The notes under the pieces are model-generated. The model saw nothing but the letters and a program-made list of their open reading frames with translations, did not search any database and had not been told where the DNA came from. From contig JAEEYO010000070.1 of NCBI GenBank assembly GCA_016288205.1, forward strand, positions 62,001-126,000: a DNA stretch of 64,000 bases, read 5' to 3'. The stretch is from Treponema sp. (GTDB taxonomy: Bacteria; Spirochaetota; Spirochaetia; Treponematales; Treponemataceae). The position numbers and the translations under genes are program-made. Of this stretch, positions 1 through 64,000 are shown one piece after another. How positions within the stretch are numbered: the first letter of the stretch is position 1; each line of letters starts with the position of its first letter.

Positions 1-15
1 TTTTACTCCCCAATC

Positions 16-678
16 TCAAGAAAATGACTGCCTGTGATTTTTGTAATTTTTCCTGAGCAGCTCCTCCATGCCGGAAAGCTTGACAAGCTCAGACATCTCA
101 ACTTTTTTCCCTGGCTGATATTCCACCACCGTCTCGCTTTCAGGAGGAATCTCAATGCGCCTTGTGTAGGCAAGAACCCTGGAATCCATTCCCTCTATGC
201 TGCATTTCAGGTTGATTATCACATACTTGCGCCCGGCAGGAATCAGCACATACTGCTCCCTGTCATCCGGCGAAATCTGTATGTCAAAGGAATCCGACGG
301 GGTCTCACCGCTCGCGGAATCAAAAAAGGCTATGTGAAGGAAAAATCCCTTGAAGTCGGGCCTTGAGGTAAGAGTCTCAAACTCCTGTATGCTGTAATCC
401 CAAAAAACAAAGGCCCATGCGGGATTTCTTAAAATGGCGTAAATCTGTGTCTCGTTATATGTCTTGGGCAGGAAATCGGGAACGTCTATCTCCGACTCCG
501 CCATCTGCTCTTCATCCGTCTCAGACTCAAGCTCTTGTGCCGCCTCAAGTAACTCCCCAATAACAAAGCGGCGGCTAAGGTTCTCGGGTATGTCAATGCC
601 ATAGTCAAAGGCAAGTGAAATCAAATCCGCCGTGGAAATAGATTCCAGATATTGCCGTGACAAAATTTTCTCTTCCAT
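16..678 (-). CDS. DUF4912 domain protein with N-terminal helical domain
   Basis: A 220-residue cytoplasmic protein with no signal peptide. Residues about 5-50 form a short helical segment (LESISTADLISLAFDYGI) that resembles a Rho-N or SAP-like nucleic-acid-binding fold. After an acidic linker, residues about 70-190 carry the DUF4912 core, recognised by YNETQIYAILRNP followed by WAFVFWDY. The family is common in spirochaetes and Firmicutes and its biochemical role is unknown. A nucleic-acid-binding role is only inferred from the N-terminal fold. No Shine-Dalgarno sequence precedes the ATG; a promoter with its -10 box 9 bases upstream suggests a very short or absent leader. It is separated from the next minus-strand gene by a heptamer repeat. 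Confidence 0.8.
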   Translation of the reverse strand: MEEKILSRQYLESISTADLISLAFDYGIDIPENLSRRFVIGELLEAAQELESETDEEQMAESEIDVPDFLPKTYNETQIYAILRNPAWAFVFWDYSIQEFETLTSRPDFKGFFLHIAFFDSASGETPSDSFDIQISPDDREQYVLIPAGRKYVIINLKCSIEGMDSRVLAYTRRIEIPPESETVVEYQPGKKVEMSELVKLSGMEELLRKNYKNHRQSFS

Positions 679-687
679 GATTCATCA

Positions 688-716
688 ATAATCGCTAAAA
701 TCGCCAATAATGTCAA
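688..716 (-). promoter_or_regulatory. Promoter of the DUF4912 gene, close to the ATG
   Basis: On the minus strand TTGACA (711-716) is followed by a 17-bp spacer and GATTAT (688-693), then 9 bases to the ATG at 678. The expected transcription start lies 2-3 bases before the ATG. The -35 box touches the C-rich end of the heptamer repeat. Confidence 0.55.
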
Positions 717-758
717 GGGGGAGAGGAAATTAGAAAGTGGAAAACGGAAAGTGGAAAG
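717..758 (-). repeat. Heptamer repeat array ending at a -35 box
   Basis: Read on the minus strand this is ACTTTCC, GTTTTCC, ACTTTCT, AATTTCC and TCTCCCCC running directly into TTGACA. It is one of six related arrays in the window (also 20856, 26816, 40058, 52852, 59656) and has the same orientation to the downstream promoter as those at 20856 and 40058. Confidence 0.75.
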
Positions 759-810
759 ATGACAGCTGATAAGGGTAATTACCAACTGTCAAATATCCAC
801 TAATAAGCTA

Positions 811-1614
811 TTAGAGCTTGGAGCCACAGTATTCACAGCATCCGCTTGGGTCGGGGGTCGTGGTCGCACCGCAGCTTGGACAAGTTACGGGACCAGATGA
901 CGGCGCGGATTGTGGTGCTGGAGTCGGTTCCTGCTTTGGCTCGGCGGACGCTGAATTGCGCATGTTTTCTATGGCCGCCTTTATCTCGTTTCCGGTTTTC
1001 ACGCACTCATAATATGCGTTCGTATCATAGTCAGAGCTTGACCCGGTGACATTCCATCCGCTCGGCTGCATTGAGGGATTCATGGGCTGCTCACCCGTCG
1101 TGATATATCCGTCGGAAAGCTCAAAGTCCATATCATCAAAATACGGAGAGTCCACGAGAATCTTGACACGGAAACAATAGGAATACTCATAGCGCGGAGG
1201 ATTGTAGCTCACGGAATTTCCATTTGCGTCCTTCTGCTTTATCTCATTGCGAGACTCCTGAATATCAAGTTCGCACCCCTTCGCCTGGGAATAATCCAGC
1301 ACATCAGGATTCGCGCTCTGAAGATTGGTCGCACTCGTCACAAGGAATTTCTTCGCGTTCTCGTCAATCATAAACTTGGTTCGTTTGCCGAAGGTCTTCG
1401 TCGCATTAAACGCGGCCACCTGCTCCAGGTTCCTCTCACGGTACTCCAGCTGTGCCTGAATGTCGCTTTTCGTGCTGTGCCGTCTCTCGCTGAACCAGGG
1501 AGAAAGTTTCGCCGCACATTTTTTGCACATGTTTCCGTCTTCCAGTTTTCGGTTTCCCAGAAGCCCGATTTTCTCACCGCAGAAATCACAATACTTTTTG
1601 TCGAACAGTCCCAT
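811..1614 (-). CDS. Double zinc-ribbon protein (DUF4428 N-terminus)
   Basis: A 267-residue soluble protein with two cysteine clusters. Residues 7-35 hold a CDFCGEKIG...CKKCAAK ribbon typical of DUF4428, and the last 25 residues hold a rubredoxin-like CPSCGATT...CCEYCGSKL ribbon of the kind found in zinc-ribbon proteins with scaffold roles. The middle, about residues 60-210, is a beta-rich region with no recognised motif, followed by a Pro/Ala/Gln linker. The start follows AAAGGAGG with good spacing. The gene stands alone. A structural or protein-protein interaction role is likely; no enzymatic motif is visible. Confidence 0.75.
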   Translation of the reverse strand: MGLFDKKYCDFCGEKIGLLGNRKLEDGNMCKKCAAKLSPWFSERRHSTKSDIQAQLEYRERNLEQVAAFNATKTFGKRTKFMIDENAKKFLVTSATNLQSANPDVLDYSQAKGCELDIQESRNEIKQKDANGNSVSYNPPRYEYSYCFRVKILVDSPYFDDMDFELSDGYITTGEQPMNPSMQPSGWNVTGSSSDYDTNAYYECVKTGNEIKAAIENMRNSASAEPKQEPTPAPQSAPSSGPVTCPSCGATTTPDPSGCCEYCGSKL

Positions 1615-1714
1615 AGGGTCCTCCTTTTAAATGCTCACCATTAATTATAACACGAAACCGCGACAAATCAAGGAAAATGTTTGTGATTTTTTAACGCATT
1701 TAGTCAGCCACAAA

Positions 1715-2608
1715 TCAATGTGCCATCGCGACCTTAAACAAGCTCCCGCAGTTATCATCCACCGTGCGGCATAAATCCTCCACCGTCACACCCCTGATTC
1801 CGGCAATGAACTCATAAGTGTGCCTTATGTAAAGAGGTGTGTTCGGCTTACCCCGCATGGGAACCGGAGCAAGATACGGCGCATCGGTCTCAAGAAGAAG
1901 CCTGTCCTCCGGGATGAACCTGATTAAATCCGCCATTGCATCCATATTTCTTTTTTTCGTGTACGTCACCGCTCCACCCAAGGCGATATGCCATCCACGG
2001 TCCAAAAATGCCTTTGCCTCATCCTTGCCGTAGGAGTAGCAGTGCACTATACCGTGTCCGAAATCAGCCTCGTCCATGCAGGAGATTGTGTCCTCGAAAG
2101 CGTCCCTTGAATGTACCACGACCGGAAGATTGAGCTTCCTAGCAAGGGCCATCTGCATGATAAAAAGCTCCCTCTCGCCTTCCAAAGTATCCTTGTCAAA
2201 ATCAGCCTCATCCCTTGAGTCAACCCCGGCCTTGTTCCAGTGATGGTCCAGTCCGCACTCCCCGATTGCCGCAAGTTTATGAAATCCACGGCTGTTGTCT
2301 TGAAATGTCACAATTTGACTCTCAAGCTCCCGCACGCATTTTTCCCTGTCCCTGATTTCCTCCGCGCTAGGCCAGATTCCCGCCGTAAAAAACAAGCTTC
2401 GTCTCACGTCCGGCTCAAGATTTGCATCCCCCAAAAGCGAGAGACTTTTTTCCACAAACGAAATTCTTGCCGCAAGGTCATCGCATTTTGTTCCAATGTC
2501 CATCATAAAAAAAAGATTGTAAGCTGCGGCATCCTTAAAAAAATCCGCGCCCCTTGATTCGTCTCCTTCGCACATCTTGACAAAATGAAAATGCGTGTCG
2601 CTGTACAT
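1715..2608 (-). CDS. tatD: TatD family metal-dependent DNase
   Basis: A 297-residue TatD-like hydrolase, a cytoplasmic TIM-barrel metal-dependent nuclease. Family metal ligands are visible: DTHFHF at the N-terminus, GECGLDHHW near residue 118, VVHSRD near 170, and LLETDAPYLAPVP near 245, which is the family signature. The ATG at 2608 is chosen over an in-frame TTG at 2620 because GGGGGTAAGA is correctly spaced before it and the protein then begins MYSDTHFHF. It is the last gene of the run that starts at 10194 and lies 33 bases after mutS2. TatD enzymes are implicated in DNA turnover and repair. Confidence 0.9.
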   Translation of the reverse strand: MYSDTHFHFVKMCEGDESRGADFFKDAAAYNLFFMMDIGTKCDDLAARISFVEKSLSLLGDANLEPDVRRSLFFTAGIWPSAEEIRDREKCVRELESQIVTFQDNSRGFHKLAAIGECGLDHHWNKAGVDSRDEADFDKDTLEGERELFIMQMALARKLNLPVVVHSRDAFEDTISCMDEADFGHGIVHCYSYGKDEAKAFLDRGWHIALGGAVTYTKKRNMDAMADLIRFIPEDRLLLETDAPYLAPVPMRGKPNTPLYIRHTYEFIAGIRGVTVEDLCRTVDDNCGSLFKVAMAH

Positions 2609-2641
2609 TCTTACCCCCAAATCTCCGTCAGATTTTTCAAG

Positions 2642-5287
2642 CTACATAAGTGTAACGTAAGTCTTTCCGCTTCCGCCGTCCTCAGGTGGAGCAAAACGGA
2701 AGTCCTTCACACCCGGATAATGACCAAGATAATCCTGAACCGACTGCTGCAAGATTCCCATTCCCTTTCCGTGGATTATGCTGAACGCCTTGAAATTATA
2801 AATCATGCAAAGGTCAAGCTGCCTCTCCAAAGCCCTCATCGCCTCTTCCTGCCTCATGCCCAAAAGACGGAGCTCAAACACAGGTCTCTCATCCTTCTCG
2901 AATTCCGTTGAAGTTTCCACCAGAACATCTGGCTTGAGAATTCGCTCAGGCACTTTTACCGGAATGATTTCTTTCCTCTTCATGTTCATTTTCATCGAGC
3001 CGAAAACCACAGTCCAGCTTCCGTCCTTATTCTCTTTTTCAAGGATTCCTCGCATACGGTTTTTGCCAGCGTAAACTTCGGTACCGGGAGAAAGCAAGGG
3101 AGCCGAGAGAGAAATTCTTCCCTCAGATTTTTTGTCGTTTTTCGCAAGGGGCTTTATGTCCTGAACGCTCGCAGATTTCAAGGCCTCGGCATTTGACGTG
3201 CGACGCTTCGTTTTCTTATTTGACGCGCCGGATTTTTCCTTCGCCTGTTTTATCAGCATTCCGTTCTCGGCAAAGCGGATTTCATCTTTTTCAAGCTGAT
3301 TTTTTTCCTCGCTGATTTTTTCCTCCTGCCTGCTGATTTCATCCACCTGGCTTTCAATCTCCTCTTCCAGATCCGAAATGAATGACTTTACCGAAAGAGT
3401 TTTTTCCCGGGTGATTTCCCCTTCCCTCAGCTCACGCACAAGATTTTCCAAACGGCTTCTTGCATCGCTCAAAAATTCCGAGCTCTTTGAATGTTCCCAG
3501 TTCTTGATTTCAACTTCTTTTTCTTTGTTCGCAATTCCCTTTTTCTCAAGACGAAGACGCAAATCCTCAAGCCGTCTCTCCTCGGACTTTTGTTTTTGCA
3601 AAAGAGAATCCAGCTCGGCGTGTTTCGCGGTAAGTCCCTGAATCAACGCGCTTACGTCTGCCTGCTCGCTCGCAATGTACCGTCTCGCATTTTCCACCAC
3701 ATCACTTCGAAGTCCTGAGCGCAGGGCAATGTCGATTGCGTGAGACTCACCCGGCACACCCATGAGGAGCCTGTAGGTCGGAGCCATGGTTTCAGCGGAA
3801 TATTCCATGGAAGCGTTCGTGCACGCGGGATTCGTGTATCCGTAGTTCTTCAGGATTCCGTGATGCGTCGTAACAACCACGAAGGACTTCCGCTCAATCA
3901 ATGTATCCAAAACGGACATGGCTATTGCGCCTCCCTCAAGGGGATCGGTTCCGCTTCCAAGCTCATCCAAAAGCAAAAGGGACCTGTCATCGGCATGCTC
4001 AATCATTGCGGCGATTTTTTTCATGTGGCTTGAGAATGTACTCAGCGACTCATCAATGGACTGCTCGTCTCCAATGTCCGCAAAGACAGATGAAAAATAC
4101 GGAAGCCTCGTTCCCTCCGCTGCAGGTACAGGAAATCCTGCCTGATTCATAAGAGAAAAAAGCGCGATTGTTTTCAGAGTGACAGTCTTTCCACCGGTGT
4201 TCGGTCCCGTCACAATCATCACGCGTTTTCCGTCCATAAACCTTATGTCCACCGGAACAGCGTTGCTTCCCAAAAGCGGATGACGGGCCTGCAAGATTAC
4301 GGGAGGTTCCAGCGAAAGATCTGCTGTCTCGGCAAAGACACCCCCGACTATATTCTGATAGCATGAGGCGGCAAATGTAACGTCAAGCTCAAGCATGGCA
4401 CCATGGCAGGACATAAAATCCTCGCGCCATTCACCGAGCGCAAAAGTAAGCTCACGGAAGATTCTTCCCACCTCCGCCTGAAGCTCATACTCAGCCTGAA
4501 TTATCTCATTGTTCGCGCGCACAATCTCCTCGGGCTCCACATAAACAGTCTGTCCGCTTCCGCTCACCTCATGCACGATTCCGCGGATCTCACCGCGACG
4601 GTCGCTCCTTACCGCAATGAGTTCCCTGTCCTGCCTGTACACCGGAACAGTTGACTGCAATGCCGAAGCAAGGGACGGATCCGAAACATAGCGGCGAACA
4701 GCAGAGTCCACATCTTTTTTCAAAGACGCAATCCTTGACCTTATGCTCCTGAGTGATGGCAGATCGCGGATTTCACCGTCCTCCGAGATTACCGAAAAGA
4801 TTTTTTCACCCGCAGATTTTAACGACGGCATGTTTGACGCAATCTCACAAAGGGTCGGAATTTCCATCTCACCTGAAGCAGAAACAAGCGACGATGAGGC
4901 ATCATCCGACGACCTGCAGAAAATTCCCAGAGCAAAAATCTGGTCCTGAGAAAGAGAAGCACCGTCCTTGCCCAAAAGCGGAAAGAGACTCTTTATCTCC
5001 GGCCATCCGTGCATACACTGCGGTCTTCCTGAATGTCTGTAGACGCTCCACTCACGGCCGAGTTTTTTCAGCCGCTCCACCTTTGACTCATCCGAAGAGC
5101 TTTCCCTTTTTAAAAGAAGATTGCGTCCTTCCTCGCTCACGCACTTTCCTGCGACATCATCCCTGATTCTGTAAAAATCAAGTTCCTTCGCAACGTCACC
5201 ACGCAGAAAAAAATCGCGCGACTCATCCTCCAGTTTTTCTTCTTCAAATATTTCTTCTGTTTTATCTTCCATAAATTCAAATTCCAT
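2642..5287 (-). CDS. mutS2: Endonuclease MutS2
   Basis: An 881-residue MutS2: MutS-like core and clamp, an ABC-type ATPase and a C-terminal Smr nuclease domain, without the mismatch-recognition domain of MutS. Seen directly are Walker A GPNTGGKTVTLKT near residue 360, Walker B LLLLDELGSGTDP near 435, a long charged coiled coil (about 540-690) and the Smr domain (about 800-881) with HGKGMGILQ. MutS2 proteins suppress homologous recombination or rescue collided ribosomes, depending on the species. The ATG lies immediately after the phosphatase stop codon, so translation is probably coupled. A second in-frame ATG five codons downstream is possible. Confidence 0.95.
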   Translation of the reverse strand: MEFEFMEDKTEEIFEEEKLEDESRDFFLRGDVAKELDFYRIRDDVAGKCVSEEGRNLLLKRESSSDESKVERLKKLGREWSVYRHSGRPQCMHGWPEIKSLFPLLGKDGASLSQDQIFALGIFCRSSDDASSSLVSASGEMEIPTLCEIASNMPSLKSAGEKIFSVISEDGEIRDLPSLRSIRSRIASLKKDVDSAVRRYVSDPSLASALQSTVPVYRQDRELIAVRSDRRGEIRGIVHEVSGSGQTVYVEPEEIVRANNEIIQAEYELQAEVGRIFRELTFALGEWREDFMSCHGAMLELDVTFAASCYQNIVGGVFAETADLSLEPPVILQARHPLLGSNAVPVDIRFMDGKRVMIVTGPNTGGKTVTLKTIALFSLMNQAGFPVPAAEGTRLPYFSSVFADIGDEQSIDESLSTFSSHMKKIAAMIEHADDRSLLLLDELGSGTDPLEGGAIAMSVLDTLIERKSFVVVTTHHGILKNYGYTNPACTNASMEYSAETMAPTYRLLMGVPGESHAIDIALRSGLRSDVVENARRYIASEQADVSALIQGLTAKHAELDSLLQKQKSEERRLEDLRLRLEKKGIANKEKEVEIKNWEHSKSSEFLSDARSRLENLVRELREGEITREKTLSVKSFISDLEEEIESQVDEISRQEEKISEEKNQLEKDEIRFAENGMLIKQAKEKSGASNKKTKRRTSNAEALKSASVQDIKPLAKNDKKSEGRISLSAPLLSPGTEVYAGKNRMRGILEKENKDGSWTVVFGSMKMNMKRKEIIPVKVPERILKPDVLVETSTEFEKDERPVFELRLLGMRQEEAMRALERQLDLCMIYNFKAFSIIHGKGMGILQQSVQDYLGHYPGVKDFRFAPPEDGGSGKTYVTLM

Positions 5288-5947
5288 TTAAATCAAATCC
5301 AAAATTTCATTCGGAGTGGAAACAAGCATTTTCGCTCCATGCTCAATTAAAAAATCGCGGGAACGGAATCCCCAGCAGACAGAGACACAGGGCATTCCTG
5401 CATTTTTCGCAGTCGCAATGTCCACATCTGAATCCCCGGCATAAAAGGCATTTTCCTTTTCCACCGAAAGATTTTTCAGCACGGCAAAGACTGAGTCCGG
5501 AGCAGGCTTTCTTCTCACGCCCTCAGACTCCTTTTCACCCACCGCAGCACACGGCAGGATATAATAAGCGAAAAAAACAGACGCGAGATGTTTTACTTCT
5601 GGATCCGGCTTGTTTGAGACAATACCGATTTTCACGTCCCTTTTTTTCAGACCGTCAAGCATTTCCATTATACCAGGGTAGGGCTTTGTTTTGTTCAGAG
5701 AATTCTCCGAGTAGATTTCCTTCATCCTGATTATGGTTCTCTCAAAATCAGCATTTGACTCACCGCCAGGAACAGCTCTTTCCATAAGCCGCCTAATTCC
5801 GTTTCCGACAAAGTTCCTAACCTCGTCGAGCGATCTCTCCGGAAAATTAAATTCCCTGAGCGTCGCGTTGCATGAGTCCGCTAAATCCGCGAGCGTATCA
5901 AGAAGAGTACCGTCAAGGTCAAACACAACGGCACGAATGTCATTCAT
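5288..5947 (-). CDS. gph: HAD family hydrolase, phosphoglycolate phosphatase-like
   Basis: A 219-residue haloacid-dehalogenase phosphatase. Motif I is VVFDLDGTLLDT with the nucleophilic Asp, motif II is VSNKPD (GIVSNKPDPE), and motif IV is YAGDSDVDIATAKNAG; a helical cap lies between residues 20 and 85. The arrangement and length fit the Gph/PGPase group, which removes phosphate from 2-phosphoglycolate released during repair of damaged DNA ends, but substrate cannot be set from sequence. ATG 5947 has GGAG six bases upstream. An earlier in-frame ATG (5962) overlaps the stop of the upstream gene as TGATG, so coupling is likely either way. Confidence 0.85.
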   Translation of the reverse strand: MNDIRAVVFDLDGTLLDTLADLADSCNATLREFNFPERSLDEVRNFVGNGIRRLMERAVPGGESNADFERTIIRMKEIYSENSLNKTKPYPGIMEMLDGLKKRDVKIGIVSNKPDPEVKHLASVFFAYYILPCAAVGEKESEGVRRKPAPDSVFAVLKNLSVEKENAFYAGDSDVDIATAKNAGMPCVSVCWGFRSRDFLIEHGAKMLVSTPNEILDLI

Positions 5948-5958
5948 CTTTTTCTCCA

Positions 5959-6888
5959 TCACTCCATGTCCTCAGTTTCAAAAGCTCTGACAATCTCCCT
6001 CGCATTTTTTCTCATCGCCTCAATATAGGCATCTTTTTTCAGCTCTCCAGAAATCACCGGATCAAGCTCAAAAATAGAAATGCCGGATGCAACAGCGATC
6101 GAAAGAGACTGCGGAATGGGGATTCCCGGTTCAGTAAAAATCGCAATTTTCGTTTTGTCCTCAAGGGCATCCAGAGTGATGGAAACAAGATCGGAAATCA
6201 AAGTGATATTGCGTCCGTCACCTTCCATCACACCGACCGAATCAAGAAGAAACTCCTCGGCAAACGGCTCAAAATAATTATGGAGCGTAATGATTCTGCT
6301 TCCTGCATAAGGATCAATCATCCCGTACATTTCTTTTGAAAGAGAAATCAGATCGGCCACATAATTAGAGGCATTTTCCAAGTACTTTTTTCTGTGAACC
6401 GGATCCAGTTCGGAAAGCCCGGCAGAAATTTCCGCCACCTCATGAATCGCTCCGTCTATGCTCGTCCAAATTGCAGGATTTTTTTTCGGCATGTCATACC
6501 CTTCGGAAGCGACAATCGAAGAGTTCCATTTCATTTCCACAGCCTGATCAAAAAATGGCTCAAGTCCACCGCCGTTCAAAATCAGAATATCACAGCTCTC
6601 CAGCAAAGTGGTTTTCTCCGCGTCCAGAACACAGCTGGAAAAATCAGTAACGGCAGAAGGAAAAAGAAGCACCATCTCCACATCATCAATTCCGTCGCAA
6701 ATATTCATCAAAGGAATGTAAAGCGGATAAAAGCTGACCCCAATTTTAAGCTTATTGCCTCCATTTTTTTCAGCGCCAGAAATATTTTCAGACGAACCGC
6801 CTTTTTTACATGACGCAGCGAAAAGCACGAGTGCGAGAATCATCAGGCTAAAAAAATTTTTAAAAGCATTCTTCATAAAAAACTTCAT
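5959..6888 (-). CDS. TroA/ZnuA-like solute-binding lipoprotein with missing metal ligands
   Basis: A 309-residue lipoprotein (signal peptide with lipobox LFAASC, Cys at 27) with the cluster 9 metal-binding fold: IGVSFYPLYIPL near residue 48, CDILILNGGGLEPFFDQAV near 105, LDP before the interdomain helix and ITLHNYFEPFAEEF near 200. In this family zinc or manganese is held by three His and one acidic residue. Here only the His in LHNYF is obvious; the GxDPHxYE-type site reads AVTDFSSC and the DPHVW-type site reads NPAIW. No permease or ATPase gene is adjacent. It may bind another ligand or have a sensing role. Start follows GGGAGAAGTGAA and overlaps the end of the DUF115 gene. Confidence 0.8.
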   Translation of the reverse strand: MKFFMKNAFKNFFSLMILALVLFAASCKKGGSSENISGAEKNGGNKLKIGVSFYPLYIPLMNICDGIDDVEMVLLFPSAVTDFSSCVLDAEKTTLLESCDILILNGGGLEPFFDQAVEMKWNSSIVASEGYDMPKKNPAIWTSIDGAIHEVAEISAGLSELDPVHRKKYLENASNYVADLISLSKEMYGMIDPYAGSRIITLHNYFEPFAEEFLLDSVGVMEGDGRNITLISDLVSITLDALEDKTKIAIFTEPGIPIPQSLSIAVASGISIFELDPVISGELKKDAYIEAMRKNAREIVRAFETEDME

Positions 6889-6889
6889 T

Positions 6890-8581
6890 TCACTTCTCCC
6901 CTATCTTCATTTCTTTAAGAAAAAAATCAATCTCCGCCCTCACACGCTTGAGGAAATTTTCCTCCATGCTCAGTTTATATCCGTCGGGAAAATGCAGGAA
7001 CAGATACTCCCGTTTTTCAAGGATACTGCGGATCTGCTCCGAAAGAGTTTTGTCCTTTTCCCTGTATTCCGATTTTTCACCGAAGCTCAAAAGATCACGG
7101 ACTTTTTCAAGCGCATCAATTTCAGAGTCACAAAAACTCTCCGCAGATTTTGTTGCATCGGAAGAAAAATTTTCCACCATGGAACAGAATTTTTCCTGAC
7201 CGGATTTTTTTGCGGCTGCGTTCACCATGTCCGAAACCCGTGTCTGCGGAATGGAAAGATTGAGTCCCGAAGCTCCTGCATCAAAAAGATTTTCCACCGA
7301 TGAGAAAAAATTTCCGAAGACGAGCGCGTAGTTTTTCATGGACGGAGACGTGAACATTTCCTTTTCACCTTTCCCGATGAACTTAATGGAAGAGTCCGAA
7401 AAAGCCGCACCATAATTTCCCGCAGGATTTTTTCTTCCCGACAAAAAATGCTGAGCCTTGCTTGCAGGACATCCCGACGCATGTGTAAGACCCGCGCTGT
7501 AGCTAAAATCAAGGCCGGTAACAAAAACAGGGACGGAGAAATCTGTCCTTAGCAAAAGAGCAATGTATACGGCGACAAGTCCCACGGAACCCATGGGAGG
7601 TAAAAACGAAGGGACAATCTTGGACTCACGGAGCCGCTCCAGGAACCCAGCCGTACAGAATTCCGAAGCATACCAGATCGTCCTTCCGCCCATAATCTCA
7701 GGAATCTCAGGCCGCGAGCACAAATCTGCAAAGAAGGGAATACCGCAGCCCGCAGCACCGATGTACGCTTTCTGTATGGCAAACTGAGGCTCCACACCCA
7801 CGGCAGCGTCAACAGGAATTCCACGGTCAAGCAGGGTCGTAATTGCGGCATCCACGGCGAGCACAAAGAACTTCCGCGACATAACGGCATCAAGGAAATC
7901 TTTGTTCGCATCAGAAAAAGTTGCGTCCAAACTTTCACCGGCACCGCACACAAGGATGGGTCTGCTCACGGATTTTCTAAGCTCATCAAGCAGAAGTCCG
8001 CTTCCCATGTTCCTCAGATTGCGGAAAATATTTTTGGAAAAAAGCCGCCCCATCTTCACGAGTGTAATCCGGTTTTTCCAGAACGTACCGATAATCTCCG
8101 TCGTGGCATTCTCTACAAGGCGGTACACCTGTTCCTGAAGTTTTGCACCGGCTGAAAAATCAAGGGACATACAACGACGCACCCTGCCGCTTTCACTCAT
8201 TGCGCGAATCAGGGAATCTATTTTCTGGAGGTCCGAAGTCGGGCATAAAAAATCAACGCGGGAAAAATCAATCTCAGGATGGCTTTCACGACATTTCAGA
8301 TAAGCGTCATAAGAAAAATCAAAAAGCACAGGATCGGCCTCAAGAGCAAGGACACGACAATCCTCCGGGAGTATTTTCAAAAGCTCGGGAAGTCCGTAAA
8401 AAAGTACCGGTGAGTTTACAAGAACGAGCGTACCCGGAAGAATCTTGGCACGCTCCACAAGAGAAAGGACGGATCGGTCAGGCGCATACTTTGAGTAAAG
8501 CAAACGCCCGCCATATTCCACTGTAAATGAAGAAAGCCCCGAAGCTGCTTGAATCAGACGGGGCATTTGGGATGTTTCCAT
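6890..8581 (-). CDS. DUF115 / MptE-like motility-associated protein
   Basis: A 563-residue cytoplasmic protein with a central 6-hydroxymethylpterin-pyrophosphokinase-MptE-like domain (about residues 195-420): PILVCGAGESLD, FFVLAVDAAITTLLDRGI, AVGVEPQ and FVTGLDFSYS. In Campylobacter, Helicobacter and spirochaetes such proteins (Maf or PseE type) are linked to glycosylation of flagellins with nonulosonic acids. The first 190 residues look like the accessory domain common to the family and the last 120 residues are helical and charged. It starts two bases after the foldase stop codon with no clear Shine-Dalgarno sequence, so translation is probably coupled. Whether flagellin is its substrate is inference. 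Confidence 0.75.
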   Translation of the reverse strand: METSQMPRLIQAASGLSSFTVEYGGRLLYSKYAPDRSVLSLVERAKILPGTLVLVNSPVLFYGLPELLKILPEDCRVLALEADPVLFDFSYDAYLKCRESHPEIDFSRVDFLCPTSDLQKIDSLIRAMSESGRVRRCMSLDFSAGAKLQEQVYRLVENATTEIIGTFWKNRITLVKMGRLFSKNIFRNLRNMGSGLLLDELRKSVSRPILVCGAGESLDATFSDANKDFLDAVMSRKFFVLAVDAAITTLLDRGIPVDAAVGVEPQFAIQKAYIGAAGCGIPFFADLCSRPEIPEIMGGRTIWYASEFCTAGFLERLRESKIVPSFLPPMGSVGLVAVYIALLLRTDFSVPVFVTGLDFSYSAGLTHASGCPASKAQHFLSGRKNPAGNYGAAFSDSSIKFIGKGEKEMFTSPSMKNYALVFGNFFSSVENLFDAGASGLNLSIPQTRVSDMVNAAAKKSGQEKFCSMVENFSSDATKSAESFCDSEIDALEKVRDLLSFGEKSEYREKDKTLSEQIRSILEKREYLFLHFPDGYKLSMEENFLKRVRAEIDFFLKEMKIGEK

Positions 8582-8583
8582 TT

Positions 8584-10194
8584 TTAGTTCATAAACTTGC
8601 CGTAGAATGTCTCCATGAACTTGTTTTCCAAATCAGGAGAAGACATAATCTCCCTGTTCAGATCATCGCTGTCATGGCTTGCAGCATTCACGACATAATC
8701 ATCTTTTTCCTCTGGATCGTCTTTCTGAATTCCCACGCACTTTACAACAACGACATTTGAACCAAGCACAAACGGTGCGCTGATCTCATCCTTCTTGAGG
8801 GAGAAAAGTGTCTCGAAAGCCGAAGCGTTTGAGGAAAGAGAGCTGAGTTCAGAAACGTCGCTCGGAATAGTGGTAAGGAGCTGTGAGTTACCATAGTTCA
8901 CCGGGAACGCAGGAACATCAACCTTGGTCACATCATACTTCCTACATGCCATCGCAAAGCTGTCAAGGTTCACGATTGACTCACCGCCGTCCGCAATCTT
9001 TTTTGCATCGGCACGTACACTGGGATCAAGCTGAACACCATTCTCGCCCTCGCTCATATCAAAATATGCGGAAGGAAGAGTCGCAGCGTCCGCCTTGAAA
9101 TTCTTGGCGATGTCAGTGTAATAGTTTTCAATATAACTCATCTCGTATGCCTTGATGTAGGAAAGCACCGCGTCAATGGTCTCGTCATTGCTGGTGTCCG
9201 CCGTGGTATAGTCACCGTTGCAGCGGAAGATTGTGAATCCGCGTGAGGTCTCCACGACATCAGAAATCTCGCCGTTCTTAAGGCCGAGCACTTTGTTCAA
9301 GTCATCCTCGTTCGTAATCACATTCTTGAGCTGATAGTAATAGGAGCTTGTCACCTTTCCCTCAGAGTCGGTGTAGAGCTTTTCTGAAACGTCTGTAATA
9401 GCAGCGTCAAAAGTTGTCTCACCGTCGTTGATGCTCTTCAATGTGTTGTCGGCATCCAGCTTTTCAGTAAGAGTGATTGCTGAGAGAGAGAAATTGCGGA
9501 ACAAATCTCCGTGTGCATTCGCGAACTTCACGGTCTCTTCGCGGGGAAGAGTGTCGGTCGGGAATGACGCAAGAACGAAGGAATGTTTTTCACTTCCGAT
9601 GCTGGAAACGAAATTCGCTTCCTTGGAGGGATACTTCATTCCGTAGAGCTTGGACGAGCTGCCGTAGTCGTTGCCGAGAATGTCATTGACATAGCGTGAG
9701 TAGATAAGGCTCTTTTCTGCTGATGCCCTCAACTCAGACTTCTGTGACTCATCCGCCTGATTGAAAAGCTTTGATGAGTAAACGCCGTTCTCGTCATAGA
9801 AATACGGAAGGATCGCACGGTTCACGGCTGCCTCAGGAACAGAATATCCGCTCTCCTTAACGGCAGACTCATAATACATGTTCTGCACCGTATTCTCGAA
9901 AGCCTGCTCGAAAATATAACCGTAAATCTGATTGGTGTCATAACCGTAGCTCTGATAGCGCTGTGCTATGTACGAGACGTTGGACGCAAAATCAGAACCG
10001 GCCTTGTACTCGATTTTCTGTCCCTTGAAAGTTCCAAATACCGGGGTATTGTTCTTCTGGAGGAACGATGAGATTACCGCCGAACCACCAACCGGAATAA
10101 ACACAACTGCTGAAATAATCAGAATGATGACGGCACCGATTTTTGCACCGTCCGCTTTCTTTACCTTTGTCTTTTTCTCTTCTTCTTCTGCCAT
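8584..10194 (-). CDS. Membrane-anchored SurA/PpiD-like peptidyl-prolyl isomerase
   Basis: A 536-residue protein with a charged cytoplasmic N-terminus (about 18 residues), one transmembrane helix (about 19-42, GAVIILIISAVVFIPVGG) and a large periplasmic part. A SurA_N-type helical region covers about 80-200, and a parvulin-like segment lies near 220-330, ending KNGEISDVVETSRGFTIFRC. PpiD-type foldases act on proteins emerging from the Sec translocon. The rest of the C-terminus has no motif I recognise. ATG 10194 follows AAGGATG with suitable spacing and is preferred over an upstream in-frame codon at 10206. First gene of the six-gene run down to tatD. Confidence 0.75.
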   Translation of the reverse strand: MAEEEEKKTKVKKADGAKIGAVIILIISAVVFIPVGGSAVISSFLQKNNTPVFGTFKGQKIEYKAGSDFASNVSYIAQRYQSYGYDTNQIYGYIFEQAFENTVQNMYYESAVKESGYSVPEAAVNRAILPYFYDENGVYSSKLFNQADESQKSELRASAEKSLIYSRYVNDILGNDYGSSSKLYGMKYPSKEANFVSSIGSEKHSFVLASFPTDTLPREETVKFANAHGDLFRNFSLSAITLTEKLDADNTLKSINDGETTFDAAITDVSEKLYTDSEGKVTSSYYYQLKNVITNEDDLNKVLGLKNGEISDVVETSRGFTIFRCNGDYTTADTSNDETIDAVLSYIKAYEMSYIENYYTDIAKNFKADAATLPSAYFDMSEGENGVQLDPSVRADAKKIADGGESIVNLDSFAMACRKYDVTKVDVPAFPVNYGNSQLLTTIPSDVSELSSLSSNASAFETLFSLKKDEISAPFVLGSNVVVVKCVGIQKDDPEEKDDYVVNAASHDSDDLNREIMSSPDLENKFMETFYGKFMN

Positions 10195-10236
10195 AGGAGT
10201 TAACATCCTTTAAAAATATATTTTATAGTAGGAAAT

Positions 10237-10265
10237 AGTTTATCATTGTATAAATTGACTGTCAA
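10237..10265 (-). promoter_or_regulatory. Promoter of the foldase-to-tatD gene run
   Basis: Minus strand TTGACA (10260-10265), 17-bp spacer, TAAACT (10237-10242), about 42 bases before the ATG at 10194. Confidence 0.55.
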
Positions 10266-10314
10266 CAAGGCTGCAAGATTTTTCAAAAAAAAATATTTTT
10301 TTTCTAAAAAGTTA

Positions 10315-10343
10315 TTGACATAAAATTTCCTCTGTGATATAGT
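10315..10343 (+). promoter_or_regulatory. Promoter of the tRNA pair
   Basis: TTGACA (10315-10320), 17-bp spacer, TATAGT (10338-10343). The expected start of transcription is only about five bases before the mature 5' end of tRNA-Asp at 10355. Confidence 0.75.
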
Positions 10344-10354
10344 ACTAAACATCA

Positions 10355-10428
10355 GGGGGCTTAGCGAAGCTGGTTATCGCGCTGGCCTGTCACGCCGGAG
10401 ATCACGGGTTCGAGCCCCGTAGCTCCCG
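10355..10428 (+). tRNA. tRNA-Asp (anticodon GTC)
   Basis: A 74-base cloverleaf. The acceptor stem GGGGGCT pairs with AGCTCCC (one G-U pair), discriminator base G. D arm GCGA/TCGC, anticodon stem CTGGC/GCCGG with loop CTGTCAC giving anticodon GTC, T arm ACGGG/CCCGT with loop TTCGAGC. The 3' CCA is not encoded. A hairpin terminator follows within ten bases. Confidence 0.96.
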
Positions 10429-10434
10429 TCCCTT

Positions 10435-10462
10435 AAAGCCATTCGCAAGAATGGCTTTTTTA
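10435..10462 (+). terminator. Intrinsic terminator after tRNA-Asp
   Basis: AAAGCCATTC, loop GCAA, GAATGGCTTT followed by a T run; a 10-bp stem. Confidence 0.85.
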
Positions 10463-10484
10463 TTAAAAGGTTCTTCGGAACCAC

Positions 10485-10557
10485 CGGGTAATAGCGCAGC
10501 TGGTAGCGCGCTACGTTCGGGACGTAGAGGTCCCCGGTTCGAATCCGGGTTACCCGA
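10485..10557 (+). tRNA. tRNA-Pro (anticodon CGG)
   Basis: A 73-base cloverleaf. The acceptor stem CGGGTAA pairs with TTACCCG (C1-G72 is the normal first pair of bacterial tRNA-Pro), discriminator A. Anticodon stem CTACG/CGTAG with loop TTCGGGA gives anticodon CGG, reading CCG. T arm CCCGG/CCGGG with loop TTCGAAT. The 3' CCA is not encoded. It may be transcribed by read-through from the tRNA-Asp promoter or have its own promoter; none is obvious between the two. Confidence 0.96.
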
Positions 10558-10563
10558 TAAACT

Positions 10564-10594
10564 AAAAGGCTTTCCAAACGGAAGGTCTTTTTTT
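10564..10594 (+). terminator. Intrinsic terminator after tRNA-Pro
   Basis: GGCTTTCC, loop AAAC, GGAAGGTC, extended by AAAA/TTTT, ending in a T run. Confidence 0.85.
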
Positions 10595-10630
10595 ATACCG
10601 GCTTTTTCTTAAAATATTTTAAGATTTTAC

Positions 10631-10658
10631 TTGTTTTTTATTAAATCAGGTTTATAAT
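10631..10658 (+). promoter_or_regulatory. Promoter predicting a leaderless mRNA for the next gene
   Basis: TTGTTT (10631-10636), 16-bp spacer, TATAAT (10653-10658), then only 7 bases (TGTATAC) to the ATG at 10666. There is no room for a Shine-Dalgarno sequence downstream of the expected start. Confidence 0.65.
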
Positions 10659-10665
10659 TGTATAC

Positions 10666-11355
10666 ATGAAGATTACTGAAACATGGCTTGATGAGCATAT
10701 TTTCTCCGATCCAGACTGTGGTGGCTACCAGCTTTCATGCAAGCAGCTTAAGTTGTTGTGCCAATGGTTTCCAGAACTTTTCAAAAATGAAAACGGAAAA
10801 TGTCCGAACATAATATCCGGGTGGAACAAAATCATCCTGGGAAAAGAGATTTCCGAGAGCAGGTCCGAAATCTTCAAGCGGGCAAACGCAAAAAAGGACG
10901 TGCTGAAAAAAAAGCGGTCCAAGGTAATCTCAGAATTCATAAACGAAGGACTCACAATCTGTCAGAACATACATGGAAAGAAACCGGAGCACCCGCATAC
11001 AAATTTCGTGCGAAAAATCGGCATGATAAACGGTGTGTGCATACAGGCGGTTCTCTTTTTGCCGACGGACGACACTGCGGTGGAATTCACATTTGCGGAT
11101 GACGAATCAAACAAGAGGTACAGGGCCGAGTGCACGGGAATATACAAACCGCATGAGCCTATGTACGGATTGGATTCGGTAATCTACGAGGTGATTGGAG
11201 ACAACCCGCTGGACAAAGACCGTCAGAAAATCACTGTCAGTGACTGCACCGGGCTGGACATTACAAAAAGCATAAAAAAAATTAAGCCGGAGCCCTCAAG
11301 AGCCAAAAAAAGGTTCCTGAAAAAGCCCCGGCACCCGAACACGAGGGGTTTCTAA
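10666..11355 (+). CDS. Hypothetical basic protein beside tRNA-Pro
   Basis: A 229-residue protein I do not recognise. There is no signal peptide or transmembrane helix. Residues 1-60 contain several aromatic residues and a CGGYQLSCKQLKLLCQWFPELF stretch region (residues 18-40); residues about 75-95 are strongly basic and helical; residues about 115-190 look beta-rich; the last 30 residues are basic and proline-containing. The promoter spacing predicts a leaderless message. It lies immediately after two tRNA genes, a common site for acquired DNA, and its stop codon directly abuts the stop of the convergent gene at 11356. Nucleic-acid binding is possible from charge alone, and that is only a guess. 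Confidence 0.7.
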   Translation: MKITETWLDEHIFSDPDCGGYQLSCKQLKLLCQWFPELFKNENGKCPNIISGWNKIILGKEISESRSEIFKRANAKKDVLKKKRSKVISEFINEGLTICQNIHGKKPEHPHTNFVRKIGMINGVCIQAVLFLPTDDTAVEFTFADDESNKRYRAECTGIYKPHEPMYGLDSVIYEVIGDNPLDKDRQKITVSDCTGLDITKSIKKIKPEPSRAKKRFLKKPRHPNTRGF

Positions 11356-11748
11356 TCAGAGAAAAACGGATTTCCTGGATTTCTCAGGCGCACATTCACG
11401 CAGCATGGAACTCAAAGCAAGGATTTTCGCATCAATTCCGGCATTGCGCTCACGACATTCCCTGTCCGTAATTTTCATCCCGGTCTGAAGGATGTTCGAG
11501 AGCTTCATGTTTTCCAGATTTTCAATCCGCATGGAGATTTCAGCTGCACTTTCGGTGTTCTTTTTCCTGGTTGCCTCAGTTTCCACAGCAATCACGGAAG
11601 CAAGCAGCTCGTCCGCAAGTTTTTGCAAAGTCTGCTTGTTTTCAGCACCGAAACGACGCTCCCCACTCAATCCCTTGGCGAAGGCTGAGATTGTGCCCGC
11701 AAGGAAATGGACCCGCTCAATTTCGGGCCACACATTTTTTTCTGACAT
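11356..11748 (-). CDS. Hypothetical helical protein
   Basis: A 130-residue soluble protein, predominantly helical, with no family recognised. It begins MSEKNVWPEIERVHFLAG and contains heptad-like stretches between residues 35 and 85. ATG 11748 is chosen because AGGGG lies eight bases before it; the open frame continues upstream to 11853, but that extension is low-complexity and lacks a ribosome-binding site. Its stop codon directly abuts that of the convergent 10666-11355 gene, so the two messages must overlap or terminate inside each other. Confidence 0.65.
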   Translation of the reverse strand: MSEKNVWPEIERVHFLAGTISAFAKGLSGERRFGAENKQTLQKLADELLASVIAVETEATRKKNTESAAEISMRIENLENMKLSNILQTGMKITDRECRERNAGIDAKILALSSMLRECAPEKSRKSVFL

Positions 11749-11899
11749 CTTTTTTCCCCTTGCCCCATCCGCGCTCTTTAAGGACGCTTCCGAGGCTCCC
11801 ACTTTTTTAATCCTAGCATAAAAAAAAGATTCCGTAAAGTAAAAAAGCGCCAAATGAAATGTAAAATTTAAAAAATTTTCATCGATCCGGCATAAAAAA

Positions 11900-13603
11900 T
11901 TAAGACCAATTAGAGAAAGATTTCATGCGACGCTTCATCTCATACATGCGTGTGTCCGCAATCTTCTGGGCCGCATAAAAATCAGACTTGTTGTGGGGAG
12001 TAAAAATCGTGTATCCGTAGGCCGCCGAAAAAGGAATACCGTTGCTGCCCTGCTGCCGTATCTTGTCGTCAAAAGAGTCCAGCATTTCCCTAGCCTCAAG
12101 CTCCGTACATCCCTCCGAGATGCAGATAAACTCGTCGCCTCCAATGCGGTAAATTTTTCCCCTCTCTCCAACGGCTTCCTTAAGGCAAGTGCAGAAGCTT
12201 GCAATCATCATGTCGCCCTGCTGGTGTCCGTAAGTGTCGTTCATCTTTTTCAGGTTGTTGATGTCAAAAAGCATGAGCGCGAATGCCTCGTCCCTTCCCG
12301 AATCGCAGAATTCCTCGGTGAAAGTATACCATGCGGTGTGGCTTCCGACTCCCGTTCCAAAATCCACCATGGCAAGATTACGGTAGAACCCGGCTTTCTT
12401 CACAGACTCCCCCATCTTGATTGAGTGACGCACGAGGATAATAGCAATCGACGTGAAAAGGAAAAAGAGACTCAAACTCATAACCGTCTCTGAATCCGTC
12501 CAAGGAATGAGGTTGGTGGTTCCGAAAAGCAGCATGAAAACCGAAACGACCATAGCGGCATTGAACACGACCAGCATGGCCTTGTCACCGTCGTTTTTGC
12601 TCTTGTAATTTATGCAGAGTGAAGCGATTATGATTGTGCCGATCAGCATGACGTGAGTAACCTCAATGGATGACGAGAGAGGAACCTTTCCCGAAATCTG
12701 GAGGAGAAGCTGGACTGATATGGCGGAGAAAACAGTTACGAAAAGAATGATTACGCCGGTCCGCATGTTGGTCGGAGCGATGGAGCGCACAAAACAGAAC
12801 GCCCCCGTAAGCACTATGAACTGAATCGGATACTCCATGAACCAGTGAACGCCCACATTCGAGATGAAAAGCTGGAGCACGCGGGACTCCTCAATCTGCC
12901 AGATTCCCATAAAAAGAGAAAGCATGGCAAGGTGCATGATGGACCCGTTTTGATTTGACAATCCGCGCACGAAAAACACATTGACGAGAAGGACTATGCC
13001 AAGCATGATGAACGCAAAGCCCAGAAACAGCTTGAACGGACGCTCCCGCATCACATGGAACACGAGCGAAAGCCTGTCTCCCTCGTAAACAACCGGAAAG
13101 TGACCCGCGTATTTTGGAATCAGGGCCGTAAGCTCAATGGAAAGCGTACCGTCAGTTCCGGACGGAAGGTTGACAATGTGGTAGAGCGAGCGATACGATT
13201 TCAGCCAGGGAAGTCCCTCAGGAGCCTCGTATGAGTAAATCTCCACGTCATCAAGGAACACGCGCAGATTCTGGTGATGGGAATAAATCAGGAAGCTGTC
13301 CCTCTTGGAGTCCTCAACCTCCACGTGCCTGTAAATTCTTGCCGAAGGTCCCTCGCACTCAATCTCTGCGGGAAGCTCAACAGGCACGTTCTCCCCCGTG
13401 GGAGAAACCGAATACCATCCGTCATCAAGAGGAAAGTCATAAGTCTTCGCAAGGGAGATATTAACTCTGCCGGACGCGGAAAAGATTGCAGACAGGGACA
13501 TGGACGCACAGAACAACAGGACGGACCCGATTATCACGTTCTGAATCAAATTGGAGCCTAATATAGATATGAAAAAATTTCGCTTCCGTTCTCCGTCGTC
13601 CAT
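11900..13603 (-). CDS. 7TM sensor diguanylate cyclase (GGDEF)
   Basis: A 567-residue inner-membrane protein. One N-terminal helix (about 15-40) precedes a periplasmic beta-rich domain (about 45-185) resembling a 7TMR-DISM extracellular sensor domain; seven hydrophobic helices follow (about 190-395), and the C-terminal about 170 residues are a GGDEF domain with IYRIGGDEFIC. It should make cyclic di-GMP from two GTP in response to a periplasmic ligand. The RxxD inhibitory site normally five residues before GGDEF is not present. The start has CGGAGG nine bases before ATG. It is divergent from the LiaF-like/TPR pair. Confidence 0.87.
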   Translation of the reverse strand: MDDGERKRNFFISILGSNLIQNVIIGSVLLFCASMSLSAIFSASGRVNISLAKTYDFPLDDGWYSVSPTGENVPVELPAEIECEGPSARIYRHVEVEDSKRDSFLIYSHHQNLRVFLDDVEIYSYEAPEGLPWLKSYRSLYHIVNLPSGTDGTLSIELTALIPKYAGHFPVVYEGDRLSLVFHVMRERPFKLFLGFAFIMLGIVLLVNVFFVRGLSNQNGSIMHLAMLSLFMGIWQIEESRVLQLFISNVGVHWFMEYPIQFIVLTGAFCFVRSIAPTNMRTGVIILFVTVFSAISVQLLLQISGKVPLSSSIEVTHVMLIGTIIIASLCINYKSKNDGDKAMLVVFNAAMVVSVFMLLFGTTNLIPWTDSETVMSLSLFFLFTSIAIILVRHSIKMGESVKKAGFYRNLAMVDFGTGVGSHTAWYTFTEEFCDSGRDEAFALMLFDINNLKKMNDTYGHQQGDMMIASFCTCLKEAVGERGKIYRIGGDEFICISEGCTELEAREMLDSFDDKIRQQGSNGIPFSAAYGYTIFTPHNKSDFYAAQKIADTRMYEMKRRMKSFSNWS

Positions 13604-13631
13604 AGGTTTCCTCCGAAATTCGCCTAACTAC

Positions 13632-13660
13632 ATTATATATGAATTTCTTTAATTTAACAA
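13632..13660 (-). promoter_or_regulatory. Promoter of the 7TM GGDEF gene
   Basis: Minus strand TTGTTA (13655-13660), 17-bp spacer, TATAAT (13632-13637), 28 bases before the ATG. Confidence 0.6.
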
Positions 13661-13697
13661 GAATTTTTGGAGATTTTCGATAAAAAACAAAATCCAG

Positions 13698-13726
13698 TTG
13701 AAAATGACTCCCAAAAGTATTATAAT
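13698..13726 (+). promoter_or_regulatory. Promoter of the LiaF-like membrane protein gene
   Basis: TTGAAA (13698-13703), 17-bp spacer, TATAAT (13721-13726). The leader to ATG 13824 is about 90 bases. Confidence 0.65.
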
Positions 13727-13823
13727 CTATTCAAATGTCTATTTTCGTTACTTTTTCCCCGCTCGTTTTTTTTATTCATGGGGAGCCGGACATTGCATTA
13801 ATAAATGTGAAATGGAGAAAAAA

Positions 13824-14444
13824 ATGAAGGGAAAAGGAAATTCCGAAGATAAATTCAAGCTCATCAAGAATATAGTTCCGGGCATCGGGCTCATACTCAT
13901 CGTCGTGAGCATATTTTTCCTCGTGGCGCACTCCAACAAGGCCATAAAAGTCTTCGCATTCACCCCCTTTTTGCTGATTGTCTTCGGCGCAACAATGATT
14001 TACCTGGGGATGACCTTCCTCAAAAAAGGCATATACATCTTTATAGGACTTTCTTCCACCATGCTCGGAGTATTGAGGCTGCTCCTTGAGGCACAAATTC
14101 TTCCATATAAGTCATCACAAATCTGGCCGATCGCCATAATCATATTCGGAATCTCGCTCATGCCGGCGGGGATCTACAATTTCAAGAGACTCAGGAGCAT
14201 CTACCTTTTTCCCGCAATCACGATGATTCTGCTGGGAGTCTTTTTCATGCTCTTTTCGCTCGACATAGTGAAGATGTCATTCGCAGAGTTTTTCATAAAC
14301 TGGTGGCCGCTCCTCCTCTTGATTGCTGGTGTCCTGCTCGTAGGAATTTTTTTCGTGCAGCAGATTTTAAAGAAGGATTTTCCATACATGGAGGACGACT
14401 CCCTGGAAGATGGTGACGAAAACGAAACGGAGAAGAAGATATGA
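13824..14444 (+). CDS. Multi-pass membrane protein, LiaF/DUF5668-like
   Basis: A 206-residue integral membrane protein with about six hydrophobic helices arranged as three hairpins; short Pro/Trp motifs (IWPIAIIIFGI, NWWPLLLLIAGVLLV) match the WP(L/I)-(I/L)-LG pattern of LiaI/LiaF-like transmembrane domains. In Firmicutes such domains sense envelope stress; the role here is unknown. ATG 13824 follows GGAG with good spacing; the open frame extends upstream over the promoter and is not coding there. The C-terminus is acidic (MEDDSLEDGDENE). It overlaps the next gene by four bases (ATGA), so the two are co-translated. Confidence 0.75.
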   Translation: MKGKGNSEDKFKLIKNIVPGIGLILIVVSIFFLVAHSNKAIKVFAFTPFLLIVFGATMIYLGMTFLKKGIYIFIGLSSTMLGVLRLLLEAQILPYKSSQIWPIAIIIFGISLMPAGIYNFKRLRSIYLFPAITMILLGVFFMLFSLDIVKMSFAEFFINWWPLLLLIAGVLLVGIFFVQQILKKDFPYMEDDSLEDGDENETEKKI

Positions 14445-16348
14445 AAAAATGCGTTCAAGTACTCACCTGCATTTTAATGATCTCATCCATATTCTTTTCA
14501 TGCAAGAGCACGGAGCACGATCCTCTCCCGGCTGATACTGGAAGCAGCGGAAAAACTACGGACAAAAAACCCGCGGAAGACGATTCCTTTCAAAACGATG
14601 ACGAACTGATTTTCGACGACGATTCGGAAGATGATGACGTGAGGCTGAACTCAGTCCCAACCACACCAACTACGCCAAGCACACCTGAGCCGCCAAAGGA
14701 AACGACGGAAAGCCAGGACGAAACCAAACAGTCCACATCAATCGGAATTCCCACGGTAAAAAAATCGCAGTCATATTTCTACCCGCTCAGCAATGACATC
14801 GTGGCCCTCGTGGAAAACGGAACACCTGAATCCATACGCAAGTTTTATTCATCCGTCTACCGCACGGTAAAAACGGATTACACCAAGCAGGAAAGAGTCC
14901 TCCTTGAAATCAGCTCGGCCATAATGAGCTCAATCTGGAAATCAGAGACGCTTTCCATGAACTACCCCGAAGTTGATTTTTCCAATCCATATACGGCGGC
15001 AATCGACTCGGCAAAAAAAGGAATTTTCGACACAAGCACCGGCAACAGCGATTTCTTCACGAACCTTCTTCCCGCCCTCGTGCTCTTTTCCGGAAGCAGC
15101 CGCACGGATTATTATCAAAACGCAGAGACGTTCATAGAACGAGCCATCGCGCTAAATCCTGAGTCAGTTCTCGCAAATTACATGATGGGCGTGCTCAAAA
15201 TCCGCATGGGAAAAACATCGGAGTCCATTTCCTATCTTAGCAAGGCACACACGAACTATCCCTCAGGACAGGAAATCCACTATGTGCTCGGAACCGCATA
15301 TTTTTACACGAAACAGTACGAGACATCCCTTTTACAGGCGGAGAAACTTCTTGCAGGCACACCGATGAGCACCGACTATCTCTATCTGGCGGCAAGATCC
15401 GCGCTGAAAATCAAGAACTACGAGAAGGCTGAGTCCTATACACTGAAACTCCTGCAAATTCAGCCCGAAAACTCGGATTATATTCTGCTCCGCTCAAGGA
15501 TTCTGGTGGAAAAAGGCGAGTACATGAAAGCATCGTCCATTCTCGACTCCTATTCCAAAAAACGTCCTGCCAACGCGGAATACCTGCTGCTCAAATCCAT
15601 TGTGCAAAAGAACTGGAACAAAAACTACAACAACGCTGCCGACCTCATCGGAAAAGCCATGGAGTTAAGTCCCAACGACGAGGAAGTCCTCCTGATAGCC
15701 GCCCAGATTGCGTCCGACTCAGGAAACAAAATCGGGGGACTGACATCGCTTGAGCTTGCCGAAAAAGTTCTCACTCTCTCCCCGGGAAAAACCGAGGCGC
15801 TTGAAGTCTGCATCGTGGAAATGATCAAGCAGAAAAAATACAGTGACGCATACAATATGAGCAGCAAACTGATTGCGGAAAAAAAGAACAGCACCAAGGT
15901 CAACGTAAACCATGTGGACATCTGCATCGCGCTTGGGTTGAAGGAAGAAGCCTGGAACCTCGCGGAGTCAATGTATGAGAAAGACCCCAAAAACGAGGAC
16001 AACATAAAAGTCCACATGAAAGTCCTGATTGCGACCGACAAAAAATCACAGGCACTCGCATTGTTCAAGGAGCTTGAGCCGACCTCATCCTCGGCAATGA
16101 AGAGTTTCCTTTACTACGAAAAGAGCCTGATTGACACAGACACCGACACAATCCTCAGCGACCTGAGGACAAGCCTCACATACAACGCGCGCAACATAGA
16201 CTCGCTCTACTCCATGTACAAAATCTATTACGGCCAGAGGAACTGGAAGCTCGCGCAGTACTACCTCAAGCAGGTTCTTGCAATCACGCCGAATGACCCG
16301 GACATCATCGCAAAGAGCACCGAGCTTGAGATATTGCTTGGAAAGTAG
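14441..16348 (+). CDS. TPR-repeat lipoprotein
   Basis: A 635-residue lipoprotein: signal peptide MKKCVQVLTCILMISSIFFSC with Cys at 21 as the lipid-modified residue, a 90-residue acidic Thr/Pro/Ser linker, and then tandem tetratricopeptide repeats from about residue 190 to the end (SVLANYMMGVLKIRMGK, GQEIHYVLGTAYFYTKQYE, STDYLYLAARSALKIKNYE and others). TPRs scaffold protein assemblies; in spirochaetes TPR lipoproteins often sit on the periplasmic face of the outer or inner membrane. It is coupled to the preceding membrane protein. It converges with patB, with only three bases between the stop codons. Confidence 0.8.
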   Translation: MKKCVQVLTCILMISSIFFSCKSTEHDPLPADTGSSGKTTDKKPAEDDSFQNDDELIFDDDSEDDDVRLNSVPTTPTTPSTPEPPKETTESQDETKQSTSIGIPTVKKSQSYFYPLSNDIVALVENGTPESIRKFYSSVYRTVKTDYTKQERVLLEISSAIMSSIWKSETLSMNYPEVDFSNPYTAAIDSAKKGIFDTSTGNSDFFTNLLPALVLFSGSSRTDYYQNAETFIERAIALNPESVLANYMMGVLKIRMGKTSESISYLSKAHTNYPSGQEIHYVLGTAYFYTKQYETSLLQAEKLLAGTPMSTDYLYLAARSALKIKNYEKAESYTLKLLQIQPENSDYILLRSRILVEKGEYMKASSILDSYSKKRPANAEYLLLKSIVQKNWNKNYNNAADLIGKAMELSPNDEEVLLIAAQIASDSGNKIGGLTSLELAEKVLTLSPGKTEALEVCIVEMIKQKKYSDAYNMSSKLIAEKKNSTKVNVNHVDICIALGLKEEAWNLAESMYEKDPKNEDNIKVHMKVLIATDKKSQALALFKELEPTSSSAMKSFLYYEKSLIDTDTDTILSDLRTSLTYNARNIDSLYSMYKIYYGQRNWKLAQYYLKQVLAITPNDPDIIAKSTELEILLGK

Positions 16349-16351
16349 AAA

Positions 16352-17503
16352 CTACAAAATGCCTCTTTTCAATCTTTCAAGGCCGTCCATCAGTGTGCTT
16401 CTGGGACATGCGATGTTCATCCTCAAAAATGTGCCTCCGTTGCCCCTGTAATCCGCGCCGCAGTTCAAATAAAGCCCGGTCTTCTCACGGATTTTTTTAC
16501 ACAGCCCAACGGAATCGGAAGTAAACGCCGAGCAGTCCAGCCACACAAGATACGTAGCGTCGGAATGCAATGCGTAAAGACCCGGAATGTTTTTTTCTAT
16601 ATATTTCTCCGTAATCCACCGGTTCTCAAAGACATATTCCCTCATCGCATCAAGCCACTCACCGCCATCGTTAAAAGCTGCGACAGCCGCGTCTATGGCA
16701 AAGGACCCCGGCTCAGCGACTTCATCTGTGTTAAGGCCCCTCCACATTTTATGGCGCAAGATCTTGTTGGATGAAAACACCGCCGCGCTCTGTAATCCGG
16801 GGATACCAAAGGCTTTCGTGGGAGCAAGCGCAGTGACGGAAATATCCGAGGCAACATCGCTTACCGACGCAAAAGGCACATAGGATTTTGACGGAGCCGT
16901 TATGTCGCAATGAATCTCATCGGAAAAAACAGTGACACCGTTCTCATGGCAAAGAGTCGCAATCCTCATCAGAGTCTCCCTGCTCCAGATTATTCCGGCC
17001 GGATTGTGCGGGTTGCATAAAATCATCATCGTGGTCTGTGGGTTCCTGAGTTTTTCCTCAAGCAGATCAAAATCCACCGAATATGAATGAGACGAATATG
17101 CAAGCGGACACTCATCCACATTGCGTCCGTTGTTCACAATGGAATTGAAAAAGATATTGTACACCGGAGTGAGCACAAGCACATTCTCAGCAGGAAGCGT
17201 GAGCCGCCTTACCGCCGTGGAGAGCGCTGGGATTACACCCGTACAAAAAATCAGGTTCTTTTTCTCAATTTCAAGTCCGTGTCTTTCCTTCCACCATTTA
17301 ACGTAGGACTCAGCCCAGTACGCGGGTATGTCGCTGTAGCCGAAGATTCCATGCTCCGTAAGCCTTGCGAGCGTGTTCCTGATTGAGGGCGCGGTTTTAA
17401 AATCCATGTCCGCAATCCACATGGGAAGCACGTTCTTGCCAACGTTCCATTTTGTTGAGAGAGTGTCACTTCTTGAAACAACTGTGTCAAAATCGAATTC
17501 CAT
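16352..17503 (-). CDS. patB: PatB/MalY-type aminotransferase, putative C-S lyase
   Basis: A 383-residue fold-type I PLP enzyme. The N-terminal motif RSDTLSTKWN...LPMWIADMDFK is diagnostic of the PatB/MalY cystathionine beta-lyase group; CNPHNPAGIIW and SDEIHCDI bind PLP, and the Schiff-base Lys lies in APTKAFGIPGLQ. It cleaves cystathionine or cysteine conjugates to a thiol, pyruvate and ammonia; treponemal hemolysin/cystalysin belongs to this group, so it may release sulfide from cysteine. ATG 17503 (GGAG at correct spacing) or 17518 are both possible starts. Either overlaps the 3' end of the upstream DUF3737 gene, so translation is coupled. Confidence 0.9.
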   Translation of the reverse strand: MEFDFDTVVSRSDTLSTKWNVGKNVLPMWIADMDFKTAPSIRNTLARLTEHGIFGYSDIPAYWAESYVKWWKERHGLEIEKKNLIFCTGVIPALSTAVRRLTLPAENVLVLTPVYNIFFNSIVNNGRNVDECPLAYSSHSYSVDFDLLEEKLRNPQTTMMILCNPHNPAGIIWSRETLMRIATLCHENGVTVFSDEIHCDITAPSKSYVPFASVSDVASDISVTALAPTKAFGIPGLQSAAVFSSNKILRHKMWRGLNTDEVAEPGSFAIDAAVAAFNDGGEWLDAMREYVFENRWITEKYIEKNIPGLYALHSDATYLVWLDCSAFTSDSVGLCKKIREKTGLYLNCGADYRGNGGTFLRMNIACPRSTLMDGLERLKRGIL

Positions 17504-18353
17504 CTTTCGCGGCTCCATTCGTAAGTAAAATTTCAGTCTCTTCTTTTTTCACGTCGGGATCATCGAAAATCAGCTCACCGATTGAGGGACAACGGATTTT
17601 TCCCCCGAGAGGATTTTTCACGCTGTCAATCGGCGTAAGAGACTCAACGTCCACGGTGGAATACTCAAACGCAAGATTCGTGTTCAGCACGCGGCAGTTC
17701 ACAAGCTTCAGATTCTTGATGTAGCAAAATCCCTGAAGGCTTTCGAGCGTACAGTCAACAAAAGTCAGGTCGCTGGAATTCCATCCGATGTACTCCCCCG
17801 AAACAAAAGTGTTCCTCACCGTCACTCCGTGGCAGTTCCAAAAAGCATCCTTGGAAATCAGTTTGGATCCGACAATTTCAATGTCCGTACATCCGTCGAA
17901 GCTGTAGTTCCCCGCAAGATTCAGTCCCTCGAACTTCATGTTGGAGCTGCTCATCGCAAAATAGTCGCCCCTCGCGAGAACCCTTTTCGCACTCACGCCC
18001 GAGCAATACCACAGAGTCTCGTCCGCATGAGGAAAATCCACATCCTCCAGCTCCAGATTCCGCACACGCCGCAATCCCTTGGGAGCCTGATAGAGACAGT
18101 CCTTCATGGAAATATTTTCCGTGTACCAGATTCCCGCCCTAGCCATCTCAAAAAAAGTGCAGTCCCTAACACGCACATCCGAACAATACCACAGGGGATA
18201 TTTCCACTGGAACGACGAGCCTTCCACAGAAATGTCATGGCATTCTTTCAAAGGTGATTCCCCGTCCAGAAAAATTGAGTCCCGGATTGAAAGACCCTTC
18301 GACATAAAAAGCGCCCTTTCCCCAGTCAGTTTCTGATTGCGTATCTCTTCCAT
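17487..18353 (-). CDS. DUF3737 family right-handed beta-helix protein
   Basis: A 288-residue soluble protein made almost wholly of short repeats of about 20 residues with a C-x-(D/N) pattern (DISVEGSSFQWKYPLWYC, DVRVRDCTFFEMARAGIWY, GVTVRNTFVSGEYIGWNSS), which predicts a right-handed parallel beta helix. This matches DUF3737, a widespread family often labelled hydrolase without biochemical proof. The start at 18353 gives MEEIRNQKLTGERALF, the usual family N-terminus, and AAGGGA lies ten bases upstream. The linkage to patB by overlap suggests joint expression; the functional connection is unknown. Confidence 0.85.
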   Translation of the reverse strand: MEEIRNQKLTGERALFMSKGLSIRDSIFLDGESPLKECHDISVEGSSFQWKYPLWYCSDVRVRDCTFFEMARAGIWYTENISMKDCLYQAPKGLRRVRNLELEDVDFPHADETLWYCSGVSAKRVLARGDYFAMSSSNMKFEGLNLAGNYSFDGCTDIEIVGSKLISKDAFWNCHGVTVRNTFVSGEYIGWNSSDLTFVDCTLESLQGFCYIKNLKLVNCRVLNTNLAFEYSTVDVESLTPIDSVKNPLGGKIRCPSIGELIFDDPDVKKEETEILLTNGAAKDGIRF

Positions 18354-18422
18354 AAAATGATTTCCCTTAAAGGTTCCAACCATACTTTCCAAAAGCAAAA
18401 TTGTATGTTAAAATGAAAATAC

Positions 18423-18444
18423 GGGAGCAACAACTCCCTATAAT
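18423..18444 (+). promoter_or_regulatory. Inverted repeat filling a promoter spacer upstream of the tautomerase gene
   Basis: GGGAG (18423-18427), six bases, CTCCC (18434-18438) lies directly against a TATAAT box (18439-18444). The 17-bp spacer is essentially this palindrome and the -35 position is poor, so it may be an operator for an activator or repressor. Confidence 0.4.
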
Positions 18445-18467
18445 AATGAAATTCAGGAGAAAATACA

Positions 18468-18809
18468 ATGCCTTTTATCAACTCAAAACTCACGGTCAAA
18501 GTTGACGATGCGAAAAGAAACTCGCTCAAGTCAGAATTCGGAAAAGCAATAAGCAATCTGGGAAAACCGGAATCTTATCTGATGATAAACATTGAGGACG
18601 GATGCGACCTCTATCTTGGAGGGAAAAAACTGGACAAGGGAGCCTACGTTTCCGTGCAGGTTTTCGGAAGACTTGCCGCGCCTCAGACCGAAAAAATGAC
18701 GGGGGCAATCTGCGACATACTGAAAAATGAACTGGACATTCCCGGAGAAGCGGTCTATGTCACCTACCAGGGAATTGAGAACTGGGGATGGAACGGAGGC
18801 AATTTCTGA
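18468..18809 (+). CDS. MIF-like tautomerase
   Basis: A 113-residue protein of the macrophage migration inhibitory factor/phenylpyruvate tautomerase family. After removal of Met, Pro2 becomes the catalytic N-terminal proline (MPFINSKLTVKV), a conserved Lys lies in the first third, and YLMINIEDGCDLYLGGK and ENWGWNGGNF match the conserved centre and C-terminus. It normally forms a cytoplasmic trimer and converts keto and enol forms of phenylpyruvate. The natural substrate in bacteria is uncertain. AGGAG lies eight bases upstream. It stands alone, divergent from DUF3737. Confidence 0.88.
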   Translation: MPFINSKLTVKVDDAKRNSLKSEFGKAISNLGKPESYLMINIEDGCDLYLGGKKLDKGAYVSVQVFGRLAAPQTEKMTGAICDILKNELDIPGEAVYVTYQGIENWGWNGGNF

Positions 18810-18828
18810 ACCAGCACAGGACCGGCGC

Positions 18829-19704
18829 TTAGTTGACCTCAAGCTCGTAATTGACAGTCTGAGCCGAACCAAGGATGTCAATTACGGTTATGGTCAGCTT
18901 GTTGTGTCCCTTCAGCAGCTGGACAGTTCCCAAGAGCTGTCTCTTTTCGTCGGGGTAGATTACGTCCACAGGATAATAGCTGTTTCCCGCGATGCAAAGC
19001 CGGCCGCCCGTCTCATGCATGGTGTCGAAGGAAATGCTCTCCACGGTTGCTCCGTTCAAAAGAGTGACCGTCCTGTAAGGAACAGCGACATCCTGCCTCG
19101 GGTGATAAATCTTATACTTTCCCGCCTTCATGTATTTTTCCAGCGCAAGATAATGCGTGTTTCCGCTGTCATCGTCAAGTGTCACATTTCCAATCTCAAG
19201 AGGAAGCTCGCTACCGATCCTCGGCATAAAGTTTCTCGGATTGATTACGTTTCCTTTTTTCACGTCTATCACTTGGAATTCAAGGCAGCTCTGCCCTTCC
19301 TGCCATCCGGAGTTTCCGCTGTCACCAAGCACATCACCAACACTCACGACATCCCATTCAGCAAGGTTCTCCGTCAAGGACTCATCATCCAGATTTCCAT
19401 ATACCGTCGCAAAACCGTCATCGTGCGCAACCAGCACTGCATTTCCGAGCGTGGACTCAAACCATCCGAAATCATTGTTGTGCTCGCTGATTAACGCCAT
19501 GATGTGTCCGTCCTCAGCGGCCTTTACCTCGGAGGAGTCCCTGAAAATTACGGAAGACTCAAGCGTTCCTCCACGAAGCTGACCGAAGTATGAAAAGAAA
19601 GAGTCCGACGAAGTTTTTTCCTGAGGCCAGTCAAAGGCATAAGCAAATCCAAAAGCGGCGAGCAGACCAAAAGATGCGAGTGAAATCTTAATCATTTTTT
19701 TCAT
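18829..19704 (-). CDS. Exported LytM/M23-fold protein lacking catalytic residues
   Basis: A 291-residue periplasmic protein (signal peptide ending FAYA before FDWPQ). Residues about 60-180 have the M23 lysostaphin fold: KAAEDGHIMALI, GNAVLVAHDDGFATVYGNLD, VVSVGDVLGDSGNSGW and CLEFQVIDV. In active enzymes the second block ends YAHL and the last reads HLHFE; here they read YGNL and CLEFQ, and the HxxxD block is also absent, so zinc cannot be bound in the usual way. Such proteins can activate amidases, as EnvC and NlpD do. The remaining C-terminus has no motif I know. ATG 19704 follows AAAAAGGATGG. Probably co-transcribed with the upstream beta-propeller gene. Confidence 0.78.
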   Translation of the reverse strand: MKKMIKISLASFGLLAAFGFAYAFDWPQEKTSSDSFFSYFGQLRGGTLESSVIFRDSSEVKAAEDGHIMALISEHNNDFGWFESTLGNAVLVAHDDGFATVYGNLDDESLTENLAEWDVVSVGDVLGDSGNSGWQEGQSCLEFQVIDVKKGNVINPRNFMPRIGSELPLEIGNVTLDDDSGNTHYLALEKYMKAGKYKIYHPRQDVAVPYRTVTLLNGATVESISFDTMHETGGRLCIAGNSYYPVDVIYPDEKRQLLGTVQLLKGHNKLTITVIDILGSAQTVNYELEVN

Positions 19705-19746
19705 ATTAACCATCCTTTTTCCTATCAGGAAAACTCCGAATACGGT

Positions 19747-20817
19747 CTATTTTCTTTCTATTGTCATGCGGGAGATTGTCGTGTTTCTTCCAACATAAAG
19801 AGCGTCTCCCCTGACCTGAATGAACGCGCAATCTGCCTCGAATGAAAACTGTGCGGCAGGATGATCGGAAGGCTCTACAATGGTCACTGTATATGTGCCG
19901 TTCTTCTTGCTGAGGATACAGAGCATACCGTCGCTTTCCGATTCCTCAATCTGAATGATTTTGCCGTCCAATTCCACATGAGAACTCTTGAGCTTTTTCA
20001 AATCCACAATTCCGAGGCCGCCATTGTAATTGTAATAAACAGAATTTCCGGTCTTGTTGAATTTCACAAGCACCTGATTGTTTGTGTCCTCGGGAAGATA
20101 TTCATGGAAAATGATTTTACTGTGGATGCTGTCCGTCTTCTGCGCAATTACGAAACGCTGCTTGTTCTGTCCTGAAATACATGCCACGGTCTCGCCGTCC
20201 TCAGAAATTCCCACGCCAAGGACTACAGGAAAATCACTTCCACCCGGCGCAAATTTCTGATCCAGCTTTCCCTCCTTATTGAAAGAAACAACGTTTCCGT
20301 CAGCAAATCCGACCACGGTTCCACCCTCGCTTGAGTCAAACGCAATTATGGGTGCATAAGATTCATAGCTCCAAACCACGCTTCCGTCCCCAGCACATGA
20401 GGCAAAAGACGCTCCACCGGGAAGGAATGTGTAGATTCTGTCCTCATCAAAAAACGGAAATCCTGCCACCCTGATTGTACCGGCTTTTGATCCGTCAGAC
20501 GTGAAAAAATCAGCCTCCTCGCAGTCCGCACCGAAAGTCGCATAATACTTGTTTGAAATGGCGGCTTTGAACGCATAGGGAATGTGTGAGGCAATCTTTC
20601 CGTCCTCGGTAAAATAACCGATGCTCTGTCCGAGACGGAATGGAATCAGCTTTGAAACATCGCTTGAATCGGAACGCTGCAAATCATTTATGTTCACAGT
20701 CCAGTCGGGAACAAGATGCAGCTCCGTGCTCAAGGGTCTGAAAGCAAGCAGTATGTAAAGCAGGCAAAAAATCACCATGCCGATTATGACTCTATTTCTC
20801 TTTGTGTTTTTTTCCAT
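19747..20817 (-). CDS. Membrane-anchored beta-propeller-like protein
   Basis: A 356-residue protein with an N-terminal membrane anchor (residues about 9-27, VIIGMVIFCLLYILLAF) and a long periplasmic part with repeated strand pairs of PQQ/WD-like character (DGSVVWSYESYAPIIAFDS, EGGTVVGFADGNVVSFNKEGK, DGETVACISG). A six- or seven-blade propeller is likely. No enzymatic motif is seen; a scaffolding role at the envelope with the downstream LytM-like protein is inference. The only promoter found places its -10 box nine bases before the ATG, so the message may be nearly leaderless. Confidence 0.7.
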   Translation of the reverse strand: MEKNTKRNRVIIGMVIFCLLYILLAFRPLSTELHLVPDWTVNINDLQRSDSSDVSKLIPFRLGQSIGYFTEDGKIASHIPYAFKAAISNKYYATFGADCEEADFFTSDGSKAGTIRVAGFPFFDEDRIYTFLPGGASFASCAGDGSVVWSYESYAPIIAFDSSEGGTVVGFADGNVVSFNKEGKLDQKFAPGGSDFPVVLGVGISEDGETVACISGQNKQRFVIAQKTDSIHSKIIFHEYLPEDTNNQVLVKFNKTGNSVYYNYNGGLGIVDLKKLKSSHVELDGKIIQIEESESDGMLCILSKKNGTYTVTIVEPSDHPAAQFSFEADCAFIQVRGDALYVGRNTTISRMTIERK

Positions 20818-20826
20818 AATATATCT

Positions 20827-20855
20827 ATTTTAATGAAACGTTTGATTTTTGACAA
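20827..20855 (-). promoter_or_regulatory. Promoter of the beta-propeller gene, close to the ATG
   Basis: Minus strand TTGTCA (20850-20855), 17-bp spacer, TAAAAT (20827-20832), then nine bases to the ATG. The -35 box touches the C-rich end of the heptamer array. Confidence 0.6.
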
Positions 20856-20915
20856 GAGGGGGGAGAAAGTGGGGAGTGACGAGTTGAAAGTGGAAAGTGG
20901 AAAACGGAGAGTGGA
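20856..20915 (-). repeat. Heptamer repeat array ending at a -35 box
   Basis: Read on the minus strand: ACTCTCC, GTTTTCC, ACTTTCC, ACTTTCA, ACTCGTC, ACTCCCC, ACTTTCT, then CCCCCC and TC before TTGTCA. Seven heptamers are in perfect register. It lies between divergent genes. Confidence 0.8.
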
Positions 20916-20925
20916 CTTTTGGGTC

Positions 20926-20955
20926 TTGAAAAGCTAAGGGAATACATGGTAAGAT
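20926..20955 (+). promoter_or_regulatory. Promoter of the 20987 gene
   Basis: TTGAAA (20926-20931), 18-bp spacer, TAAGAT (20950-20955), 31 bases before the ATG. Confidence 0.45.
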
Positions 20956-20986
20956 ATTTTAAAGTATTTGGGAGGATTATTATTCT

Positions 20987-21316
20987 ATGGAAGAAAAATC
21001 TCAGTGGGATTCTTATGTGGGGATGAATCAGGGATACAACGCGATTTTTGACAACTGGCAGAACATACTGGATGTGATTCCTTCAAAGACAAACAAGGAA
21101 ATCAACATGGCACTGAGTCTTTTGGACAGCGCACTCGACAGCGTTAAGGCAAGCGTGAAAAAATCCATGCCGGAAGTCGTCTCTGCAAAAAGCGAGTCCA
21201 ATGTGCTGGAAGTAAAAGGCGGTGATGAGTCTTCAGATGCGGAAGAAGATGCGGCCGATGAAAAAGAAGACAAAAAAAGCGGCGGACTCTTCAAAATTTT
21301 CGGCGGAAAAAAATAA
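20987..21316 (+). CDS. Small acidic hypothetical protein
   Basis: A 109-residue soluble protein with no family recognised. Residues 1-55 are amphipathic helices (GYNAIFDNWQNILDVI, EINMALSLLDSALDSV); residues about 75-95 are almost all Asp, Glu, Ser and Lys; the last ten residues are GGLFKIFGGKK, a basic-hydrophobic tail of the kind that can bind membranes. The start is preceded by GGGAGG at rather long spacing. It stands alone and converges on sanA. The composition suggests a small regulator or scaffold, but nothing in the sequence proves it. Confidence 0.65.
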   Translation: MEEKSQWDSYVGMNQGYNAIFDNWQNILDVIPSKTNKEINMALSLLDSALDSVKASVKKSMPEVVSAKSESNVLEVKGGDESSDAEEDAADEKEDKKSGGLFKIFGGKK

Positions 21317-21338
21317 GTAAGCTCTAAAAACTTCTGCG

Positions 21339-22022
21339 CTATTTGTCCCAGGAGGCGGAGGCGTCTTCGGTGATGGGAATCTGGTCGCCGAGATATTTGG
21401 GCTTTGCGTGGAAGGTCACGTCGAAAAAGGCCTTTACCCTTGCAAGGGCTTCACGGACTTGCCATGAGATTTTTATGCGGTCACTGTACCGGGCCAGCTC
21501 AGGGGCTTCGTAGGCAACTGCATCAATGCCAAGTTTTCTTGCGATATAGACGGCTCTTGGCGCGAAACATTTTTGTGTGACGATTACGGCATCCTTTACG
21601 CAGAAAATATCCCTCGCGCGGTACATGGTCTCGTAGGTGGAAAATCCCGCGTGGTCAAGAAAAATGTCGGACTCCTCCACAATGTAATTCTTGCACATGA
21701 AATCCTTGATTCCGTTGACCTCGTCGTAATCTTTCTGTCCATGGTCGCCGCTCACAAGATAACGCTCGCACTTTCCGTCATGCACAAGATTTATCGCTCC
21801 CTCAATTCTGTCACGCACAACATGGGAAACGGTGGTCTTGTAGACTTTTGCTCCCGGCACAATCACGGTGTATTTTTCAGGAACATCTTTTATGGAAGAA
21901 AAAACATACGGACGGCTACTTAAAATCATTGAGACATTTACCACAACACAAAAAAGTCCTGCGGCGAGGAACAGACTGAGGATAAAAATAAAAAACATTT
22001 TTATTGGAGATCTTTTTTTCAA
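21339..22022 (-). CDS. sanA: SanA/YdcF-like DUF218 membrane protein
   Basis: A 227-residue protein with one N-terminal transmembrane helix (about 9-31) and a periplasmic DUF218 domain: VIVPGAKVYKT, DRIEGAINLVHDGK, YLVSGDHGQKDYDEVNGIKD, STYETMYRARDIF and IVTQKCFAPRAVYIARKLG are the conserved family blocks. SanA in enterobacteria maintains the envelope permeability barrier against vancomycin at high temperature. The start is a TTG with GGGAG eight bases upstream. Three 11-bp direct repeats (22051-22083) lie before it and after the lysyl-tRNA synthetase gene. Confidence 0.87.
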   Translation of the reverse strand: MKKRSPIKMFFIFILSLFLAAGLFCVVVNVSMILSSRPYVFSSIKDVPEKYTVIVPGAKVYKTTVSHVVRDRIEGAINLVHDGKCERYLVSGDHGQKDYDEVNGIKDFMCKNYIVEESDIFLDHAGFSTYETMYRARDIFCVKDAVIVTQKCFAPRAVYIARKLGIDAVAYEAPELARYSDRIKISWQVREALARVKAFFDVTFHAKPKYLGDQIPITEDASASWDK

Positions 22023-22050
22023 ATCATTACTCCCGGTTAAGGCATCCGTT

Positions 22051-22083
22051 GATTGAATCGAGAATGAATCAAGATTGAATCCA
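22051..22083. repeat. Three 11-bp direct repeats
   Basis: GATTGAATCGA, GAATGAATCAA and GATTGAATCCA lie head to tail with a period close to one helical turn, between the lysyl-tRNA synthetase stop and the sanA start. An operator is possible. Confidence 0.5.
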
Positions 22084-22124
22084 CGGACACCCTGGGCATT
22101 TTATCAGCTGGATTAAGCCGACTC

Positions 22125-23729
22125 TTAGTAAACGCCGAGAATCTGCTCAAGCTGCTCGCGACCGATAATCTTGAAGAAACTTCCGATTCTTGGTCCCTGC
22201 TCCTTTCCAATCAGCGCGCGGTAGACTGCCTTGAAGAGAGCCTTGCTTTCCTGTCCGGCCTTAGTCGCCACGTCGTAGATTGCCTGCTGCACACCCTTCT
22301 CGTCCAAATCATCAATGTGGGGAAGAACGTCGCTGTAGATTGCCTTGAGCATGGAAACCTCAACGTCGGAAAGTCCCTCTTCCTTGGAACCGTCGGTGCG
22401 GAGGGCAAATTTGAAATCATCGGGAGCGCACTCATTTACCCAGTACCACGCGCACTCACATCTGCGGCGGAGGCACTCAATCTGGGAGGGCTTAATGTCC
22501 TTGAATGTCGCAATCACTTTGTCAATGTTTCCCGAATATGTCTGGAGCAATGTCGTGAGCTGTCTGAACGGAACCTGATACGGCATCTCGCTCGGCATGT
22601 CACCAATCTGGCTCAGCTCATACACACGTTTTTCCATGCGCTCAAGATTTTCGTTCTTTGCCTTGTCCACTCCCCACGCGATTCTTTCGGTGCGGTCATA
22701 AGCCTCGTACATTGTGATTACGTCAAGGTCGAAGCTGATTGAGAACTCATGGTCAACTTTGTTCACCGCGAAAATGTAACGGAGGACCTCAGGCTGATAG
22801 ACGGTAAGAGCGTCAATCAAGGAAATTACCTTTCCCTTTGATGAGGACATCTTTCCGGGGATTCCCTTGAGGCTCACGAAATCATATTTCATTGTGACGG
22901 GAGCATCCCATCCGTAGATTTTTTTGCTGATGAGCTTTGCGGTGTCGTAGCTTCCACCAGGACTGATGTGATCCTTTCCGCCCGGCTCAAAGACAACCTT
23001 TTCCTCGTTCCATCTCATGGGCCAGTCAACACGCCAACCGAGCTTGAATTCGCTGCTGGTGCGGAGGTCTCCCTTTTCCTCGTGGCCACATTCGGTACAG
23101 CGGTAAGTCACGCCGTACTCTCCGTCGTAATCTATGATTTCGGTTGTGTCCTTGTTGCACTTGCAGCAGAAAGCAGAGATGGGCCAGTAAACGTCGCTGT
23201 CCTTCATCTTGTGAGCGTCGTCACGGAAATTGTTCAGGCACCACTTTATGAGGTCGCGGTTCTGCAATGCCTTTTTCATTCCCTCGGCATATCTGTGGGC
23301 GCGGTATCTGCTCGCCTGATAAAGGAACTCCGGATGGATTCCAACGCGGGGAAGCTCCTTTTCAATGTCAACCTCATGGTGGCGGGCATAGTTCTCGTCG
23401 CGTCCGAATGTGTCGGGAACCATCGTGATGGGATAGCGCAGGTATTTTTCCAGTGTCTCTGGCTCGGGCATATTTCCGGGCACCTTTCTGAAAACGTCGT
23501 AGTCGTCCCATGAATAGATGAAGCGGACGTTCTTTCCTCTTGCTTTCAAAGCACGGACAATCAGATCCACGGTGATTATCTCGCGGAAGTTACCGATGTG
23601 CACGGTTCCTGATGGTGTGATTCCCGAAGCGCATGTGTAAAGGGGCAAGTCTCCCCTCTGCTCTATGATTCTCTTCGCCTGCTGGTCTGCCCAGTGGCAC
23701 AATTCCTTTTCGTCTCTTTGTGTACTCAT
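22125..23729 (-). CDS. lysK: Lysyl-tRNA synthetase, class I
   Basis: A 534-residue class I LysRS, the form found in archaea, spirochaetes and alphaproteobacteria. Class I signatures are plain: [10 protein letters not shown] (HIGH motif) near residue 45 and [11 protein letters not shown] near 295. A zinc ribbon is visible (CCKCN...CTECGHE, about 185-220), and the alpha-helical anticodon-binding domain fills the C-terminus. It charges tRNA-Lys in the cytoplasm. ATG 23729 is chosen: the frame stays open to a TTG at 23750, but the promoter -10 box lies in that extension. With only nine bases between -10 and ATG and no ribosome-binding site, a leaderless message is likely. Confidence 0.95.
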
Positions 23730-23738
23730 AATGGCGAT

Positions 23739-23767
23739 ATTATAGAACAAAATGATTTTTTAGGCAA
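23739..23767 (-). promoter_or_regulatory. Promoter of lysK predicting a leaderless mRNA
   Basis: Minus strand TTGCCT (23762-23767), 17-bp spacer, TATAAT (23739-23744). The expected start of transcription is 2-3 bases before the ATG at 23729. Confidence 0.7.
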
Positions 23768-23831
23768 TGGGGAAAAAATCTTAGTAAAAAGGAGCAAAAC
23801 AAAATTCGAGATAAAATCAGCAAAAAAAAGT

Positions 23832-23860
23832 TTGAATTTTATGCGGATTGGTGGTAAAAT
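23832..23860 (+). promoter_or_regulatory. Promoter of the chemoreceptor gene
   Basis: TTGAAT (23832-23837), 17-bp spacer, TAAAAT (23855-23860), 61 bases before ATG 23922. Confidence 0.55.
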
Positions 23861-23921
23861 AAAATCGAGTAAGCCTTGGACAATCGGGGAGCCGGGGATT
23901 CTCACATCTGGAGTCACATCT

Positions 23922-26162
23922 ATGGAAAGAAACAACTCTTCAAAATCATCAATCAGAACACGCCTTATTCTGGATCTTGGTTTGGGAATGGTCGTCGTCT
24001 CAATCGTGATGACATTCATCATCGGACGGACAGTTCTTAAAGCGAACAAAAATCAGATTACAAAAAGCATCATAACAATGTCGCAGGAAAAGGGGGACGC
24101 TCTTGAAAAAAGGATGTCGGAAAACATCTACTCGGCGGAGGCTCTTTCGGGTGTGCTCGGAGGAACATGGGCAATCCCGGAGAAACAGAGACAGTCTGCG
24201 GCGGAGCAGTCGGTGCGTGCGATGGTAAAATCCTCCACGATAGATTCGGCATGGGCATACTGGCTTCCCAACATGTTCGACCACAAGGACGTGCTGAGGG
24301 CCGACAAGATTGACAATCCCACGGGACAGATGAAAATCCACTACATCCGCGACAAAAACGGAAGAATCAAAAACGACATTGTTTCGGAATTCACGGTGGA
24401 GCAGATTGAGGAAAGCTCAAACGCACCGGCTACATTCATCAGCGAGCCTGTAATTACGACATTGGACGGAGAGAAGGTTCTGAGTGCGAAAGTTTTTTCT
24501 CCAATCATCAACTCGCTGGGGCAGAAATCGGGAGTGGCCGGGATCGACATCGTGCTTTCGGGACTTGACGGACTGATGGACGGAAGCTCGGTCTTTGACG
24601 GAACCAAGTGCCAGTTCTTCACATCATCAGGTGCGGTACTTGCCTCAAGCGACTCAGGAGAGGTGGGACGCACAAGCAAATTGATGGCGGACAGATCGCT
24701 CGGTAAATATTTTGAGATTGCGACGGTTCCTGTGCTGGATCCGAAAACAGGGGAAGAAATCGGCACACAGACTGACTACTCACCTGTGACTTTTACGGAC
24801 ACAGTGGACGGAGTGAAGAGCTTTGTAACAATCATCAAGACAAAGGTTGACAGGACGGACTCCACATGGTTTCTGGTTTCAGTCACCCCAGAGTCGAGCA
24901 TTGACAAAAGCGCATGGAACACAATCTGGATTATCATAATCGCGTTCGTCATTCAGATTATCATCGTCATGCTGATTGTGTACGTCGTCGTCAAAGAAAT
25001 CACGAAGCCGCTAAAGACAACCGTTGACGCATTGCAGAACATAAGCGAGGGCGACGGAGACATGACGGTAAGGCTCCATGCCAAGCAGAACAATGAAATC
25101 GGGGCCATGTGCGAGAGCTTCAACAAGACCATGGACAAACTTTCCGTCTCAATCAAGGACGCGAAAAAATCAAGCGAGGAAATGGAGGAGATTGGAAAAG
25201 ACCTGAACGACTCCATGAACAAAACATCATTGGCAGTGGAGGACATCACGTCGAGCATAGCTTCCATACAGTCTCAGATGCAGGACCATGCGACGGGAGT
25301 TGAGGAGGCACTTTCGGTCGTGCAGCAGATTGTACGCAGCATCGGAAAACTCAACGAGAACATTGACGAGCAGGCATCGAGCGTTACGGAATCAGCCTCT
25401 TCGGTCGAGCAGATGACGATGAACATAAGGAACGTCTCCGCAATCCTTGAGAACAACAGGGAATCCATGAACATGCTGGAGAAGGCATCCGAACAGGGAC
25501 AGTCACTCATCAACAGCATGGCGGATCTTTCAGCGAAGATTCAGGACAGGTCGAAGAACCTCAAGGAAGCGTCGGCTGTCATAAAGAACATCGCGAGCCA
25601 GACAAACCTTCTTGCCATGAACGCTGCGATCGAGGCGGCACATGCGGGTGACAGCGGACAGGGATTCTCGGTGGTCGCGGATGAAATCAGGAAACTTGCG
25701 GAGGAGTCAAGCTCACAGGGAACAAAAATCCAGAAGGAAATCAAGGAGGTTCAGGACCTGATTCAAAACGTCTCGGAATCCACGAGCAAAGTACAGAATC
25801 AGTTCAGCTCCATTTTCACCCTCACAAAAATGGTCAGCGAGCAGGAGCTTATCATTGACGAGGAGATGAGGAGCCAGAACGAGGGCGGAGAGCAGGTGCT
25901 TGAGCTGATGAAATCAATCAACAGGATAACGGAGCAGGTCAAGCGTGATTCGGACGAGATGATGGAAGGAAGCAAGCAGGTTTCCCTTGAGATGGACCAG
26001 ATTGCGAACATGACGAGCTCAGTAAACAACAACGTGAAGAACATGACCGAAAAGACTGACTCAATCGGCGCTTTCTCACAGAACGCGAAGTCCTGCGTGG
26101 ACAAAAACCTTGAGAGCATAACAAGGCTCCGGGACGCGATGAACAAATTCAAGGTTGAATAG
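23922..26162 (+). CDS. Methyl-accepting chemotaxis protein
   Basis: A 746-residue chemoreceptor. TM1 (about 14-36) and TM2 (about 328-352, [20 protein letters not shown]) bracket a large periplasmic sensor of dCache type with the [11 protein letters not shown] segment; a HAMP domain follows, then a long coiled coil with the conserved signalling tip around residues 550-600 ([36 protein letters not shown]). It relays ligand binding to CheA/CheW and is adjusted by CheR/CheB methylation. No C-terminal CheR-tethering pentapeptide is seen. ATG 23922 has TGGAG at good spacing; the frame continues upstream across the promoter, so longer forms are unlikely. Confidence 0.93.
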
Positions 26163-26174
26163 GAGATGATTAAG

Positions 26175-26762
26175 ATGAGGCACATACCGATGAAGAGATT
26201 TTTTGTTTTTATTGCACTGATGATTTTTTCATCCCCCGCACTTTTCGCCCAGCTTGACGGAGGACTTCCAAAAGGCAACGTTGAGGTTTTCGACGGATTT
26301 GAAAAAGGCAACTACTGGATTTGGGCAGGATTCGACTGGGACCAGTACGGAACCGTGAAGATTTCAACCGGCGCGAACATCTCGAAGGACTGGGCTTCGG
26401 AAGGCTCACATTCGCTTGAGATGACGATGGACGTGATGGACGCAAAATCCACAAAATCCGCAATCTGGTTTTATGACGGAACGAATGACTTGTCGGGGTC
26501 GCGTTATCTTGCGATGGATTTTTACAATCCGGAGAACTACACGTATCAAATTGCGGTGGTAATACAGGCGACGGACTCATGGAAATGGTGCAGCCTCGGC
26601 TCATATCAACTTCCGCCGGGAGTACACACGATGGTCTTCAGCCTTTCGGATTACACTGAGATGCTCGGCGACGTAAGGCGGATATCCGTTACAAGCGACA
26701 ACAGCCAAATCCTTATGAAGGAGTCGCATTTTTACGTGGACAACATCAGGCTCATAAAGTAA
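26175..26762 (+). CDS. Exported carbohydrate-binding-like protein
   Basis: A 195-residue secreted or periplasmic protein. The signal peptide runs to SSPALFA, cleaving before QLDGG. The mature part is a single beta-sandwich: VEVFDGFEKGNYWIWAG, GSHSLEMTMDV, LSGSRYLAMDFYNPEN, YQIAVVIQATD, GVHTMVFSLSDY and SHFYVDNIRLI. This is the pattern of CBM11/galactose-binding jelly rolls. No catalytic residues are visible. It begins twelve bases after the chemoreceptor and its Shine-Dalgarno AGGAG overlaps the end of that gene, so it may be co-transcribed and could present a sugar to the receptor; that is inference. Confidence 0.7.
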   Translation: MRHIPMKRFFVFIALMIFSSPALFAQLDGGLPKGNVEVFDGFEKGNYWIWAGFDWDQYGTVKISTGANISKDWASEGSHSLEMTMDVMDAKSTKSAIWFYDGTNDLSGSRYLAMDFYNPENYTYQIAVVIQATDSWKWCSLGSYQLPPGVHTMVFSLSDYTEMLGDVRRISVTSDNSQILMKESHFYVDNIRLIK

Positions 26763-26815
26763 AGGGACGAGAAAACAAGAGCTGAAAAGCAAAAGTATGA
26801 GAATCATTCAGAACT

Positions 26816-26847
26816 CAACTCTCACTTTTCAACTCTCACTTCCCACC
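26816..26847. repeat. Heptamer-related repeat after argD
   Basis: CAACTCTCACTTTTCAACTCTCAC: two near-identical 14-base units (twice seven) directly after the argD stop codon, belonging to the same family as the ACTTTCC arrays. Confidence 0.55.
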
Positions 26848-28011
26848 TTAACAAGTTTCCAGGACTTTTTTCAGAATCTCAAGCCCCTTCACCATTTCCT
26901 TTTTGCTGATGTTCAGCGGAGGGACAAGCCTCAGGACGTTTGAGCCTGCGGTACTGAACAAGAGACCGGCGTTAAGGCAGGCTTTCTCTATGGCGACGGG
27001 ATCTTTGTCAACCTGAACTCCGGTCATCAAGCCCAAGCCCCTCACATCCTGCACGAAAGGAATGCTCCAGCCCTTGATTGTGCTCCTCATGAAATCTCCC
27101 TTCTGCGTCACCTTCGCCAAAAAGTCGGGACTCCTCAAAGTCTTAAGCACGACCTTTGCCGCCGCACACGCAAGAGGATTTCCTCCGAATGTGGACTGAT
27201 GGTCTCCCGCCTGGAACACACCGTTTGCCTTGCCCCGGAAAAGCATCGCGCCCATCGGAACTCCACCGGCAATTCCCTTGGCCAGAGTCACCACCTCAGG
27301 ATTGAACTGGAGCTGCTCACTCGCGAGCAAACTTCCCGTCCGTCCCATTCCGGTCTGAACCTCATCGGCAATCACAATGGCACCTGCCCTTCTTGCCGCA
27401 TCCGAAGCTGCCTGCACCCATTTAGGATCGAGCAGATTCACTCCGCCCTCGCCCTGCACGCACTCCACCATAAAAGCCGCCGTTGTACTGTCAAACGCGG
27501 AGTTGATTGCGGACCAGTCATTCGCTGCAATCGTCTTGAATCCCTGGGGATACGGGGCAAAACACTCCGGGTGGAATTTCTCCTGTCCGGTCGCCTTGAT
27601 TGTTGCTAGAGTCCGCCCGTGGAAGGAATTCTCCAGAGTAACGATGGTCTTCCGTCCCGCTCCTCCGTTGAGCTGACCGTACTTCCTTGCGAGCTTGATT
27701 GCGGCCTCGTTTGCCTCCGCACCGCTGTTTCCGAAATACACACCGTCAAATCCGGTCGCGTTCAGAAGCTCCTTCGCATAAGAGTCTCCGGTGTCGCTCA
27801 AAAAATAATTGCACACGTGAATCTGCTTGGCCGCCTGCTTGCTGATTGCCTTGACCAGCGGCTTGTAATTGTGACCGAGCGCGTTCACCGCAATTCCCGC
27901 CAAAAAATCAATGTATTTTTTTCCGTTCACGTCAGTCAGAGTAGAGCCCTTACCGCTTTTGAACGTAACGTCGAATGAACCGTAATTATTTACGACAATA
28001 CTGCTTCCCAT
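26848..28011 (-). CDS. argD: Acetylornithine aminotransferase
   Basis: A 387-residue class III PLP aminotransferase. [19 protein letters not shown] binds cofactor near residue 95, [15 protein letters not shown] near 215 and the Schiff-base Lys lies in [14 protein letters not shown] near 245; [11 protein letters not shown] follows. It converts N-acetylglutamate semialdehyde to N-acetylornithine in arginine synthesis, and may also act on succinyl-diaminopimelate. AAGGAA precedes the ATG. Third gene of argJ-argB-argD; argC is not in the window. Confidence 0.93.
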
Positions 28012-28063
28012 TTCATTTTCCTTCTATATAAATAGCGAATACCAAATCAACCATCAAACAAGA

Positions 28064-28966
28064 TCAATAAATCATCGTGCCGATTCCACGGTCACTGAAC
28101 ATTTCTATGAGCAGCGAATGTGGCACACGCCCGTCGATGATGTGCGTACGCGGTACTCCACCGTTACGGGCAAGCATACAGCACTCAATCTTCGGTATCA
28201 TTCCACCGGCGATGGTTCCGTCCTGAATCAGCTTGTCCACATCGGAAATGCGGATTCTCTGCAGGAGGGACTTCGGATCGTTGATGTCCCTGAGCACACC
28301 GGGCACGTTTGTAAGCTGCACGAATTTTTCCGCACCAAGGGCCACTGCAATCTTCGCGGCTGCTGTATCGGCATTGATGTTGTAGCGATTGTAGTCGCCG
28401 GACTCACCAAGGGCGACTGTACTGACTACCGGAATGAATCCCTGCTTCAAAAGCGACTGAATGATTTCGGGATGCACCTCCGTCACCTCACCGACGAATC
28501 CCAAATCAGCTCCGTCCTTGTCGATTTTCTTCGCACGCAAAAGTCCTGAGTCCACACCGCTGAGTCCCACGGCTTTTCCACCCTTCTGCAAAAGAAGACC
28601 AACGATGTCCTTGTTGAGCTTTCCGGTCAAAACCATCTGCACAATCTCCATCGTCTCGGAATCCGTGTAGCGAAGTCCGTTTACGAATTTGCTTTCCTTT
28701 CCGACGCGCTCAAGCATGTGGTTGATTTCAGGTCCGCCACCGTGCACCAGAACCACGTTGATTCCGATTGTGCTCAGAAGGACTATATCCTCCATCACGT
28801 CGGCCTTAAGCTCTTCGTTCAGCATTGCATTTCCGCCGTACTTCACGACCACGACTTTTCCGACCCAGTGCCTGAAATACGGAAGCGCCTGTACAAGCAC
28901 GTCAGACCATTTCGTGTTCTCAAGCCGGGGATCCACGTCATTTATATTGTTCTCATTCTCGCTCAT
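28064..28966 (-). CDS. argB: Acetylglutamate kinase
   Basis: A 300-residue amino-acid kinase. [10 protein letters not shown] near the N-terminus and [15 protein letters not shown] bind phosphate and substrate; [19 protein letters not shown] and [13 protein letters not shown] complete the ArgB signature. It phosphorylates N-acetylglutamate, the second step of arginine synthesis, and is the usual target of arginine feedback. The segment between these blocks and an N-terminal extension of about 25 residues ([18 protein letters not shown]-like region) is consistent with the arginine-sensitive class, whose N-terminal helix mediates hexamer formation. ATG 28966 has GGAG six bases upstream. Confidence 0.93.
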
Positions 28967-28996
28967 CTCTTTCTCCATTCCGCGGGTTTTGACCAA

Positions 28997-30268
28997 TTAT
29001 GTGCGGTAGTCTCCGTTGATTTTCACATAATCGTAAGTCAGGTCGCAGCCCCATGCGGTTCCAGATGCGTTGCCGTCTCCGCAAACAACATCCACAATCA
29101 CCTCGTCCTCGCTCAGAACCTCAAGCGCCTTTTCCTCGTCGAAGTTCAGCGGAACACCCTTCTCATAAACCATGACGCTCTTTTCCTCGCCGTCGTTTCG
29201 TCCAAGGAAATCCGTGGCTCCATGACGCATGGCTCCCTTGTGGCTCTTGTAGGATATGGTCACTTTGTCGGGATCAAAATCCGCGCCCGAATATCCCATG
29301 GCACAGAGGAAACGTCCGAAGTTCGCGTCCTTTCCAAAAATTGCGGCCTTCACGAGACTTGAAGAAATAAGGCTCTTCGCAAGAGTACGCGCGGTCTCAA
29401 CATCCTTCGCACCGGTAACGTTGCACTCAATCAATCTTGTGGCTCCCTCACCGTCTCCGGCAATCTTCATGGCCATCTGCGTGTTGATTTCATTCAATGC
29501 GGCAAGGAAATCCTCATAGTCCTTTCCCTCGCTTTCAATCTTCGCGTTTCCAGCCATTCCGTTCGCGAGTATGGTAAGAGTGTCGTTGGTGGAAGTGTCT
29601 CCGTCAATTGACACACAGTTATATGTTCCCGCGATTGATGAGCGCAGGGCTTTTTCCAACATAGCGGGGCTGATTGAGCAGTCGGTCGTCATAAAGGCGA
29701 GCATGGTTCCAAGGTTGATGTGAATCATTCCGCTTCCCTTGCACATGGCACCGATGCGCACAGTCTTTCCGCCGATTGTCGTCTCAACCGCACACTCCTT
29801 ATAATGTGTGTCCGTCGTCATGATTGCGACTCTCGCTTCCTTGTGTCCTTCCTTGCTCAGGGAGTCCTTGAGCTCTTGTATGTGAGACTCAATCACCTCG
29901 ACCGGGAGCTGCTGTCCGATTACGCCTGTTGAGCAGACCACGACATCCTCCGCCTTGATTCCGAGGACTCCTGCAGCCGCCTTTGCCATACGGAGTGCAT
30001 TTTGACGGCCCTGTTCCCCGGTACATGCGTTGGCATTTCCGCTGTTCGCAATCACAGCCTGCATCACGCCGTTAGAGATGTTCTGCTTGGTGAGTTTGAC
30101 GCTTTCCGCTTTTACACGGTTCTGGGTGAAAACCCCGGCAGCATCGCAGGGTTTCTCGCTGAAAATAAGTGCCGTATCATTTTTTGTCCGGCCTTTTTTG
30201 ATTCCGCACAACATTCCGCTTGCGGTAAATCCCTGAGGAGCCGTAACTCCGCCATCAATAAACTGCAT
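28997..30268 (-). CDS. argJ: Ornithine acetyltransferase (bifunctional ArgJ)
   Basis: A 423-residue ArgJ. It is made as one chain that cleaves itself; the cleavage site is visible as the Thr in LGTMLAFMTTDCSIS near residue 190, with KGSGMIHIN just before it. SIDGDTSTNDTLTI and GKDANFGRFLCAMGYSG are also family blocks. It transfers acetyl from N-acetylornithine to glutamate, recycling the acetyl group; bifunctional forms can also use acetyl-CoA. AAGGAG precedes the ATG. First gene of the arg run; with argB and argD it covers the acetylated branch except argC. Confidence 0.95.
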   Translation of the reverse strand: MQFIDGGVTAPQGFTASGMLCGIKKGRTKNDTALIFSEKPCDAAGVFTQNRVKAESVKLTKQNISNGVMQAVIANSGNANACTGEQGRQNALRMAKAAAGVLGIKAEDVVVCSTGVIGQQLPVEVIESHIQELKDSLSKEGHKEARVAIMTTDTHYKECAVETTIGGKTVRIGAMCKGSGMIHINLGTMLAFMTTDCSISPAMLEKALRSSIAGTYNCVSIDGDTSTNDTLTILANGMAGNAKIESEGKDYEDFLAALNEINTQMAMKIAGDGEGATRLIECNVTGAKDVETARTLAKSLISSSLVKAAIFGKDANFGRFLCAMGYSGADFDPDKVTISYKSHKGAMRHGATDFLGRNDGEEKSVMVYEKGVPLNFDEEKALEVLSEDEVIVDVVCGDGNASGTAWGCDLTYDYVKINGDYRT

Positions 30269-30300
30269 TTTTATGCACTCCTTAAAAAGTATTCTGCATA

Positions 30301-30329
30301 ATTATAGCATATTTATCCATGTTTAGCAA
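30301..30329 (-). promoter_or_regulatory. Promoter of argJBD
   Basis: Minus strand TTGCTA (30324-30329), 17-bp spacer, TATAAT (30301-30306), 32 bases before the argJ ATG. No clear ARG box was seen. Confidence 0.6.
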
Positions 30330-30398
30330 GTAGATTTAGGAATTTTTAAGAAGATAAGTGCAAATCAATACAAAAAACTTGAAAAACCACCTTATAAA

Positions 30399-30537
30399 TG
30401 AGAAATCACTTCCATTCACGGCAGGAACCGCGTCACCGAATCATGGAGCACGGTAATAGGTATTAAAGGTCGCTTACGCTCCCTTCCGTGCAAATGCTTC
30501 GATGCCACGAACCCTGCCTCCATTACAGTGATTTCTC
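30399..30537. repeat. 139-bp imperfect palindrome
   Basis: This fills most of the 358-bp gap between argJ and the next gene. Outer arms TGAGAAATCACT and AGTGATTTCTCA are exact inverted repeats; inside them GGCAGG/CCTGCC and GCACGG/CCGTGC pair again, so the whole element can fold as one long imperfect hairpin. It has no coding capacity. A MITE-like dispersed element or a strong RNA hairpin are both possible. The 12-mer AAATCACTGTAA in its right arm recurs twice at 56224-56258. Confidence 0.6.
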
Positions 30538-30626
30538 AATCCTTTTCTATTTTTTCATCTCTATGTTAAGCACTTACCTTCAAAAATTGAGAAATGAATA
30601 TCGAATGTATGAAAAAATCCTCAATC

Positions 30627-31448
30627 TCACGGCCACCAGATGCCCTTGTCCTTGGATTTGTGCAGGGGGCTCTTTTGGAATCCGTAGGGATGATTTTTCC
30701 GCCGCACCTTTTTCGGTTTCGTCTCGGGAATGCTGGCAGCTACATCCGGCTCAGGAGCTGACTCGACAATCTGGGGCTCAGATTCGGGAACTTGTTTCTC
30801 AACAAGAGGTTCCTCAATCTCTTCGCTAGGGACGGGAGCCTGTGCTTGGGCTTGAGCCTTAATCTCTTTTGTGAAATTGAACTCTGTTTCGGCGGAAGTC
30901 AGGGTCAGTGATTCGTCTCCGGATGCAAGATTCAAGCGGAAAAACTGAGGCGTGACGGGGCCGTATTTCTCATCTACGAACTCAAAGGAGCAAGTGAGGG
31001 CAAAACTTCCGTCATCAGCGGCAATGGTTCCGTCAGAATCAACTATGGAAAAAAGATTGCCCTCCCTGTAAAAATACAGCACAACGCTTCCCATCACGCC
31101 GTCGGAAGTACCCACTCCTACCCTTACGTTCGCGGTTTCAGTCCATTTTAAGTCACTTCCCACGCTTGCAATAAGGAGCCAGGAATTCTCGCTTCCCGGC
31201 ACCCTCATAAAGCTCAGGTTCAGGGGATATTCGGCACCGTAGAAATCATGCACCGAAGTCACCGCATTGAGGGTTGAGTCCTTCATTTCCTCCACCGTCG
31301 AAGAGTCAAAGAGCATGGGGGTTGAGGAATCCAGGTTGCCCAGGCATGTAATTTCTTCTATAATAACGACTTCGTCCTCCGCAAAAAGGGAAGCCGCCAT
31401 GAGAACCGAGAATAAAATCAATACGAATGTCTTTCTGAATCTTTCCAT
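30627..31448 (-). CDS. Exported hypothetical protein with Pro/Glu tail
   Basis: A 273-residue protein with a signal peptide (MERFRKTFVLILFSVLMAAS, cleaved after SLFA). Residues 24-185 form a beta-rich domain of unknown family; residues about 195-245 are a low-complexity Ala/Gln/Pro/Glu/Val linker (KAQAQAQAPVPSEEIEE); the last 30 residues are strongly basic and end KGIWWP. The tail could contact nucleic acid, peptidoglycan or an acidic envelope polymer. A 23-bp tandem repeat begins 63 bases upstream of the start, in the position of the promoter, so expression may vary with copy number. Confidence 0.7.
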   Translation of the reverse strand: MERFRKTFVLILFSVLMAASLFAEDEVVIIEEITCLGNLDSSTPMLFDSSTVEEMKDSTLNAVTSVHDFYGAEYPLNLSFMRVPGSENSWLLIASVGSDLKWTETANVRVGVGTSDGVMGSVVLYFYREGNLFSIVDSDGTIAADDGSFALTCSFEFVDEKYGPVTPQFFRLNLASGDESLTLTSAETEFNFTKEIKAQAQAQAPVPSEEIEEPLVEKQVPESEPQIVESAPEPDVAASIPETKPKKVRRKNHPYGFQKSPLHKSKDKGIWWP

Positions 31449-31511
31449 ATTTCAATTATACACCACGAAGCCCAGTTTAGCAAGAAAAGATTTTTCCTTC
31501 ACCGCAAGGTC

Positions 31512-31640
31512 GAAAAAGGCAAAACAAAACACCCGAAAAAGGCAAAACAAAACACCCGAAAAAGGCAAAACAAAATACCCGAAAAAGACAAAACAAAATA
31601 CCCGAAAAAGGCAAAACAAAATACCCGAAAAAGACAAAAC
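31512..31640. repeat. 23-bp tandem repeat, five full copies plus partials
   Basis: The 325-bp gap 31449-31773 is dominated by this array. The unit is GGCAAAACAAAAYACCCGAAAAA with G/A and C/T variation between copies (31518-31632 holds the five full units). There are no spacers, so it is not a CRISPR. It lies upstream of the minus-strand gene that starts at 31448. The core ACAAAATACC recurs in the 23-bp repeat at 56223. Confidence 0.9.
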
Positions 31641-31773
31641 GCACTTGATTTATGATTTAAAATCTTGCATAATAAAGATTAAGATATGCACTCATTGAAA
31701 TCAAGACAGGCGTAAAAATCATACCGGCCGGATGCCTGAGGGATTAGAACCAGTTTCAAAGTCCACCAATCTT

Positions 31774-34666
31774 TTAGTTCAGCACAATGCAAGGTACCAC
31801 GCCTGTTTCTGAGTTCGTTACCTCGCGATCTTGAACCTTACCAGCTGTCTCAATACAACGTGCTTTTCCCCTTTCCTCTTCTGTCCGGCTCGGACTTCTA
31901 AGCCAGTACTCGCTTGCAAAAGTTTTATATGTTCCTGAATTGTCTGAATCATTACTTTCGCATACGTGCCTTGCCTTTGCATAGTCTGTTGTATGTATCA
32001 GACGCAGTCCATAAAGCACCCAATCAGGTCTATCGTCAAAACCAAGGGCTGTATTAGTTGCTTCCTGAACGCTCAAAACAAAAACTTTGTCACAAGTCGT
32101 ATCGCAGGTATTGACATTGACTCCATTGCCCCATTCACTAGAGTTTCTATTCGGATTAGTACTTTCCGCATCGTTTTCAACAGAACCCTCATAAATCAGA
32201 GACCGTGCACTTGGTGTAAAGGCCTTCTGTAAAAAGCCCTTGTTAAGGTAGCTTTTTGTCTGCGTGTCACCGCTTTCGTATTTACCGTTTAAGAAAGCTC
32301 TTAGAGTAGAATACTTATAATTATTTGCCTTTACAGAACTGCCGTTTATAGTCCTGTTCGACGTCGAAGTATAGTACTGTACACAGTCAAGATTCTTTCT
32401 TGCTATTAAAAGTTTTCTTCCGCTAAAATTACTTGAAGCAAGTCGCCATTCAAGCGGCTGAACCTTAAAGTAGTAGTCTGTATTATTTTGAAGACTTCCA
32501 CCTGCAGTTGTCGAACTTTTTCCAGAAATGTTTGTATGGCACTTTTCATAGAAATAACCGTCACTTCCCAAATACCAACCGTTATAAACAGTGGATGATG
32601 TATAACTTGAGATTGTTGAAACACTTTGCGGATAGTCTCCGAATTTGTAGAACCAGTACCTATTGCCATCAGTCTCCTGCGCCTGCCAGGAAGAAGGTGT
32701 CTGTGTGAGTGAGTCTTTTTTGGCGATGTAATATGTGCCGGATGTTGCATATTTGGATACATCTCCAATCGTTTTATAAAAGATTTTCCAATCTGAATTA
32801 TATACGCCGTTATTATTTGGTCCATTCGGAATTGTGTAGCCGGAAGAAATTGCATCCTCAACGCTTCCATCTGACCAGGCGATTTTTATTGAATTTACAC
32901 CATAGTCACTCATCTTATCACCAGCAAAGAATACGTTTGACGCATGGCTTGCATTTGTTCTGGTAAAATCCAGAGTTCCTTCTATATAGTAACCCGTAAG
33001 GAATTTTGGAATCGTCTTTTCCGTCACATTTCCTGCGTAGTCCGTAAACTTTACCCTCACGTCATAAGCCTTGCCAGGCTGAATACCAGTAACAACGAAA
33101 GACCGTGTGTTTTTTTCTATTTGATCTGAGACATTAAGTACAGAATCAGTCTCGCCGTAAGTAACCTGTGCCAGTTTCACATCATAGAATTCAGGCCAGG
33201 AAATTTTATAATTCGTGCTGTTAGAGCTGCTCACTGTCGGCATGGCTATATCCGGCGGGGTCGTGTCTTTCGTAATGTAGTATTTTTTTCCGCTGGCAGG
33301 ATAAGTAAACTGATTTCCGCTGTTATCCTCGAACATAAAGCTCATGGCATAAACTCCGTCCTCAAGCGTCAGTTTCTCACCACTATCCGCATCATACAAA
33401 TCATTCAAATCAACGTAACCTTTAAACACAGCGTCATCTGCGGTCACATTCTGAAAATCAACCAGCACGGTTTTCTCTTTTTCCGAGGAAGGCACATGCA
33501 CATAATTCTTACCGTAGATTCTTTTCAACATAATCGTAAAATATGACTTCGGTCCCGAACCCGTCTCAGGCTCCTGAACATGCAGATCAAGATAAAGCTT
33601 GTTTTCCTTGATAAAGTTTAGCGTATTGATTCCGCTTCCGCCGCCGCTTGTGCTGACCGTGGGTGATGTTTCCAGAGAAAGAGCATTCGCATCGGACTCA
33701 GAAATTTTCGCGGTGAAATTATCCGCCGAGCCTGTCTTTGAGAATATCAGAGGCTTCGTGTCGGTCTTGTCGTTCACCTGGTACATCCACTTTTTGCTAT
33801 CCGCCATCTCCACACTCTTTCCATCCTTGCGGTAAAAAAATCCCTGGCCTATGGTGACAAGAACCTGAGTGTAGTCCGGAAGAGCATTCTTATTTTTTAC
33901 GGGGATTGAAAGCGTGCTTGCATTCTCAAATACCGGCGCGCCAAAACATTCTGTCAGATTCTGCTTCGTCTTTTTATTTGCCATCGTGATGTTTTTGAAA
34001 ACAGTCTCACCGGAAGAATTTATATATCCGTAGTGATTGTTGGAGTCAATGGGATTCGTCGCGTCAATCTCCGGGAGAAAATCCCCATCAGTCACCCCGG
34101 AGTTTTTCATCTGCCTGAGTTCATCCTCGGTGTAATATATGGAAAAAGGATCCATGTCGAAATCAAAAAGAACCTGAACCACAGAATCTTTGAGCATACC
34201 GGAAGTGAGGGGCGAATATGAAATGACATGAGGACGCTCGGCAAGAACCGGAACCAAAACCAGCTCCATTCCATCCTCGGGAGGATTTTCAAAAGTGCAT
34301 TGTGTCTCGGAATCGGTCAGTGAAGAAATGTTGATGTACGTGCCGTTTGGAATCTCAGTTTCGGATGTCGCGTCCATTATCTTCCAGCGGATAAACGACC
34401 AACCAGTTGAAGAATCGAAGCTCACCGTAAATGTGTCGGTAACTTTTTTGGAAAAAGAACCGCCGGCAGGAGATTTTACGACACCGCTGCTTGCCGGAGC
34501 CTCCACACGGATTGTATAGGACGGAGCATTTGCATAGGCAATCTGATTTTCAATCTCATCCTTTATTTCTTTTCCATCAAGAAAGTTCTGGCATGATGTG
34601 AAAAACGCGGCGAGCCCCCCCAGTCAAAAGTATAGTAATAAGCAAAAATCCGTTTAATCTTTTCAT
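31774..34666 (-). pseudogene. Large Ig/FN3-type lipoprotein gene, out of frame at a G7 tract
   Basis: A start codon at 34666, preceded by GGGAG, opens MKRLNGFLLITILLTG, then a run of seven G (34615-34621) shifts the frame to a stop within ten codons or so. With six G the frame reads GGLAAFFTSCQNFLDGKEI, a normal lipobox, and continues without a break for about 960 residues. The body contains a Big_2/Bacterial repeat-like N-terminus (GWSFIRWKI), an FN3 domain near residue 490 (GIQPGKAYDVRVKFTDYAG) and a C-terminal DUF6273-like domain (WRLASSNFSGRKLLIA, EYWLRSPSR). The intact protein would be a surface lipoprotein. It may be phase variable rather than dead; a sequencing error is the alternative. 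Confidence 0.8.
34615..34621 (-). repeat. G7 homopolymer in a lipoprotein signal peptide
   Basis: Seven consecutive G on the minus strand inside the signal peptide codons. Six or nine would place the gene in frame; seven puts it out of frame. This is the longest G or C run in the window. Confidence 0.85.
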
Positions 34667-34719
34667 ACAAAACTCCCAAACTTAAAATGAAACTCTAAAC
34701 GCCAACAAATATTACCAGT

Positions 34720-34747
34720 ATTATAGATGAATTTTAACACAATTCAA
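34720..34747 (-). promoter_or_regulatory. Promoter of the large lipoprotein gene
   Basis: Minus strand TTGAAT (34742-34747), 16-bp spacer, TATAAT (34720-34725), 53 bases before the ATG at 34666. Confidence 0.6.
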
Positions 34748-34783
34748 TTCGGAATTCAAGCTAGTGTGCAAGCTAAAAACGAA

Positions 34784-34863
34784 ATACTCTGCGCATTGGC
34801 AGCAATTTTTTATATACTTACTCTGCGTATTATTGTAAATTTTCAAAAAAAATACTCTGCGCA
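34784..34863 (+). repeat. Three 12-bp motifs at exact 34-bp spacing before the ATPase promoter
   Basis: ATACTCTGCGCA (34784-34795), TTACTCTGCGTA (34818-34829) and ATACTCTGCGCA (34852-34863) are each 34 bp apart; the third ends four bases before the -35 box. The intervening bases also show weak likeness (AATTTTCAA, GATTTTCAA), so this may be a decayed 34-bp tandem repeat or a set of operators. Confidence 0.7.
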
Positions 34864-34866
34864 CTG

Positions 34867-34895
34867 TTGATTTTCAATCAATACAGTTATATAAT
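34867..34895 (+). promoter_or_regulatory. Promoter of the AAA_14 ATPase predicting a leaderless mRNA
   Basis: TTGATT (34867-34872), 17-bp spacer, TATAAT (34890-34895), then seven bases to ATG 34903. Confidence 0.7.
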
Positions 34896-34902
34896 CAAGT
34901 AT

Positions 34903-36264
34903 ATGGAACTGAAACGAAAGATATACAACAAACTTCTTAAATGGAAAAATGAAGTTCACGGACAAAAATCACTCCTTATAGAGGGTGCGCGACGAATAGG
35001 AAAATCAACCATCGCAGAAACATTTGCCCGGAATGAATACAAATCTTATATTCTCATTGACTTTAACAAAACGTCAAAAAAGATAAGGGACAATTTTGAC
35101 AATATAAACAAGCTTGATCTTTTTTTTCAGACCCTCTCTCTTGAATACAATACAAAATTATTCACACGCGAATCTATTATTATTTTTGATGAAATACAGA
35201 AATTTCCCCGGGCAAGGGAAGCAATAAAATATCTTGTACAAGATGGACGCTATGATTTTATAGAAACCGGCTCACTCATTTCCATAAAAGAAAATGTCGA
35301 AGAAATAACGATTCCATCAGAAGAGCGAAAAATTAAAATGTATCCTCTTGATTTTGAAGAATTTGCAACTGCATTAGGAAAAGAAATTCTGCTTGAGTAT
35401 ATAAAGGATTGTTTTTCAAAAAAACAGCCTCTGGAACAGAAATATCATGCAGAAGCCATGCATTTATTCAGGGAGTATATGCTTGTTGGTGGTATGCCGC
35501 AAAGTGTTGTTGCCTATATTGAATCTCATGGTGATTTTGAAAAAAGTGACATAGAAAAGAGAGACATTTTGGAGCTTTATCGTGATGACATAAAAAAAGC
35601 CGCCAAAAGATACAATTCAAAAGTTTCTGCAATTTTTGAAAATATACCTGCATTCCTTTCGACTCACGAGAAAAAAATCGTGTTAAGCGAGATAGACCGC
35701 AATGGTGTTTTTAGCCGCTATGATGAACCTCTTTTTTGGCTTGATGATTCCATGATTTGTAATTTATGTTATCGATGCAATGACCCATGTGTAGGTTTTG
35801 CACTTAATAAAAATGAATCCGCCGTAAAATGCTATTTGGGGGACACAGGACTTTTAATAAGCCTGGCTTTTGGTGAAAACGAAATTGCCAACCAACAGCT
35901 TTACCGCTCAATTATGAATGGCAAGCTTTCTTTAAACGAAGGTATGCTGTACGAAAATATAATTGCACAGATGCTTACCTCTCTTGGACGAAAATTATAT
36001 TTTTACACACAATACAATACTACAAAACATCGCAATGATATTGAAATTGATTTTCTACTGTCAAATGAAAGTAAAACAAATTTTAAAATTCATCCCATGG
36101 AAGTAAAATCCTCTAAGAATTATACAACAGTATCGCTTACGGCATTTAGGACAAAGTTCAGTAGCAAAATTGAAAAGTCATACATAATTCATCCAAAAGC
36201 CTTTTCAGTAGATGGAGAAATAATAAAACTTCCCCCCTACATGATTTTTTGTCTAGCAGGATAA
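34903..36264 (+). CDS. AAA_14 / DUF4143 family ATPase
   Basis: A 453-residue ATPase of the group with an N-terminal AAA_14 domain and C-terminal DUF4143. Walker A is GARRIGKSTIA near residue 30, Walker B is SIIIFDEIQKFP near 90, sensor-like ETGSLISI follows near 127, and the C-terminal restriction-endonuclease-like segment shows EIDFLLSN and MEVKSSKNYT, the family's D-ExK pattern near residues 385-405. These proteins are abundant in anaerobes and archaea and their function is unproven; links to mobile DNA have been suggested. The gene is visibly AT-richer than its neighbours, which fits transfer. A decayed relative is at 55381-56207. Confidence 0.88.
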   Translation: MELKRKIYNKLLKWKNEVHGQKSLLIEGARRIGKSTIAETFARNEYKSYILIDFNKTSKKIRDNFDNINKLDLFFQTLSLEYNTKLFTRESIIIFDEIQKFPRAREAIKYLVQDGRYDFIETGSLISIKENVEEITIPSEERKIKMYPLDFEEFATALGKEILLEYIKDCFSKKQPLEQKYHAEAMHLFREYMLVGGMPQSVVAYIESHGDFEKSDIEKRDILELYRDDIKKAAKRYNSKVSAIFENIPAFLSTHEKKIVLSEIDRNGVFSRYDEPLFWLDDSMICNLCYRCNDPCVGFALNKNESAVKCYLGDTGLLISLAFGENEIANQQLYRSIMNGKLSLNEGMLYENIIAQMLTSLGRKLYFYTQYNTTKHRNDIEIDFLLSNESKTNFKIHPMEVKSSKNYTTVSLTAFRTKFSSKIEKSYIIHPKAFSVDGEIIKLPPYMIFCLAG

Positions 36265-36316
36265 ATTTACGCGTGAACAGAAAACAAGTCTACTACCTAA
36301 TCCCCCGCCTCGCCTA

Positions 36317-36334
36317 CTGTGAAATTTTTCACTC
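36317..36334 (+). promoter_or_regulatory. Second Rex-like operator
   Basis: CTGTGAAATTTTTCACTC matches the Rex consensus TTGTGA-N6-TCACAA except at the ends; 148 bp upstream of the better site at 36465. Confidence 0.5.
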
Positions 36335-36412
36335 AAATCCACAAATTCCGTAAAATTCCCCGAATTTCCTCAATTTTTTTCCCAAAATCCTCCGAAACCA
36401 TCACAAAGCCCT

Positions 36413-36441
36413 TTGACAAACATCAGCCGAATCAGTACACT
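36413..36441 (+). promoter_or_regulatory. Promoter of rex
   Basis: TTGACA (36413-36418), 17-bp spacer, TACACT (36436-36441). The expected transcription start is near 36448, so the Rex operator at 36465 lies about 17 bases downstream of it. Confidence 0.65.
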
Positions 36442-36464
36442 AAAACCAGTTGAGGGGTAAATCA

Positions 36465-36482
36465 CTGTGATTTTTGTCACAA
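36465..36482 (+). promoter_or_regulatory. Rex operator in the rex leader
   Basis: CTGTGATTTTTGTCACAA agrees with TTGTGA-N6-TCACAA at all but the first base. Placed just after the start of transcription, it would let Rex block its own gene when NADH is low. Confidence 0.8.
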
Positions 36483-36527
36483 AAAAAATCCCTTGTGGTA
36501 CCCTCGATTCACAGCAAGGAGGTTCCG

Positions 36528-37142
36528 TTGGACAAGATTCCCTCCCCAAGCAAAAAAAGGCTCGTGCTTCTTGAACGGCTTCTCTCCGAATACAAGGGGA
36601 ATCTGATTACATCCAAGAAAATCGAGGAACTTTCAAGCTGGTCGGCGGCAGTAATCAGAAAGGACATTTCGCTCCTTGGAGTGCACTGTGGAGCCAGCAA
36701 CGGATACAAGGTCGCGGAACTTTTGCAGGCAATCAGAAAATCCGCTGGTCTTGAAAAAGGCAAGAGAAAATGCTGCATCGTGGGACTTGGCAGAATCGGC
36801 CAGTCGCTTTTAGGCAGCACGGAACTTGATGGAACAGATTTCGAGCTTGTGGCAGGATTTGACTCCAACGTGAACAGGACGGAAATCCTCCATGCCGATT
36901 TTCCACTCCACCCCACAACGCTTCTTGAAAAAGTCGTGAGGGAAGAGGAAATCAAATTTGCCATACTTACGGTGAGTGCGTCGGAAGCCCAGCAATGTGC
37001 CGCAAAACTTTCGGATGCAGGAATCATCGGGATAGTGAATTATACCCCCTGCGTGCTTTCGGTCCCCCCGAGTACCGCAGTAGAAAACGTGAGTCTGCTG
37101 ACCGCATTGGAAACTCTTTCGGCGGTTTCTGAACAGGTTTAG
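36528..37142 (+). CDS. rex: Redox-sensing transcriptional repressor Rex
   Basis: A 204-residue Rex repressor. An N-terminal winged helix (about residues 5-70; RLVLLERLLSEYKGN, ELSSWSAAVIRKDISLLG) binds DNA, and a Rossmann domain with CCIVGLGRIGQSLLG binds NADH/NAD+. Rex represses fermentation and NADH-oxidising genes until the NADH/NAD+ ratio rises. The start is TTG 36528, which has AAGGAGG five bases upstream; the frame stays open to 36474 but that region contains the Rex operator. Autoregulation is indicated by that operator. serC and serA follow on the same strand after 66 bases. Confidence 0.93.
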   Translation: MDKIPSPSKKRLVLLERLLSEYKGNLITSKKIEELSSWSAAVIRKDISLLGVHCGASNGYKVAELLQAIRKSAGLEKGKRKCCIVGLGRIGQSLLGSTELDGTDFELVAGFDSNVNRTEILHADFPLHPTTLLEKVVREEEIKFAILTVSASEAQQCAAKLSDAGIIGIVNYTPCVLSVPPSTAVENVSLLTALETLSAVSEQV

Positions 37143-37208
37143 CAGAAAAATCAAATTGAAACAAATTCCATTTATTATGGAAGAAAAATACAGCAAACGA
37201 GGTGTAAG

Positions 37209-38330
37209 ATGAGCAGAGTCTACAATTTTTCCGCAGGTCCAAGCTGCCTGCCAGAGGAAGTCTTGAAGGAATGTGCCGCAGAGATGTTGGATTACAATGG
37301 AAGCGGACAGTCCGTAATGGAGATGAGCCACCGTTCAAAGGTCTATGAGGCAATCATTGAGGACGCAGAGGCGATGGTACGCAAGCTGATGAAGGTTCCT
37401 GAAAACTACAAGGTTCTCTTCGTTCAGGGAGGAGGCTCCACACAGTTCGCAATGGTAGCACAGAACCTCGGAATCCACACGGGAAAGGCAGCTTACATCG
37501 AAACAGGTGTGTGGGCGAAAAAGGCAGCCGCAGAAGCAAAGCACCTTGGACTCGACGTTGACGTGCTCGCATCCTCAAAGGACAAGGGATACTCATACAT
37601 CCCCAAGGTTGAAAAGATTGAGGGTGATTACGACTACGCATACATCTGCTTCAACAACACAATCATGGGAACACACTACGAGTACATTCCCGACACAGGA
37701 AAGATTCCGCTCGTAGCCGATATCTCATCATGCGTTTTGAGCGAAGAGCTTGACGTTTCAAAATTCGGTCTCCTTTTCGCAGGAGCACAGAAGAACCTCG
37801 CACCCGCAGGAGTCACCCTCGTAATCATCCGCGAAGATTTGATTACAGAGACACCCCGCGCAGAGACTCCGACCATGATGATGTACAAGACCCACGCAGA
37901 CAACGGATCCATGTACAACACACCGCCCTGCTACACAATCTACGTGCTTGGCAAAGTCCTTCACTGGATTGAAAAGAACGGAGGAGCCGCAGGAATCAAC
38001 AAGCTCAATGTAGAAAAGGCAAACTACCTCTACGACTATCTGGACAAGTCTGATTTCTACCATGCGACCGCACAAAAGGGAAGCCGCTCACTGATGAACG
38101 TTCCCTTCCTCACAAAGTACTCAACCGGTGCAACCGATGAGGCAAGTCTCGCAAAGGAAAAGGAAATCAACGACAAGTTCGTAAAGGAAGCCGCAGCAGC
38201 AGGACTCGTGAACCTCAAGGGACACCGCCTGGTCGGAGGAATGAGAGCTTCAATCTACAACGCCATGACTTTGGACGGAGTAAAAGCCCTCGTCGCCTTT
38301 ATGGAAAAATTTGCGAAAGAGAACGCATAG
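37209..38330 (+). CDS. serC: Phosphoserine aminotransferase
   Basis: A 373-residue class V PLP aminotransferase that makes phosphoserine from 3-phosphohydroxypyruvate and glutamate. Seen are YNFSAGPSCLPEEVL at the N-terminus, MEMSHRSKVYE, VLFVQGGGSTQFAMV, VADISSCVLSEELDVSKFG and the Schiff-base Lys in LLFAGAQKNLAPAG near residue 195. AGGTGTAAG precedes the ATG. It is 66 bases after rex and ten bases before serA, so the serine branch is likely one unit, perhaps affected by read-through from the Rex-controlled promoter. Confidence 0.96.
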   Translation: MSRVYNFSAGPSCLPEEVLKECAAEMLDYNGSGQSVMEMSHRSKVYEAIIEDAEAMVRKLMKVPENYKVLFVQGGGSTQFAMVAQNLGIHTGKAAYIETGVWAKKAAAEAKHLGLDVDVLASSKDKGYSYIPKVEKIEGDYDYAYICFNNTIMGTHYEYIPDTGKIPLVADISSCVLSEELDVSKFGLLFAGAQKNLAPAGVTLVIIREDLITETPRAETPTMMMYKTHADNGSMYNTPPCYTIYVLGKVLHWIEKNGGAAGINKLNVEKANYLYDYLDKSDFYHATAQKGSRSLMNVPFLTKYSTGATDEASLAKEKEINDKFVKEAAAAGLVNLKGHRLVGGMRASIYNAMTLDGVKALVAFMEKFAKENA

Positions 38331-38340
38331 GAGAATCGAA

Positions 38341-39519
38341 ATGTACAAAATTCAGACTTTAGATAGAATCAGCTCAAAGGGACTGGACAACTTTCCCCGC
38401 GACGACTATGAGATTGCAAGTGAAATTGTAAAACCGGACGCAATCCTTGTACGCAGCCACGATATGCTGAGCATGGAGCTTGACCCGTCAGTAAAAGCCA
38501 TCGCACGCGCTGGAGCCGGAGTCAACAACATTCCGGTAAAGGATCTCGCGCAGAAAGGAATCGTCGTATTCAACACACCCGGAGCAAACGCAAATGCCGT
38601 AAAGGAACTTGTGATTATGTCACTCCTCCTTGCAAGCCGTCCGGTAATCGGTGCAAACAAATGGGTGGAGACACTCAAAGGAAAGGGAGCTGAGATTGCA
38701 GGTCTCGCAGAAAAAGGAAAGAAAGATTTCATCGGTTGCGAGCTCAAAGGAAAGACCCTCGGTGTAATCGGACTTGGAGCAATCGGAGCACAGGTCGCAA
38801 ACACAGCAGTCTCACTCGGCATGAGCGTAATCGGTTACGATCCCTTCCTTTCAGTTGATGCGGCATGGAGTCTCAAGTCAGAGGTAAAGCACGCGGAGAC
38901 TTTGGACAGCCTGTTCAGCAAATCGGATTACATCACCGTGCACGTTCCTGAAACTCCAGACACCAAGGGATTCATCAACGCAAATACAATCAAGAGCATG
39001 AAGGACGGAGTTCGAATCATCAACATCGCCCGCGGCGGACTCATAAACAACGAGGATGTTCTTGCAGCGCTCAAGACCGGAAAGGTTGCCTGCATGGTAA
39101 CAGACTTTGCCGCTGACGAGCTTCTTGGAAATGACAAGGTGATTTGTATGCCGCACCTCGGAGCCTCAACACCAGAAGCAGAAGAGAACTGTGCGATCAT
39201 GGCAGTAAAGGAGCTCAGAAACTTCCTTGAAAAGGGAGCCATCAAAAACAGCGTAAACTTCCCTGCCACCAAACTTGACACTCCTATTCCGACCGGTGGA
39301 ACACGCCTGTGCATCAGCAACAAAAATGTGAGCGGCGTTGTCTCAAAATTCACATCCGTACTCGGCGACGCATCTTTGAACATCGCGAGCATCGTGAACC
39401 AGAGCCGCAACGACCTTGCATACAACCTGATTGACGTGGACGGAAAGGTGGACGAAGCAACTCTTGACGCGCTTTCAAAAATCGAGGGCGTAATCAACGT
39501 GCGTCCAATCTACGCATAA
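38341..39519 (+). CDS. serA: D-3-phosphoglycerate dehydrogenase
   Basis: A 392-residue D-2-hydroxyacid dehydrogenase that opens serine synthesis by oxidising 3-phosphoglycerate. The NAD site is GVIGLGAIGAQVANTA near residue 145; catalytic Arg lies in INIARGGLINNE, Glu in the following helix and His in MPHLGASTPEAEEN near residue 280. A C-terminal ACT domain (about 320-392, RLCISNKNVSGVVSKFTSVL) would bind serine for feedback inhibition. ATG 38341 follows AGGAG; the frame overlaps serC further upstream but that extension lacks a ribosome-binding site. An intrinsic terminator follows. Confidence 0.95.
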   Translation: MYKIQTLDRISSKGLDNFPRDDYEIASEIVKPDAILVRSHDMLSMELDPSVKAIARAGAGVNNIPVKDLAQKGIVVFNTPGANANAVKELVIMSLLLASRPVIGANKWVETLKGKGAEIAGLAEKGKKDFIGCELKGKTLGVIGLGAIGAQVANTAVSLGMSVIGYDPFLSVDAAWSLKSEVKHAETLDSLFSKSDYITVHVPETPDTKGFINANTIKSMKDGVRIINIARGGLINNEDVLAALKTGKVACMVTDFAADELLGNDKVICMPHLGASTPEAEENCAIMAVKELRNFLEKGAIKNSVNFPATKLDTPIPTGGTRLCISNKNVSGVVSKFTSVLGDASLNIASIVNQSRNDLAYNLIDVDGKVDEATLDALSKIEGVINVRPIYA

Positions 39520-39541
39520 AATAATTCCGACTCAATTTTAC

Positions 39542-39578
39542 TCCCGGAGGCCAGCAACAATCGGTTTCCGGGATTTTT
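39542..39578 (+). terminator. Intrinsic terminator after serA
   Basis: CCCGGAGGCC and GGTTTCCGGG form a ten-pair stem with two G-U pairs, loop of about nine bases, then six T. Confidence 0.75.
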
Positions 39579-39602
39579 TGATTTTCGTAAGGAGATCTTA
39601 AC

Positions 39603-40049
39603 ATGGAATACACAGAATCATCGGTGGTTTCGCTCATCTCGCACCTTCACACAATCACGGCGGATTTTACCAACGCACGTCTCGCAGGAAAGACAGGCAT
39701 GGTTTCCTCACACGGCTTCATTCTTTATCTTCTTTCCACCGGTGAAAAACTCACGAAAAAAGAAATCGCGGAAAAAATCAACAGGGACAAATCCACGGTC
39801 ACTGTCCTTATCCGAAAACTGATTGACGAAGGACTTGTAAAAGAGGAAGTAAACGCCGAGGATTCCCGCTCCAAACTGATTTCACTCACCGCAAAGGGGA
39901 AAAAATACAAATCCCTCACCTCCTCTATCTCAAGCGACTTGCTGAGCGTCTGCTACGAGGGATTTTCCGACGCAGAAAAAAAGACTCTCCTGAAGCTTCT
40001 CCAAAAAATGAATAAAAACGTCGAGACGAACTTAGGTATTAGGTATTAG
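39603..40049 (+). CDS. MarR family transcriptional regulator
   Basis: A 148-residue winged-helix regulator. The DNA-binding region is TKKEIAEKINRDKSTVTVLIRKLIDEGLV (residues about 50-80, recognition helix KSTVTVLIRKL), followed by the wing EEVNAEDSRSKLISLT with the conserved D-x-R. Flanking helices form the dimer interface. The ligand and target are unknown; the nucleoside transporter genes immediately downstream are the obvious candidates. AAGGAG precedes the ATG. The gene ends in GGTATTAGGTATTAG, and a heptamer array begins nine bases later. Confidence 0.9.
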   Translation: MEYTESSVVSLISHLHTITADFTNARLAGKTGMVSSHGFILYLLSTGEKLTKKEIAEKINRDKSTVTVLIRKLIDEGLVKEEVNAEDSRSKLISLTAKGKKYKSLTSSISSDLLSVCYEGFSDAEKKTLLKLLQKMNKNVETNLGIRY

Positions 40050-40057
40050 AAATGAGT

Positions 40058-40140
40058 ACTCTCCACTCTCCACTTTCAACTCTCCACTTTCAACTTTCCA
40101 CTTTCCACTTTCAACTTTCCACTTTCCACTCGCTCCCCCC
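40058..40140 (+). repeat. Heptamer repeat array, ten units, ending at a -35 box
   Basis: The best array of the family: ten consecutive seven-base units of ACTTTCC, ACTCTCC or ACTTTCA (40058-40127), then ACTCGCTCCCCCC, then TC and the -35 box TTGACT. The region contains no open frame of note. Confidence 0.9.
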
Positions 40141-40142
40141 TC

Positions 40143-40171
40143 TTGACTTTAGTTTGAAATAAAACTATATT
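40143..40171 (+). promoter_or_regulatory. Promoter of the nucleoside transporter operon
   Basis: TTGACT (40143-40148), 17-bp spacer, TATATT (40166-40171), 19 bases before ATG 40191. The short leader still contains AGAGG. Confidence 0.65.
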
Positions 40172-40190
40172 TATCTCAAGAGGAATAACA

Positions 40191-41216
40191 ATGAAAAGAC
40201 ATTTCAAATTAATTGCGGGTCTCATTCTCGCACAGGCACTTATTTTTTCTGGATGCACAAAATCATCATCAAAACAGAAGGGAACATCAATCGCGGTTTT
40301 TGTACCGGGCATTATGGCGGACTCCCCCACTTACGCAAATCTTGCAAAAGGGGTTCAGGCAGGAGTTGACGAATTCAATGCAGGCATTAGCGACGAAAAG
40401 AAAAAGGTTGAGCTTTACATAATGGAAGCAGGAACAAATCAGGCAGAATGGGCCACAAAGATGACATCCCTCGCGGCAGACGGCTCCTACGACGTTATCA
40501 TCTCATCCAATCCATCCATACCTGAACTTGCAAACGAGCTTTCAAAAAAATTCACGCAGCAGAGATTCGTCATCCTTGACGGAGCCTTGGAAGGAAACAA
40601 AAACATCGCTTGCGTGAGCTATGATCAGAAGGAGCAGACTTATCTTTCGGGCTATATCTCAGGCCTCATGTCAAAGACTCACCATGTCGCGGTCATTTCC
40701 GCCCAGGACTATCCGGTAATGAACAACATTCTCCATCCATATTATGCACGCGGTGCAGCCGATGCGGTCGCAGGAACCACATGCGAGTACAGGGTCGTGG
40801 GAAACTGGTACGACGCATCCAAGGGTGCAGAGCTTGCAGATTCCCTTTACTCAGCCGGTGTGGACGTAATCATGCCGATTTGCGGTGGAGCTTCGCAGGG
40901 TGTAATTTCTTCCGCCGTGGAGCATGGAATCTATCTTTCATACATTGACGAAAACTCCTTCCAAAAAGCACCCGGAACAGTAATCTCATCCTGCGCGACA
41001 AAACAGCAGAGAGCCGCAAAGGAAAGCACATTGGATTTCTTGAATGGAAAGACAAGCTGGGGAACCACAAAACTTGTAGGACTCAAAGAAGGCTACATTG
41101 AGTTCATCGAGGACGATCCGCTTTATGAGTCAACGGTTCCATCTGAAATCAGGGACAAGATGAAGTCTCTCGTCAAAGGACTTAGCGACGGTTCCATCTC
41201 TGTGCCGGCACTCTAA
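40191..41216 (+). CDS. BMP family nucleoside-binding lipoprotein
   Basis: A 341-residue lipoprotein (signal peptide with LIFSGC, Cys at 22) of the Med/PnrA/BMP family. Two-domain periplasmic-binding fold: IAVFVPGIMADSPTYANLAKG near residue 35, DGSYDVIISSNPS near 100, AVISAQDYPVMNN near 165 and VDVIMPICGGASQGVISSAVE near 220. Treponema PnrA (TmpC) binds purine nucleosides, so this is the likely ligand class. It heads an operon with an ATPase and two permeases. It contains the -GG- rich hinge of the family and is of usual length. Confidence 0.9.
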   Translation: MKRHFKLIAGLILAQALIFSGCTKSSSKQKGTSIAVFVPGIMADSPTYANLAKGVQAGVDEFNAGISDEKKKVELYIMEAGTNQAEWATKMTSLAADGSYDVIISSNPSIPELANELSKKFTQQRFVILDGALEGNKNIACVSYDQKEQTYLSGYISGLMSKTHHVAVISAQDYPVMNNILHPYYARGAADAVAGTTCEYRVVGNWYDASKGAELADSLYSAGVDVIMPICGGASQGVISSAVEHGIYLSYIDENSFQKAPGTVISSCATKQQRAAKESTLDFLNGKTSWGTTKLVGLKEGYIEFIEDDPLYESTVPSEIRDKMKSLVKGLSDGSISVPAL

Positions 41217-41228
41217 CGGAACGTAAAA

Positions 41229-42740
41229 ATGAATCTGGAGCTTTCGGGTCTTTGCAAAAGTTACGGAAAAAAGTCCGTGCTGGAAAATATTTCGCTCAGT
41301 TTCGAGGAGGGAAAAATCCATGCCCTGCTTGGTGAAAACGGTGCGGGAAAATCCACGCTTGCAAAAATCATCTCAGGACGTGAGACTCCGGATTCAGGCT
41401 CCGTAATTTTGGACGGAAAGAAAATCGCCGTCACATCTCCGACAATCGCATTGCAAAACGGAATTGCGGAAGTTCAGCAGCGTCCCTTGCTTTCCCCGTC
41501 TCTCAGCGGAAAGGAAAATCTTTTTCTATCAGGATTTAATTTTTCAAAAGACACAAAAAAATCAGGACTCAAAAAAATATTTTCATTTGTACCAGCCAAA
41601 ATCCCGGGCAAGATTCTTTCGCTGCAAAAAAAATGGGCTCCGGATTTGAACCTGAACGCGCAGGTAAAAAACATGGGTGGCAACGGCCGCTTTTATCTTT
41701 CGCTGATTGCATCCCTTTTGAAATCCCCGCGTTTTTTGATTTTGGATGAGCCTTCCGCATTTTTGGATCCCGACGAGCGGAAATCACTTTATGAAAAACT
41801 CCGCGAATTTGTTGGTGAAAAAAAATCCATCCTGGTGATTACGCATAACAGAGCCGAGACACTGCACTACGCCGACACAATCACTCTGCTTGATGACGGA
41901 AAAGTTTACGCAAGACTCAACTCGCCGGATGAGTTCAAGGATTTTTCATTCGGAGGATTCAAAAGCACATCAAACAAAAACTCTTCATCATCCGAAAAAA
42001 AAGAGTCCGCAATCAGTGTCGGGACATCGGACACACTTTGCCTTTCTTTTACGCACGCAAGTTTCAAGCCACACGACAGCGCGGCACTTTTCGACGCAAG
42101 CTTTGAAGTGCATTATGGAAAAATCAGCGCGGTGACAGGAATCAAGGAAGCGGCGATGGACACACTTGAAAATCTTGTTACGGGCATGGCAGGGTCGGGA
42201 GCAAAAGGAAGCGTGGTTTTCAGGACAAAGGACTCGGACAGATTTGAAATGGATTTGAAAAAAGGCAGATACGGAATTTCATTTTTAAGAAAACACAATG
42301 CGGCAATCATTCCGTCGGACAAAACATTCAGGGCATCGAACCCAAATCTGAGCGTGGAGCAAATGCTTTCCGTAAACGAAACGTCGCGACTGAAAAAAGA
42401 AGAAAGACAAACCGCACTGAAAAAAATAATCAATGATGCCGGAATCAATGCGGAACTAAGCGACCCTTGCTCAAGTTTAAGCGGAGGCATGTTGCAGCGT
42501 CTCGTTCTTTCCCGTGAGCTTTCAAGAAATCCCGACCTGATAATTTTTTGCAATCCGATGCAGGCTCTTGATCTTGAGTCGCAGGGAAGACTTGCCTCGA
42601 AGATACGGTCTCTTTCGGAAGAAGGAAAAGCGGTTCTCATAATCGGTGCCGAGGATTTTCCTCTCTCTTTCTGCCACAAGGTTTACTCGCTTGAGGGTGG
42701 AATCATTTCTCTTTCATATTCAAGGGAGGACGGAAATTGA
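41229..42740 (+). CDS. Nucleoside ABC transporter ATPase, two fused NBDs
   Basis: A 503-residue duplicated ATPase of the RbsA/YufO type that energises nucleoside or sugar uptake. The first half has Walker A GENGAGKST and Walker B FLILDEPSAFLDP, but its signature reads NMGGNGRFYLSL rather than LSGGxxQ. The second half has an intact signature CSSLSGGMLQRLV but no Walker A (VTGIKEAAMDTLEN) and its Walker B ends NPMQALD, with Asn where Glu is expected. Only the composite site of Walker motifs 1 with signature 2 can be active. The start is 12 bases after the lipoprotein gene; the stop overlaps the next start. Confidence 0.9.
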   Translation: MNLELSGLCKSYGKKSVLENISLSFEEGKIHALLGENGAGKSTLAKIISGRETPDSGSVILDGKKIAVTSPTIALQNGIAEVQQRPLLSPSLSGKENLFLSGFNFSKDTKKSGLKKIFSFVPAKIPGKILSLQKKWAPDLNLNAQVKNMGGNGRFYLSLIASLLKSPRFLILDEPSAFLDPDERKSLYEKLREFVGEKKSILVITHNRAETLHYADTITLLDDGKVYARLNSPDEFKDFSFGGFKSTSNKNSSSSEKKESAISVGTSDTLCLSFTHASFKPHDSAALFDASFEVHYGKISAVTGIKEAAMDTLENLVTGMAGSGAKGSVVFRTKDSDRFEMDLKKGRYGISFLRKHNAAIIPSDKTFRASNPNLSVEQMLSVNETSRLKKEERQTALKKIINDAGINAELSDPCSSLSGGMLQRLVLSRELSRNPDLIIFCNPMQALDLESQGRLASKIRSLSEEGKAVLIIGAEDFPLSFCHKVYSLEGGIISLSYSREDGN

Positions 42741-43756
42741 AAAAGTTTTTTCTCTCGCTTTTGCCGTTCATTTTCGGAACCGCCATCTGCATACTGATTG
42801 TAATTCTTTTCGCGTCACGTCCGTCTGAATCCCTAAGGATTCTTTTTACCGGAAATTTCACGAGCACATATTATTTCGGCTCCATGCTGAACACGGCATC
42901 CTTTTTGATGATTGCGGGAGCGGGCGCGGCATTTTCCATACGCGGAGGAAACATGAACTTGGGCGGTGAAGGACAAGTTTACCTCGGAGGATTCATCGCA
43001 GGTCTTGTTCTCTCATCCTCATGGACAGTCCCACCATTCATCCAGTTCTGCACGGCACTTTTACTCTGCGTCGCATCGGGAATTGTAGCGGCATCGGTTT
43101 CGGCACTGCTCAAAGAAATGCGTAATGCGGAGGTTCTTCTCACAAGTTTTTTACTGAGCGCGGCACTCATCCCAATAATCGACTCGCTGATTACGGCAAT
43201 CAATGGAAAATCAGGACAGAACCTTCTCGCACTTCCCTACATCAACGAGGGATTCTGCATGAAAGCAATTTTGCCGCCGTCATCTCTGAACATGAGTTTT
43301 TTCATCGCTGTTTTTATCTGCATCATTCTCGCACTGATTCTTGAAAAAACATCCTCGGGAAGAAAAATCGCAATCTGGGGGAAGGCACCTCTTTTCGCAC
43401 AATACTCAGGTTACTCATCAAAGGCGAATTCTTTTTTCAGTCTCGCGGTCTCAGGAGGACTCCACGCGCTCACAGGATTTTTTGCGGTATGCGGAACTTA
43501 CTTCACCTGCCACAAGGGATTCTATGCCGGCATGGGATGGAACGCACTCAGCACGGCACTCATCGCACAGTCAAATCCGCTACTGGTCATTCCGGTATCT
43601 CTCGCGCTCGCATGGCTCTACACATCTGCGGACAGAATCGGTCTCACACAGGGATTCGCATTTGACATAAGCGCAATCCTCCAGGGATTCATTCTTTTCG
43701 CCATTTCGGTTCCTGTCGTAATCAGTTCCGTAAAAAAATCAGGAGGCAAAAAATGA
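42737..43756 (+). CDS. Nucleoside ABC transporter permease, subunit 1
   Basis: A 339-residue integral membrane protein with about nine or ten hydrophobic helices, of the BPD_transp_2 (RbsC/YufP) family. Markers are SFLMIAGAGAAFSIRGGNMNLGGEGQ region (residues about 55-80), LLTSFLLSAALIPII near 140, and GMGWNALSTALIAQSNPLL near 265. It forms the channel together with the next gene product. The start is TTG overlapping the ATPase stop (TTGA), with GGAGG upstream. Confidence 0.88.
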   Translation: MKKFFLSLLPFIFGTAICILIVILFASRPSESLRILFTGNFTSTYYFGSMLNTASFLMIAGAGAAFSIRGGNMNLGGEGQVYLGGFIAGLVLSSSWTVPPFIQFCTALLLCVASGIVAASVSALLKEMRNAEVLLTSFLLSAALIPIIDSLITAINGKSGQNLLALPYINEGFCMKAILPPSSLNMSFFIAVFICIILALILEKTSSGRKIAIWGKAPLFAQYSGYSSKANSFFSLAVSGGLHALTGFFAVCGTYFTCHKGFYAGMGWNALSTALIAQSNPLLVIPVSLALAWLYTSADRIGLTQGFAFDISAILQGFILFAISVPVVISSVKKSGGKK

Positions 43757-44589
43757 ACGCGGCTTTTTCCATCCTTTCAATTATGGCTCCACTTTTGCTT
43801 CTGACCCTCGGCGCACTCGTAAGCGAATACGGCGGACGGCTTGCTATGTTCATGGAGCACATCATAAATTTCTCGGCATTTCTCTGCTACACTTTTTCGC
43901 TTCTTACAGGTTCGGTCGTGCTCGGAGTTTTTCTTTCCATGCTGATTTCCACTCTCTCGGTATTTTTGCTGGAGCGGATTTCCTCACGGCTCAAGGCGAA
44001 TATGTTTTTGGTATCTCTTTCCATGAACCTTTTGTTCCAGGCTTCATCCACATTTCTTTCAGTCCTGATTTTCAAAACAAGGGGCGTGCTCTACTCAAGC
44101 GATTTTTCATTTTCAGTGACGAGTGCAAAAATCATCACAAGCACTTTCTGCATTGCATTTTCACTTCTGATAATCTTCATGCTGAAAAAAACTTCGCTCG
44201 GTCTTTGCCTCAGGATTTGTGGTTCGGATTCGGAAGTGCTCAGTTCACAGGGAAGAAACCCGGAAAAATACAAAAGTCTCTCGTGGATCATCGCGGCACT
44301 GGCGGCATCCTTTTGCGGATGTACCTATTGCATAAGGCTCTCGTCCTTTGTTCCGGGCATGTCGGGAGGAAGAGGATGGACAGCACTGGCGGCAGTTTTT
44401 TTGGGAAGAAAGCATCCCTCGCTCGCGGTGGTAGCATCAGCAGTTTTCGCAGTCTCGGAATATTGCAGCTCGAACATCCAGAACATCGCAGTCTTCTCGG
44501 AGATTCCTTCATCCATTCTGCTCGCGCTTCCTTATCTGGTCTCCCTGCTTTTGATTTTGATTATGCCGCAAAAAAAAGCGACACCCTAA
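43753..44589 (+). CDS. Nucleoside ABC transporter permease, subunit 2
   Basis: A 278-residue integral membrane protein of the YufQ/BPD_transp_2 group with about eight helices; LVSEYGGRLAMFMEHIINF near the N-terminus and PGMSGGRGWTALAAVFLGRKHP near residue 200 are typical. It pairs with the longer permease. It overlaps the preceding gene by four bases (ATGA). The operon ends here, 47 bases from the convergent TPR gene; no intrinsic terminator was seen between them. Confidence 0.88.
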   Translation: MNAAFSILSIMAPLLLLTLGALVSEYGGRLAMFMEHIINFSAFLCYTFSLLTGSVVLGVFLSMLISTLSVFLLERISSRLKANMFLVSLSMNLLFQASSTFLSVLIFKTRGVLYSSDFSFSVTSAKIITSTFCIAFSLLIIFMLKKTSLGLCLRICGSDSEVLSSQGRNPEKYKSLSWIIAALAASFCGCTYCIRLSSFVPGMSGGRGWTALAAVFLGRKHPSLAVVASAVFAVSEYCSSNIQNIAVFSEIPSSILLALPYLVSLLLILIMPQKKATP

Positions 44590-44635
44590 TTCAATGGAAC
44601 CAGAACATCGCTTTTATTCTTCAGGTTTGTTTTGC

Positions 44636-46768
44636 CTAGTTAATAGAATGGATCATTGTGATGAGAGAAGAGTCTCGGTGCGGAGCCTTCATGTCCTCCT
44701 TGATTGAATCCTTCTCGGCTTTTGCTGCGGATGCTGTGGCCGGAGTTCCCTTGGCATCGGCGGCGGGTCTTGTATCAGTCACGGCATTTCCCGCTGCGGA
44801 TGCTGAGTCGGAAAGCTGGATCAGAATCAGGTTGTCGCCCACGTTCAGGTTGTCGTAGAATCCCTTTTTCTTGTAGGTTCCCTCGCAGATTTCCTCATCA
44901 ACCTTCGTTACCGTGTAAGTACCGAGAATGTCGCTTTCGTTATAGTAAACTCCAGCACCTGTGTCTGCCGTAATCACGCGGTCCTTTTTCACAACATCAA
45001 AAACAGCGCCCTTCACAACTCCGTCGCTCTTTCCGAGGTCCGCCATTACGAGGCTTGCGGAATTGTAGAGAACTTTGCCGCGAATCGGGAGGATGTCAAG
45101 CACAGCCTGGCGCAATCTTCTTGTGGAGCGGGCCACACGGTCATTTCCTGTGCGGTACACTTTGATGTCGGTCGTCTTTGTTCCGGTCCTTGCAGAATAC
45201 ATTGAAGCATTGAGCGAGAAGGAGCGGTCGGTCTCATCCACGGAAATAATCAGGAAGTAGTCGCGTCCTGTTGTGCGAGCCAAGCGGTATGCCTCAGCGA
45301 ATCCCTCAACGCCGTCTGATTTTACGTCAACCGTCGTCACCGCCACACCGTTGAAAAGATCACGAACTGCATTTGCCACAATCTCCTCAGCGTCGGAATG
45401 AATGAGCTGAACCGGTGCACGCTGGAAATAAACGCCGAGCTTCCATCTTGATTTGTCCAGATAGAATGGGTCCAGATTGTATTTGTGCGCGAGGTTGTTC
45501 CTGAGCATGCTCTCAAGTCCCTCGATCGTGTCGTCATTTTTTCTGAGCTGCGCGCTCTGTTTTTCCGAGGCTTTTCTTCCTGAGCGTGAATTTGAATACG
45601 AGGAATTGTCCTTTATGAATTTGAGCTGATGAAGATAAAGCTCGTTGAATCCGTCTCTCTGAAGCATGTTCGCAAAAGACTGTCTTGCGCTTGAGTTAAG
45701 AGGATCGATCGCAAGTGCCTTCTGATATTCGTAACGCTCGCTGGGTCCGTCATAGGCACGCTTGAAATCCGTCGCCTTGGAAACATGGAATTTTGCCCAT
45801 CCGGGTCTGCGTGTGTCCTCAATGTCAAGGGTGTCGTTCACAAGCTGCTCAAGTGCGAGCCTCATTATCTCATCAAGCGGATCGATTGAAAGACCCGTGT
45901 TGAAAGTCTCAATGGCATCCTCATACTGACCGAGCCTCTGCTCAGAGAGTCCCTTCAAGTACCATGCCACCGGAAGATTTCTGTTGCGTCCGATGCGGAA
46001 ATCACAGATGTCAATTACGTCGGCATAGCGTCCCTGAGAGAAAAGGATGTCTGCAAGAAGCTCATAGGCCTTGTCGTAATCACCCTTAATCTGAACCGCG
46101 CTCCTCGCCCTCTTTTCAGCGACCTTGATGTCACCACGTTTTGCGGCAAGATATGAGGCAAGATAATGCACCTCGGCCTCTCCGCTGTGATACTCAAGTG
46201 CCTGATTCACATATCTTTCGGCGGCCGTGTTATTTCCCTGATCCGCGGCAACCAGTGCGAGACTCAAAAGTGCCTTGCGGTTGGTCGTGTCCCTCTTCAA
46301 GGCATCCAGATAGCGTTTTTCAGCCGATGAGGTCTTTCCGCCATAAAGGTCAATCTCCGCAAGTCCGAAGCGTGCGTTCACATCATTGGGATATTTTGCG
46401 AGGACACCGTTGAAAACCACCCGGGCTTCCTCAATGCGGCCAAGGGAAATCAGCGACATGCCCTTGAGATTCTGGATTTCACTGAGATTGCGCGAATAAG
46501 TTGCGGCTGTGTCGGCATATTTTACGGCAAGGTCGTATTCTCCGAGGTGGAAAGTACACAGCGCGAGATTGTACCAGGCATCTCCATACTGGGGATTGAT
46601 CTGCAGGGCTTCCCTGTATGATTCTATGGCTGAATAGTAATCTTCCCTCTGCTGGAACTGATAGGCCCTGTTATAAAGCGAAAGAGCCGTCTTTGACTCC
46701 GCACCGGCCCCAAGAGCCATGCACAAAACAAAGGTAACAGCCATAAGCCGTCTAAGTACGTTTTTCAT
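44636..46768 (-). CDS. Exported TPR-repeat protein
   Basis: A 710-residue periplasmic protein: signal peptide ending GAGAE near residue 24, about nine tetratricopeptide repeats from residue 30 to 320 (YYSAIESYREALQINPQYGDAWYNLAL-type units), a helical linker, and a C-terminal beta-rich domain (about 430-650) with LYNSASLVMADLGKSDGVVKG that resembles the FlgT/CsgG-like or OB-type domains of treponemal TPR proteins. The last 60 residues are Ala/Lys-rich. A scaffold for envelope or motility complexes is plausible. ATG 46768 has GGGAGG seven bases upstream. It probably forms a unit with the tlyC-ybeY-pgpH-phoH genes upstream. Confidence 0.78.
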   Translation of the reverse strand: MKNVLRRLMAVTFVLCMALGAGAESKTALSLYNRAYQFQQREDYYSAIESYREALQINPQYGDAWYNLALCTFHLGEYDLAVKYADTAATYSRNLSEIQNLKGMSLISLGRIEEARVVFNGVLAKYPNDVNARFGLAEIDLYGGKTSSAEKRYLDALKRDTTNRKALLSLALVAADQGNNTAAERYVNQALEYHSGEAEVHYLASYLAAKRGDIKVAEKRARSAVQIKGDYDKAYELLADILFSQGRYADVIDICDFRIGRNRNLPVAWYLKGLSEQRLGQYEDAIETFNTGLSIDPLDEIMRLALEQLVNDTLDIEDTRRPGWAKFHVSKATDFKRAYDGPSERYEYQKALAIDPLNSSARQSFANMLQRDGFNELYLHQLKFIKDNSSYSNSRSGRKASEKQSAQLRKNDDTIEGLESMLRNNLAHKYNLDPFYLDKSRWKLGVYFQRAPVQLIHSDAEEIVANAVRDLFNGVAVTTVDVKSDGVEGFAEAYRLARTTGRDYFLIISVDETDRSFSLNASMYSARTGTKTTDIKVYRTGNDRVARSTRRLRQAVLDILPIRGKVLYNSASLVMADLGKSDGVVKGAVFDVVKKDRVITADTGAGVYYNESDILGTYTVTKVDEEICEGTYKKKGFYDNLNVGDNLILIQLSDSASAAGNAVTDTRPAADAKGTPATASAAKAEKDSIKEDMKAPHRDSSLITMIHSIN

Positions 46769-46822
46769 ATTTTCCTCCCAAAGAAATATTCCCATCTCAA
46801 AACTGTCTCTAAGAAAATCGGG

Positions 46823-47626
46823 TTATTCCCCCTTATTAGAGTTTCGTAAGATTATCTTGATAACATTAACTTTATGTCCTTCCATGTCCTGAACAATAAA
46901 ATCGTAGTCCTTCCAAGAGACTTTTTCGAACTTCACGGGTATTTTGCCGAAAAGGTCGAACACAAATCCGCCGAGGGTGTCAAAATCCTCAGTGGGGAAA
47001 GAAGCCGATATGGTCTCGTTCAGGTCGTCCAATGACACGCGAGCGTCGCAAATCCAGATGTTGTCGCCCATTGGAAGGATATCCTCACGCTCGTTGTCGA
47101 ACTCATCCTGAATGTCACCCACAATCTGTTCTATTATATCCTCCATGCACACGATTCCGCTCACTCCGCCATACTCATCGATCGCAATGGCAATGTGCAC
47201 GTGTTTTCTCTTGAACTCCCTGAGCAGACTGTCGATGTGCTTGCTCTCCGGCACAAAATATGCCTTCCTGATGATTTTCGCAAGGTCAATCACCTGTCCC
47301 TGTGCAAACGCGGCAATCAGGTCCTTGACGTAAAGCACGCCGACCACATTGTCGATGGAGCCGGAGTACACCGGGAAACGCGAATGTCCGCTCTCGGTAA
47401 TCCTCAGAAGCAGCTCCTCCCTCGGGGTGTCCATGGAAATAAAATCCACGTCGATTCGGGGAACCATGACTTCCTTTACGGTGGTAACGGCAAGGTCCTC
47501 AACGCCCTGAATCATGTCATTTTTTTCCTCCGCCAGAAGCTCCTGTTGCGAAGGCCCGTCCCCTGCCCCGGAAGACGAGGCATCCGATTTTTTCTCCTTT
47601 TTCTTTCCAAATCCAAATAAACCCAT
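46823..47626 (-). CDS. tlyC: TlyC/CorC-like CBS-domain protein
   Basis: A 267-residue protein with a CBS pair (about residues 50-175; VKEVMVPRIDVDFISMD, HSRFPVYSGSIDNVVGVLYVKDL, HVHIAIAIDEYGGVSGIVCMEDIIEQIVGDI) and a C-terminal CorC_HlyC transporter-associated domain (GDNIWICDARVSLDDLNE). The membrane DUF21 domain of the longer family members is absent, as in TlyC and CorC. CorC is linked to magnesium and cobalt handling; the hemolysin label for Brachyspira TlyC is disputed. It follows ybeY, as in many bacteria. Confidence 0.9.
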   Translation of the reverse strand: MGLFGFGKKKEKKSDASSSGAGDGPSQQELLAEEKNDMIQGVEDLAVTTVKEVMVPRIDVDFISMDTPREELLLRITESGHSRFPVYSGSIDNVVGVLYVKDLIAAFAQGQVIDLAKIIRKAYFVPESKHIDSLLREFKRKHVHIAIAIDEYGGVSGIVCMEDIIEQIVGDIQDEFDNEREDILPMGDNIWICDARVSLDDLNETISASFPTEDFDTLGGFVFDLFGKIPVKFEKVSWKDYDFIVQDMEGHKVNVIKIILRNSNKGE

Positions 47627-47665
47627 ATTCTCAAACCTATCTATTTTATTAATTAAACTTAAATT

Positions 47666-48145
47666 CTAAACCAGAACGTCATCTGAAAATCTTTTCATTA
47701 AATCAGCCTGAATCTTAAGCATCTCACAAGTCGGCTCAACACCGGCCTCAACATGCTCCTCTCCGTGATCCATGCCGTGAAGATGGAGCAGACCGTGAAT
47801 CAAAAGGCGTTTCAGCTCCTCGTTTTCCGGAACATTGAAATACTCTGCATTTTTCGGCAAGGTTTCAACACTCAAAGCGATGTCGCCCATTGTCTGCCAT
47901 TCAGTTCCGTCATCGTCCTCGTAAACACCATCGCTTTCAAAACTTAAAACATCTGTGGGAGCGTCAATGTTACGATAATTTCTGTTCAATTCCTGAATAA
48001 AAGCGTCTCCGCACAAAAGGACGGAAATCTCCTCGCCGTTCCAGTCCATAGCATCCATGACTTTCTGCATGAATGGCTCCACCTTGTCGGACCAAGCCAC
48101 GTCCCCGGCCCCGTCTCCAAGGCTAACGAGTATTCTATTTGCCAT
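47666..48145 (-). CDS. ybeY: Endoribonuclease YbeY
   Basis: A 159-residue YbeY. The zinc-binding signature is HGLLHLHGMDHGEEH near residue 115, preceded by LNRNYRNIDAPTDVLSFE. It matures 16S rRNA 3' ends and takes part in ribosome quality control. Its ATG overlaps the last codons of pgpH by eleven bases, with GAGGTG upstream, so it is translationally coupled. The order phoH-pgpH-ybeY is conserved in many bacteria. Confidence 0.95.
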   Translation of the reverse strand: MANRILVSLGDGAGDVAWSDKVEPFMQKVMDAMDWNGEEISVLLCGDAFIQELNRNYRNIDAPTDVLSFESDGVYEDDDGTEWQTMGDIALSVETLPKNAEYFNVPENEELKRLLIHGLLHLHGMDHGEEHVEAGVEPTCEMLKIQADLMKRFSDDVLV

Positions 48146-50078
48146 CCCGTTTCACCTCTTTTTTCTTTTCTCTCGCCGGTTTCTTTTTTGCGGCGGTGGT
48201 CTCGGATTTTTTCGCGGATTTCGCATCGCCCTTTGACTCTGCCGGCTGTTTTTCCTCCGTGGTCTGAGGCTTTTCTTCCGCGCCCTGTTTTTCTTCGCTG
48301 GCCTGCTTTTGTTCGGCGGCAATCTGGCTCGGATACTTTGTCCTTCGGTGGAAGCTCGCCCAGATTGTGTCAAGGAAGGACTGCTGAATCACGTTGAGGT
48401 CCTTGAACGAAAGATTACATTTCGCCATCTGATTGTCATCTATCTTGTGCTTGATCAGCTCGGAAATCTTCACTTCAATGGCGGAGTATGAGCAGGACTC
48501 CCAGCTTTTTGAGGCGGCCTGAACCGTATCCGCAAGCATGAGGATGGCACTTTCCTTTGATGAGGGGCGGCAATCGTCATAGCGGAAATCCACGTCCGAA
48601 AGAACCAGATTCTTTGCCTCGTTCTCGGCTTCCTCCTTGGATTTTCCGGCTGCCAGACAGTCCTCCACAATCTTTGCCCTCTGCTCGTCCTGAGCCTTTT
48701 TGTAGAACCACTCGATGACCTGATTTCCATGATGCTCACTTATCAACGTGATTACGGACTTGGGAAGATACTCCTTTTTCGCCATCTCCACGCCGCGTCT
48801 TACGTGTCCCTTGATGATGGTGAATGAGAGGCTCGCCTTAAGATTGTCATGCCGGTTCTCGCCGTTCTGATTTTCGGTAAAATACTCCGGATTCTCAATC
48901 TTACCGATGTCGTGGTAAAGTCCAGCGACCTTCGCAAGCCTTGAGTTTAGTCCCAGACTGCGGCATGCTCCCTCGGCAAGTTCAGCGACCGCCTCCGAAT
49001 GTGCGAAAGTACCGGGTGCGTCCCTTCTCATGCGCTCAAAAATCTTCGCGTTCGTGTTGTCCAAATCCGTAAGACGGAAAACGGAGCTTGTGTTCATCAG
49101 AAGCTCAAGGGGAGTAATCACACCCATGCAGAGAAGGCCGGAGATAAATCCGTTGAAAGCAGCGAACAGAGAGAGCTTCCAGATTTCATTAATCGGCGTG
49201 TTGTAGATGATTGCGATGATCAGGCAGGAAAGCAGGTCCGCAACCGACACTTCTATGGAGACGAGCACCATCCGGTTTCTGTCCGAGACACCGATCACGA
49301 GCCTTGTCGCAAGCACGGAGGACGCGAGCATGTAGATCGGGATGAAAAATTTGTAACCACAGGCATCCATGGCGGCAAGCGATATAATGAAGGACAGGTA
49401 GAGCGAATTCTCGAACCCGAAGATGATTGTGGTGAGCATTATGCAGAGAGTGACCGGGAGAATCAGCAGGAACTGAACCTGATTTATGTTAAGGAATGCG
49501 GGAAGCACCGAGCAGAATCCGTAAATCAGCACCAGGCTTATGCAATCCAAAAGCAGCATCTGAAGATAGGGCTCCTTGTCCGGACCGAGCGCGTTCAAAA
49601 GCATCCGTCCCCTTTCCTCCCTCGTGATGAGCGAAAAGAGGAAGTAAAAAAGCATGGTGACAAGGAAAAGATAAAGCAGCGAGCTCAAGAATGTGCGGTA
49701 GTCAATGTACAGCGGGGAAGCGGCCATCTTTTGCAGCTTGTAATATGCCTCGGTGGTCACGGGAAATCCCTTCCTGATTATCTCCTCGTTTTTCTGCACC
49801 TCAGCGGACTCCACGGGCCCTCCGATTGTCGCGGGGAGAGACACTTTCGCTATGATTGTCGCATCGGCAATCTGTCCCACCTCATAATCAATGACGGAAT
49901 GGGACGCGACGGTACCGCTGGACGCAATACGCACGAACGCAAATCCGGCGCAAACAAGGAAAGTAAGCACGCAGGACCATAGGCGAATGGAATTTTTGGA
50001 AAAATACCTTCTTACGGCTTCCCTGCGGATTCTTTTCCGAGCCCTGTTTTTTTCTTTCTCGTTATCATTCTGACTCAT
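48135..50078 (-). CDS. pgpH: 7TM-HD phosphodiesterase, PgpH family
   Basis: A 647-residue inner-membrane protein: one N-terminal helix (about 33-53), a short periplasmic 7TMR-HDED part, seven helices (about 115-325) and a cytoplasmic HD domain with HSEAVAELAEGA near 365 and GLYHDIGKIENPEYF near 390, followed by ISEHHGNQVIEW. PgpH-type enzymes hydrolyse cyclic di-AMP to pApA, so this organism probably uses that second messenger for osmotic and wall control. The C-terminal 70 residues are Lys/Glu/Gln-rich and low complexity. It overlaps phoH by 14 bases and ybeY by 11. Confidence 0.92.
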   Translation of the reverse strand: MSQNDNEKEKNRARKRIRREAVRRYFSKNSIRLWSCVLTFLVCAGFAFVRIASSGTVASHSVIDYEVGQIADATIIAKVSLPATIGGPVESAEVQKNEEIIRKGFPVTTEAYYKLQKMAASPLYIDYRTFLSSLLYLFLVTMLFYFLFSLITREERGRMLLNALGPDKEPYLQMLLLDCISLVLIYGFCSVLPAFLNINQVQFLLILPVTLCIMLTTIIFGFENSLYLSFIISLAAMDACGYKFFIPIYMLASSVLATRLVIGVSDRNRMVLVSIEVSVADLLSCLIIAIIYNTPINEIWKLSLFAAFNGFISGLLCMGVITPLELLMNTSSVFRLTDLDNTNAKIFERMRRDAPGTFAHSEAVAELAEGACRSLGLNSRLAKVAGLYHDIGKIENPEYFTENQNGENRHDNLKASLSFTIIKGHVRRGVEMAKKEYLPKSVITLISEHHGNQVIEWFYKKAQDEQRAKIVEDCLAAGKSKEEAENEAKNLVLSDVDFRYDDCRPSSKESAILMLADTVQAASKSWESCSYSAIEVKISELIKHKIDDNQMAKCNLSFKDLNVIQQSFLDTIWASFHRRTKYPSQIAAEQKQASEEKQGAEEKPQTTEEKQPAESKGDAKSAKKSETTAAKKKPAREKKKEVKRDGK

Positions 50079-51033
50079 TTTCGTATGCCTGTATAATTCT
50101 CCTGACCAGACCGTTTCTCACAACGTCACCGGAAGAAAGCTGCTTTATCGCAATCCCCTCCACGTTCTTGAGAAGTCCCAGCGCATGAGAGAGTCCCGAA
50201 GGTGTTTTTTTCGGGAGATCAATCTGTGTTAAATCGCCGGTCACAAAGACCTTTGAACCTTCACCCATGCGAGTAAGGAACATCTTCATCTGCTCCCTCG
50301 TGGTGTTCTGGGCCTCATCCAGAATAATCACGCTGTCGCTAAGGGTTCTTCCCCTCATGTACGCAAGAGGAGCCACCTCAACCACGGATGACTCAGTCAA
50401 TCTTCTGACCGCATCCCTGGGAAGCACGGCGTTCATAGCGTCAAAAAGGGGTCTTATGTATGGATTAATTTTCTCTTCAAGTGCACCCGGCAGATAACCA
50501 AGGCTTTCTCCAGCCTCAACCACCGGACGTGTCAAAATCAGGGTGTTTTTCTCATGGCTCAGAACAAGCCTCAGTGCCTCAGATACGGCAAGGAAGGTTT
50601 TCCCGCACCCCGCAGGTCCCTCCGCAAAAACGAGGTCGCTCGCCCTCATCATTTTAACAAGCTCGGCCTGTCCCCTGCTCCTTGGATAGACCTTCCTGAT
50701 TCCGCCCGGAACCGTGATGGAGCAGCTGTCAAAAAGAGCCCGGTCCTCAGCCGAAGTGCATTTTCTCATGCCTCCCGACTGCAAAATGGAGCGCAACAAA
50801 TCTCCGTCGGTAAGATTGGAACTTCCGTCCTGTATCTCGTCAAGGAAACGCCCGATTATGAAATTAAAACGCTGGCATGTCTCCTCGTCCTCGGAATCCA
50901 CGGAAAGCTCATTTCCGCGCGCAAAAACACTCACGCCCAGAAATGACTCAATGAGTTTCAAATTTATGTCGTTGGTTCCGCAAATACGCTGCAAGGCATC
51001 CGTACCGGGAACTATAATAGTGAATGCAGACAC
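50065..51033 (-). CDS. phoH: PhoH family ATPase
   Basis: A 322-residue cytoplasmic ATPase. An N-terminal KH-like region (about 1-95) precedes the P-loop domain with FAEGPAGCGKTFLAVSEA near residue 140, TRPVVEAGESLGYLPG, and VIILDEAQNTTREQMKMFLTRMG, typical of PhoH/YbeZ. YbeZ works with YbeY in RNA metabolism. The start is GTG; no good Shine-Dalgarno sequence is visible, and TATAAA lies directly before it. First gene of the phoH-pgpH-ybeY-tlyC run, separated from the next upstream gene by a terminator. Confidence 0.93.
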   Translation of the reverse strand: MSAFTIIVPGTDALQRICGTNDINLKLIESFLGVSVFARGNELSVDSEDEETCQRFNFIIGRFLDEIQDGSSNLTDGDLLRSILQSGGMRKCTSAEDRALFDSCSITVPGGIRKVYPRSRGQAELVKMMRASDLVFAEGPAGCGKTFLAVSEALRLVLSHEKNTLILTRPVVEAGESLGYLPGALEEKINPYIRPLFDAMNAVLPRDAVRRLTESSVVEVAPLAYMRGRTLSDSVIILDEAQNTTREQMKMFLTRMGEGSKVFVTGDLTQIDLPKKTPSGLSHALGLLKNVEGIAIKQLSSGDVVRNGLVRRIIQAYENESE

Positions 51034-51051
51034 TTTATAAAATCAGACCAA

Positions 51052-51095
51052 CAAAAAACACTCCCCGCCTCCATATTCGGGAAAAAAGCAGGGAG
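51052..51095 (-). terminator. Intrinsic terminator after the SUMF1-like gene
   Basis: On the minus strand CTCCCTGC and GCGGGGAG form an eight-pair stem with a loop of about twenty bases, followed by TGTTTTTTG. Confidence 0.65.
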
Positions 51096-51103
51096 CCGCA
51101 TTT

Positions 51104-52231
51104 TTATCTTTCAATTTCAAAAGAATCGAGTGCCTGATCCTCATCCACATCCATCACAAGATTGCCCTCATCGTCAAGGTCAATTGAGATAAGAGGTGTG
51201 TCCTCGTCCTCAGTCTCAGGTACAATTACGACTGAGCTTACTTCAGCGACTTCTGCATCGCTCTCGGAATCCTCGTCCTCAGACTCAACGGCGGGAAGCT
51301 CGTCATCGGCATCCTCGCTTTCAGTCTCATCGGCATTTCCGGCCAGGAAATCATCATCGGCATTGCGGACAATGCGGAATCCGAGATCCACGCCACGGAG
51401 CTCCGGCACTGAGCTTGCACGGTTGGCATTGCGGCAGAAAACGGCATCACTCTTGATTGATCCACCGCGTCTCATCTTGCGTCCGGTGACATCAGCATCG
51501 GCTCCCTTCGGATTTGAGTTGTCTACCGTGTGATAGTTTCCGTACCAGTCCCATACCCATTCCCAGACGTTTCCGCTCATGTCGTAAAGTCCGAGGGCAT
51601 TCGGAAGCTTGCCGGCCACATCGTGGGTCTCTCCGTCGGGTGTGTCAGCGTTCCATGCAACGTCGGTAATCACGTCGCTTCCGCTGTAAATGGGATCTTC
51701 CTCTTCCTTGATTCCGCCCTTAGCCGCAAATTCCCACTCCGCTTCCGTGGGCAAACGGTATCCGTCGGCGTCTTCATTCCATGTGATTGAATTCCAGCGC
51801 GCCTTGTCCTCATCCTTTGCGTCAATGCGGGGAATGTCGCCCCACTCATCAGGATTCGTGCTTCCGTCAAGGCTGTAAACCGGCACATATCCGGCGAGCA
51901 TACTGAGCTTGTTGCAGAAAACAACCGCGTCATACCAGCTCACTTCCTCCACAGGTCTGTCAGCGCCCCTGAAGCGTGAGAAGTTCACTTCCATGACAGC
52001 CTTGTACTGGCTCTGTGTCACTTCCGTGCTCAGCATATAAAAATCATCAAGAGAAACCTCATGCACCGGGGTCTCGTTTGTCTCGTTACCAAAGCTACCC
52101 ATGCTGAACGTGGAACCTTCCACAGCAACCATATCAGCCTCAATAGAAGCAACAATATCGGAATCCTGGGCAAAAGCCGCTCCAGCAAGCAAGAATCCTC
52201 CGGTCAATGCCGCTAAAAGTTTAATCTTCAC
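51104..52231 (-). CDS. Exported SUMF1/FGE-like protein with acidic tail
   Basis: A 375-residue secreted or periplasmic protein (signal peptide ending AAFAQ). Residues 30-285 form the formylglycine-generating-enzyme fold: FSMGSFGNETNETPVHEV, EVTQSQYKAVM, RPVEEVSWYDAVVFCNKLS, YRLPTEAEWEFAAKGG, LYDMSGNVWEWVWDWYG and LGFRIVRN. In true FGEs a Cys follows GGSF; here the segment is GGSIKSDAVFCRNANR, so the catalytic Cys pair looks incomplete. No sulfatase gene is nearby. The last 75 residues are extremely rich in Asp and Glu. It is probably a binding or structural member of the family. Confidence 0.85.
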   Translation of the reverse strand: MKIKLLAALTGGFLLAGAAFAQDSDIVASIEADMVAVEGSTFSMGSFGNETNETPVHEVSLDDFYMLSTEVTQSQYKAVMEVNFSRFRGADRPVEEVSWYDAVVFCNKLSMLAGYVPVYSLDGSTNPDEWGDIPRIDAKDEDKARWNSITWNEDADGYRLPTEAEWEFAAKGGIKEEEDPIYSGSDVITDVAWNADTPDGETHDVAGKLPNALGLYDMSGNVWEWVWDWYGNYHTVDNSNPKGADADVTGRKMRRGGSIKSDAVFCRNANRASSVPELRGVDLGFRIVRNADDDFLAGNADETESEDADDELPAVESEDEDSESDAEVAEVSSVVIVPETEDEDTPLISIDLDDEGNLVMDVDEDQALDSFEIER

Positions 52232-52281
52232 AATATTCCTCCATTAGAAAAAACAGACTTACAGACAGCCTATTTTAATCA

Positions 52282-52310
52282 ATTATATCACTACTGTGTT
52301 TTTTTTTCAA
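52282..52310 (-). promoter_or_regulatory. Promoter of the SUMF1-like gene
   Basis: Minus strand TTGAAA (52305-52310), 17-bp spacer, TATAAT (52282-52287), 50 bases before the ATG, which has GGAGG upstream. Confidence 0.65.
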
Positions 52311-52346
52311 CGATTTTTTGGAAATGCGACTATATCGGACCGCACG

Positions 52347-52817
52347 CTACCTGACCTGAGAAAAAAGCTCGGACATCTCGTCTCTCCAAGGGGCCCTTCC
52401 CTCGCGGCTTTCCCACTCGATGATTTTCCTGATGGTAAAGTGCCTTACGTCGCGGATGTTCGGATAGTTCAGCACACCGAAGCGTCCCTGCCCGATGTAG
52501 GCAATCTTGTCGCCCTCACCCAGAGTCTCGTTGTCCGAAACGATGTCCATGGCGCACTCAAAATGAATGGGCACACCGTCCCCGTGATCGGGAAGAGCCG
52601 TCGCCAAATCCATGATGACCTTGCCGCACCTTGGGCATACGGGCTGATTCTGTGACTTGAACGCACGGATTGCCTCATCCTCAGCGGCCATCTGCTCCAC
52701 CGAAACCGACGAGCGACCCCTGAACTGACCCTTTTTTGACCTGCCGCCGTTGTTATCCTCACGACGCCTGTTATTTCCACCGGCATTACGCCGCTTTGAA
52801 TTTCTGTCTCTTTTCAT
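52347..52817 (-). CDS. Zinc-finger hypothetical protein with basic N-terminus
   Basis: A 156-residue protein. Residues 1-35 are almost all Arg, Lys, Asn and Gly (RRNAGGNNRRREDNNGGR), as in RNA-binding tails; CPRCGKVI near residue 62 with HFECAMD near 85 forms a probable zinc finger; the C-terminus (GVLNYPNIRDVRHFTIRKII) is a conserved-looking beta-alpha segment. I do not recognise a named family. A nucleic-acid-binding role is inferred from the basic tail and finger. There is no Shine-Dalgarno sequence; a TATTAT box six bases before the ATG hints at a leaderless message, with a weak -35 (TAGATT) next to a heptamer array. Confidence 0.65.
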   Translation of the reverse strand: MKRDRNSKRRNAGGNNRRREDNNGGRSKKGQFRGRSSVSVEQMAAEDEAIRAFKSQNQPVCPRCGKVIMDLATALPDHGDGVPIHFECAMDIVSDNETLGEGDKIAYIGQGRFGVLNYPNIRDVRHFTIRKIIEWESREGRAPWRDEMSELFSQVR

Positions 52818-52851
52818 ACTAAAATAATACTACAATTGAATATAAAAATCT

Positions 52852-52912
52852 AGTGGAAAGCGGAAAACAGAAAGTTTTAGTTTTCATCTCTCCACTTTCA
52901 ACTTTCATCTTC
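52852..52912. repeat. Pair of inverted heptamer arrays overlapping a gene end
   Basis: AGTGGAAAGCGGAAAACAGAAAG (52852-52874) and CATCTCTCCACTTTCAACTTTC (52885-52906) are heptamer-family arrays in opposite orientation, with TTTTAGTTTT between. The second runs into the coding end of the HD gene, whose stop codon (52898-52900) lies within it. The pair can fold as a hairpin. Confidence 0.65.
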
Positions 52913-53542
52913 CTTGAGCCATCCCATCTCAATTCCGCGACGGATGTTCGCCTCGACCCACGGCCAGATTGCGGGCATCCACTTTTTGATGATGTCCATC
53001 CTCCGAAGCACCGAGGATTTTTTCACCGAATGTTCAACCCATGTGTGCCCCTGAGTCAGCGTGTTGTGGAAAAAAGGCTGGAGCACGTCCATGCAGGCTG
53101 CGAAACGGCTGTCGGGGGTGGAGCGGGAGTCAAATTCTTCCCACAGACCGCGGATTTCGTTTCCCTGGTCGGAAGGAAGCATGGCAAAAAGCTTGTCGGC
53201 GGATTTCCGTTCCCTCTCCTCCTTCGAGAGATTTCCCACGCTGTCGTAGGCGAAAGTGTCACCCGCGTAGATTTCAATCAAATCATGCACGGTCAGCATA
53301 CGGACGGCACGCCCCAAATCAGCGTTCTCCACGAAATGCTCCTGCAGGACCTGAGCCATAACGGCGATGTGCCAGGAATGTTCCGCGTCATTTTCACGCC
53401 GGGATTGGTCCAAGAGGACTGTCTGCCGCAAAATGTGAGTCATTTTGTCAATCTCCGCGACAAAGCGCATCTGTGAGTCAAAACGCTCTATGCCGCTCGG
53501 AAGATACGACCCGAAGGGATTTTCATTGATTTTGATTTCCAT
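52898..53542 (-). CDS. HD-domain hydrolase, YfbR-like
   Basis: A 214-residue HD phosphohydrolase resembling YfbR/YGK1 5'-deoxynucleotidases. Metal ligands are visible as RRENDAEHSWHIAV (His, near residue 50), MLTVHDLIEIYAGDT (HD, near 85) and the Asp in FAACMDVLQPFF. The usual substrate is dNMP. The C-terminal codons and stop lie inside a heptamer array. ATG 53542 is preferred over an in-frame codon at 53584 because a full promoter lies in between, with its -10 box six bases before this ATG; the mRNA is predicted to be leaderless. Confidence 0.85.
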   Translation of the reverse strand: MEIKINENPFGSYLPSGIERFDSQMRFVAEIDKMTHILRQTVLLDQSRRENDAEHSWHIAVMAQVLQEHFVENADLGRAVRMLTVHDLIEIYAGDTFAYDSVGNLSKEERERKSADKLFAMLPSDQGNEIRGLWEEFDSRSTPDSRFAACMDVLQPFFHNTLTQGHTWVEHSVKKSSVLRRMDIIKKWMPAIWPWVEANIRRGIEMGWLKEDES

Positions 53543-53548
53543 GATTAT

Positions 53549-53577
53549 ATTATAGAAGATTTTTGCTTGGTTGGCAA
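53549..53577 (-). promoter_or_regulatory. Promoter of the HD gene predicting a leaderless mRNA
   Basis: Minus strand TTGCCA (53572-53577), 17-bp spacer, TATAAT (53549-53554), then six bases to the ATG at 53542, which falls where transcription should begin. Confidence 0.7.
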
Positions 53578-53646
53578 GGAACAATCAACCTGCAGCCATT
53601 GCAAATTTGGAGGCGAAACAACAGCTGCAGGCAATTGCGGAAAAGG

Positions 53647-53988
53647 CTAGAGTGATTTTCTATGATTCTCGTTCAGGGACTCATAGAAACATTCTGAAAA
53701 ATACTTTGAGAAATCAAGGAATGCCCTTGTACCGGGATTTTTCCTCAGAAACACACGGTCCTCATCAGAAAGCCCAGTATAATAGAAGTAATTCGTCGTC
53801 AGATCCTTGGTCATCTGGAACGCCGGCGGATTCACTCCCTTGATTTTAAGCATGAAATAGAATTCCATGCAGTTCAGCACAGCCTCGCGATAGGGGCGGT
53901 ACTCCTCTCTCATAATCGATAACTTTTTTTTCATAAACTTTCCTTTATGACGCGAACATTTTAGGCAATCGGTTGCCTTGATGTCCAT
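53647..53988 (-). CDS. Small hypothetical protein with Cys pair
   Basis: A 113-residue soluble protein of no recognised family. It begins MDIKATDCLKCSRHKGKF, where CxxC plus His could hold a metal, followed by helical segments rich in aromatic residues (YRPYREAVLNCMEFYFMLKI, FLDFSKYFSECFYESLN). ATG 53988 is chosen because a promoter ends six bases before it; an internal ATG at 53934 has a good ribosome-binding site (AAAGGAAAG) and could give a 95-residue form without the Cys pair, so two products are possible. Confidence 0.6.
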   Translation of the reverse strand: MDIKATDCLKCSRHKGKFMKKKLSIMREEYRPYREAVLNCMEFYFMLKIKGVNPPAFQMTKDLTTNYFYYTGLSDEDRVFLRKNPGTRAFLDFSKYFSECFYESLNENHRKSL

Positions 53989-53994
53989 ACTTTT

Positions 53995-54023
53995 TTTATA
54001 CCACACGATTTAAAAAAAAGCAA
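53995..54023 (-). promoter_or_regulatory. Promoter predicting a leaderless mRNA for the Cys-pair gene
   Basis: Minus strand TTGCTT (54018-54023), 17-bp spacer, TATAAA (53995-54000), six bases to ATG 53988. Confidence 0.6.
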
Positions 54024-54109
54024 GCATTTTTTCTCGTGCAGGGCAAATTTTTTTCCCTAATTTTACAATCGGTAGATGGCCAAGGGTTCTAAAGAAGCAT
54101 TTTTAAGGA

Positions 54110-55255
54110 TTACTCCTCCGAAGTATCCTCTCCGTTGCTGATTTTCATCGCGTCCAAAAAGCCCAGTTTGTAGATTGTGGTCCTGTTGCGTCCGTGCTGC
54201 TTGGAATAATAAAGGGCCTTGTCCGCCTTCTTGAAAATGTAGCTCGGGGTAACGCCGCGGATGTCATGGATAAGGCAGCCTCCCACGCTTATGGTGATGC
54301 TCAGCTTCTGGTCCTTTTCGTAAAGAACAATCTCGCTCACTGCAAGACGGATGCGCTCCGCTATGGTCCAAAGGCTGTCCTCGTCACATTCGGTAAGCAG
54401 GATGGAAAATTCCTCGCCGCCGAACCTTGCCACACAGTCATTTTCCCGCACGATGTTTTTCAGGGTATCCGCAAGAGCCAGAAGCACCTTGTCCCCGCAC
54501 AAATGTCCGTAAGTGTCGTTGAAATGCTTGAAAAAATCTATGTCGATTATGAGCATCCCGGAAAGACGGTTGTAACGCCGCAGGTTGCTGATTGCCTCCT
54601 CCATCCTCGTGATGAAAAAATCGTAGGTAAAAAGCCCGGTCTTTGGCTCGGTAATGCTGATTTCGTAATGCAGGCCGTTTTGCATAGTGACCGCGAGCAC
54701 GGAAAACATCCTGTGTATATAGAACATTTCATTCGCAGAAAAGGAGCCGCCTCCGTTTTTCTCGCTTATGTAGATGATTGCATAGACACCGCCGATTCCA
54801 AGAAGAGGAATCACAAGCTTGGGCTTCAGCTTTAAAAAATCATCCGAAAAAGTGTTCTCGGGCAGCGCATGAACCAGATTGTCGAAGGGAACCGCATATC
54901 CGTTCACCGTCGTGTTCGCGAGATTGTCAAAATATTCTTCCAGGACATAGAAATACTTGGGATCCAGCGTTTTGTTCACTTTCTGCAGGTTTGAATAGTA
55001 AAACTGACGCAGACCGTTTTTGCGCGGTGGTTTTACCATAAAAACAAGGGTCTCCGGGATAAAATAGTCATTCAGCTTGCTGATTAAAAAATCAACCATT
55101 GAATCGACCCGCGTATAAGAGACCAGCTGGGAAATGTCCGCTATGGCACGGTTCAGTTCCCTGGACTCGTTCTTCAGATCCTCAATCCTAAACCAAAGGG
55201 CTGCCTCACTGAGGGTAACTTTCTTGTCATCATCATTCCGTTCTTTTTCATTCAC
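54110..55255 (-). CDS. GAF-like sensor diguanylate cyclase (GGEEF)
   Basis: A 381-residue cytoplasmic protein. After a short coiled coil, residues about 40-195 form a GAF-like domain (VDSMVDFLISKLNDYFIPETL, LVIPLLGIGGVYAIIYISE), and residues about 205-370 a GGDEF domain with MLIIDIDFFKHFNDTYGH and VARFGGEEFSILL. The inhibitory site RxxD is present as REND five residues before GGEEF, so product inhibition by c-di-GMP is likely. It makes c-di-GMP, the second such enzyme in the window. The -10 box TATAAT lies ten bases before the ATG, with GGAG between them, so the leader is very short. Confidence 0.92.
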   Translation of the reverse strand: MNEKERNDDDKKVTLSEAALWFRIEDLKNESRELNRAIADISQLVSYTRVDSMVDFLISKLNDYFIPETLVFMVKPPRKNGLRQFYYSNLQKVNKTLDPKYFYVLEEYFDNLANTTVNGYAVPFDNLVHALPENTFSDDFLKLKPKLVIPLLGIGGVYAIIYISEKNGGGSFSANEMFYIHRMFSVLAVTMQNGLHYEISITEPKTGLFTYDFFITRMEEAISNLRRYNRLSGMLIIDIDFFKHFNDTYGHLCGDKVLLALADTLKNIVRENDCVARFGGEEFSILLTECDEDSLWTIAERIRLAVSEIVLYEKDQKLSITISVGGCLIHDIRGVTPSYIFKKADKALYYSKQHGRNRTTIYKLGFLDAMKISNGEDTSEE

Positions 55256-55352
55256 GGCTCCATTATATCACACTTTTTCCAATTTTTAAAGGGGGGAATC
55301 CGCATTTTCCACCTTGTTACTGTGGATTTAGCTAAGTGCCCCACGCACCGGC

Positions 55353-55369
55353 GGCCTGTGAGGTAAAAA
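55353..55369 (+). repeat. 17-bp direct repeat, left copy
   Basis: GGCCTGTGAGGTAAAAA, identical to 56199-56215. The two copies bracket the decayed AAA_14 gene, and the right copy includes its stop codon. Confidence 0.8.
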
Positions 55370-55380
55370 ATCTTGAAAAG

Positions 55381-56207
55381 GTGCAGCTTTTCCCAAAGGC
55401 AAGGGCGGCCATAAAATATCTTGTCAAGGACAACCGCTATGACTGCCCAAGGCTGTCCTTACATTTTCACAGACCCATGATTTTGAGAAAACTGACCGCA
55501 TAAAAAGGGATATACTCACGCTTTACAGAAATGACATTCAGAAATACGCTGGAAAAGACGTGGAAAAAGTGACCGCAATTTTCGATGAGATTCCTTCCCG
55601 GTTGCAGAATCACGACAAAGTTTTCAGATTTACCGATTTGGAAGAAGAAGCAAGGTTCCGCGGATATGAGGATGCCTTTTTCTGGCTCAAGGATTCCGGG
55701 GTGATGGTTCCGTGCTACAATACAACCGAGCCTTCCGTCGGCTTAAAGATGAACAAAGAGCGCACAACGATGAAATGCTTTATGGCCGACACGGGTCTGC
55801 TGATAAGCCACACATTTGATGAGAATGGAATTATGAGAGAGGAAATCTACAAAAAAATAATGCTCGACAAGCTTGCCGTCAATTTTGGAAACATCATGGA
55901 AAACATTGTCGCCCAGATGCTTACGGCAAACGGACATGCGCTGTATTTTTACACAAATTCAAGCCGAGAGGATGCAAGCTCCAGAATGGAAATAGATTTC
56001 CTTGTCTCAAAAACAACGGTGACAAACAAGCACAATATTTTCCCGCTGGAAATAAAAACCGGCAAGAACTATACGATGAGCTCTCTGAGGAAATTCATCA
56101 GAAAATTCCCCAACCAACTTTGCGAGCCGTTTGTTTTTCACGAAGGTGAGTTCAAGGTAGAGGACGGAATAACATTCATGCCGCTTTTTATGCTGGCCGG
56201 CCTGTGA
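55381..56207 (+). pseudogene. Decayed AAA_14 / DUF4143 ATPase
   Basis: A remnant related to the intact ATPase at 34903. From 55381 the frame reads VQLFPKARAAIKYLVKDNRYD, matching the segment just after Walker B of the intact protein. About 110 codons are then missing and the frame changes; it resumes as THDFEKTDRIKRDILTLY near 55487 and runs to the stop at 56205, with EIDFLVS and LEIKTGKNYT from the endonuclease-like end. The whole ATP-binding start, including Walker A, is absent, so it cannot work as an ATPase. A 215-residue frame from GTG 55560 remains open and could in principle be translated. Confidence 0.85.
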
Positions 56208-56215
56208 GGTAAAAA
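56199..56215 (+). repeat. 17-bp direct repeat, right copy
   Basis: GGCCTGTGAGGTAAAAA, identical to 55353-55369; spans the stop codon of the ATPase remnant. Confidence 0.8.
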
Positions 56216-56222
56216 TCCACCG

Positions 56223-56278
56223 CAAATCACTGTAACAAAATACCACAAATCACTGTAACAAAATACCACAAATCACTT
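56223..56278. repeat. 23-bp tandem repeat, about 2.4 copies
   Basis: CAAATCACTGTAACAAAATACCA is repeated twice without spacer and followed by CAAATCACTT. It has the same period and shares the core ACAAAATACC with the array at 31512, and the 12-mer AAATCACTGTAA with the palindrome at 30399. Confidence 0.85.
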
Positions 56279-56307
56279 GAATTTCAGAGAAAAATCCCTC
56301 GCATGGA

Positions 56308-56326
56308 GGCGTGCCTCAGGGGGTAG
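56308..56326 (+). repeat. 19-bp direct repeat, left copy
   Basis: GGCGTGCCTCAGGGGGTAG, identical to 56758-56776; the two copies bracket a 450-bp segment with the small 56457-56666 gene. Confidence 0.85.
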
Positions 56327-56456
56327 GAGCAGAATCTTTTTCTGGTACTTGATTTTTTTACGACACTGTATTATATTTTAATTAGATAGTCCAACAAAAT
56401 GCGCTTAAATGGACTTCGCACTTGTGCGAAAAACGGACGGCGCCCGTTTCTATCTG

Positions 56457-56666
56457 TTAAGGCCGCTCACTTTGGCATTCCCAGAGGAGCGGTTTTTTAC
56501 CAATTGCATTGTCAATTTCTACTCCAATTCTCAACCTGATTTTACCTTCCTGTCTCTTTATAACTCCTGCAATCTCAGAAGGGATTTCCCCAAAATCAAG
56601 GCTTCCATTTTTTGTGAGAACAAATTCACCGATGTGCTGAACTTGAGGGGTAACTGTATCTTCCAT
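56457..56666 (-). CDS. Small hypothetical protein within a repeat-bounded segment
   Basis: A 69-residue soluble protein (MEDTVTPQVQHIGEFVLTKN...), not recognised. It is beta-rich in the middle (KIRLRIGVEID) and ends KKPLLWECQSERP. ATG 56666 has AAAGGAAAG at ideal spacing, which is the main evidence that it is real. The last codons fall inside an inverted repeat (CCGCTC and GAGCGG) followed by a T run on the plus strand. It may be truncated. It lies in the 450-bp segment bounded by 19-bp direct repeats, so it is probably cargo of that segment. Confidence 0.5.
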   Translation of the reverse strand: MEDTVTPQVQHIGEFVLTKNGSLDFGEIPSEIAGVIKRQEGKIRLRIGVEIDNAIGKKPLLWECQSERP

Positions 56667-56757
56667 AACTTTCCTTTTATAAAGATACAAAAAAATATTT
56701 TCAAAGGCAACAATTTTTATGTGTCCGTCGAGAGGACGGAGTCTTTGTGATTCCGCT

Positions 56758-56776
56758 GGCGTGCCTCAGGGGGTAG
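56758..56776 (+). repeat. 19-bp direct repeat, right copy
   Basis: GGCGTGCCTCAGGGGGTAG, identical to 56308-56326. A similar sequence, GGATGCCTGAGGGATTAG, lies near 31731, just beyond the stop of the other large lipoprotein gene. Confidence 0.8.
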
Positions 56777-56856
56777 CATGGAGGGGGGAACAGCCTTGAA
56801 TTAGGTAAGAGCTTCATCCATAAAGCTACGACGGGAGTTGCCATCAGGAACAAGTT

Positions 56857-59579
56857 TCATGACCCTCGAAGAACTATATTGATTGAGCCTGTAACTGTCT
56901 GATAACCTGGCGCCGAAATTGTATAGCTAAGGGAATGATTTGTAGTACCCATTGGCTCTGGATATGAGCTCTGTCCTGTGAATTGTGCTGGGGTCAGGGT
57001 GAACCTTCTTCCTGTTCCTGTTAGTGTTCCGCTTCCGCATGAAATGCTCCAGCTTATAGTACAGCCGGATGGAATGATAACGTCGTTAGCCAAGCCTATT
57101 GTAAATGACTTTGGCCAGTCCTCAGCGCTCAATACTGCAAACTCTGTTGGTCCAGCGGAGTATTGCCCGGGAGGCAAGGTAGTAGTAACATCCGTTATTC
57201 CCGACGTAATAGAAGTATCAAATGTCTTCGGGGCCGCAAAATTAATCGTTGTTGGTGTAGTAGTTACTGTGTTACAACCAGTAAGACTTACTTCACATGT
57301 GAGCGACAGAGTCTCGCTGCCGGTTGGAACACCTGTAGAGTTCCGCAACGTACTTATGCTAGGTGTAATTTCTCTTCCTGTGCCAACATTTCTTGTTGTT
57401 GTTGTGCCAACCTTCCATGTGTATGAAACTCCGTCTGGAATAGAACTTCCACTCGTTACAGGTTCAGCCTTAAACTTGAAGGTTTTTGTTGTATCGCTCG
57501 TTCCAACATAATATGCCCCGCTTAAATCAGTGGGAAGCGACGGAGGCGTCACTAAGGTTATCTTCATGGCAGGAATCGTGAGCTTGTAAACCTTTATTGT
57601 CTTTGGTACATCCTGAGACTGAGTGCCGGACGGGAGCTCTACCCTACAAAGAACATCGAAGCTTGTTGGCGAGGTTTTAACCTTTGCTATGACATCGCTT
57701 GTAAGCCCCATTGCAACCGGTGTAATGCTGACAGAGCTTCCTTTCTGAGTCGCACCCGTGAGCGAAATATCGTTAACTGTCCAGTGGAACTTTGTTCCTG
57801 TCGGGAATTGGCTTGCTGTTTTTACCGCAAAGGTAAAAGGATCGGAAAGATTGGTGAGCGCGTAGGGGTTTGTGCCGCCGTTCGCAGTATTTGTGTTTCT
57901 GCTGGTCGGTGGAGTCACGTCTATTTCAATCTTGTATACATTTACGGTCACTGATGCAAGAGTAATATTCATTCCGTTTAAATTTACTACACAGGTAACG
58001 GTTGAGGAACCACTTTCGGTAGGTACTATCGTGCGACTTAATCCAAATCCTCCAGATTGTATTACAGCAGCTGTTCCGGTTGAGTTCCATTCAGGGGAAT
58101 TAAAGGTAGGCGCGGAACGTCCGGATGGAGGAGTAATGGTTACACCAAGCGTAGTATTTGAACCACCAACAAAGAGGTCTATTTGATTGCCTCCGCTGAC
58201 AGTAACCTCGTGCACATAAATAGTTGTTTCAGCACTTACGATCTTTCCACCATGCGAGGCACTTACGGTAACTGTAGTACTCCCCTTTGTCAATGCGTTT
58301 ATGGCTCCAGTGGTACTGTTTATAGTTGCGACGCTGTTGTTTCCAATTCCCCAGGTATATGTGGGGGTTGAGGGGAAGCCCAGTGCCACCACCTCAGGGC
58401 ATATTCCGTTCTGCCCTTTAAGGAAATCTTGTGGCGAAGATGAGCCATATTCCAAACTAAGCACCCGCACTGTCTTTTGCTGTGTGACTACCCTTCCGTC
58501 CGCGAGGGCTGCATTCACCGTAACAGTAGACACACCTCCAGAAGATGCCGTAACAGTCGCAGTGCTGGTATTTTGCGGTCCAGAAGTAACCGTCACAACG
58601 CCATTTGAAGCAGCTGTCCACACGCAGGAGCTTATGGTTCCCTCATCCACGCTTGCGGTCAGGGTTGTGGTGTTTTCACCTGTACTCAATGTAAGCACGT
58701 CGTTTCCGCTGACGGTAAGCTCCACAGGAGGCACAATGGTGGAGGCGGTAACTGTTCTTGAGCTGAGTCCGTCATCATCCTCCAGACGTATGCTCCAATT
58801 AATGTCGTCCCCAGTTTCAGCAACTCGTCCGGTATTATAGTAAAAAGCCGTGTAATCGCCCGGAGCCGTAGCATTGAAACTCGCGTTGTTTCCTACAGGG
58901 GCAAGAGTACCAGACGGTGCTGGAGATGAGGCAGCTGCAAGTTCCGTCGCGGTTCCTGTGGCAATGTCTGAGCCGTTTATAAAAAGCGTGTGCGTGTCGT
59001 TCTGGTGACGGGTAGACCCCAGTTCCGTTGTGGGAAGATAAAAACAAACATAATATGTACCAGAACAAGACTGCACGCTCTGCCCTATCACACTTGGCGG
59101 AGGAGTGTTGCATTTCAGATTGAACGTATAATCCTCAAACGGACGACTTGTTTCCTCTTCATTTATGGAGATCGTGCCGCCAATGCTTCCGCCACCGTCA
59201 TGGGTCTCAAGGTAGTCCTGCGGATATGTGACCCTTATGACTGTCCTGTCCGACGAGTCCTGTCTACTGTAATCCCTGAGCCAGATGTGGAAAATGTGAT
59301 AGGATCAAGGGTGTATTGACGCGGGTTCCTGAGGTAGAAAGTAACGGTCTTGGCGCCGTCGCTCGGTATGCAGATTTCATCCGAACTGTCTTTCAGATAT
59401 TCGCAGCTAATCTCGTGCTTTTCAATGGCGGCCGTGTTCGAGTACTTGTCCAGATAATCCCTCACGGGCTCATTCCACGTAAGCTCGTTCTCGCAGGAGG
59501 TAAAAAGCGTCAGGGCAAGCAAAAGGGAGGTAAAAATCCACCCCATCAGATTTTTCCTATTGACGTTCAAATTGCTCAC
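56857..59579 (-). pseudogene. Large Ig-repeat lipoprotein gene, out of frame at a 14-bp repeat
   Basis: The 5' part (59579 to 59235) gives a signal peptide with lipobox LTLFTSC (GTG start after GGAGGTGAGG) and about 85 residues of mature protein, then a stop. The other frame, open from about 59260 to 56857, continues the protein for some 790 residues with Ig-like group 2 repeats (DVLTLSTGENTTTLTASVDE, INALTKGSTTVTVSASHGGK, VTVSGGNQIDLFVGGSNTTL). At 59243-59264 an 8-bp sequence is repeated 14 bp apart; removing one 14-bp unit restores a continuous frame reading ITVDRTVIRVTYPQDYLET. The intact product would be a surface lipoprotein of about 900 residues. Phase variation, decay or a sequencing error are the alternatives. 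Confidence 0.8.
59243..59264 (-). repeat. 8-bp direct repeat 14 bp apart at a frameshift
   Basis: GACAGGAC occurs at 59257-59264 and 59243-59250 on the minus strand. Slippage between the copies would remove or add 14 bp and switch the reading frame of the lipoprotein gene. Confidence 0.8.
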
Positions 59580-59655
59580 AGCCTCACCTCCATGTCTACA
59601 TTATCGTAACATAAATAGAAAAATATGTAAAGAAAATCAGCCCCGGGCTCTCAAC

Positions 59656-59682
59656 TTTCCGTTTTCCACTCTCCACTTTCCT
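59656..59682. repeat. Heptamer repeat array after a lipoprotein gene
   Basis: Plus strand CTCAACTTTCCGTTTTCCACTC and neighbours: units ACTTTCC, GTTTTCC, ACTCTCC, ACTTTCC. It begins immediately after the stop codon of the gene at 59684. Confidence 0.7.
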
Positions 59683-59683
59683 G

Positions 59684-60919
59684 TTAGTTGTTTGTGATTG
59701 ACTGAATCAGGCTGTCGGTTCGCCACCAGTTCACGTAGGCCTTGTCCGAGCGGATTGAAAGAACCGAGAGTATGCCCGAATTGCTCAGGTTGAACGTGTA
59801 GAAAAGGGTCTTCTGCCTGTCCATCTCAAGCTGGCGGTTCAAAATCCTCTGTCCGTTGGCCTGAATAATCTGCAGACCGAATCCAGCGTCATTGCTGATG
59901 ATGAAAAAGAACCATCCGTTCTCGCTCACGCCCAAAAAATCATAAGGAATCTTGTACTCCAGATTGGAAAAATCATCCACGGAGACCTCGGTATACGGAA
60001 TGATGTTCATCGGCGCGCCATAAGTTCCGGTCTCCACGTTGAGTCCGTAAAGCGTGGTGCGGTCATAATCCACCCCGGACTGCATCCTGCTCGCCTCATC
60101 CACATAAGGAATTGAGTAATCAAGCTTCACGTAAAGAATCCTGTCGTTGTAATCCGGCACGACGTTCTCAATCTCCACGTAGAACTCCTGATCCTCCTCA
60201 TAGGGCGACGGCACGTTCTTCTTTTCTATGGGGATTGTGAAAAGCATGTGTCCGGCCTCCGAGAACCAGTAAACTATGGGTCCCTCCGAGCTTACGCACA
60301 CCACCACAAGCTCGTTGTTGTTCGTGACATAAATATTCTTTACGAAGGGAAATGGTGTTCCGCCCGGCCCCTGCTGACCAAGATAGTCAACGAATTTTCC
60401 CTCGCCGTCAAAGCGCACGACAATATGCTCAAGATGCTCCTGCAGCTCGTCGTCGTATTCCTGCCGCTCAAGTGGAAGCTGGTCCACCGCATAGATGTAT
60501 TTCCGTCCGTCCACGGTAAGCTCCGTCACGCGGTTGAAGGGATATGACACTGCCTTTCTCGTCGCATTCATCGTCTCCCCCTCCTCGGTCGCAAAAGATG
60601 GCCGGGGATTCGTGTCCTCGTTGTAAAAGAGCGTCAGAAGGTCGCCGTAGGAGTTCATCTCCATGATTTTCTGGGACTCACCGTTGGATATATAAAAGAA
60701 TCCGTTGCGCATGGCAATCCTTGTGTCTATGTTGCCAATCTGATTGTAGTCGAAGATGTTCAGCTCATCCTCGAAATTTCCATACTCAAGGGAAAAGACC
60801 TCAACTTCCTCAAGGGACAGATTGTTTCTCTGCCTGCCGCAGGATGAAAAAAGCATGGCACATAAGGCCAGGGGCACAAAAGCCACGAATTCACCGATTT
60901 TTTTCATAATATTGACCAT
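59684..60919 (-). CDS. Lipoprotein with beta-propeller-like repeats
   Basis: A 411-residue lipoprotein: a hydrophobic signal peptide with lipobox AMLFSSC (Cys at 27), then a beta-rich body with repeated Asp/Gly turns (DGRKYIYAVDQLPLER, GEGKFVDYLGQQGPGG, NNELVVVCVSSEGPIVYWFSE) that suggests a six-bladed NHL-like or similar propeller. No enzymatic motif is seen. Start choice: ATG 60919 lies six bases after the -10 box, and ATG 60907 lies 18 bases after it; neither has a Shine-Dalgarno sequence, so a leaderless message starting at 60919 is favoured. It is divergent from secA. Confidence 0.75.
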   Translation of the reverse strand: MVNIMKKIGEFVAFVPLALCAMLFSSCGRQRNNLSLEEVEVFSLEYGNFEDELNIFDYNQIGNIDTRIAMRNGFFYISNGESQKIMEMNSYGDLLTLFYNEDTNPRPSFATEEGETMNATRKAVSYPFNRVTELTVDGRKYIYAVDQLPLERQEYDDELQEHLEHIVVRFDGEGKFVDYLGQQGPGGTPFPFVKNIYVTNNNELVVVCVSSEGPIVYWFSEAGHMLFTIPIEKKNVPSPYEEDQEFYVEIENVVPDYNDRILYVKLDYSIPYVDEASRMQSGVDYDRTTLYGLNVETGTYGAPMNIIPYTEVSVDDFSNLEYKIPYDFLGVSENGWFFFIISNDAGFGLQIIQANGQRILNRQLEMDRQKTLFYTFNLSNSGILSVLSIRSDKAYVNWWRTDSLIQSITNN

Positions 60920-60925
60920 ATTAAT

Positions 60926-60954
60926 AGAATAAAGAATAAAGATTATATTGTCAA
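60926..60954 (-). promoter_or_regulatory. Promoter of the 60919 lipoprotein gene
   Basis: Minus strand TTGACA (60949-60954), 17-bp spacer, TATTCT (60926-60931), six bases to ATG 60919. The -35 box overlaps that of the secA promoter. Confidence 0.65.
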
Positions 60955-60976
60955 TGTCTTAAAAATTGTATATATT
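60948..60976 (+). promoter_or_regulatory. Promoter of secA
   Basis: TTGTCA (60948-60953), 17-bp spacer, TATATT (60971-60976). The leader to ATG 61063 is about 80 bases. Confidence 0.65.
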
Positions 60977-61019
60977 AGATAGAAACCGATTTCGGTACTA
61001 TTATTTGAAGGAGGAGAAT

Positions 61020-61070
61020 CTGTCGTTTTTCCCTAAAATTGCGGCGGATTTCTCGATTTGCTATGTTTGA
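61020..61070 (+). other. Possible secA leader peptide frame
   Basis: AAGGAGGAG, the strongest ribosome-binding sequence in the region, is 5 bases before a CTG at 61020 but about 50 bases before the secA ATG. A 16-codon frame from CTG ([15 protein letters not shown]) ends at a TGA that overlaps the secA start. No ATG, GTG or TTG is well placed, so this rests on a rare start codon. Confidence 0.25.
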
Positions 61071-63855
61071 TAAAGTTTTAACCTTTTTTTTCGGTTCACA
61101 GAACGACCGTGACGTAAAGGCCCTGAAGCCGATCATTGCCCAGGTGGAAGCAAAGGAAAGTTGGGCGCAGTCATTTAAGGATGAGGAATTTCCAGCCCAG
61201 ACACAGATTTTGAAGGATCGTCTGGCAAAGGGAGAGACTCTTGACGACATCCTGCCCGAGGCATTCGCTCTTGCACGTGAGGCCGCAAACAGGGTGCTTG
61301 GTGAGAGGGCTTATCCAGTACAGCTCATGGGATCGCTTGTTCTTCACACAGGACGCATTACGGAAATGAAAACCGGTGAAGGAAAGACCCTTATGTGCGT
61401 CGCCGCGGCTTACCTGAACTCACTCAGCGGAAAGGGCGTGCATATTGTTACGGTAAACGACTACCTTGCCGAACGTGACAGCCAGTGGATGGGACGCGTT
61501 TATAAATTTCTGGGTCAGACCGTCGGATGCATTCTCGCGAACATGGACAATGATGCCCGTCGTGCGGCTTATGAGTGCGACATCACTTACGGAACCAACA
61601 ACGAGCTGGGATTCGACTACCTCCGCGACAACATGCAGGTGGACATAAAGAGAAAGGTCCAGAGGGGCTTCAATTTCTGTATCGTTGACGAGATTGACTC
61701 CATCTTGATTGATGAGGCGCGTACTCCGCTTATCATCTCTGGTCAGGGCGAGGACGACACATACAAGTATCACGAGGTGGACAAATACGTGGGTCAGTTC
61801 ACGGAGATGGAAAAGGACCCCAAGACCAACGACTATCCTGAGGAAGTTGATTTGACCCCGGAAGAAAGGGAAGCTCTCAAGGGTGACTACAAGGTGGACG
61901 AAAAGAGCAAGAGGATTTCCTTCACCAACAAGGGTATGAACAAAATCAACGACATCCTCCATCAGCACAAGCTCATCACCGACGACAGCACCGTATTTGA
62001 CGAGCAGAACTTTGAGTTCGTACACTACTTCACCCAGGCAATCCGCGCGCACGTTCTCTACCATAATGACGTGGACTACGTTGTGAAGGAAGGCCAGGTC
62101 CAGATTGTCGATGAGTTCACGGGACGCATCCTTGAGGGAAGACGCTACGGTGACGGTCTGCATCAGGCCATTGAGGCAAAGGAGCACCTGAGGATCGCAC
62201 AGAGAAACAGGACGCTTGCCACAATCACTTTCCAGAACTTCTTCCGCATGTACGACAAGCTTTCCGGAATGACCGGTACCGCGGCTACTGAGGCCGTTGA
62301 GTTCAGCAAAATCTACAAGCTGGACGTTGTCGCCATTCCGACCAACAAGCCCGTCGCACGAAAGGACGAGAACGACGAGGTGTATCTGAACGAGGAGGAC
62401 AAGTGGCAGGCCATTGTAAAAGAAGTTGACGAGTGCCACAAAAAGGGTCAGCCGGTTCTGATCGGTACGGTTTCGGTTGAAAAATCAGAGCATCTTTCAG
62501 CACTTCTCACACGCCACGGAATCCGCCACGAGGTTTTGAACGCGAAGAACCATGCGAGGGAAGCAATCATCATCGCCGAAGCCGGTGCAAAGGGAGCCGT
62601 TACGGTCGCCACGAACATGGCAGGACGCGGTACGGACATCAAGCTGGGTGGAAGCCCCGAAATGCGCGCGAGAAAGAGAGCCGGTACGGAGGCAACCCAG
62701 GAGCAGTACGACGCAGCACTTAAAATAGAAAAGGAACAGTGGAAAAAGGACTACGAGGAAGTCAAGGAGCTTGGAGGTCTTTATGTAATCGGTTCCGAAA
62801 GACATGAGAGCCGACGCATTGACAATCAGCTTCGCGGACGCTCTGGACGACAGGGAGACCCGGGACGCAGTAAGTTCTACATTTCCATGGACGATGATTT
62901 GATGAGGCTCTTCGGTGGAGAGAGGATGAAAAGAATCATGTCCTCCATCGGTATGAAGCCCGGTGAGCCGATTGAGCACTCCATGTTGAACCGCTCCATT
63001 GAAAAGGCTCAGAAGAAGGTTGAGGAGCGCAACTTCGAGATTCGTAAGAACCTGCTCGACTACGACGACGTTCTGAACCAGCAGAGGAATTTCATCTACC
63101 AGCAGAGGGACGAGATTCTTGAGGACGAGGATCTCAGCACACGCGTAATGGAGAACGCAAAGTCCAGCGTGGAGGAAATTTTCGCTGATTTCAAGGCCAA
63201 CCACAAGAAAGGAGGATCCCAGAGCGCGCTCGTTGACCAGATCCGCGACACATTCGGCGTTACACTCTCCTACGACCAGCTCAATCCCGAGGCTCTTATT
63301 GCAATCCTCCAGAACGACATCACGCAGAAGGAGATGCTCGTTGGAAAGCCCAACTTCAACATGTTCATCCGCTACCAGTACATCCAGATGATAGACAAAA
63401 AGTGGCTCGATCAGCTTGAGTACCTTGACGGACTTCGTGAGGCCGTGCACCTTCGCTCTTACGGAAGCAAGAACCCGCTCACCGAGTACAAGAACGACGG
63501 TTTCGATCAGTTCGACGTAATGCTGGACTCAATCAGAAAGACCGTGGAAAGCAGGATTTTCAAGGTGAAGATTCAGCTCCAGCAGCCGGGTCAGGAAATA
63601 CACCGCCCACAGCAGACCATAAAGATGAACGCACAGCATGAGGAGGCTAAGTCGGCAATCAGTCCGCAGCAGCAGGCCCAGCAGGCATTCAACGCAAGGC
63701 AGGCTCAGCAGGGCGCACAGAACTCGGGCATGAAGAGCGGACGTCAGGGTCAGAGCGTGACCGTGGTAAGAACAGTGCCAAAGGTCGGACGCAACGATCC
63801 CTGTCCATGTGGAAGCGGAAAGAAATACAAGAACTGCCACGGAAGGAATATGTAA
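61063..63855 (+). CDS. secA: Protein translocase subunit SecA
   Basis: A 930-residue SecA, the ATPase motor that pushes preproteins through SecYEG. Walker A is MKTGEGKTL near residue 105, Walker [14 protein letters not shown] near 210, with [10 protein letters not shown] near 520 and [10 protein letters not shown] near 590 in the second helicase-like domain; a helical scaffold and a Gln-rich linker follow. The C-terminus has the zinc-binding SEC-C motif [14 protein letters not shown], which binds SecB or ribosomes. ATG 61063 gives [17 protein letters not shown], the expected N-terminus, but the nearest Shine-Dalgarno sequence is about 50 bases away. Confidence 0.97.
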
Positions 63856-63894
63856 GAGGTTGTCTTGGGGATGTCCCAAACGTAAAAAAATGTC

Positions 63895-63917
63895 ATTATC
63901 GGGCTTGCCCCGATAAT
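63895..63917 (+). terminator. Hairpin after secA
   Basis: ATTATCGGG and CCCGATAAT form a perfect nine-pair stem with a five-base loop, 40 bases after the secA stop. No strong T run follows, so termination efficiency is uncertain. Confidence 0.45.
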
Positions 63918-63943
63918 CTATACCGTTGCATTATAAGACTTTA

Positions 63944-63990
63944 GGGCACTTCAAAAAAAAATCATTTCAAATGAGTTTTTCGAAGTGCCC
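63944..63990. repeat. 47-bp inverted repeat near the window edge
   Basis: GGGCACTTC (63944-63952) and GAAGTGCCC (63982-63990) pair exactly; the interior A9 and T5 runs and TCATTT/ATGA can extend the stem. It may be a bidirectional terminator or the end of a small mobile element cut by the window. Confidence 0.6.
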
Positions 63991-64000
63991 ACAAATCATA

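Follow-up and report, generated by a model that had tools for sequence, protein, structure and literature searches.

Promoters placed 6–9 nt before the start codon suggest leaderless expression of about one in twelve genes in a Treponema lineage

The gene that starts at position 10666 of this stretch of Treponema DNA carries a TATAAT box seven nucleotides before its ATG. Does such a placement mark a gene whose mRNA begins at its own start codon, and is the arrangement in regular use in this lineage? Both questions were addressed in the window (the whole stretch of 64 kb; G000:C5:62001-126000), in further DNA of the same genome and in related genomes. For one of the encoded proteins, the nearest named relatives were from Treponema MAGs and Treponema ruminis, which places the genome in Treponema or close by.

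Promoters adjoining start codons in the window

The original prediction named eight genes with a −10 box 6–9 nt ahead of the start codon, and direct reading confirmed the box and its spacing in 8/8 cases. What it called the pair at 53.5–54 kb most likely corresponds to the minus-strand sites 53542 and 53988. At most of the named sites, a −35 box lies exactly 17 bp from the −10 box, a feature absent from the prediction, and three additional sites were found at 31448, 52817 and 55255. The promoters are listed below as −35 box, spacer, −10 box, gap and start codon.

678..716, minus strand: promoter of the DUF4912 protein gene (16-678), TTGACA-17-GATTAT-9-ATG
10631..10668, plus strand: promoter of the 10666 gene, TTGTTT-16-TATAAT-7-ATG, with TATAAT at 10653-10658
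20817..20855, minus strand: promoter of the gene for a 356-aa protein (19747-20817), TTGTCA-17-TAAAAT-9-ATG
23729..23767, minus strand: promoter of lysK (22125-23729), TTGCCT-17-TATAAT-9-ATG
31448..31483, minus strand: promoter of the gene 30627-31448, TTGCTA-17-TATAAT-6-ATG
34867..34905, plus strand: promoter of the AAA_14/DUF4143 ATPase gene (34903-36264), TTGATT-17-TATAAT-7-ATG
52817..52852, minus strand: promoter of the gene 52347-52817, TAGATT-17-TATTAT-6-ATG, with a weak −35 box
53542..53577, minus strand: promoter of the HD-domain protein gene (52898-53542), TTGCCA-17-TATAAT-6-ATG
53988..54023, minus strand: promoter of a 113-aa ORF (53647-53988), TTGCTT-17-TATAAA-6-ATG
55255..55290, minus strand: promoter of the gene 54110-55255, TTTAAA-17-TATAAT-6-GTG, with GGAG inside the gap
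60919..60954, minus strand: promoter of the LIC_12708-family gene (59684-60919), TTGACA-17-TATTCT-6-ATG

The leaderless reading of 55255 is uncertain, and this gene may instead be led by a Shine-Dalgarno (SD) sequence, because GGAG falls within the gap and the start codon is GTG; taken singly, 52817 and 55255 may both be chance matches. The product of lysK is a class I lysyl-tRNA synthetase. The 10666 ORF (10666-11355) encodes 229 aa and has no match in NCBIfam or Pfam. Genes for tRNA-Asp and tRNA-Pro (window 10355-10620) lie directly upstream of it, each followed by what appears by eye to be a hairpin and a T run.

As a separate observation, a palindrome-like element, TGCATAAATATGCA / TGTATAAATATACA, or part of it, precedes the SD-led gene 28997-30268 on the minus strand of the window. 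It recurs upstream of the orthologs (L199-L228) in many members of the genus, and is possibly an operator.

Distances between promoters and start codons across the genome

The survey covered 0.77 Mb, or 22% of the 3.53-Mb genome (77 contigs), and comprised the window together with 40 other stretches (0.71 Mb). Start codons of 569 genes were taken from a home-made gene finder that relies on a hexamer coding score and is blind to the sequence upstream of the start, and matches to the −10 and −35 boxes were scored (out of 12) at every distance from the predicted starts. Outside the window, promoters scoring at least 9 numbered 22 at a gap of 6 nt, 13 at 7 nt, one at 8 nt and three at 9 nt, with 0–3 at each gap of 0–5 and 10–18 nt. 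The 35 promoters at gaps 6–7 compare with 2.53 expected from neighbouring positions (Poisson p ~1e-27). With the peak present in DNA outside the window, bias on the part of whoever first picked the sites was rejected as its source. The predicted over-representation of short spacings was likewise borne out there by a box matching TAnnnT at 5/6 or better: 40/517 genes carried one at a gap of 5–9 nt, its first T about 12–13 nt upstream of the start codon, against a mean of 10.8 and a maximum of 18 in 100 dinucleotide shuffles.

We regard as highly improbable the view that AT-rich upstream DNA yields such boxes by chance and that they came to notice through being sought. The loose motif does leave some room for that account, since bare TAnnnT at gaps of 5–9 nt outside the window was weakly and not clearly enriched (60 versus a shuffle mean of 45.7 and maximum of 62). 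What speaks against it is the sharpness of the two-position peak outside the window and the flat profile of out-of-frame ATGs near the same starts (two at gap 6 and two at gap 7, n=352), together with the spacer preference, the pyrimidine before the ATG, the SD deficit and the conservation in orthologs described below. On the shuffles, the neighbouring gaps and the out-of-frame ATGs, chance was rejected as a general account. Genes at most 30 nt behind a same-strand gene showed no enrichment (1/167; shuffle mean 1.6), which is how promoters should behave.

Across the whole sample, promoters scoring at least 9 lay at gaps of 6–9 nt in 48/568 genes (8.5%), with five at gaps 10–13 and three at gaps 2–5; among genes with at least 50 nt upstream, the corresponding count was 40/317, with four and one at the control gaps. 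The window is richer in such promoters than the remainder (9/52 genes called versus 39/516; Fisher p = 0.03), its count of nine omitting 52817, which scores 8, and 53988, whose start was misplaced by the gene finder and which the promoter score leaves uncounted because the final base of its −10 box is not T. Our best reading of these counts is that leaderless transcription, with a leader of 0–3 nt, probably serves about 8% of genes, or about one in twelve; household genes would be among them, for instance lysK and a lepA-type gene.

Raising the threshold to a score of at least 10 in the same 317 genes left 27 promoters at gaps 6–9 (0.4 in block-shuffled sequence), one at gaps 10–16, and 41, 20 and 20 at gaps 17–44, 45–79 and 80–149, respectively (sum 81). 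Once block-shuffle means are subtracted, the leaderless-type share amounts to ~28% of the detectable strong promoters of transcript-leading genes, and in most other genes whose own promoter can be detected, it stands at least 17 nt from the start. Because gaps of 10–16 nt are nearly empty, leaders of about 4–10 nt appear to be avoided, almost to the point of absence.

Promoter architecture, initiating base and Shine-Dalgarno sequences

When 34 sites were picked by their −10 box only, the best match to TTGACA fell at a 17-bp spacer (mean 3.71/6, with at least 4 matches in 21/34), as against means of 0.62–1.88 for every other spacer length between 10 and 25 bp. The sites thus show the sigma70-type layout, a TTGACA-like −35 box followed after 17 bp by the −10 box. 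The base directly before the start codon was C or T in 36/41 candidates versus 246/505 other genes (p = 8e-7), and an SD sequence of at least 5 nt was found in none of the 41 candidates versus 253/505 other genes (p = 2e-12), 22 genes with intermediate scores being excluded from both groups. Eight of the 41 had a 4-nt SD-like match, possibly through chance overlap with the promoter. ATG is the typical start codon of leaderless bacterial genes, and it starts 40 of the 41 candidates (the remaining one has GTG); as 459/505 other genes also begin with ATG, this is weak evidence for the class.

The three bases preceding the −35 box appear C-rich in the 41 candidates (C at 0.54, 0.34 and 0.49), as in CCCCCCTC-TTGTCA. 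Pfam, applied to 20 of the 35 gap-6/7 candidates outside the window, pointed to no shared function; the domains were a mixture of LepA, gyrase B type, penicillin-binding protein, CheR, GGDEF, PurL type and GalT type.

With a −10 box 6–7 nt ahead of the ATG, transcription would ordinarily start on the A of that codon. With high confidence, albeit from DNA data, we propose that these sigma70-type promoters lie so near the gene that the RNA would start on the ATG, or no more than about 3 nt away from it, and form a leaderless mRNA. An ordinary promoter adjoining the gene would direct RNA polymerase to the A of the ATG or to a position within ~3 nt of it; the message would carry neither leader nor SD sequence, and initiation would presumably take place on the 5′-terminal AUG itself. 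In other bacteria, leaderless initiation proceeds through 70S ribosomes or through 30S-IF2-fMet-tRNA. From this arrangement we infer both where exactly the RNA starts and that its translation is leaderless. Loss of bS21 was considered as a simple cause and rejected, the genome having a PF01165 match above cut-off.

A different possibility is that the promoters are real and the true start codons lie further downstream, giving leaders of ~10–40 nt, some of them without an SD sequence. The 60919 gene lends itself to this interpretation: it has an alternative in-frame ATG (MKK...) 12 nt, or four codons, downstream, and since many orthologs' starts match that ATG, it may be the true start. As a general explanation, we judge a downstream start to be unlikely, given that the peak stands at an ATG picked by coding score alone, that the candidates have no SD sequence of at least 5 nt, that out-of-frame ATGs show no peak, and that the ATG of the orthologs nearest the query start is mostly 5–10 nt from the promoter.

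A stronger competitor, still clearly the less probable one, holds that the leaders are ultrashort, 1–5 nt rather than zero, and that ribosomes start by a short-leader route. Gaps of 9 nt at 678, 20817 and lysK, and of 8–10 nt in many orthologs, fit this idea, as gaps of 8–10 nt would give leaders of 1–4 nt if the RNA starts 7–8 nt past the −10 box; if the usual transcription start applies, gap-9 sites would have a leader of 2–3 nt instead of none. The main peak at gaps 6–7 and the pyrimidine at −1 argue the other way, both being expected if the first transcribed base is the A of the ATG, as in the leaderless reading that we prefer.

Conservation in the genus and among other spirochaetes

Orthologous loci, the window's own included, were inspected for a promoter scoring at least 8 at 5–10 nt from the ATG. 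Among the best 30 of 39 lysK loci, 23/30 had such a short-gap promoter, with an SD sequence in 0/23 of those; 7/30 were not scored as short-gap, and 5/30 had an SD sequence instead (the SD-like match being in L116, L118, L121, L123 and L134). In two of these orthologs (L116 and L118), the SD sequence is accompanied by a promoter 31 nt from the ATG. With some orthologs SD-led and two of them having a distant promoter, lysK seems to have switched state within the genus. The 20817 gene had a short-gap promoter in 26/30 loci (best 30 of 39) and an SD sequence at the examined ATG in 0/30, and LIC_12708, for which all 23 places in the genus were used, had one in 16/23 loci, 15 of them without an SD sequence. 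An SD-led control gene gave the opposite picture (short-gap promoter 0/30, SD 29/30; best 30 of 40 loci). At gaps of 11–16 nt, a score of at least 8 was reached in 0 loci for lysK, 6 for the 20817 gene, 5 for LIC_12708 and 2 for the control. Apart from their orthologous lysK, two genomes have a second, distant class I LysRS-like match (27–30% identity; G012:C105:19550-21106 and G017:C50:27110-28657).

The 10666 gene has relatives in 3/117 other genus genomes. Its closest ortholog (G005, 65% identity) retains TATAAT-7-ATG, an arrangement that was not found in the two distant ones (L271 and L272). The 31448 gene is of no use for this comparison, because its homologs in the genus are all distant and longer.

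For a broader view, whole-genome counts of TTGACA-17-TATAAT-6-ATG were set against the same pattern with an 11-nt gap, with at most two mismatches, in 149 genomes; because the mismatches may fall anywhere, the ATG included, the resulting ratios are diluted. The window's own genome gave 142:58 and eight other genus members together 482:207. Elsewhere, single genomes of other families reached up to 54:13, group f25 had 118:48 (9 genomes), group f18 had 2831:2615 (25 genomes; ratio 1.08), and many groups were at or below 1. One genome of the same order and another family (G027) had 241 at gap 6 versus 123 at gap 11, exceeding the window's own genome. Other members of the genus share the short-gap enrichment, as do some of the remaining spirochaete families but not all; uniformity across the phylum was rejected, the group ratios spanning 0.67 to 4.15. 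Gene-based counts at gaps 6–9 were 18/284 in a Treponema ruminis sample (control gaps 4 and 2), 8/144 in G001 (3 and 1), 9/147 in G033 (1 and 1) and 11/321 in G071 of f18 (4 and 9).

According to Zheng et al. (2011, BMC Genomics 12:361; PMC3160421), who counted TAnnnT-marked leaderless genes in 953 bacterial genomes, such genes occur in 6/18 genomes of Spirochaetes, at a mean of 3.9% of genes (range 1.8–6.9), and make up roughly 20–40% in actinobacteria and deinococci. The candidates resemble the TA-led genes of that work in having TAnnnT ~12 nt before the start codon and no SD sequence; what is added here is the ~8% in one Treponema, the −35 box, the 17-bp spacer, the −1 pyrimidine and the conservation in orthologs. 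The dRNA-seq data for Leptospira interrogans (2017; PMC5243855), a member of the same phylum in a wide sense, report ~440 mRNAs with a leader of <10 nt, and in half of these it is <2 nt; RNA ends were measured there, whereas the present evidence for Treponema comes from DNA. In Deinococcus-Thermus (PMC12340547), a −10 box likewise stands directly before the ORF of leaderless mRNAs; the pattern is common there, whereas this Treponema has it in the smaller part of its genes and usually together with a −35 box. In the open-access literature, we found no RNA-based survey of leaderless genes in Treponema, and the word 'leaderless' is absent from the main text of a 2025 T. pallidum transcriptome paper (PMC12223175).

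Against this background, the claim that leaderless translation is common in the lineage is supported at the DNA level, for about 8% of genes, by the gap-6/7 peak, the 17-bp spacer, the −1 pyrimidine, the lack of SD sequences, ortholog conservation and the genus-wide excess; 'common' holds for the 48/568 genes counted, but falls short of the share in actinobacteria and deinococci (PMC3160421). The original prediction had also called the number of sites high for a bacterium outside those two groups; given the figures for Spirochaetes and for L. interrogans, a leaderless class is not unexpected there. As leaderless genes had already been reported for that phylum, the Treponema lineage would add a new case.

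Leaderless expression, known in other bacteria and little shown in this genus, is extended to a Treponema lineage with comparative evidence. The annotation of start sites is affected in practice, as gene finders favouring an SD sequence may misplace leaderless-type starts. We are evenly divided over a further view, in which leader length in Treponema would have two states—a promoter 6–9 nt from the ATG, leaderless and without SD, or one at least 17 nt away, leaders of ~4–10 nt being nearly forbidden—and genes like lysK would switch between them, so that the genus would record the passage between leaderless and SD-led expression. Where a gene appears leaderless in one species and SD-led in another, its orthologs offer natural pairs for studying a change in the mode of initiation.

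What the first reader, a model, noticed from the sequence alone, without database searches (positions are those of the whole stretch)
20856..20915. Heptamer arrays run through a C-rich end straight into a -35 box
At 717-758, 20856-20915 and 40058-40140 the pyrimidine strand always reads toward a promoter and ends CCCCC or CCCCCC, 0-2 bases, then TTGACA, TTGTCA or TTGACT. A fourth, weaker case is 52852 beside TAGATT. The same orientation and the same junction at three unrelated genes suggest that the array and the -35 box are one unit. Change in repeat number would move upstream sequence by 7 bp and so rotate any activator site.
Basis: partly seen in the sequence, partly recalled or inferred. 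Interest (0 to 1): 0.78.

Follow-up and report, generated by a model that had tools for sequence, protein, structure and literature searches.

The report
Heptamer arrays that stop at gene edges
Short 7-letter DNA repeats in this bacterium almost always begin exactly where a gene's working sequence ends, either just outside its promoter or at its stop codon, so the repeat-next-to-promoter pattern is one half of a more general rule that also appears in very distant bacteria.

Summary
At 717, 20856 and 40058 a heptamer array on the pyrimidine strand runs through CCCCC(C), 0-2 bases, into a good -35 box, each with a 17-bp spacer. Over 788 kb of this genome (59 arrays), the end facing the promoter (tail; 5' end of the purine strand) abuts a gene whichever way that gene points: at the -35 if the gene starts there, at or inside the stop codon if it ends there (34/35 within -36..+13 nt; head side median +41). 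The rule holds in a relative with other units (29/30) and, at stop codons, in loci from many phyla. It matches a rule published for Xanthomonas and Nostoc GGGNATC heptamers. The promoters occur in relatives without the array, so array and -35 are separable. Syntenic intergenic regions carry arrays in both species (6 of 8) with largely different units: position is kept, sequence turns over. First and last units are special. The C-run is enriched at promoter-facing tails (9/17 vs 11/154), but not in other phyla. Most likely these are intergenic repeats that advance tail-first to the last tolerated base; function is unproven. No RVT_1-type reverse transcriptase was found here.

The parts
720..768 (-). 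heptamer array (pyrimidine strand on minus), 7 units; tail faces the promoter of 16..678
   Evidence: (C5:62720-62768)
717..721 (-). CCCCC run between array and -35
688..716 (-). promoter TTGACA-17-GATTAT; conserved in relatives without the array
20866..20914 (-). heptamer array, 7 units; tail faces the promoter of 19747..20817
   Evidence: (C5:82866-82914)
20858..20863 (-). CCCCCC run; TC then -35
20827..20855 (-). promoter TTGTCA-17-TAAAAT; -10 and spacer conserved in relatives without the array
40063..40132 (+). heptamer array, 10 units, ending CCACTCG; tail faces the promoter of 40191..41216 (Bmp family lipoprotein)
40135..40140 (+). CCCCCC run; TC then -35
40143..40171 (+). promoter TTGACT-17-TATATT with MarR-operator-like AGTTTGAAATAAAACT (40151-40166); conserved in about ten relatives without array
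40032..40049 (+). second heptamer family TTAGGTA x2.6; its G-rich strand starts inside the 3' end of the MarR-family gene 39603..40049 and supplies its stop codon
52850..52877 (-). weak array; tail faces TAGATT-17-TATTAT upstream of 52347..52817; no C-run
52878..52912 (+). array head-to-head with the previous one; tail overlaps the 3' end of 52898..53584 (HD domain protein) and supplies its stop codon
26816..26836 (+). short array; tail 11 nt from the stop codon of 26848..28011
59652..59679 (+). array; tail 4 nt from the stop codon of 59684..60919

Best explanation
These are members of a class of intergenic heptamer cassettes with polarity. On the purine strand a cassette begins (CGAGTGG or similar, sometimes after a G-run) exactly at the outer edge of a neighbouring gene's indispensable sequence and runs outward into the intergenic space, often ending GAAAGCTG. 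The edge is the upstream border of the -35 box where a gene starts, and the last needed codon or stop codon where a gene ends. SHOWN: the edge rule, its independence of gene direction, its presence in a relative and, at stop codons, in many other phyla; existence of the promoters without arrays; replacement of the last native codons and stop by array sequence; conserved positions with changed units between two species. INFERRED: the array advances tail-first by adding units while deleting or replacing the flank, and purifying selection stops it at the first base that matters. The promoter therefore stays functional but is not part of the array. Species-wide change of unit type implies homogenisation among arrays or repeated re-seeding at the same sites. 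The C-run is inferred to be part of the advancing junction (absent from the G005 sequence compared at 40143 and at two gene ends), kept or favoured beside -35 boxes in this clade.
For: Edge rule: tail to stop median -8 (34/35 within -36..+13) vs head to stop median +41, p=3e-9; tail to start median 57.5 vs head 116, p=0.002; tail nearer in 48/59. G005: 29/30, tail to start 38-75 in 11/11. Loci from other phyla: 35/58 tails within -40..+15 of a stop vs 4/50 heads, p=1e-8. Other heptamer families (TTAGGTA, GGAGTGA): 5' end nearer 7/7. Homology to relatives resumes 1-17 nt (median 3) from stop-facing tails in 17/17, against median 68 at stop-facing heads. Native C-terminus and stop lie further out in G005. 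Promoters conserved without arrays. Syntenic intergenic regions: both 6, one only 1+1, neither 37, p=6e-6, with different unit spectra, chi2 p=4e-58. Punctuated ends: xAGCTTT first 19/61 vs 3/267 interior; NNNNNCG last 25/61 vs 5/267. Array-free intergenic DNA has no purine bias of that sense, 0.517 and 0.502.
Against: Short arrays (4-5 units) abut as precisely as long ones (no correlation with unit number), which fits birth at the edge as well as gradual advance. No step of the process was seen happening; there are no strain pairs. The tail-facing C-run is specific to promoters (8/24 vs 1/35 at stops), which simple advance does not predict. The gene caller was home-made and the species comparison rests mainly on one draft relative. 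The start-side rule was not significant in the other-phyla loci with the crude caller (p=0.16).
Confidence: 0.55

Rival explanations
1. One reading: array, C-run and -35 form one regulatory unit, and unit number tunes promoter output by moving upstream sites by 7 bp.
For: C-run of >=4 enriched upstream of the -35 at array promoters, 9/17 vs 11/154. In G005 two of the three sites also have a pyrimidine-rich, C-ending tract before the -35, of other sequence.
Against: 35 of 59 tails sit at stop codons, not promoters. Promoters are conserved without arrays. The C-run is absent from tails facing starts in other phyla (1/31). No conserved upstream site was found.
Confidence: 0.08
2. Transcription boundary element: the pyrimidine RNA is a C-rich, G-poor Rho loading site, or the array insulates neighbours, and is selected at gene edges.
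For: C-rich, G-poor strand; position between transcription units.
Against: The pyrimidine strand is sense to the upstream neighbour in 27 arrays and antisense in 32, so it does not follow the transcript to be ended. At stop-facing tails the transcript carries the purine strand. Unit sequence changes between species while position stays.
Confidence: 0.12
3. Mobile cassette: a discrete element with ends CACAGCTTT and CACTCG inserts whole at gene edges and is spread by horizontal transfer.
For: Distinct first and last units and head-to-tail joined cassettes CACTCG-CACAGCTTT at several loci. The same 24-mer occurs in Clostridia, Bacteroidota, Peregrinibacteria, Cyanobacteria, Planctomycetota and others. 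Patchy within the family, 48/274.
Against: No gene or target site was found with it. Flank is replaced rather than split. Unit type is species-specific at orthologous sites, not element-specific.
Confidence: 0.15
4. End healing: breaks between genes are extended with G-strand repeats by a telomerase-like enzyme (as DRT10 makes tandem-repeat cDNA) and rejoined.
For: The G-richer strand points 3' outward from genes, and head-to-head pairs occur. A bacterial telomerase-like reverse transcriptase making tandem-repeat DNA exists (PMC12632851).
Against: No RVT_1 match in G000 (99% complete), G198 (99%) or G005 (82%) although all carry arrays; one in array-bearing G084. Arrays are not enriched at synteny breakpoints, 7/13 vs 11/15.
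Confidence: 0.05

Closest known systems
GGGNATC heptamer arrays of Xanthomonas and Nostoc (Rehm et al. 2015, PMC4692102)
   Same: 7-bp unit, intergenic, G-richer strand begins next to the 5' neighbouring ORF whatever its direction, overlapping stop codons, conserved position with variable length between species, some inverted pairs, scattered over genes of all kinds.
   Different: Unit here is AAAGTGG-type with GG at most, so no G3 quadruplex motif. Commonest size is 5 units, not 4. Not depleted between divergent genes (14/59 vs 75/275 of intergenic regions). Unit vocabulary changes between related species; ends are punctuated.
TAACTGA direct repeats of marine Beggiatoaceae, Cyanobacteria and Bacteroidetes (MacGregor 2015, PMC4679880)
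   Same: Abundant intergenic 7-mers with patchy distribution across phyla.
   Different: Different unit, with single-base variants rarely repeated there; described mainly directly upstream of start codons; no tail rule reported in what was read.
STRR sequences of heterocystous cyanobacteria (own knowledge; Calothrix heptanucleotides cited in PMC4692102)
   Same: Dispersed heptamer arrays.
   Different: Other units; the gene-edge rule was not tested there.
Phase-variable simple repeats at promoters (contingency loci; own knowledge)
   Same: Tandem repeat beside a promoter.
   Different: Here the repeat lies outside the -35, at arbitrary genes, and more often at stop codons.
DRT10 telomerase-like reverse transcriptase (PMC12632851)
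   Same: Makes tandem-repeat DNA of short unit.
   Different: 9-nt repeats from a ncRNA in the best-studied system; no RVT_1 gene found in this genome.

Membership tests
Rehm-type intergenic heptamer arrays | unit of 7 bp in tandem, intergenic | tested here: met
Rehm-type intergenic heptamer arrays | 5' end of the G-richer strand next to an ORF irrespective of its direction | tested here: met
Rehm-type intergenic heptamer arrays | position conserved between related species, length and sequence variable | tested here: met
   6 of 8 array-bearing syntenic regions shared
Rehm-type intergenic heptamer arrays | runs of at least three G allowing quadruplexes, four units preferred | tested here: not met
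   common units have GG at most; 5 units commonest (19 of 59), 4 units in 5
Rehm-type intergenic heptamer arrays | under-represented between divergent ORFs | tested here: not met
   14/59 arrays against 75/275 intergenic regions >=80 bp
Promoter-linked phase-variable repeat | repeat within or between promoter elements so that unit number changes spacing | tested here: not met
   arrays lie outside the -35; spacer is 17 bp at all three sites
Promoter-linked phase-variable repeat | unit number varies between strains and alters expression | not testable with these tools
   no strain set or expression data
Rho utilisation site | C-rich strand is in the transcript that is to be terminated | tested here: not met
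   27 sense to the upstream neighbour, 32 antisense
Telomerase-like (DRT10) product | a reverse transcriptase encoded in the genome | tested here: not met
   no RVT_1 in G000, G198 or G005

The most novel reading that the evidence does not exclude
A class of punctuated heptamer cassettes spread over many bacterial phyla advances with fixed polarity into genes up to the last tolerated base, replacing stop codons and pressing against -35 boxes. It keeps its genomic positions between species while the unit sequence is replaced genome-wide in concert, which implies an unknown directional and homogenising DNA process.
Probability: 0.35. Interest if true: 0.85.

Novelty: new variant of a known kind. 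Interest (0 to 1): 0.6.

Why it matters
Dispersed bacterial heptamer arrays have been known for decades without an explanation. An edge rule that holds for several unit families and across phyla, with array-supplied stop codons, shared positions and turnover of units, narrows the question from 'what do they regulate' to 'what process writes them with this polarity'. That can be tested with close strains. It also warns that repeats next to promoters, and C-terminal tails translated from such repeats, may be by-products rather than regulatory design.

Tried and rejected
Arrays at synteny breakpoints: suggested by the first 20-kb comparison, not supported when counted (7/13 vs 11/15). Telomerase-like reverse transcriptase: no RVT_1 in the array-rich genomes G000, G198 and G005. 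Ambient purine skew at gene edges: absent. Gradual lengthening toward the edge: no correlation of unit number with tail distance. C-run as a general promoter feature of this species: only 11/154 array-free promoters. C-run as part of arrays in all bacteria: 1/31 start-facing tails in other phyla. Papers on Treponema promoter repeats gave nothing relevant.

Full report
What is in the sequence. All three main cases are as described. On the strand toward the gene the array reads C[CA][ACGT][CT]T[TC]T repeated, then a C-run (CCCCC at 717, CCCCCC at 20858 and 40135), 0 or 2 bases (TC), then TTGACA, TTGTCA or TTGACT. Each has a -10-like box after exactly 17 bp (GATTAT, TAAAAT, TATATT). The fourth case at 52850 has TAGATT-17-TATTAT and no C-run. 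Protein content (Bmp family lipoprotein, DUF4912) suggests a Treponema-like spirochaete; that is inference.

Genome-wide arrays. The window is G000:C5:62001-126000 of a 3.53-Mb draft. In 788 kb taken by stretches, 67 arrays score >=20 where an order-3 Markov null gives none. A slightly stricter cut and merging of neighbours leave 59 for analysis. Tandem 7-mers are dominated by one family (AAAGTGG 24 and AAAGTTG 6 of 82 perfect doublets). Intergenic self-similarity is confined to lag 7 and its multiple 14 (34 and 30 segments; other lags from 4 to 13 give 0-3).

The edge rule. With a simple hexamer-based gene caller, the pyrimidine 3' end (tail) abuts a gene whichever way the gene points. Facing a stop codon, 34 of 35 tails lie between -36 and +13, many at -8, -15 or -22, where the array itself supplies TGA (AAAGTTGA, AAAGATGA). 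Facing a start, the median is 57.5 nt, just outside the -35. The other end (head) is further away: median +41 from a stop, 116 from a start (p=3e-9 and p=0.002; tail nearer in 48/59). In the relative G005, whose arrays use other units, the result is 29/30, with start-facing tails at 38-75 nt in 11/11. In 80 loci from Clostridia, Bacteroidota, candidate phyla, Cyanobacteria, Planctomycetota and others, fetched by an exact 24-mer, stop-facing tails lie within -40..+15 in 35/58 and heads in 4/50 (p=1e-8); the start side there was not significant. Two further heptamer families in these genomes (TTAGGTA and GGAGTGA types) behave alike (7/7). One of them ends the MarR-family gene at 40049 in this window. 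Array-free intergenic DNA shows no such purine bias (0.517 and 0.502).

Array and promoter are separable. The promoter at 40143 is conserved, with its MarR-operator-like spacer AGTTTGAAATAAAACT, in about ten relatives that have neither array nor C-run. In G005 (79% identity) a ~25-bp repeat of other sequence abuts the same -35. At 717, TTGACATAAGTGCCGATTTTATAGATTAT stands without array in G224, G206 and G009. At 20856 the -10 and spacer are conserved in G113, G009 and G224. In G005 these two sites carry a pyrimidine-rich tract of another composition that also ends in a C-run before the -35.

The C-run. It is enriched at promoters with a tail-facing array over promoters without (9/17 vs 11/154, p=9e-6) and at start-facing over stop-facing tails (8/24 vs 1/35, p=0.002). 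At 40143 and at two stop-facing tails (C60 27051 and 38226) the C-run side is new relative to G005. In other phyla it is not seen at start-facing tails (1/31). Whether it affects transcription is untested.

Replacement of flank and turnover. DNA homology to relatives resumes 1-17 nt (median 3) from stop-facing tails in 17/17 cases, against median 68 at stop-facing heads. Several G005 orthologues carry a few further native codons before their own stop (for example VQGR* here against VQGENLPV* in G005, by reading). Among 45 syntenic intergenic regions of at least 40 bp, 6 hold arrays in both species, 1 in each alone and 37 in neither (p=6e-6), five of the six shared ones in the same orientation. 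Yet the unit spectra differ strongly: CCACTTT, CAACTTT, CCGTTTT and CATCTTT here; CAACTCT, CACCTTT, CAGTTCT and CACCTCT in G005 (chi2 p=4e-58). Arrays have special ends: xAGCTTT is first in 19/61 arrays but 3/267 interior units, and NNNNNCG is last in 25/61 but 5/267 interior units. Head-to-tail joined cassettes read CACTCG-CACAGCTTT. Part of the end effect could come from how the detector trims arrays, but not the specific sequences.

Known relatives. Rehm et al. 2015 (PMC4692102) reported for GGGNATC heptamers of Xanthomonas and Nostoc that repeats lie nearer to the next 5' ORF irrespective of its direction, including overlap with stop codons, at conserved positions, and left the function open. 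The present arrays obey the same rule without G3 tracts, so quadruplex formation of the usual three-tetrad type cannot be its general cause. TAACTGA repeats (PMC4679880) are another heptamer case. DRT10 (PMC12632851) shows that bacteria can have telomerase-like enzymes, but no RVT_1 protein was found in this genome.

Mechanism. The best-supported reading is that arrays are intergenic passengers that advance tail-first by addition of units with loss of flank, until selection for the coding sequence or the -35 box stops them. The edge, the replaced stop codons and the conserved promoters are shown; the advance is inferred. The lack of correlation between unit number and tail distance leaves birth at the edge open. 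The novelty over published work is the precision at the edge, the replaced stop codons, the C-run/-35 junction, the punctuated ends, the turnover of units at shared positions, and the same rule at stop codons for one unit type in many phyla.

Noticed in passing
window 40032-40049: TTAGGTA heptamer array of a second family supplies the stop codon of the MarR-family gene 39603..40049; the space up to the next promoter is filled by two arrays of different families, head to head.
   Followed up: partly
window 40151-40166: AGTTTGAAATAAAACT, a MarR-operator-like dyad between -35 and -10 of the Bmp operon, conserved in relatives; likely site of the MarR-family protein encoded just upstream.
   Followed up: partly
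window 31511-31640 and 56219-56277: 23-bp tandem repeats (5.7 and 2.6 copies) of other sequence in this window.
   Followed up: no
L096 1-340 (G005:C76): Different ~25-bp tandem repeat (CACTCGGCTATGATGCACGACTGCGA) and an imperfect palindromic GTCATTATCGGGCTTGACCCGATAATC repeat occupy the space upstream of the same -35.
   Followed up: partly
L130 around 1440-1540 (G005:C36): Heptamer array lies in frame inside a DNA methyltransferase-like gene, directly before GGFDVVIGNPPYVN.
   Followed up: no
L089 around 6272-6503 (G000:C20 26272-26503) and L141: A larger dispersed repeat (AACAAGGGGTTCTCCCACTTACGCC...GATTGGAGCCATGCCGC) carries an AAAGTGG array identical in G000 and G005, so this unit type predates their split.
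   Followed up: partly
L357, L361, L364: Clostridiales RUG189 has another heptamer family (CATTTCT) that repeatedly starts after GACTCGACAAC or GAGCTCGACAAC.
   Followed up: no
L315, L290: In some other phyla the tail abuts the neighbouring gene's terminator-like hairpin rather than its stop codon.
   Followed up: no

What the first reader, a model, noticed from the sequence alone, without database searches (positions are those of the whole stretch)
34615..34621. Phase-variable lipoprotein candidate: G7 tract in the signal peptide
The gene is open for about 910 codons, but its promoter, ribosome-binding site and ATG lie upstream in another frame. Exactly one base fewer in the G7 run joins them and creates a textbook lipobox (LAAFFTSC). 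Known biology: treponemes vary surface proteins by slippage in poly-G tracts. The tract is in the signal peptide, an efficient on/off position.
Basis: partly seen in the sequence, partly recalled or inferred. Interest (0 to 1): 0.82.

Follow-up and report, generated by a model that had tools for sequence, protein, structure and literature searches.

The report
Phase-variable lipoprotein family in treponemes
The run of seven Gs is very probably a genetic on/off switch for a large surface-type lipoprotein, one of a big family of such switches in gut treponemes that often carry the same short DNA signature next to the run, which hints that the switch sites are specially marked.

Summary
Confirmed. 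Window 34615-34621 (minus strand) is a G7 run between a good start (promoter-like site, GGGAG, ATG 34666) and an intact 946-codon frame. At G7 they are out of frame; the 62% identical orthologue in Treponema sp. UBA3649 has G9 and is in frame through its lipobox. The body is under purifying selection (dN/dS about 0.35-0.41). It is not alone: seven further tract-bearing paralogues in the same genome (G6-G10) are all out of frame, and the family occurs in 43 of 146 same-genus genomes, up to 26 copies each. Among 110 family starts found by profile, pure runs of 7 or more Gs are in frame in 13 of 40, the one third expected of free slippage; members without a tract are mostly in frame. Slipped-strand phase variation explains this best. 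Beyond the finding, G/C runs in this genus are often marked by a directional element, TACTATAC-N4-G (mirrored: G-run-TAC-N4-GTATAG), in unrelated genes and different reading frames; it is enriched about 26-fold over the reversed pattern in the genus and not outside it. Its function is unknown. Switching itself is not shown: no reads were available.

The parts
34615..34621 (-). G7 homopolymer in the signal-peptide coding region; its length sets the reading frame
34623..34636 (-). ACTATACTTTTGAC: the TACTATAC-N4-G element that points at the tract; the string recurs at the own-genome paralogues and the element is common at G tracts across the genus
34664..34666 (-). ATG start codon of the lipoprotein (MKRLNGFLLITILLTG...)
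   Evidence: the orthologue L048 has the equivalent ATG, in frame with its body
34673..34677 (-). Ribosome-binding site GGGAG, six bases from the ATG
   Evidence: sequence
34720..34747 (-). Promoter-like site TTGAAT-16-TATAAT
   Evidence: consensus match only
34591..34593 (-). Lipobox cysteine codon (FFTSC), first residue of the mature lipoprotein
   Evidence: Cys invariant in the family alignment A3
31774..34614 (-). Body frame of the lipoprotein, 946 codons plus stop, out of frame with the ATG at G7
   Evidence: purifying selection
33004..34593 (-). Conserved N-terminal half of the mature protein (about residues 1-530), predicted tandem Ig/Fn3-like beta-sandwich domains
   Evidence: alignment A2; AlphaFold2 mostly pLDDT 70-90 here; Foldseek matches to Ig/Fn3 ectodomains at low TM-score
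31780..32415 (-). C-terminal DUF6273 domain (PF19789)
   Evidence: Pfam E 5.6e-14

Best explanation
This is a translational on/off contingency locus. Slipped-strand mispairing at the G tract in the signal-peptide codons changes its length; one length in three joins the ATG to the 939-residue mature lipoprotein (Ig/Fn3-like stalk plus DUF6273), and the other two give a short abortive peptide. In this assembly the copy is OFF (G7). It is one of a large family of phase-variable lipoproteins with a shared N-terminal half and exchangeable C-terminal modules (DUF6273, FGE-sulfatase, Fn3, EF-Tu D2-D3), so each cell is expected to carry its own subset switched on. Shown by sequence: anatomy, tract-length differences, both frame states among relatives, selection on the body. 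Inferred: reversible slippage in living cells, surface exposure, and a benefit from antigenic or adhesive diversity.
For: Eight tract-bearing family genes in the own genome, window included, with G6 to G10 at the same place. Orthologue L048 (62% aa identity over 912 aligned codons; 84% nt identity in the 198-nt flank) has G9 and is ON, the window has G7 and is OFF. Other close pairs differ likewise: L212 G9 ON vs L231 G10 OFF (93% flank identity), L218 G9 ON vs L238 G8 OFF (86%). In 110 family starts found by profile rather than by tract, pure runs of 7 or more are ON in 13 of 40 (1/3 expected; binomial p 1.0); leaders without a G run of 5 are ON in 50 of 59, and of the nine exceptions four have CAAAT pentanucleotide repeats, two are masked by N and two have a weak start call. 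Interrupted tracts in near relatives are in frame (L050 GGGGTGGGG; L053 GGGAGGGG, close paralogue of out-of-frame L051). dN/dS against the ON orthologue is 0.35 (NG86) to 0.41 (YN00). T. pallidum tprL poly-G varies from 7 to 11 in vivo, mostly 9 (PMC7864442); 9 is also the commonest length here.
Against: No reads: length heterogeneity within a population could not be seen. All eight own-genome tracts are OFF (chance 0.04 if each is ON with 1/3), which could mean selection for OFF or a consensus effect of the assembly. G7 is at the short end, where slippage is expected to be slow (own knowledge). Assemblies can miscount homopolymers. One no-tract exception, L227, stays unexplained, and start calls were automatic.
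Confidence: 0.9

Rival explanations
1. Assembly or sequencing error: the true tract is G6 (or G9) and the gene is simply ON.
For: Homopolymers are error-prone and the genome is a 77-contig assembly.
Against: It would have to happen at eight paralogous tracts and at two thirds of tracts in many genomes, while tract-free paralogues are mostly in frame. Error at this one tract cannot be excluded, but would not change the nature of the locus.
Confidence: 0.06
2. Decayed pseudogene: a fixed frameshift that no longer reverts.
For: The copy is OFF; one paralogue (L008) does carry an internal stop.
Against: 946 codons without another lesion, dN/dS about 0.35-0.41, and frame state varies among relatives chiefly where tracts exist.
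Confidence: 0.03
3. Programmed ribosomal frameshifting or transcriptional slippage at the G run makes the protein from the OFF template.
For: Seven of eight own-genome tracts need the same frame change, and a conserved string precedes the run.
Against: In-frame relatives exist (L048, L049, L092, L104, L109, L115), OFF copies elsewhere need either change, and the string sits in different frames in unrelated genes. Leaky low-level slippage on top of phase variation is not excluded.
Confidence: 0.04
4. The TACTATAC-N4-G element next to the tract is an ordinary sigma-70 promoter part, so that the tract also regulates transcription (this concerns the element, not the frame switch).
For: TATAGT on the other strand resembles a -10 box; a few mirrored sites appear to lie upstream of genes (L263, L272-L274).
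Against: No -35 enrichment at any spacing in 98 sites; the gap to the tract varies from 0 to 14; many sites lie inside coding regions.
Confidence: 0.1

Closest known systems
Treponema pallidum poly-G phase variation (tprE/G/J, tprL, tp0126)
   Same: Poly-G, for tprL 7-11 and mostly 9, variable in vivo, affecting putative surface proteins of a treponeme (PMC7864442).
   Different: Those tracts act on transcription in promoters; here the tract is in the signal-peptide codons and acts on the reading frame. The lipoprotein family is a different one.
Coding-region poly-G/poly-C phase variation in Campylobacter and Neisseria
   Same: Same logic: a tract of 7 or more in a reading frame, reversible on/off switching, many loci per genome (PMC4965091, PMC3786947, PMC5084427; abstracts).
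   Different: Different genes. I found no report of a shared directional motif beside the tracts in those species; that is a limited text search, not proof.
Mycoplasma agalactiae Vpma variable lipoproteins
   Same: A family of surface lipoproteins whose expression switches (PMC2268961).
   Different: Vpma switching is by DNA rearrangement (own knowledge), not by a homopolymer; unrelated protein family.
TvpA of Treponema denticola, a diversity-generating retroelement target
   Same: One paralogue (L003) ends in an FGE-sulfatase domain, the fold class of TvpA (own knowledge).
   Different: No template/variable repeat pair within the 8 kb around the window gene; reverse transcriptases were not searched for.

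Membership tests
Simple-sequence-repeat phase-variable gene | Pure homopolymer of about 7 or more inside the ORF near its 5' end | tested here: met
   G7 at codons 16-18
Simple-sequence-repeat phase-variable gene | Intact ORF beyond the tract, kept by selection | tested here: met
   946 open codons; dN/dS about 0.35-0.41
Simple-sequence-repeat phase-variable gene | Tract length differs between relatives, giving both ON and OFF | tested here: met
Simple-sequence-repeat phase-variable gene | High-frequency reversible switching within a population | not testable with these tools
   no reads available
Bacterial lipoprotein (signal peptidase II substrate) | Basic n-region, hydrophobic core, lipobox with Cys at +1 | tested here: met
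   Seen in the in-frame orthologue and in the two frames of the window; Cys invariant in A3; -3 is Phe rather than Leu/Val/Ile here
DUF6273 (PF19789) | Profile match above the curated cut-off | tested here: met
   52.8 bits against 23.5
T. pallidum promoter poly-G switch | Tract within the promoter of the gene | tested here: not met
   Tract begins 45 bases inside the ORF; the promoter-like site lies upstream of the ATG

The most novel reading that the evidence does not exclude
Contingency tracts in this genus are marked by a dedicated sequence, TACTATAC-N4-G pointing at the tract from either side, recognised by a factor (a DNA-binding protein, a nickase or a paused polymerase) that makes or maintains instability there. 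Slippage would then be targeted rather than a passive property of the run.
Probability: 0.25. Interest if true: 0.9.

Novelty: new variant of a known kind. Interest (0 to 1): 0.62.

Why it matters
It extends coding-region phase variation to a large, apparently undescribed lipoprotein family of gut and rumen treponemes, with up to 26 members per genome, so these bacteria are predicted to present a combinatorial set of surface-type proteins. The shared element beside unrelated tracts (lipoproteins, acyltransferase, restriction-modification, aminotransferase) makes an unusual question testable: are contingency tracts found by a factor that reads a sequence, or do they slip on their own?

Tried and rejected
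Inserted mobile element carrying the tract: not supported in the one case that could be compared (SDR gene L094 against tract-free homologues L124 and L125, about 40% identical: nearly the same length, so the motif seems to have arisen by substitution). Promoter reading of the motif: no -35 enrichment. Full palindrome ACTATAC-N4-GTATAG as a stand-alone operator: rare, 2 sites against about 25 for the reversed pattern. Hairpin of two flanking arms: only 6 of 46 tract-bearing family members have both arms. Diversity-generating retroelement beside the window gene: no suitable repeat within 8 kb. The aminotransferase L041 could not serve as an empty-site test because its only close homologue also has the tract. 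Literature: no mention of the motif with poly-G found.

Full report
Observation. The G7 run, the upstream start and the long open body are as described. At G7 the start frame ends after 29 residues. G6 or G9 would join the two.

Paralogues in the same genome. A protein search found thirteen related places including the window gene. Reading upstream of each: L002 G6, L003 G10, L004 G9, L005/L046 G7, L008 G6 (body broken by TAA), L010/L043 G9 and L011/L044 G8 carry a tract in the signal peptide, all but L008 after nearly the same string, ACTATACTTTTGA(C). All eight, the window included, are out of frame; seven need the same change, L011 the other. L006 and L012 have no tract and are in frame. 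The string with a G run occurs at seven places in the genome, only here.

Relatives. A scan of named genomes gave thirteen loci in Treponema sp. UBA3649 and in other treponeme assemblies, one of them from buffalo rumen. The orthologue L048 has G9 and is in frame: MKRLSGFLITTILLTGGGLAALLTSC. Its body is 62% identical to the window's over 912 aligned codons, with dN 0.29-0.31 and dS 0.76-0.85, so the OFF copy has not been drifting freely for long.

Unbiased sample. A profile of the first 120 mature residues matched 43 of 146 genomes of the genus, with up to 26 copies. I read the leaders of 100 members plus 10 from the own genome. Pure G runs of 7 or more: 13 ON, 27 OFF, one third ON. No run of 5 or more: 50 ON, 9 not; of these nine, four carry CAAAT pentanucleotide repeats in the same place, two are masked, two have a poor start call and one (L227) is unexplained. 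Start calls were automatic (Shine-Dalgarno score), so single states may be wrong; the ratio is less sensitive. Close pairs with different lengths and states are listed.

Protein. Pfam finds DUF6273 at the C-terminus and weak Fn3. Paralogues share the N-terminal half and differ at the end: FGE-sulfatase in L003, Fn3 in L046, EF-Tu domains 2 and 3 in L006. AlphaFold2 on ten sequences is confident only for about residues 1-530, a chain of beta-sandwich domains (mean pLDDT 62 overall); the best PDB matches are Ig/Fn3 ectodomains at low TM-scores, so only the fold class is supported. Surface exposure is inferred.

The element beside the tracts. CTATAC within 14 bases upstream of G7+ was found in 67 of 146 genus genomes. 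Counting only the strand on which each site is listed once, I tallied by hand about 78 sites against 3 for the pattern read backwards. Outside the genus, in the phylum sample, the tally is about 18 against 27, so no enrichment. In 70 sites the fifth base after CTATAC is G in 54, the base before CTATAC is A in 55, and the run is 9 long in 34. Twenty-four of the 70 are the lipoprotein family; the other 46 fall into mostly unrelated contexts, among them other lipoproteins, an Acyl_transf_3 protein, a D12 adenine methylase, a type ISP restriction enzyme, an SDR and a histidine kinase, in different reading frames, which argues for a DNA-level role. The mirrored form is also present: 59 of 146 genomes, about 51 sites against 8; 21 of 82 listed sites read exactly CTATAC-N4-GTA-C7+, where about 1.3 would be expected for GTA at that offset if the three bases were random; examples lie in signal peptides and before genes. 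In the family sample an arm lies within 22 bases of 34 of 46 tracts, against 12 of 62 tract-free leaders (Fisher p 1.5e-8); relatedness among members makes this p value optimistic, and the tract-free leaders were scanned over a longer stretch, which works against the difference. In the own genome most TACTATAC-N4-G sites are followed by a G run. I could not find what the element does. An ordinary promoter, a hairpin of two arms and an inserted element are not supported by the tests made.

Assessment. The mechanism class (slipped-strand phase variation of a lipoprotein) is known; the family, its size and the marked tracts appear new as far as a limited literature search shows.

Noticed in passing
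L006:925-2856 (own genome contig C48): A tract-free, in-frame family member whose C-terminus is EF-Tu domains 2 and 3 (Pfam E 2e-16 and 1e-27) fused to the lipoprotein half; the neighbouring ORF does not look like a ribosomal operon, so a simple assembly join with tuf is not obvious.
   Followed up: partly
L179, L187, L201, L220: Family members with CAAAT pentanucleotide repeats in the leader instead of a G run: a second type of repeat at the same position.
   Followed up: partly
L041 (C75:73499) and L042 (C75:81527), own genome: A G8 run with TACTATAC in an aminotransferase-like gene (in frame here, out of frame in relative G025) and, 8 kb away, a G10 run in a split hexapeptide acetyltransferase-like gene: perhaps a phase-variable polysaccharide cluster.
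   Followed up: partly
L037:2153-2160 of the reverse strand (own genome C54:8833): G8 run near the start of a secreted protein with a PEGA-like body; start and body are in different frames.
   Followed up: no
L038:2384-2391 (own genome C60): G8 run in the signal peptide of an unrelated lipoprotein (MKKILFRGGLLFAVLFTLIFAGC), in frame.
   Followed up: no
L003:1516-3906: Family member ending in an FGE-sulfatase domain, the fold class of known retroelement-diversified lipoproteins; no reverse transcriptase was searched for.
   Followed up: no
window 31511-31640: 23-bp tandem repeat (CGAAAAAGGCAAAACAAAATACC, 5.7 copies) just downstream of the lipoprotein gene.
   Followed up: no
window 40058-40130: 7-bp tandem repeat ACTTTCC, about 10 copies.
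   Followed up: no
L079 (G134:C236): TACTATAC plus G9 with both arms in a type ISP restriction-modification enzyme gene: a possible phase-variable restriction system.
   Followed up: partly
genus-wide: The full palindrome ACTATAC-N4-GTATAG without a run is rarer than the same pattern read backwards (2 against about 25 sites): possibly avoided.
   Followed up: no
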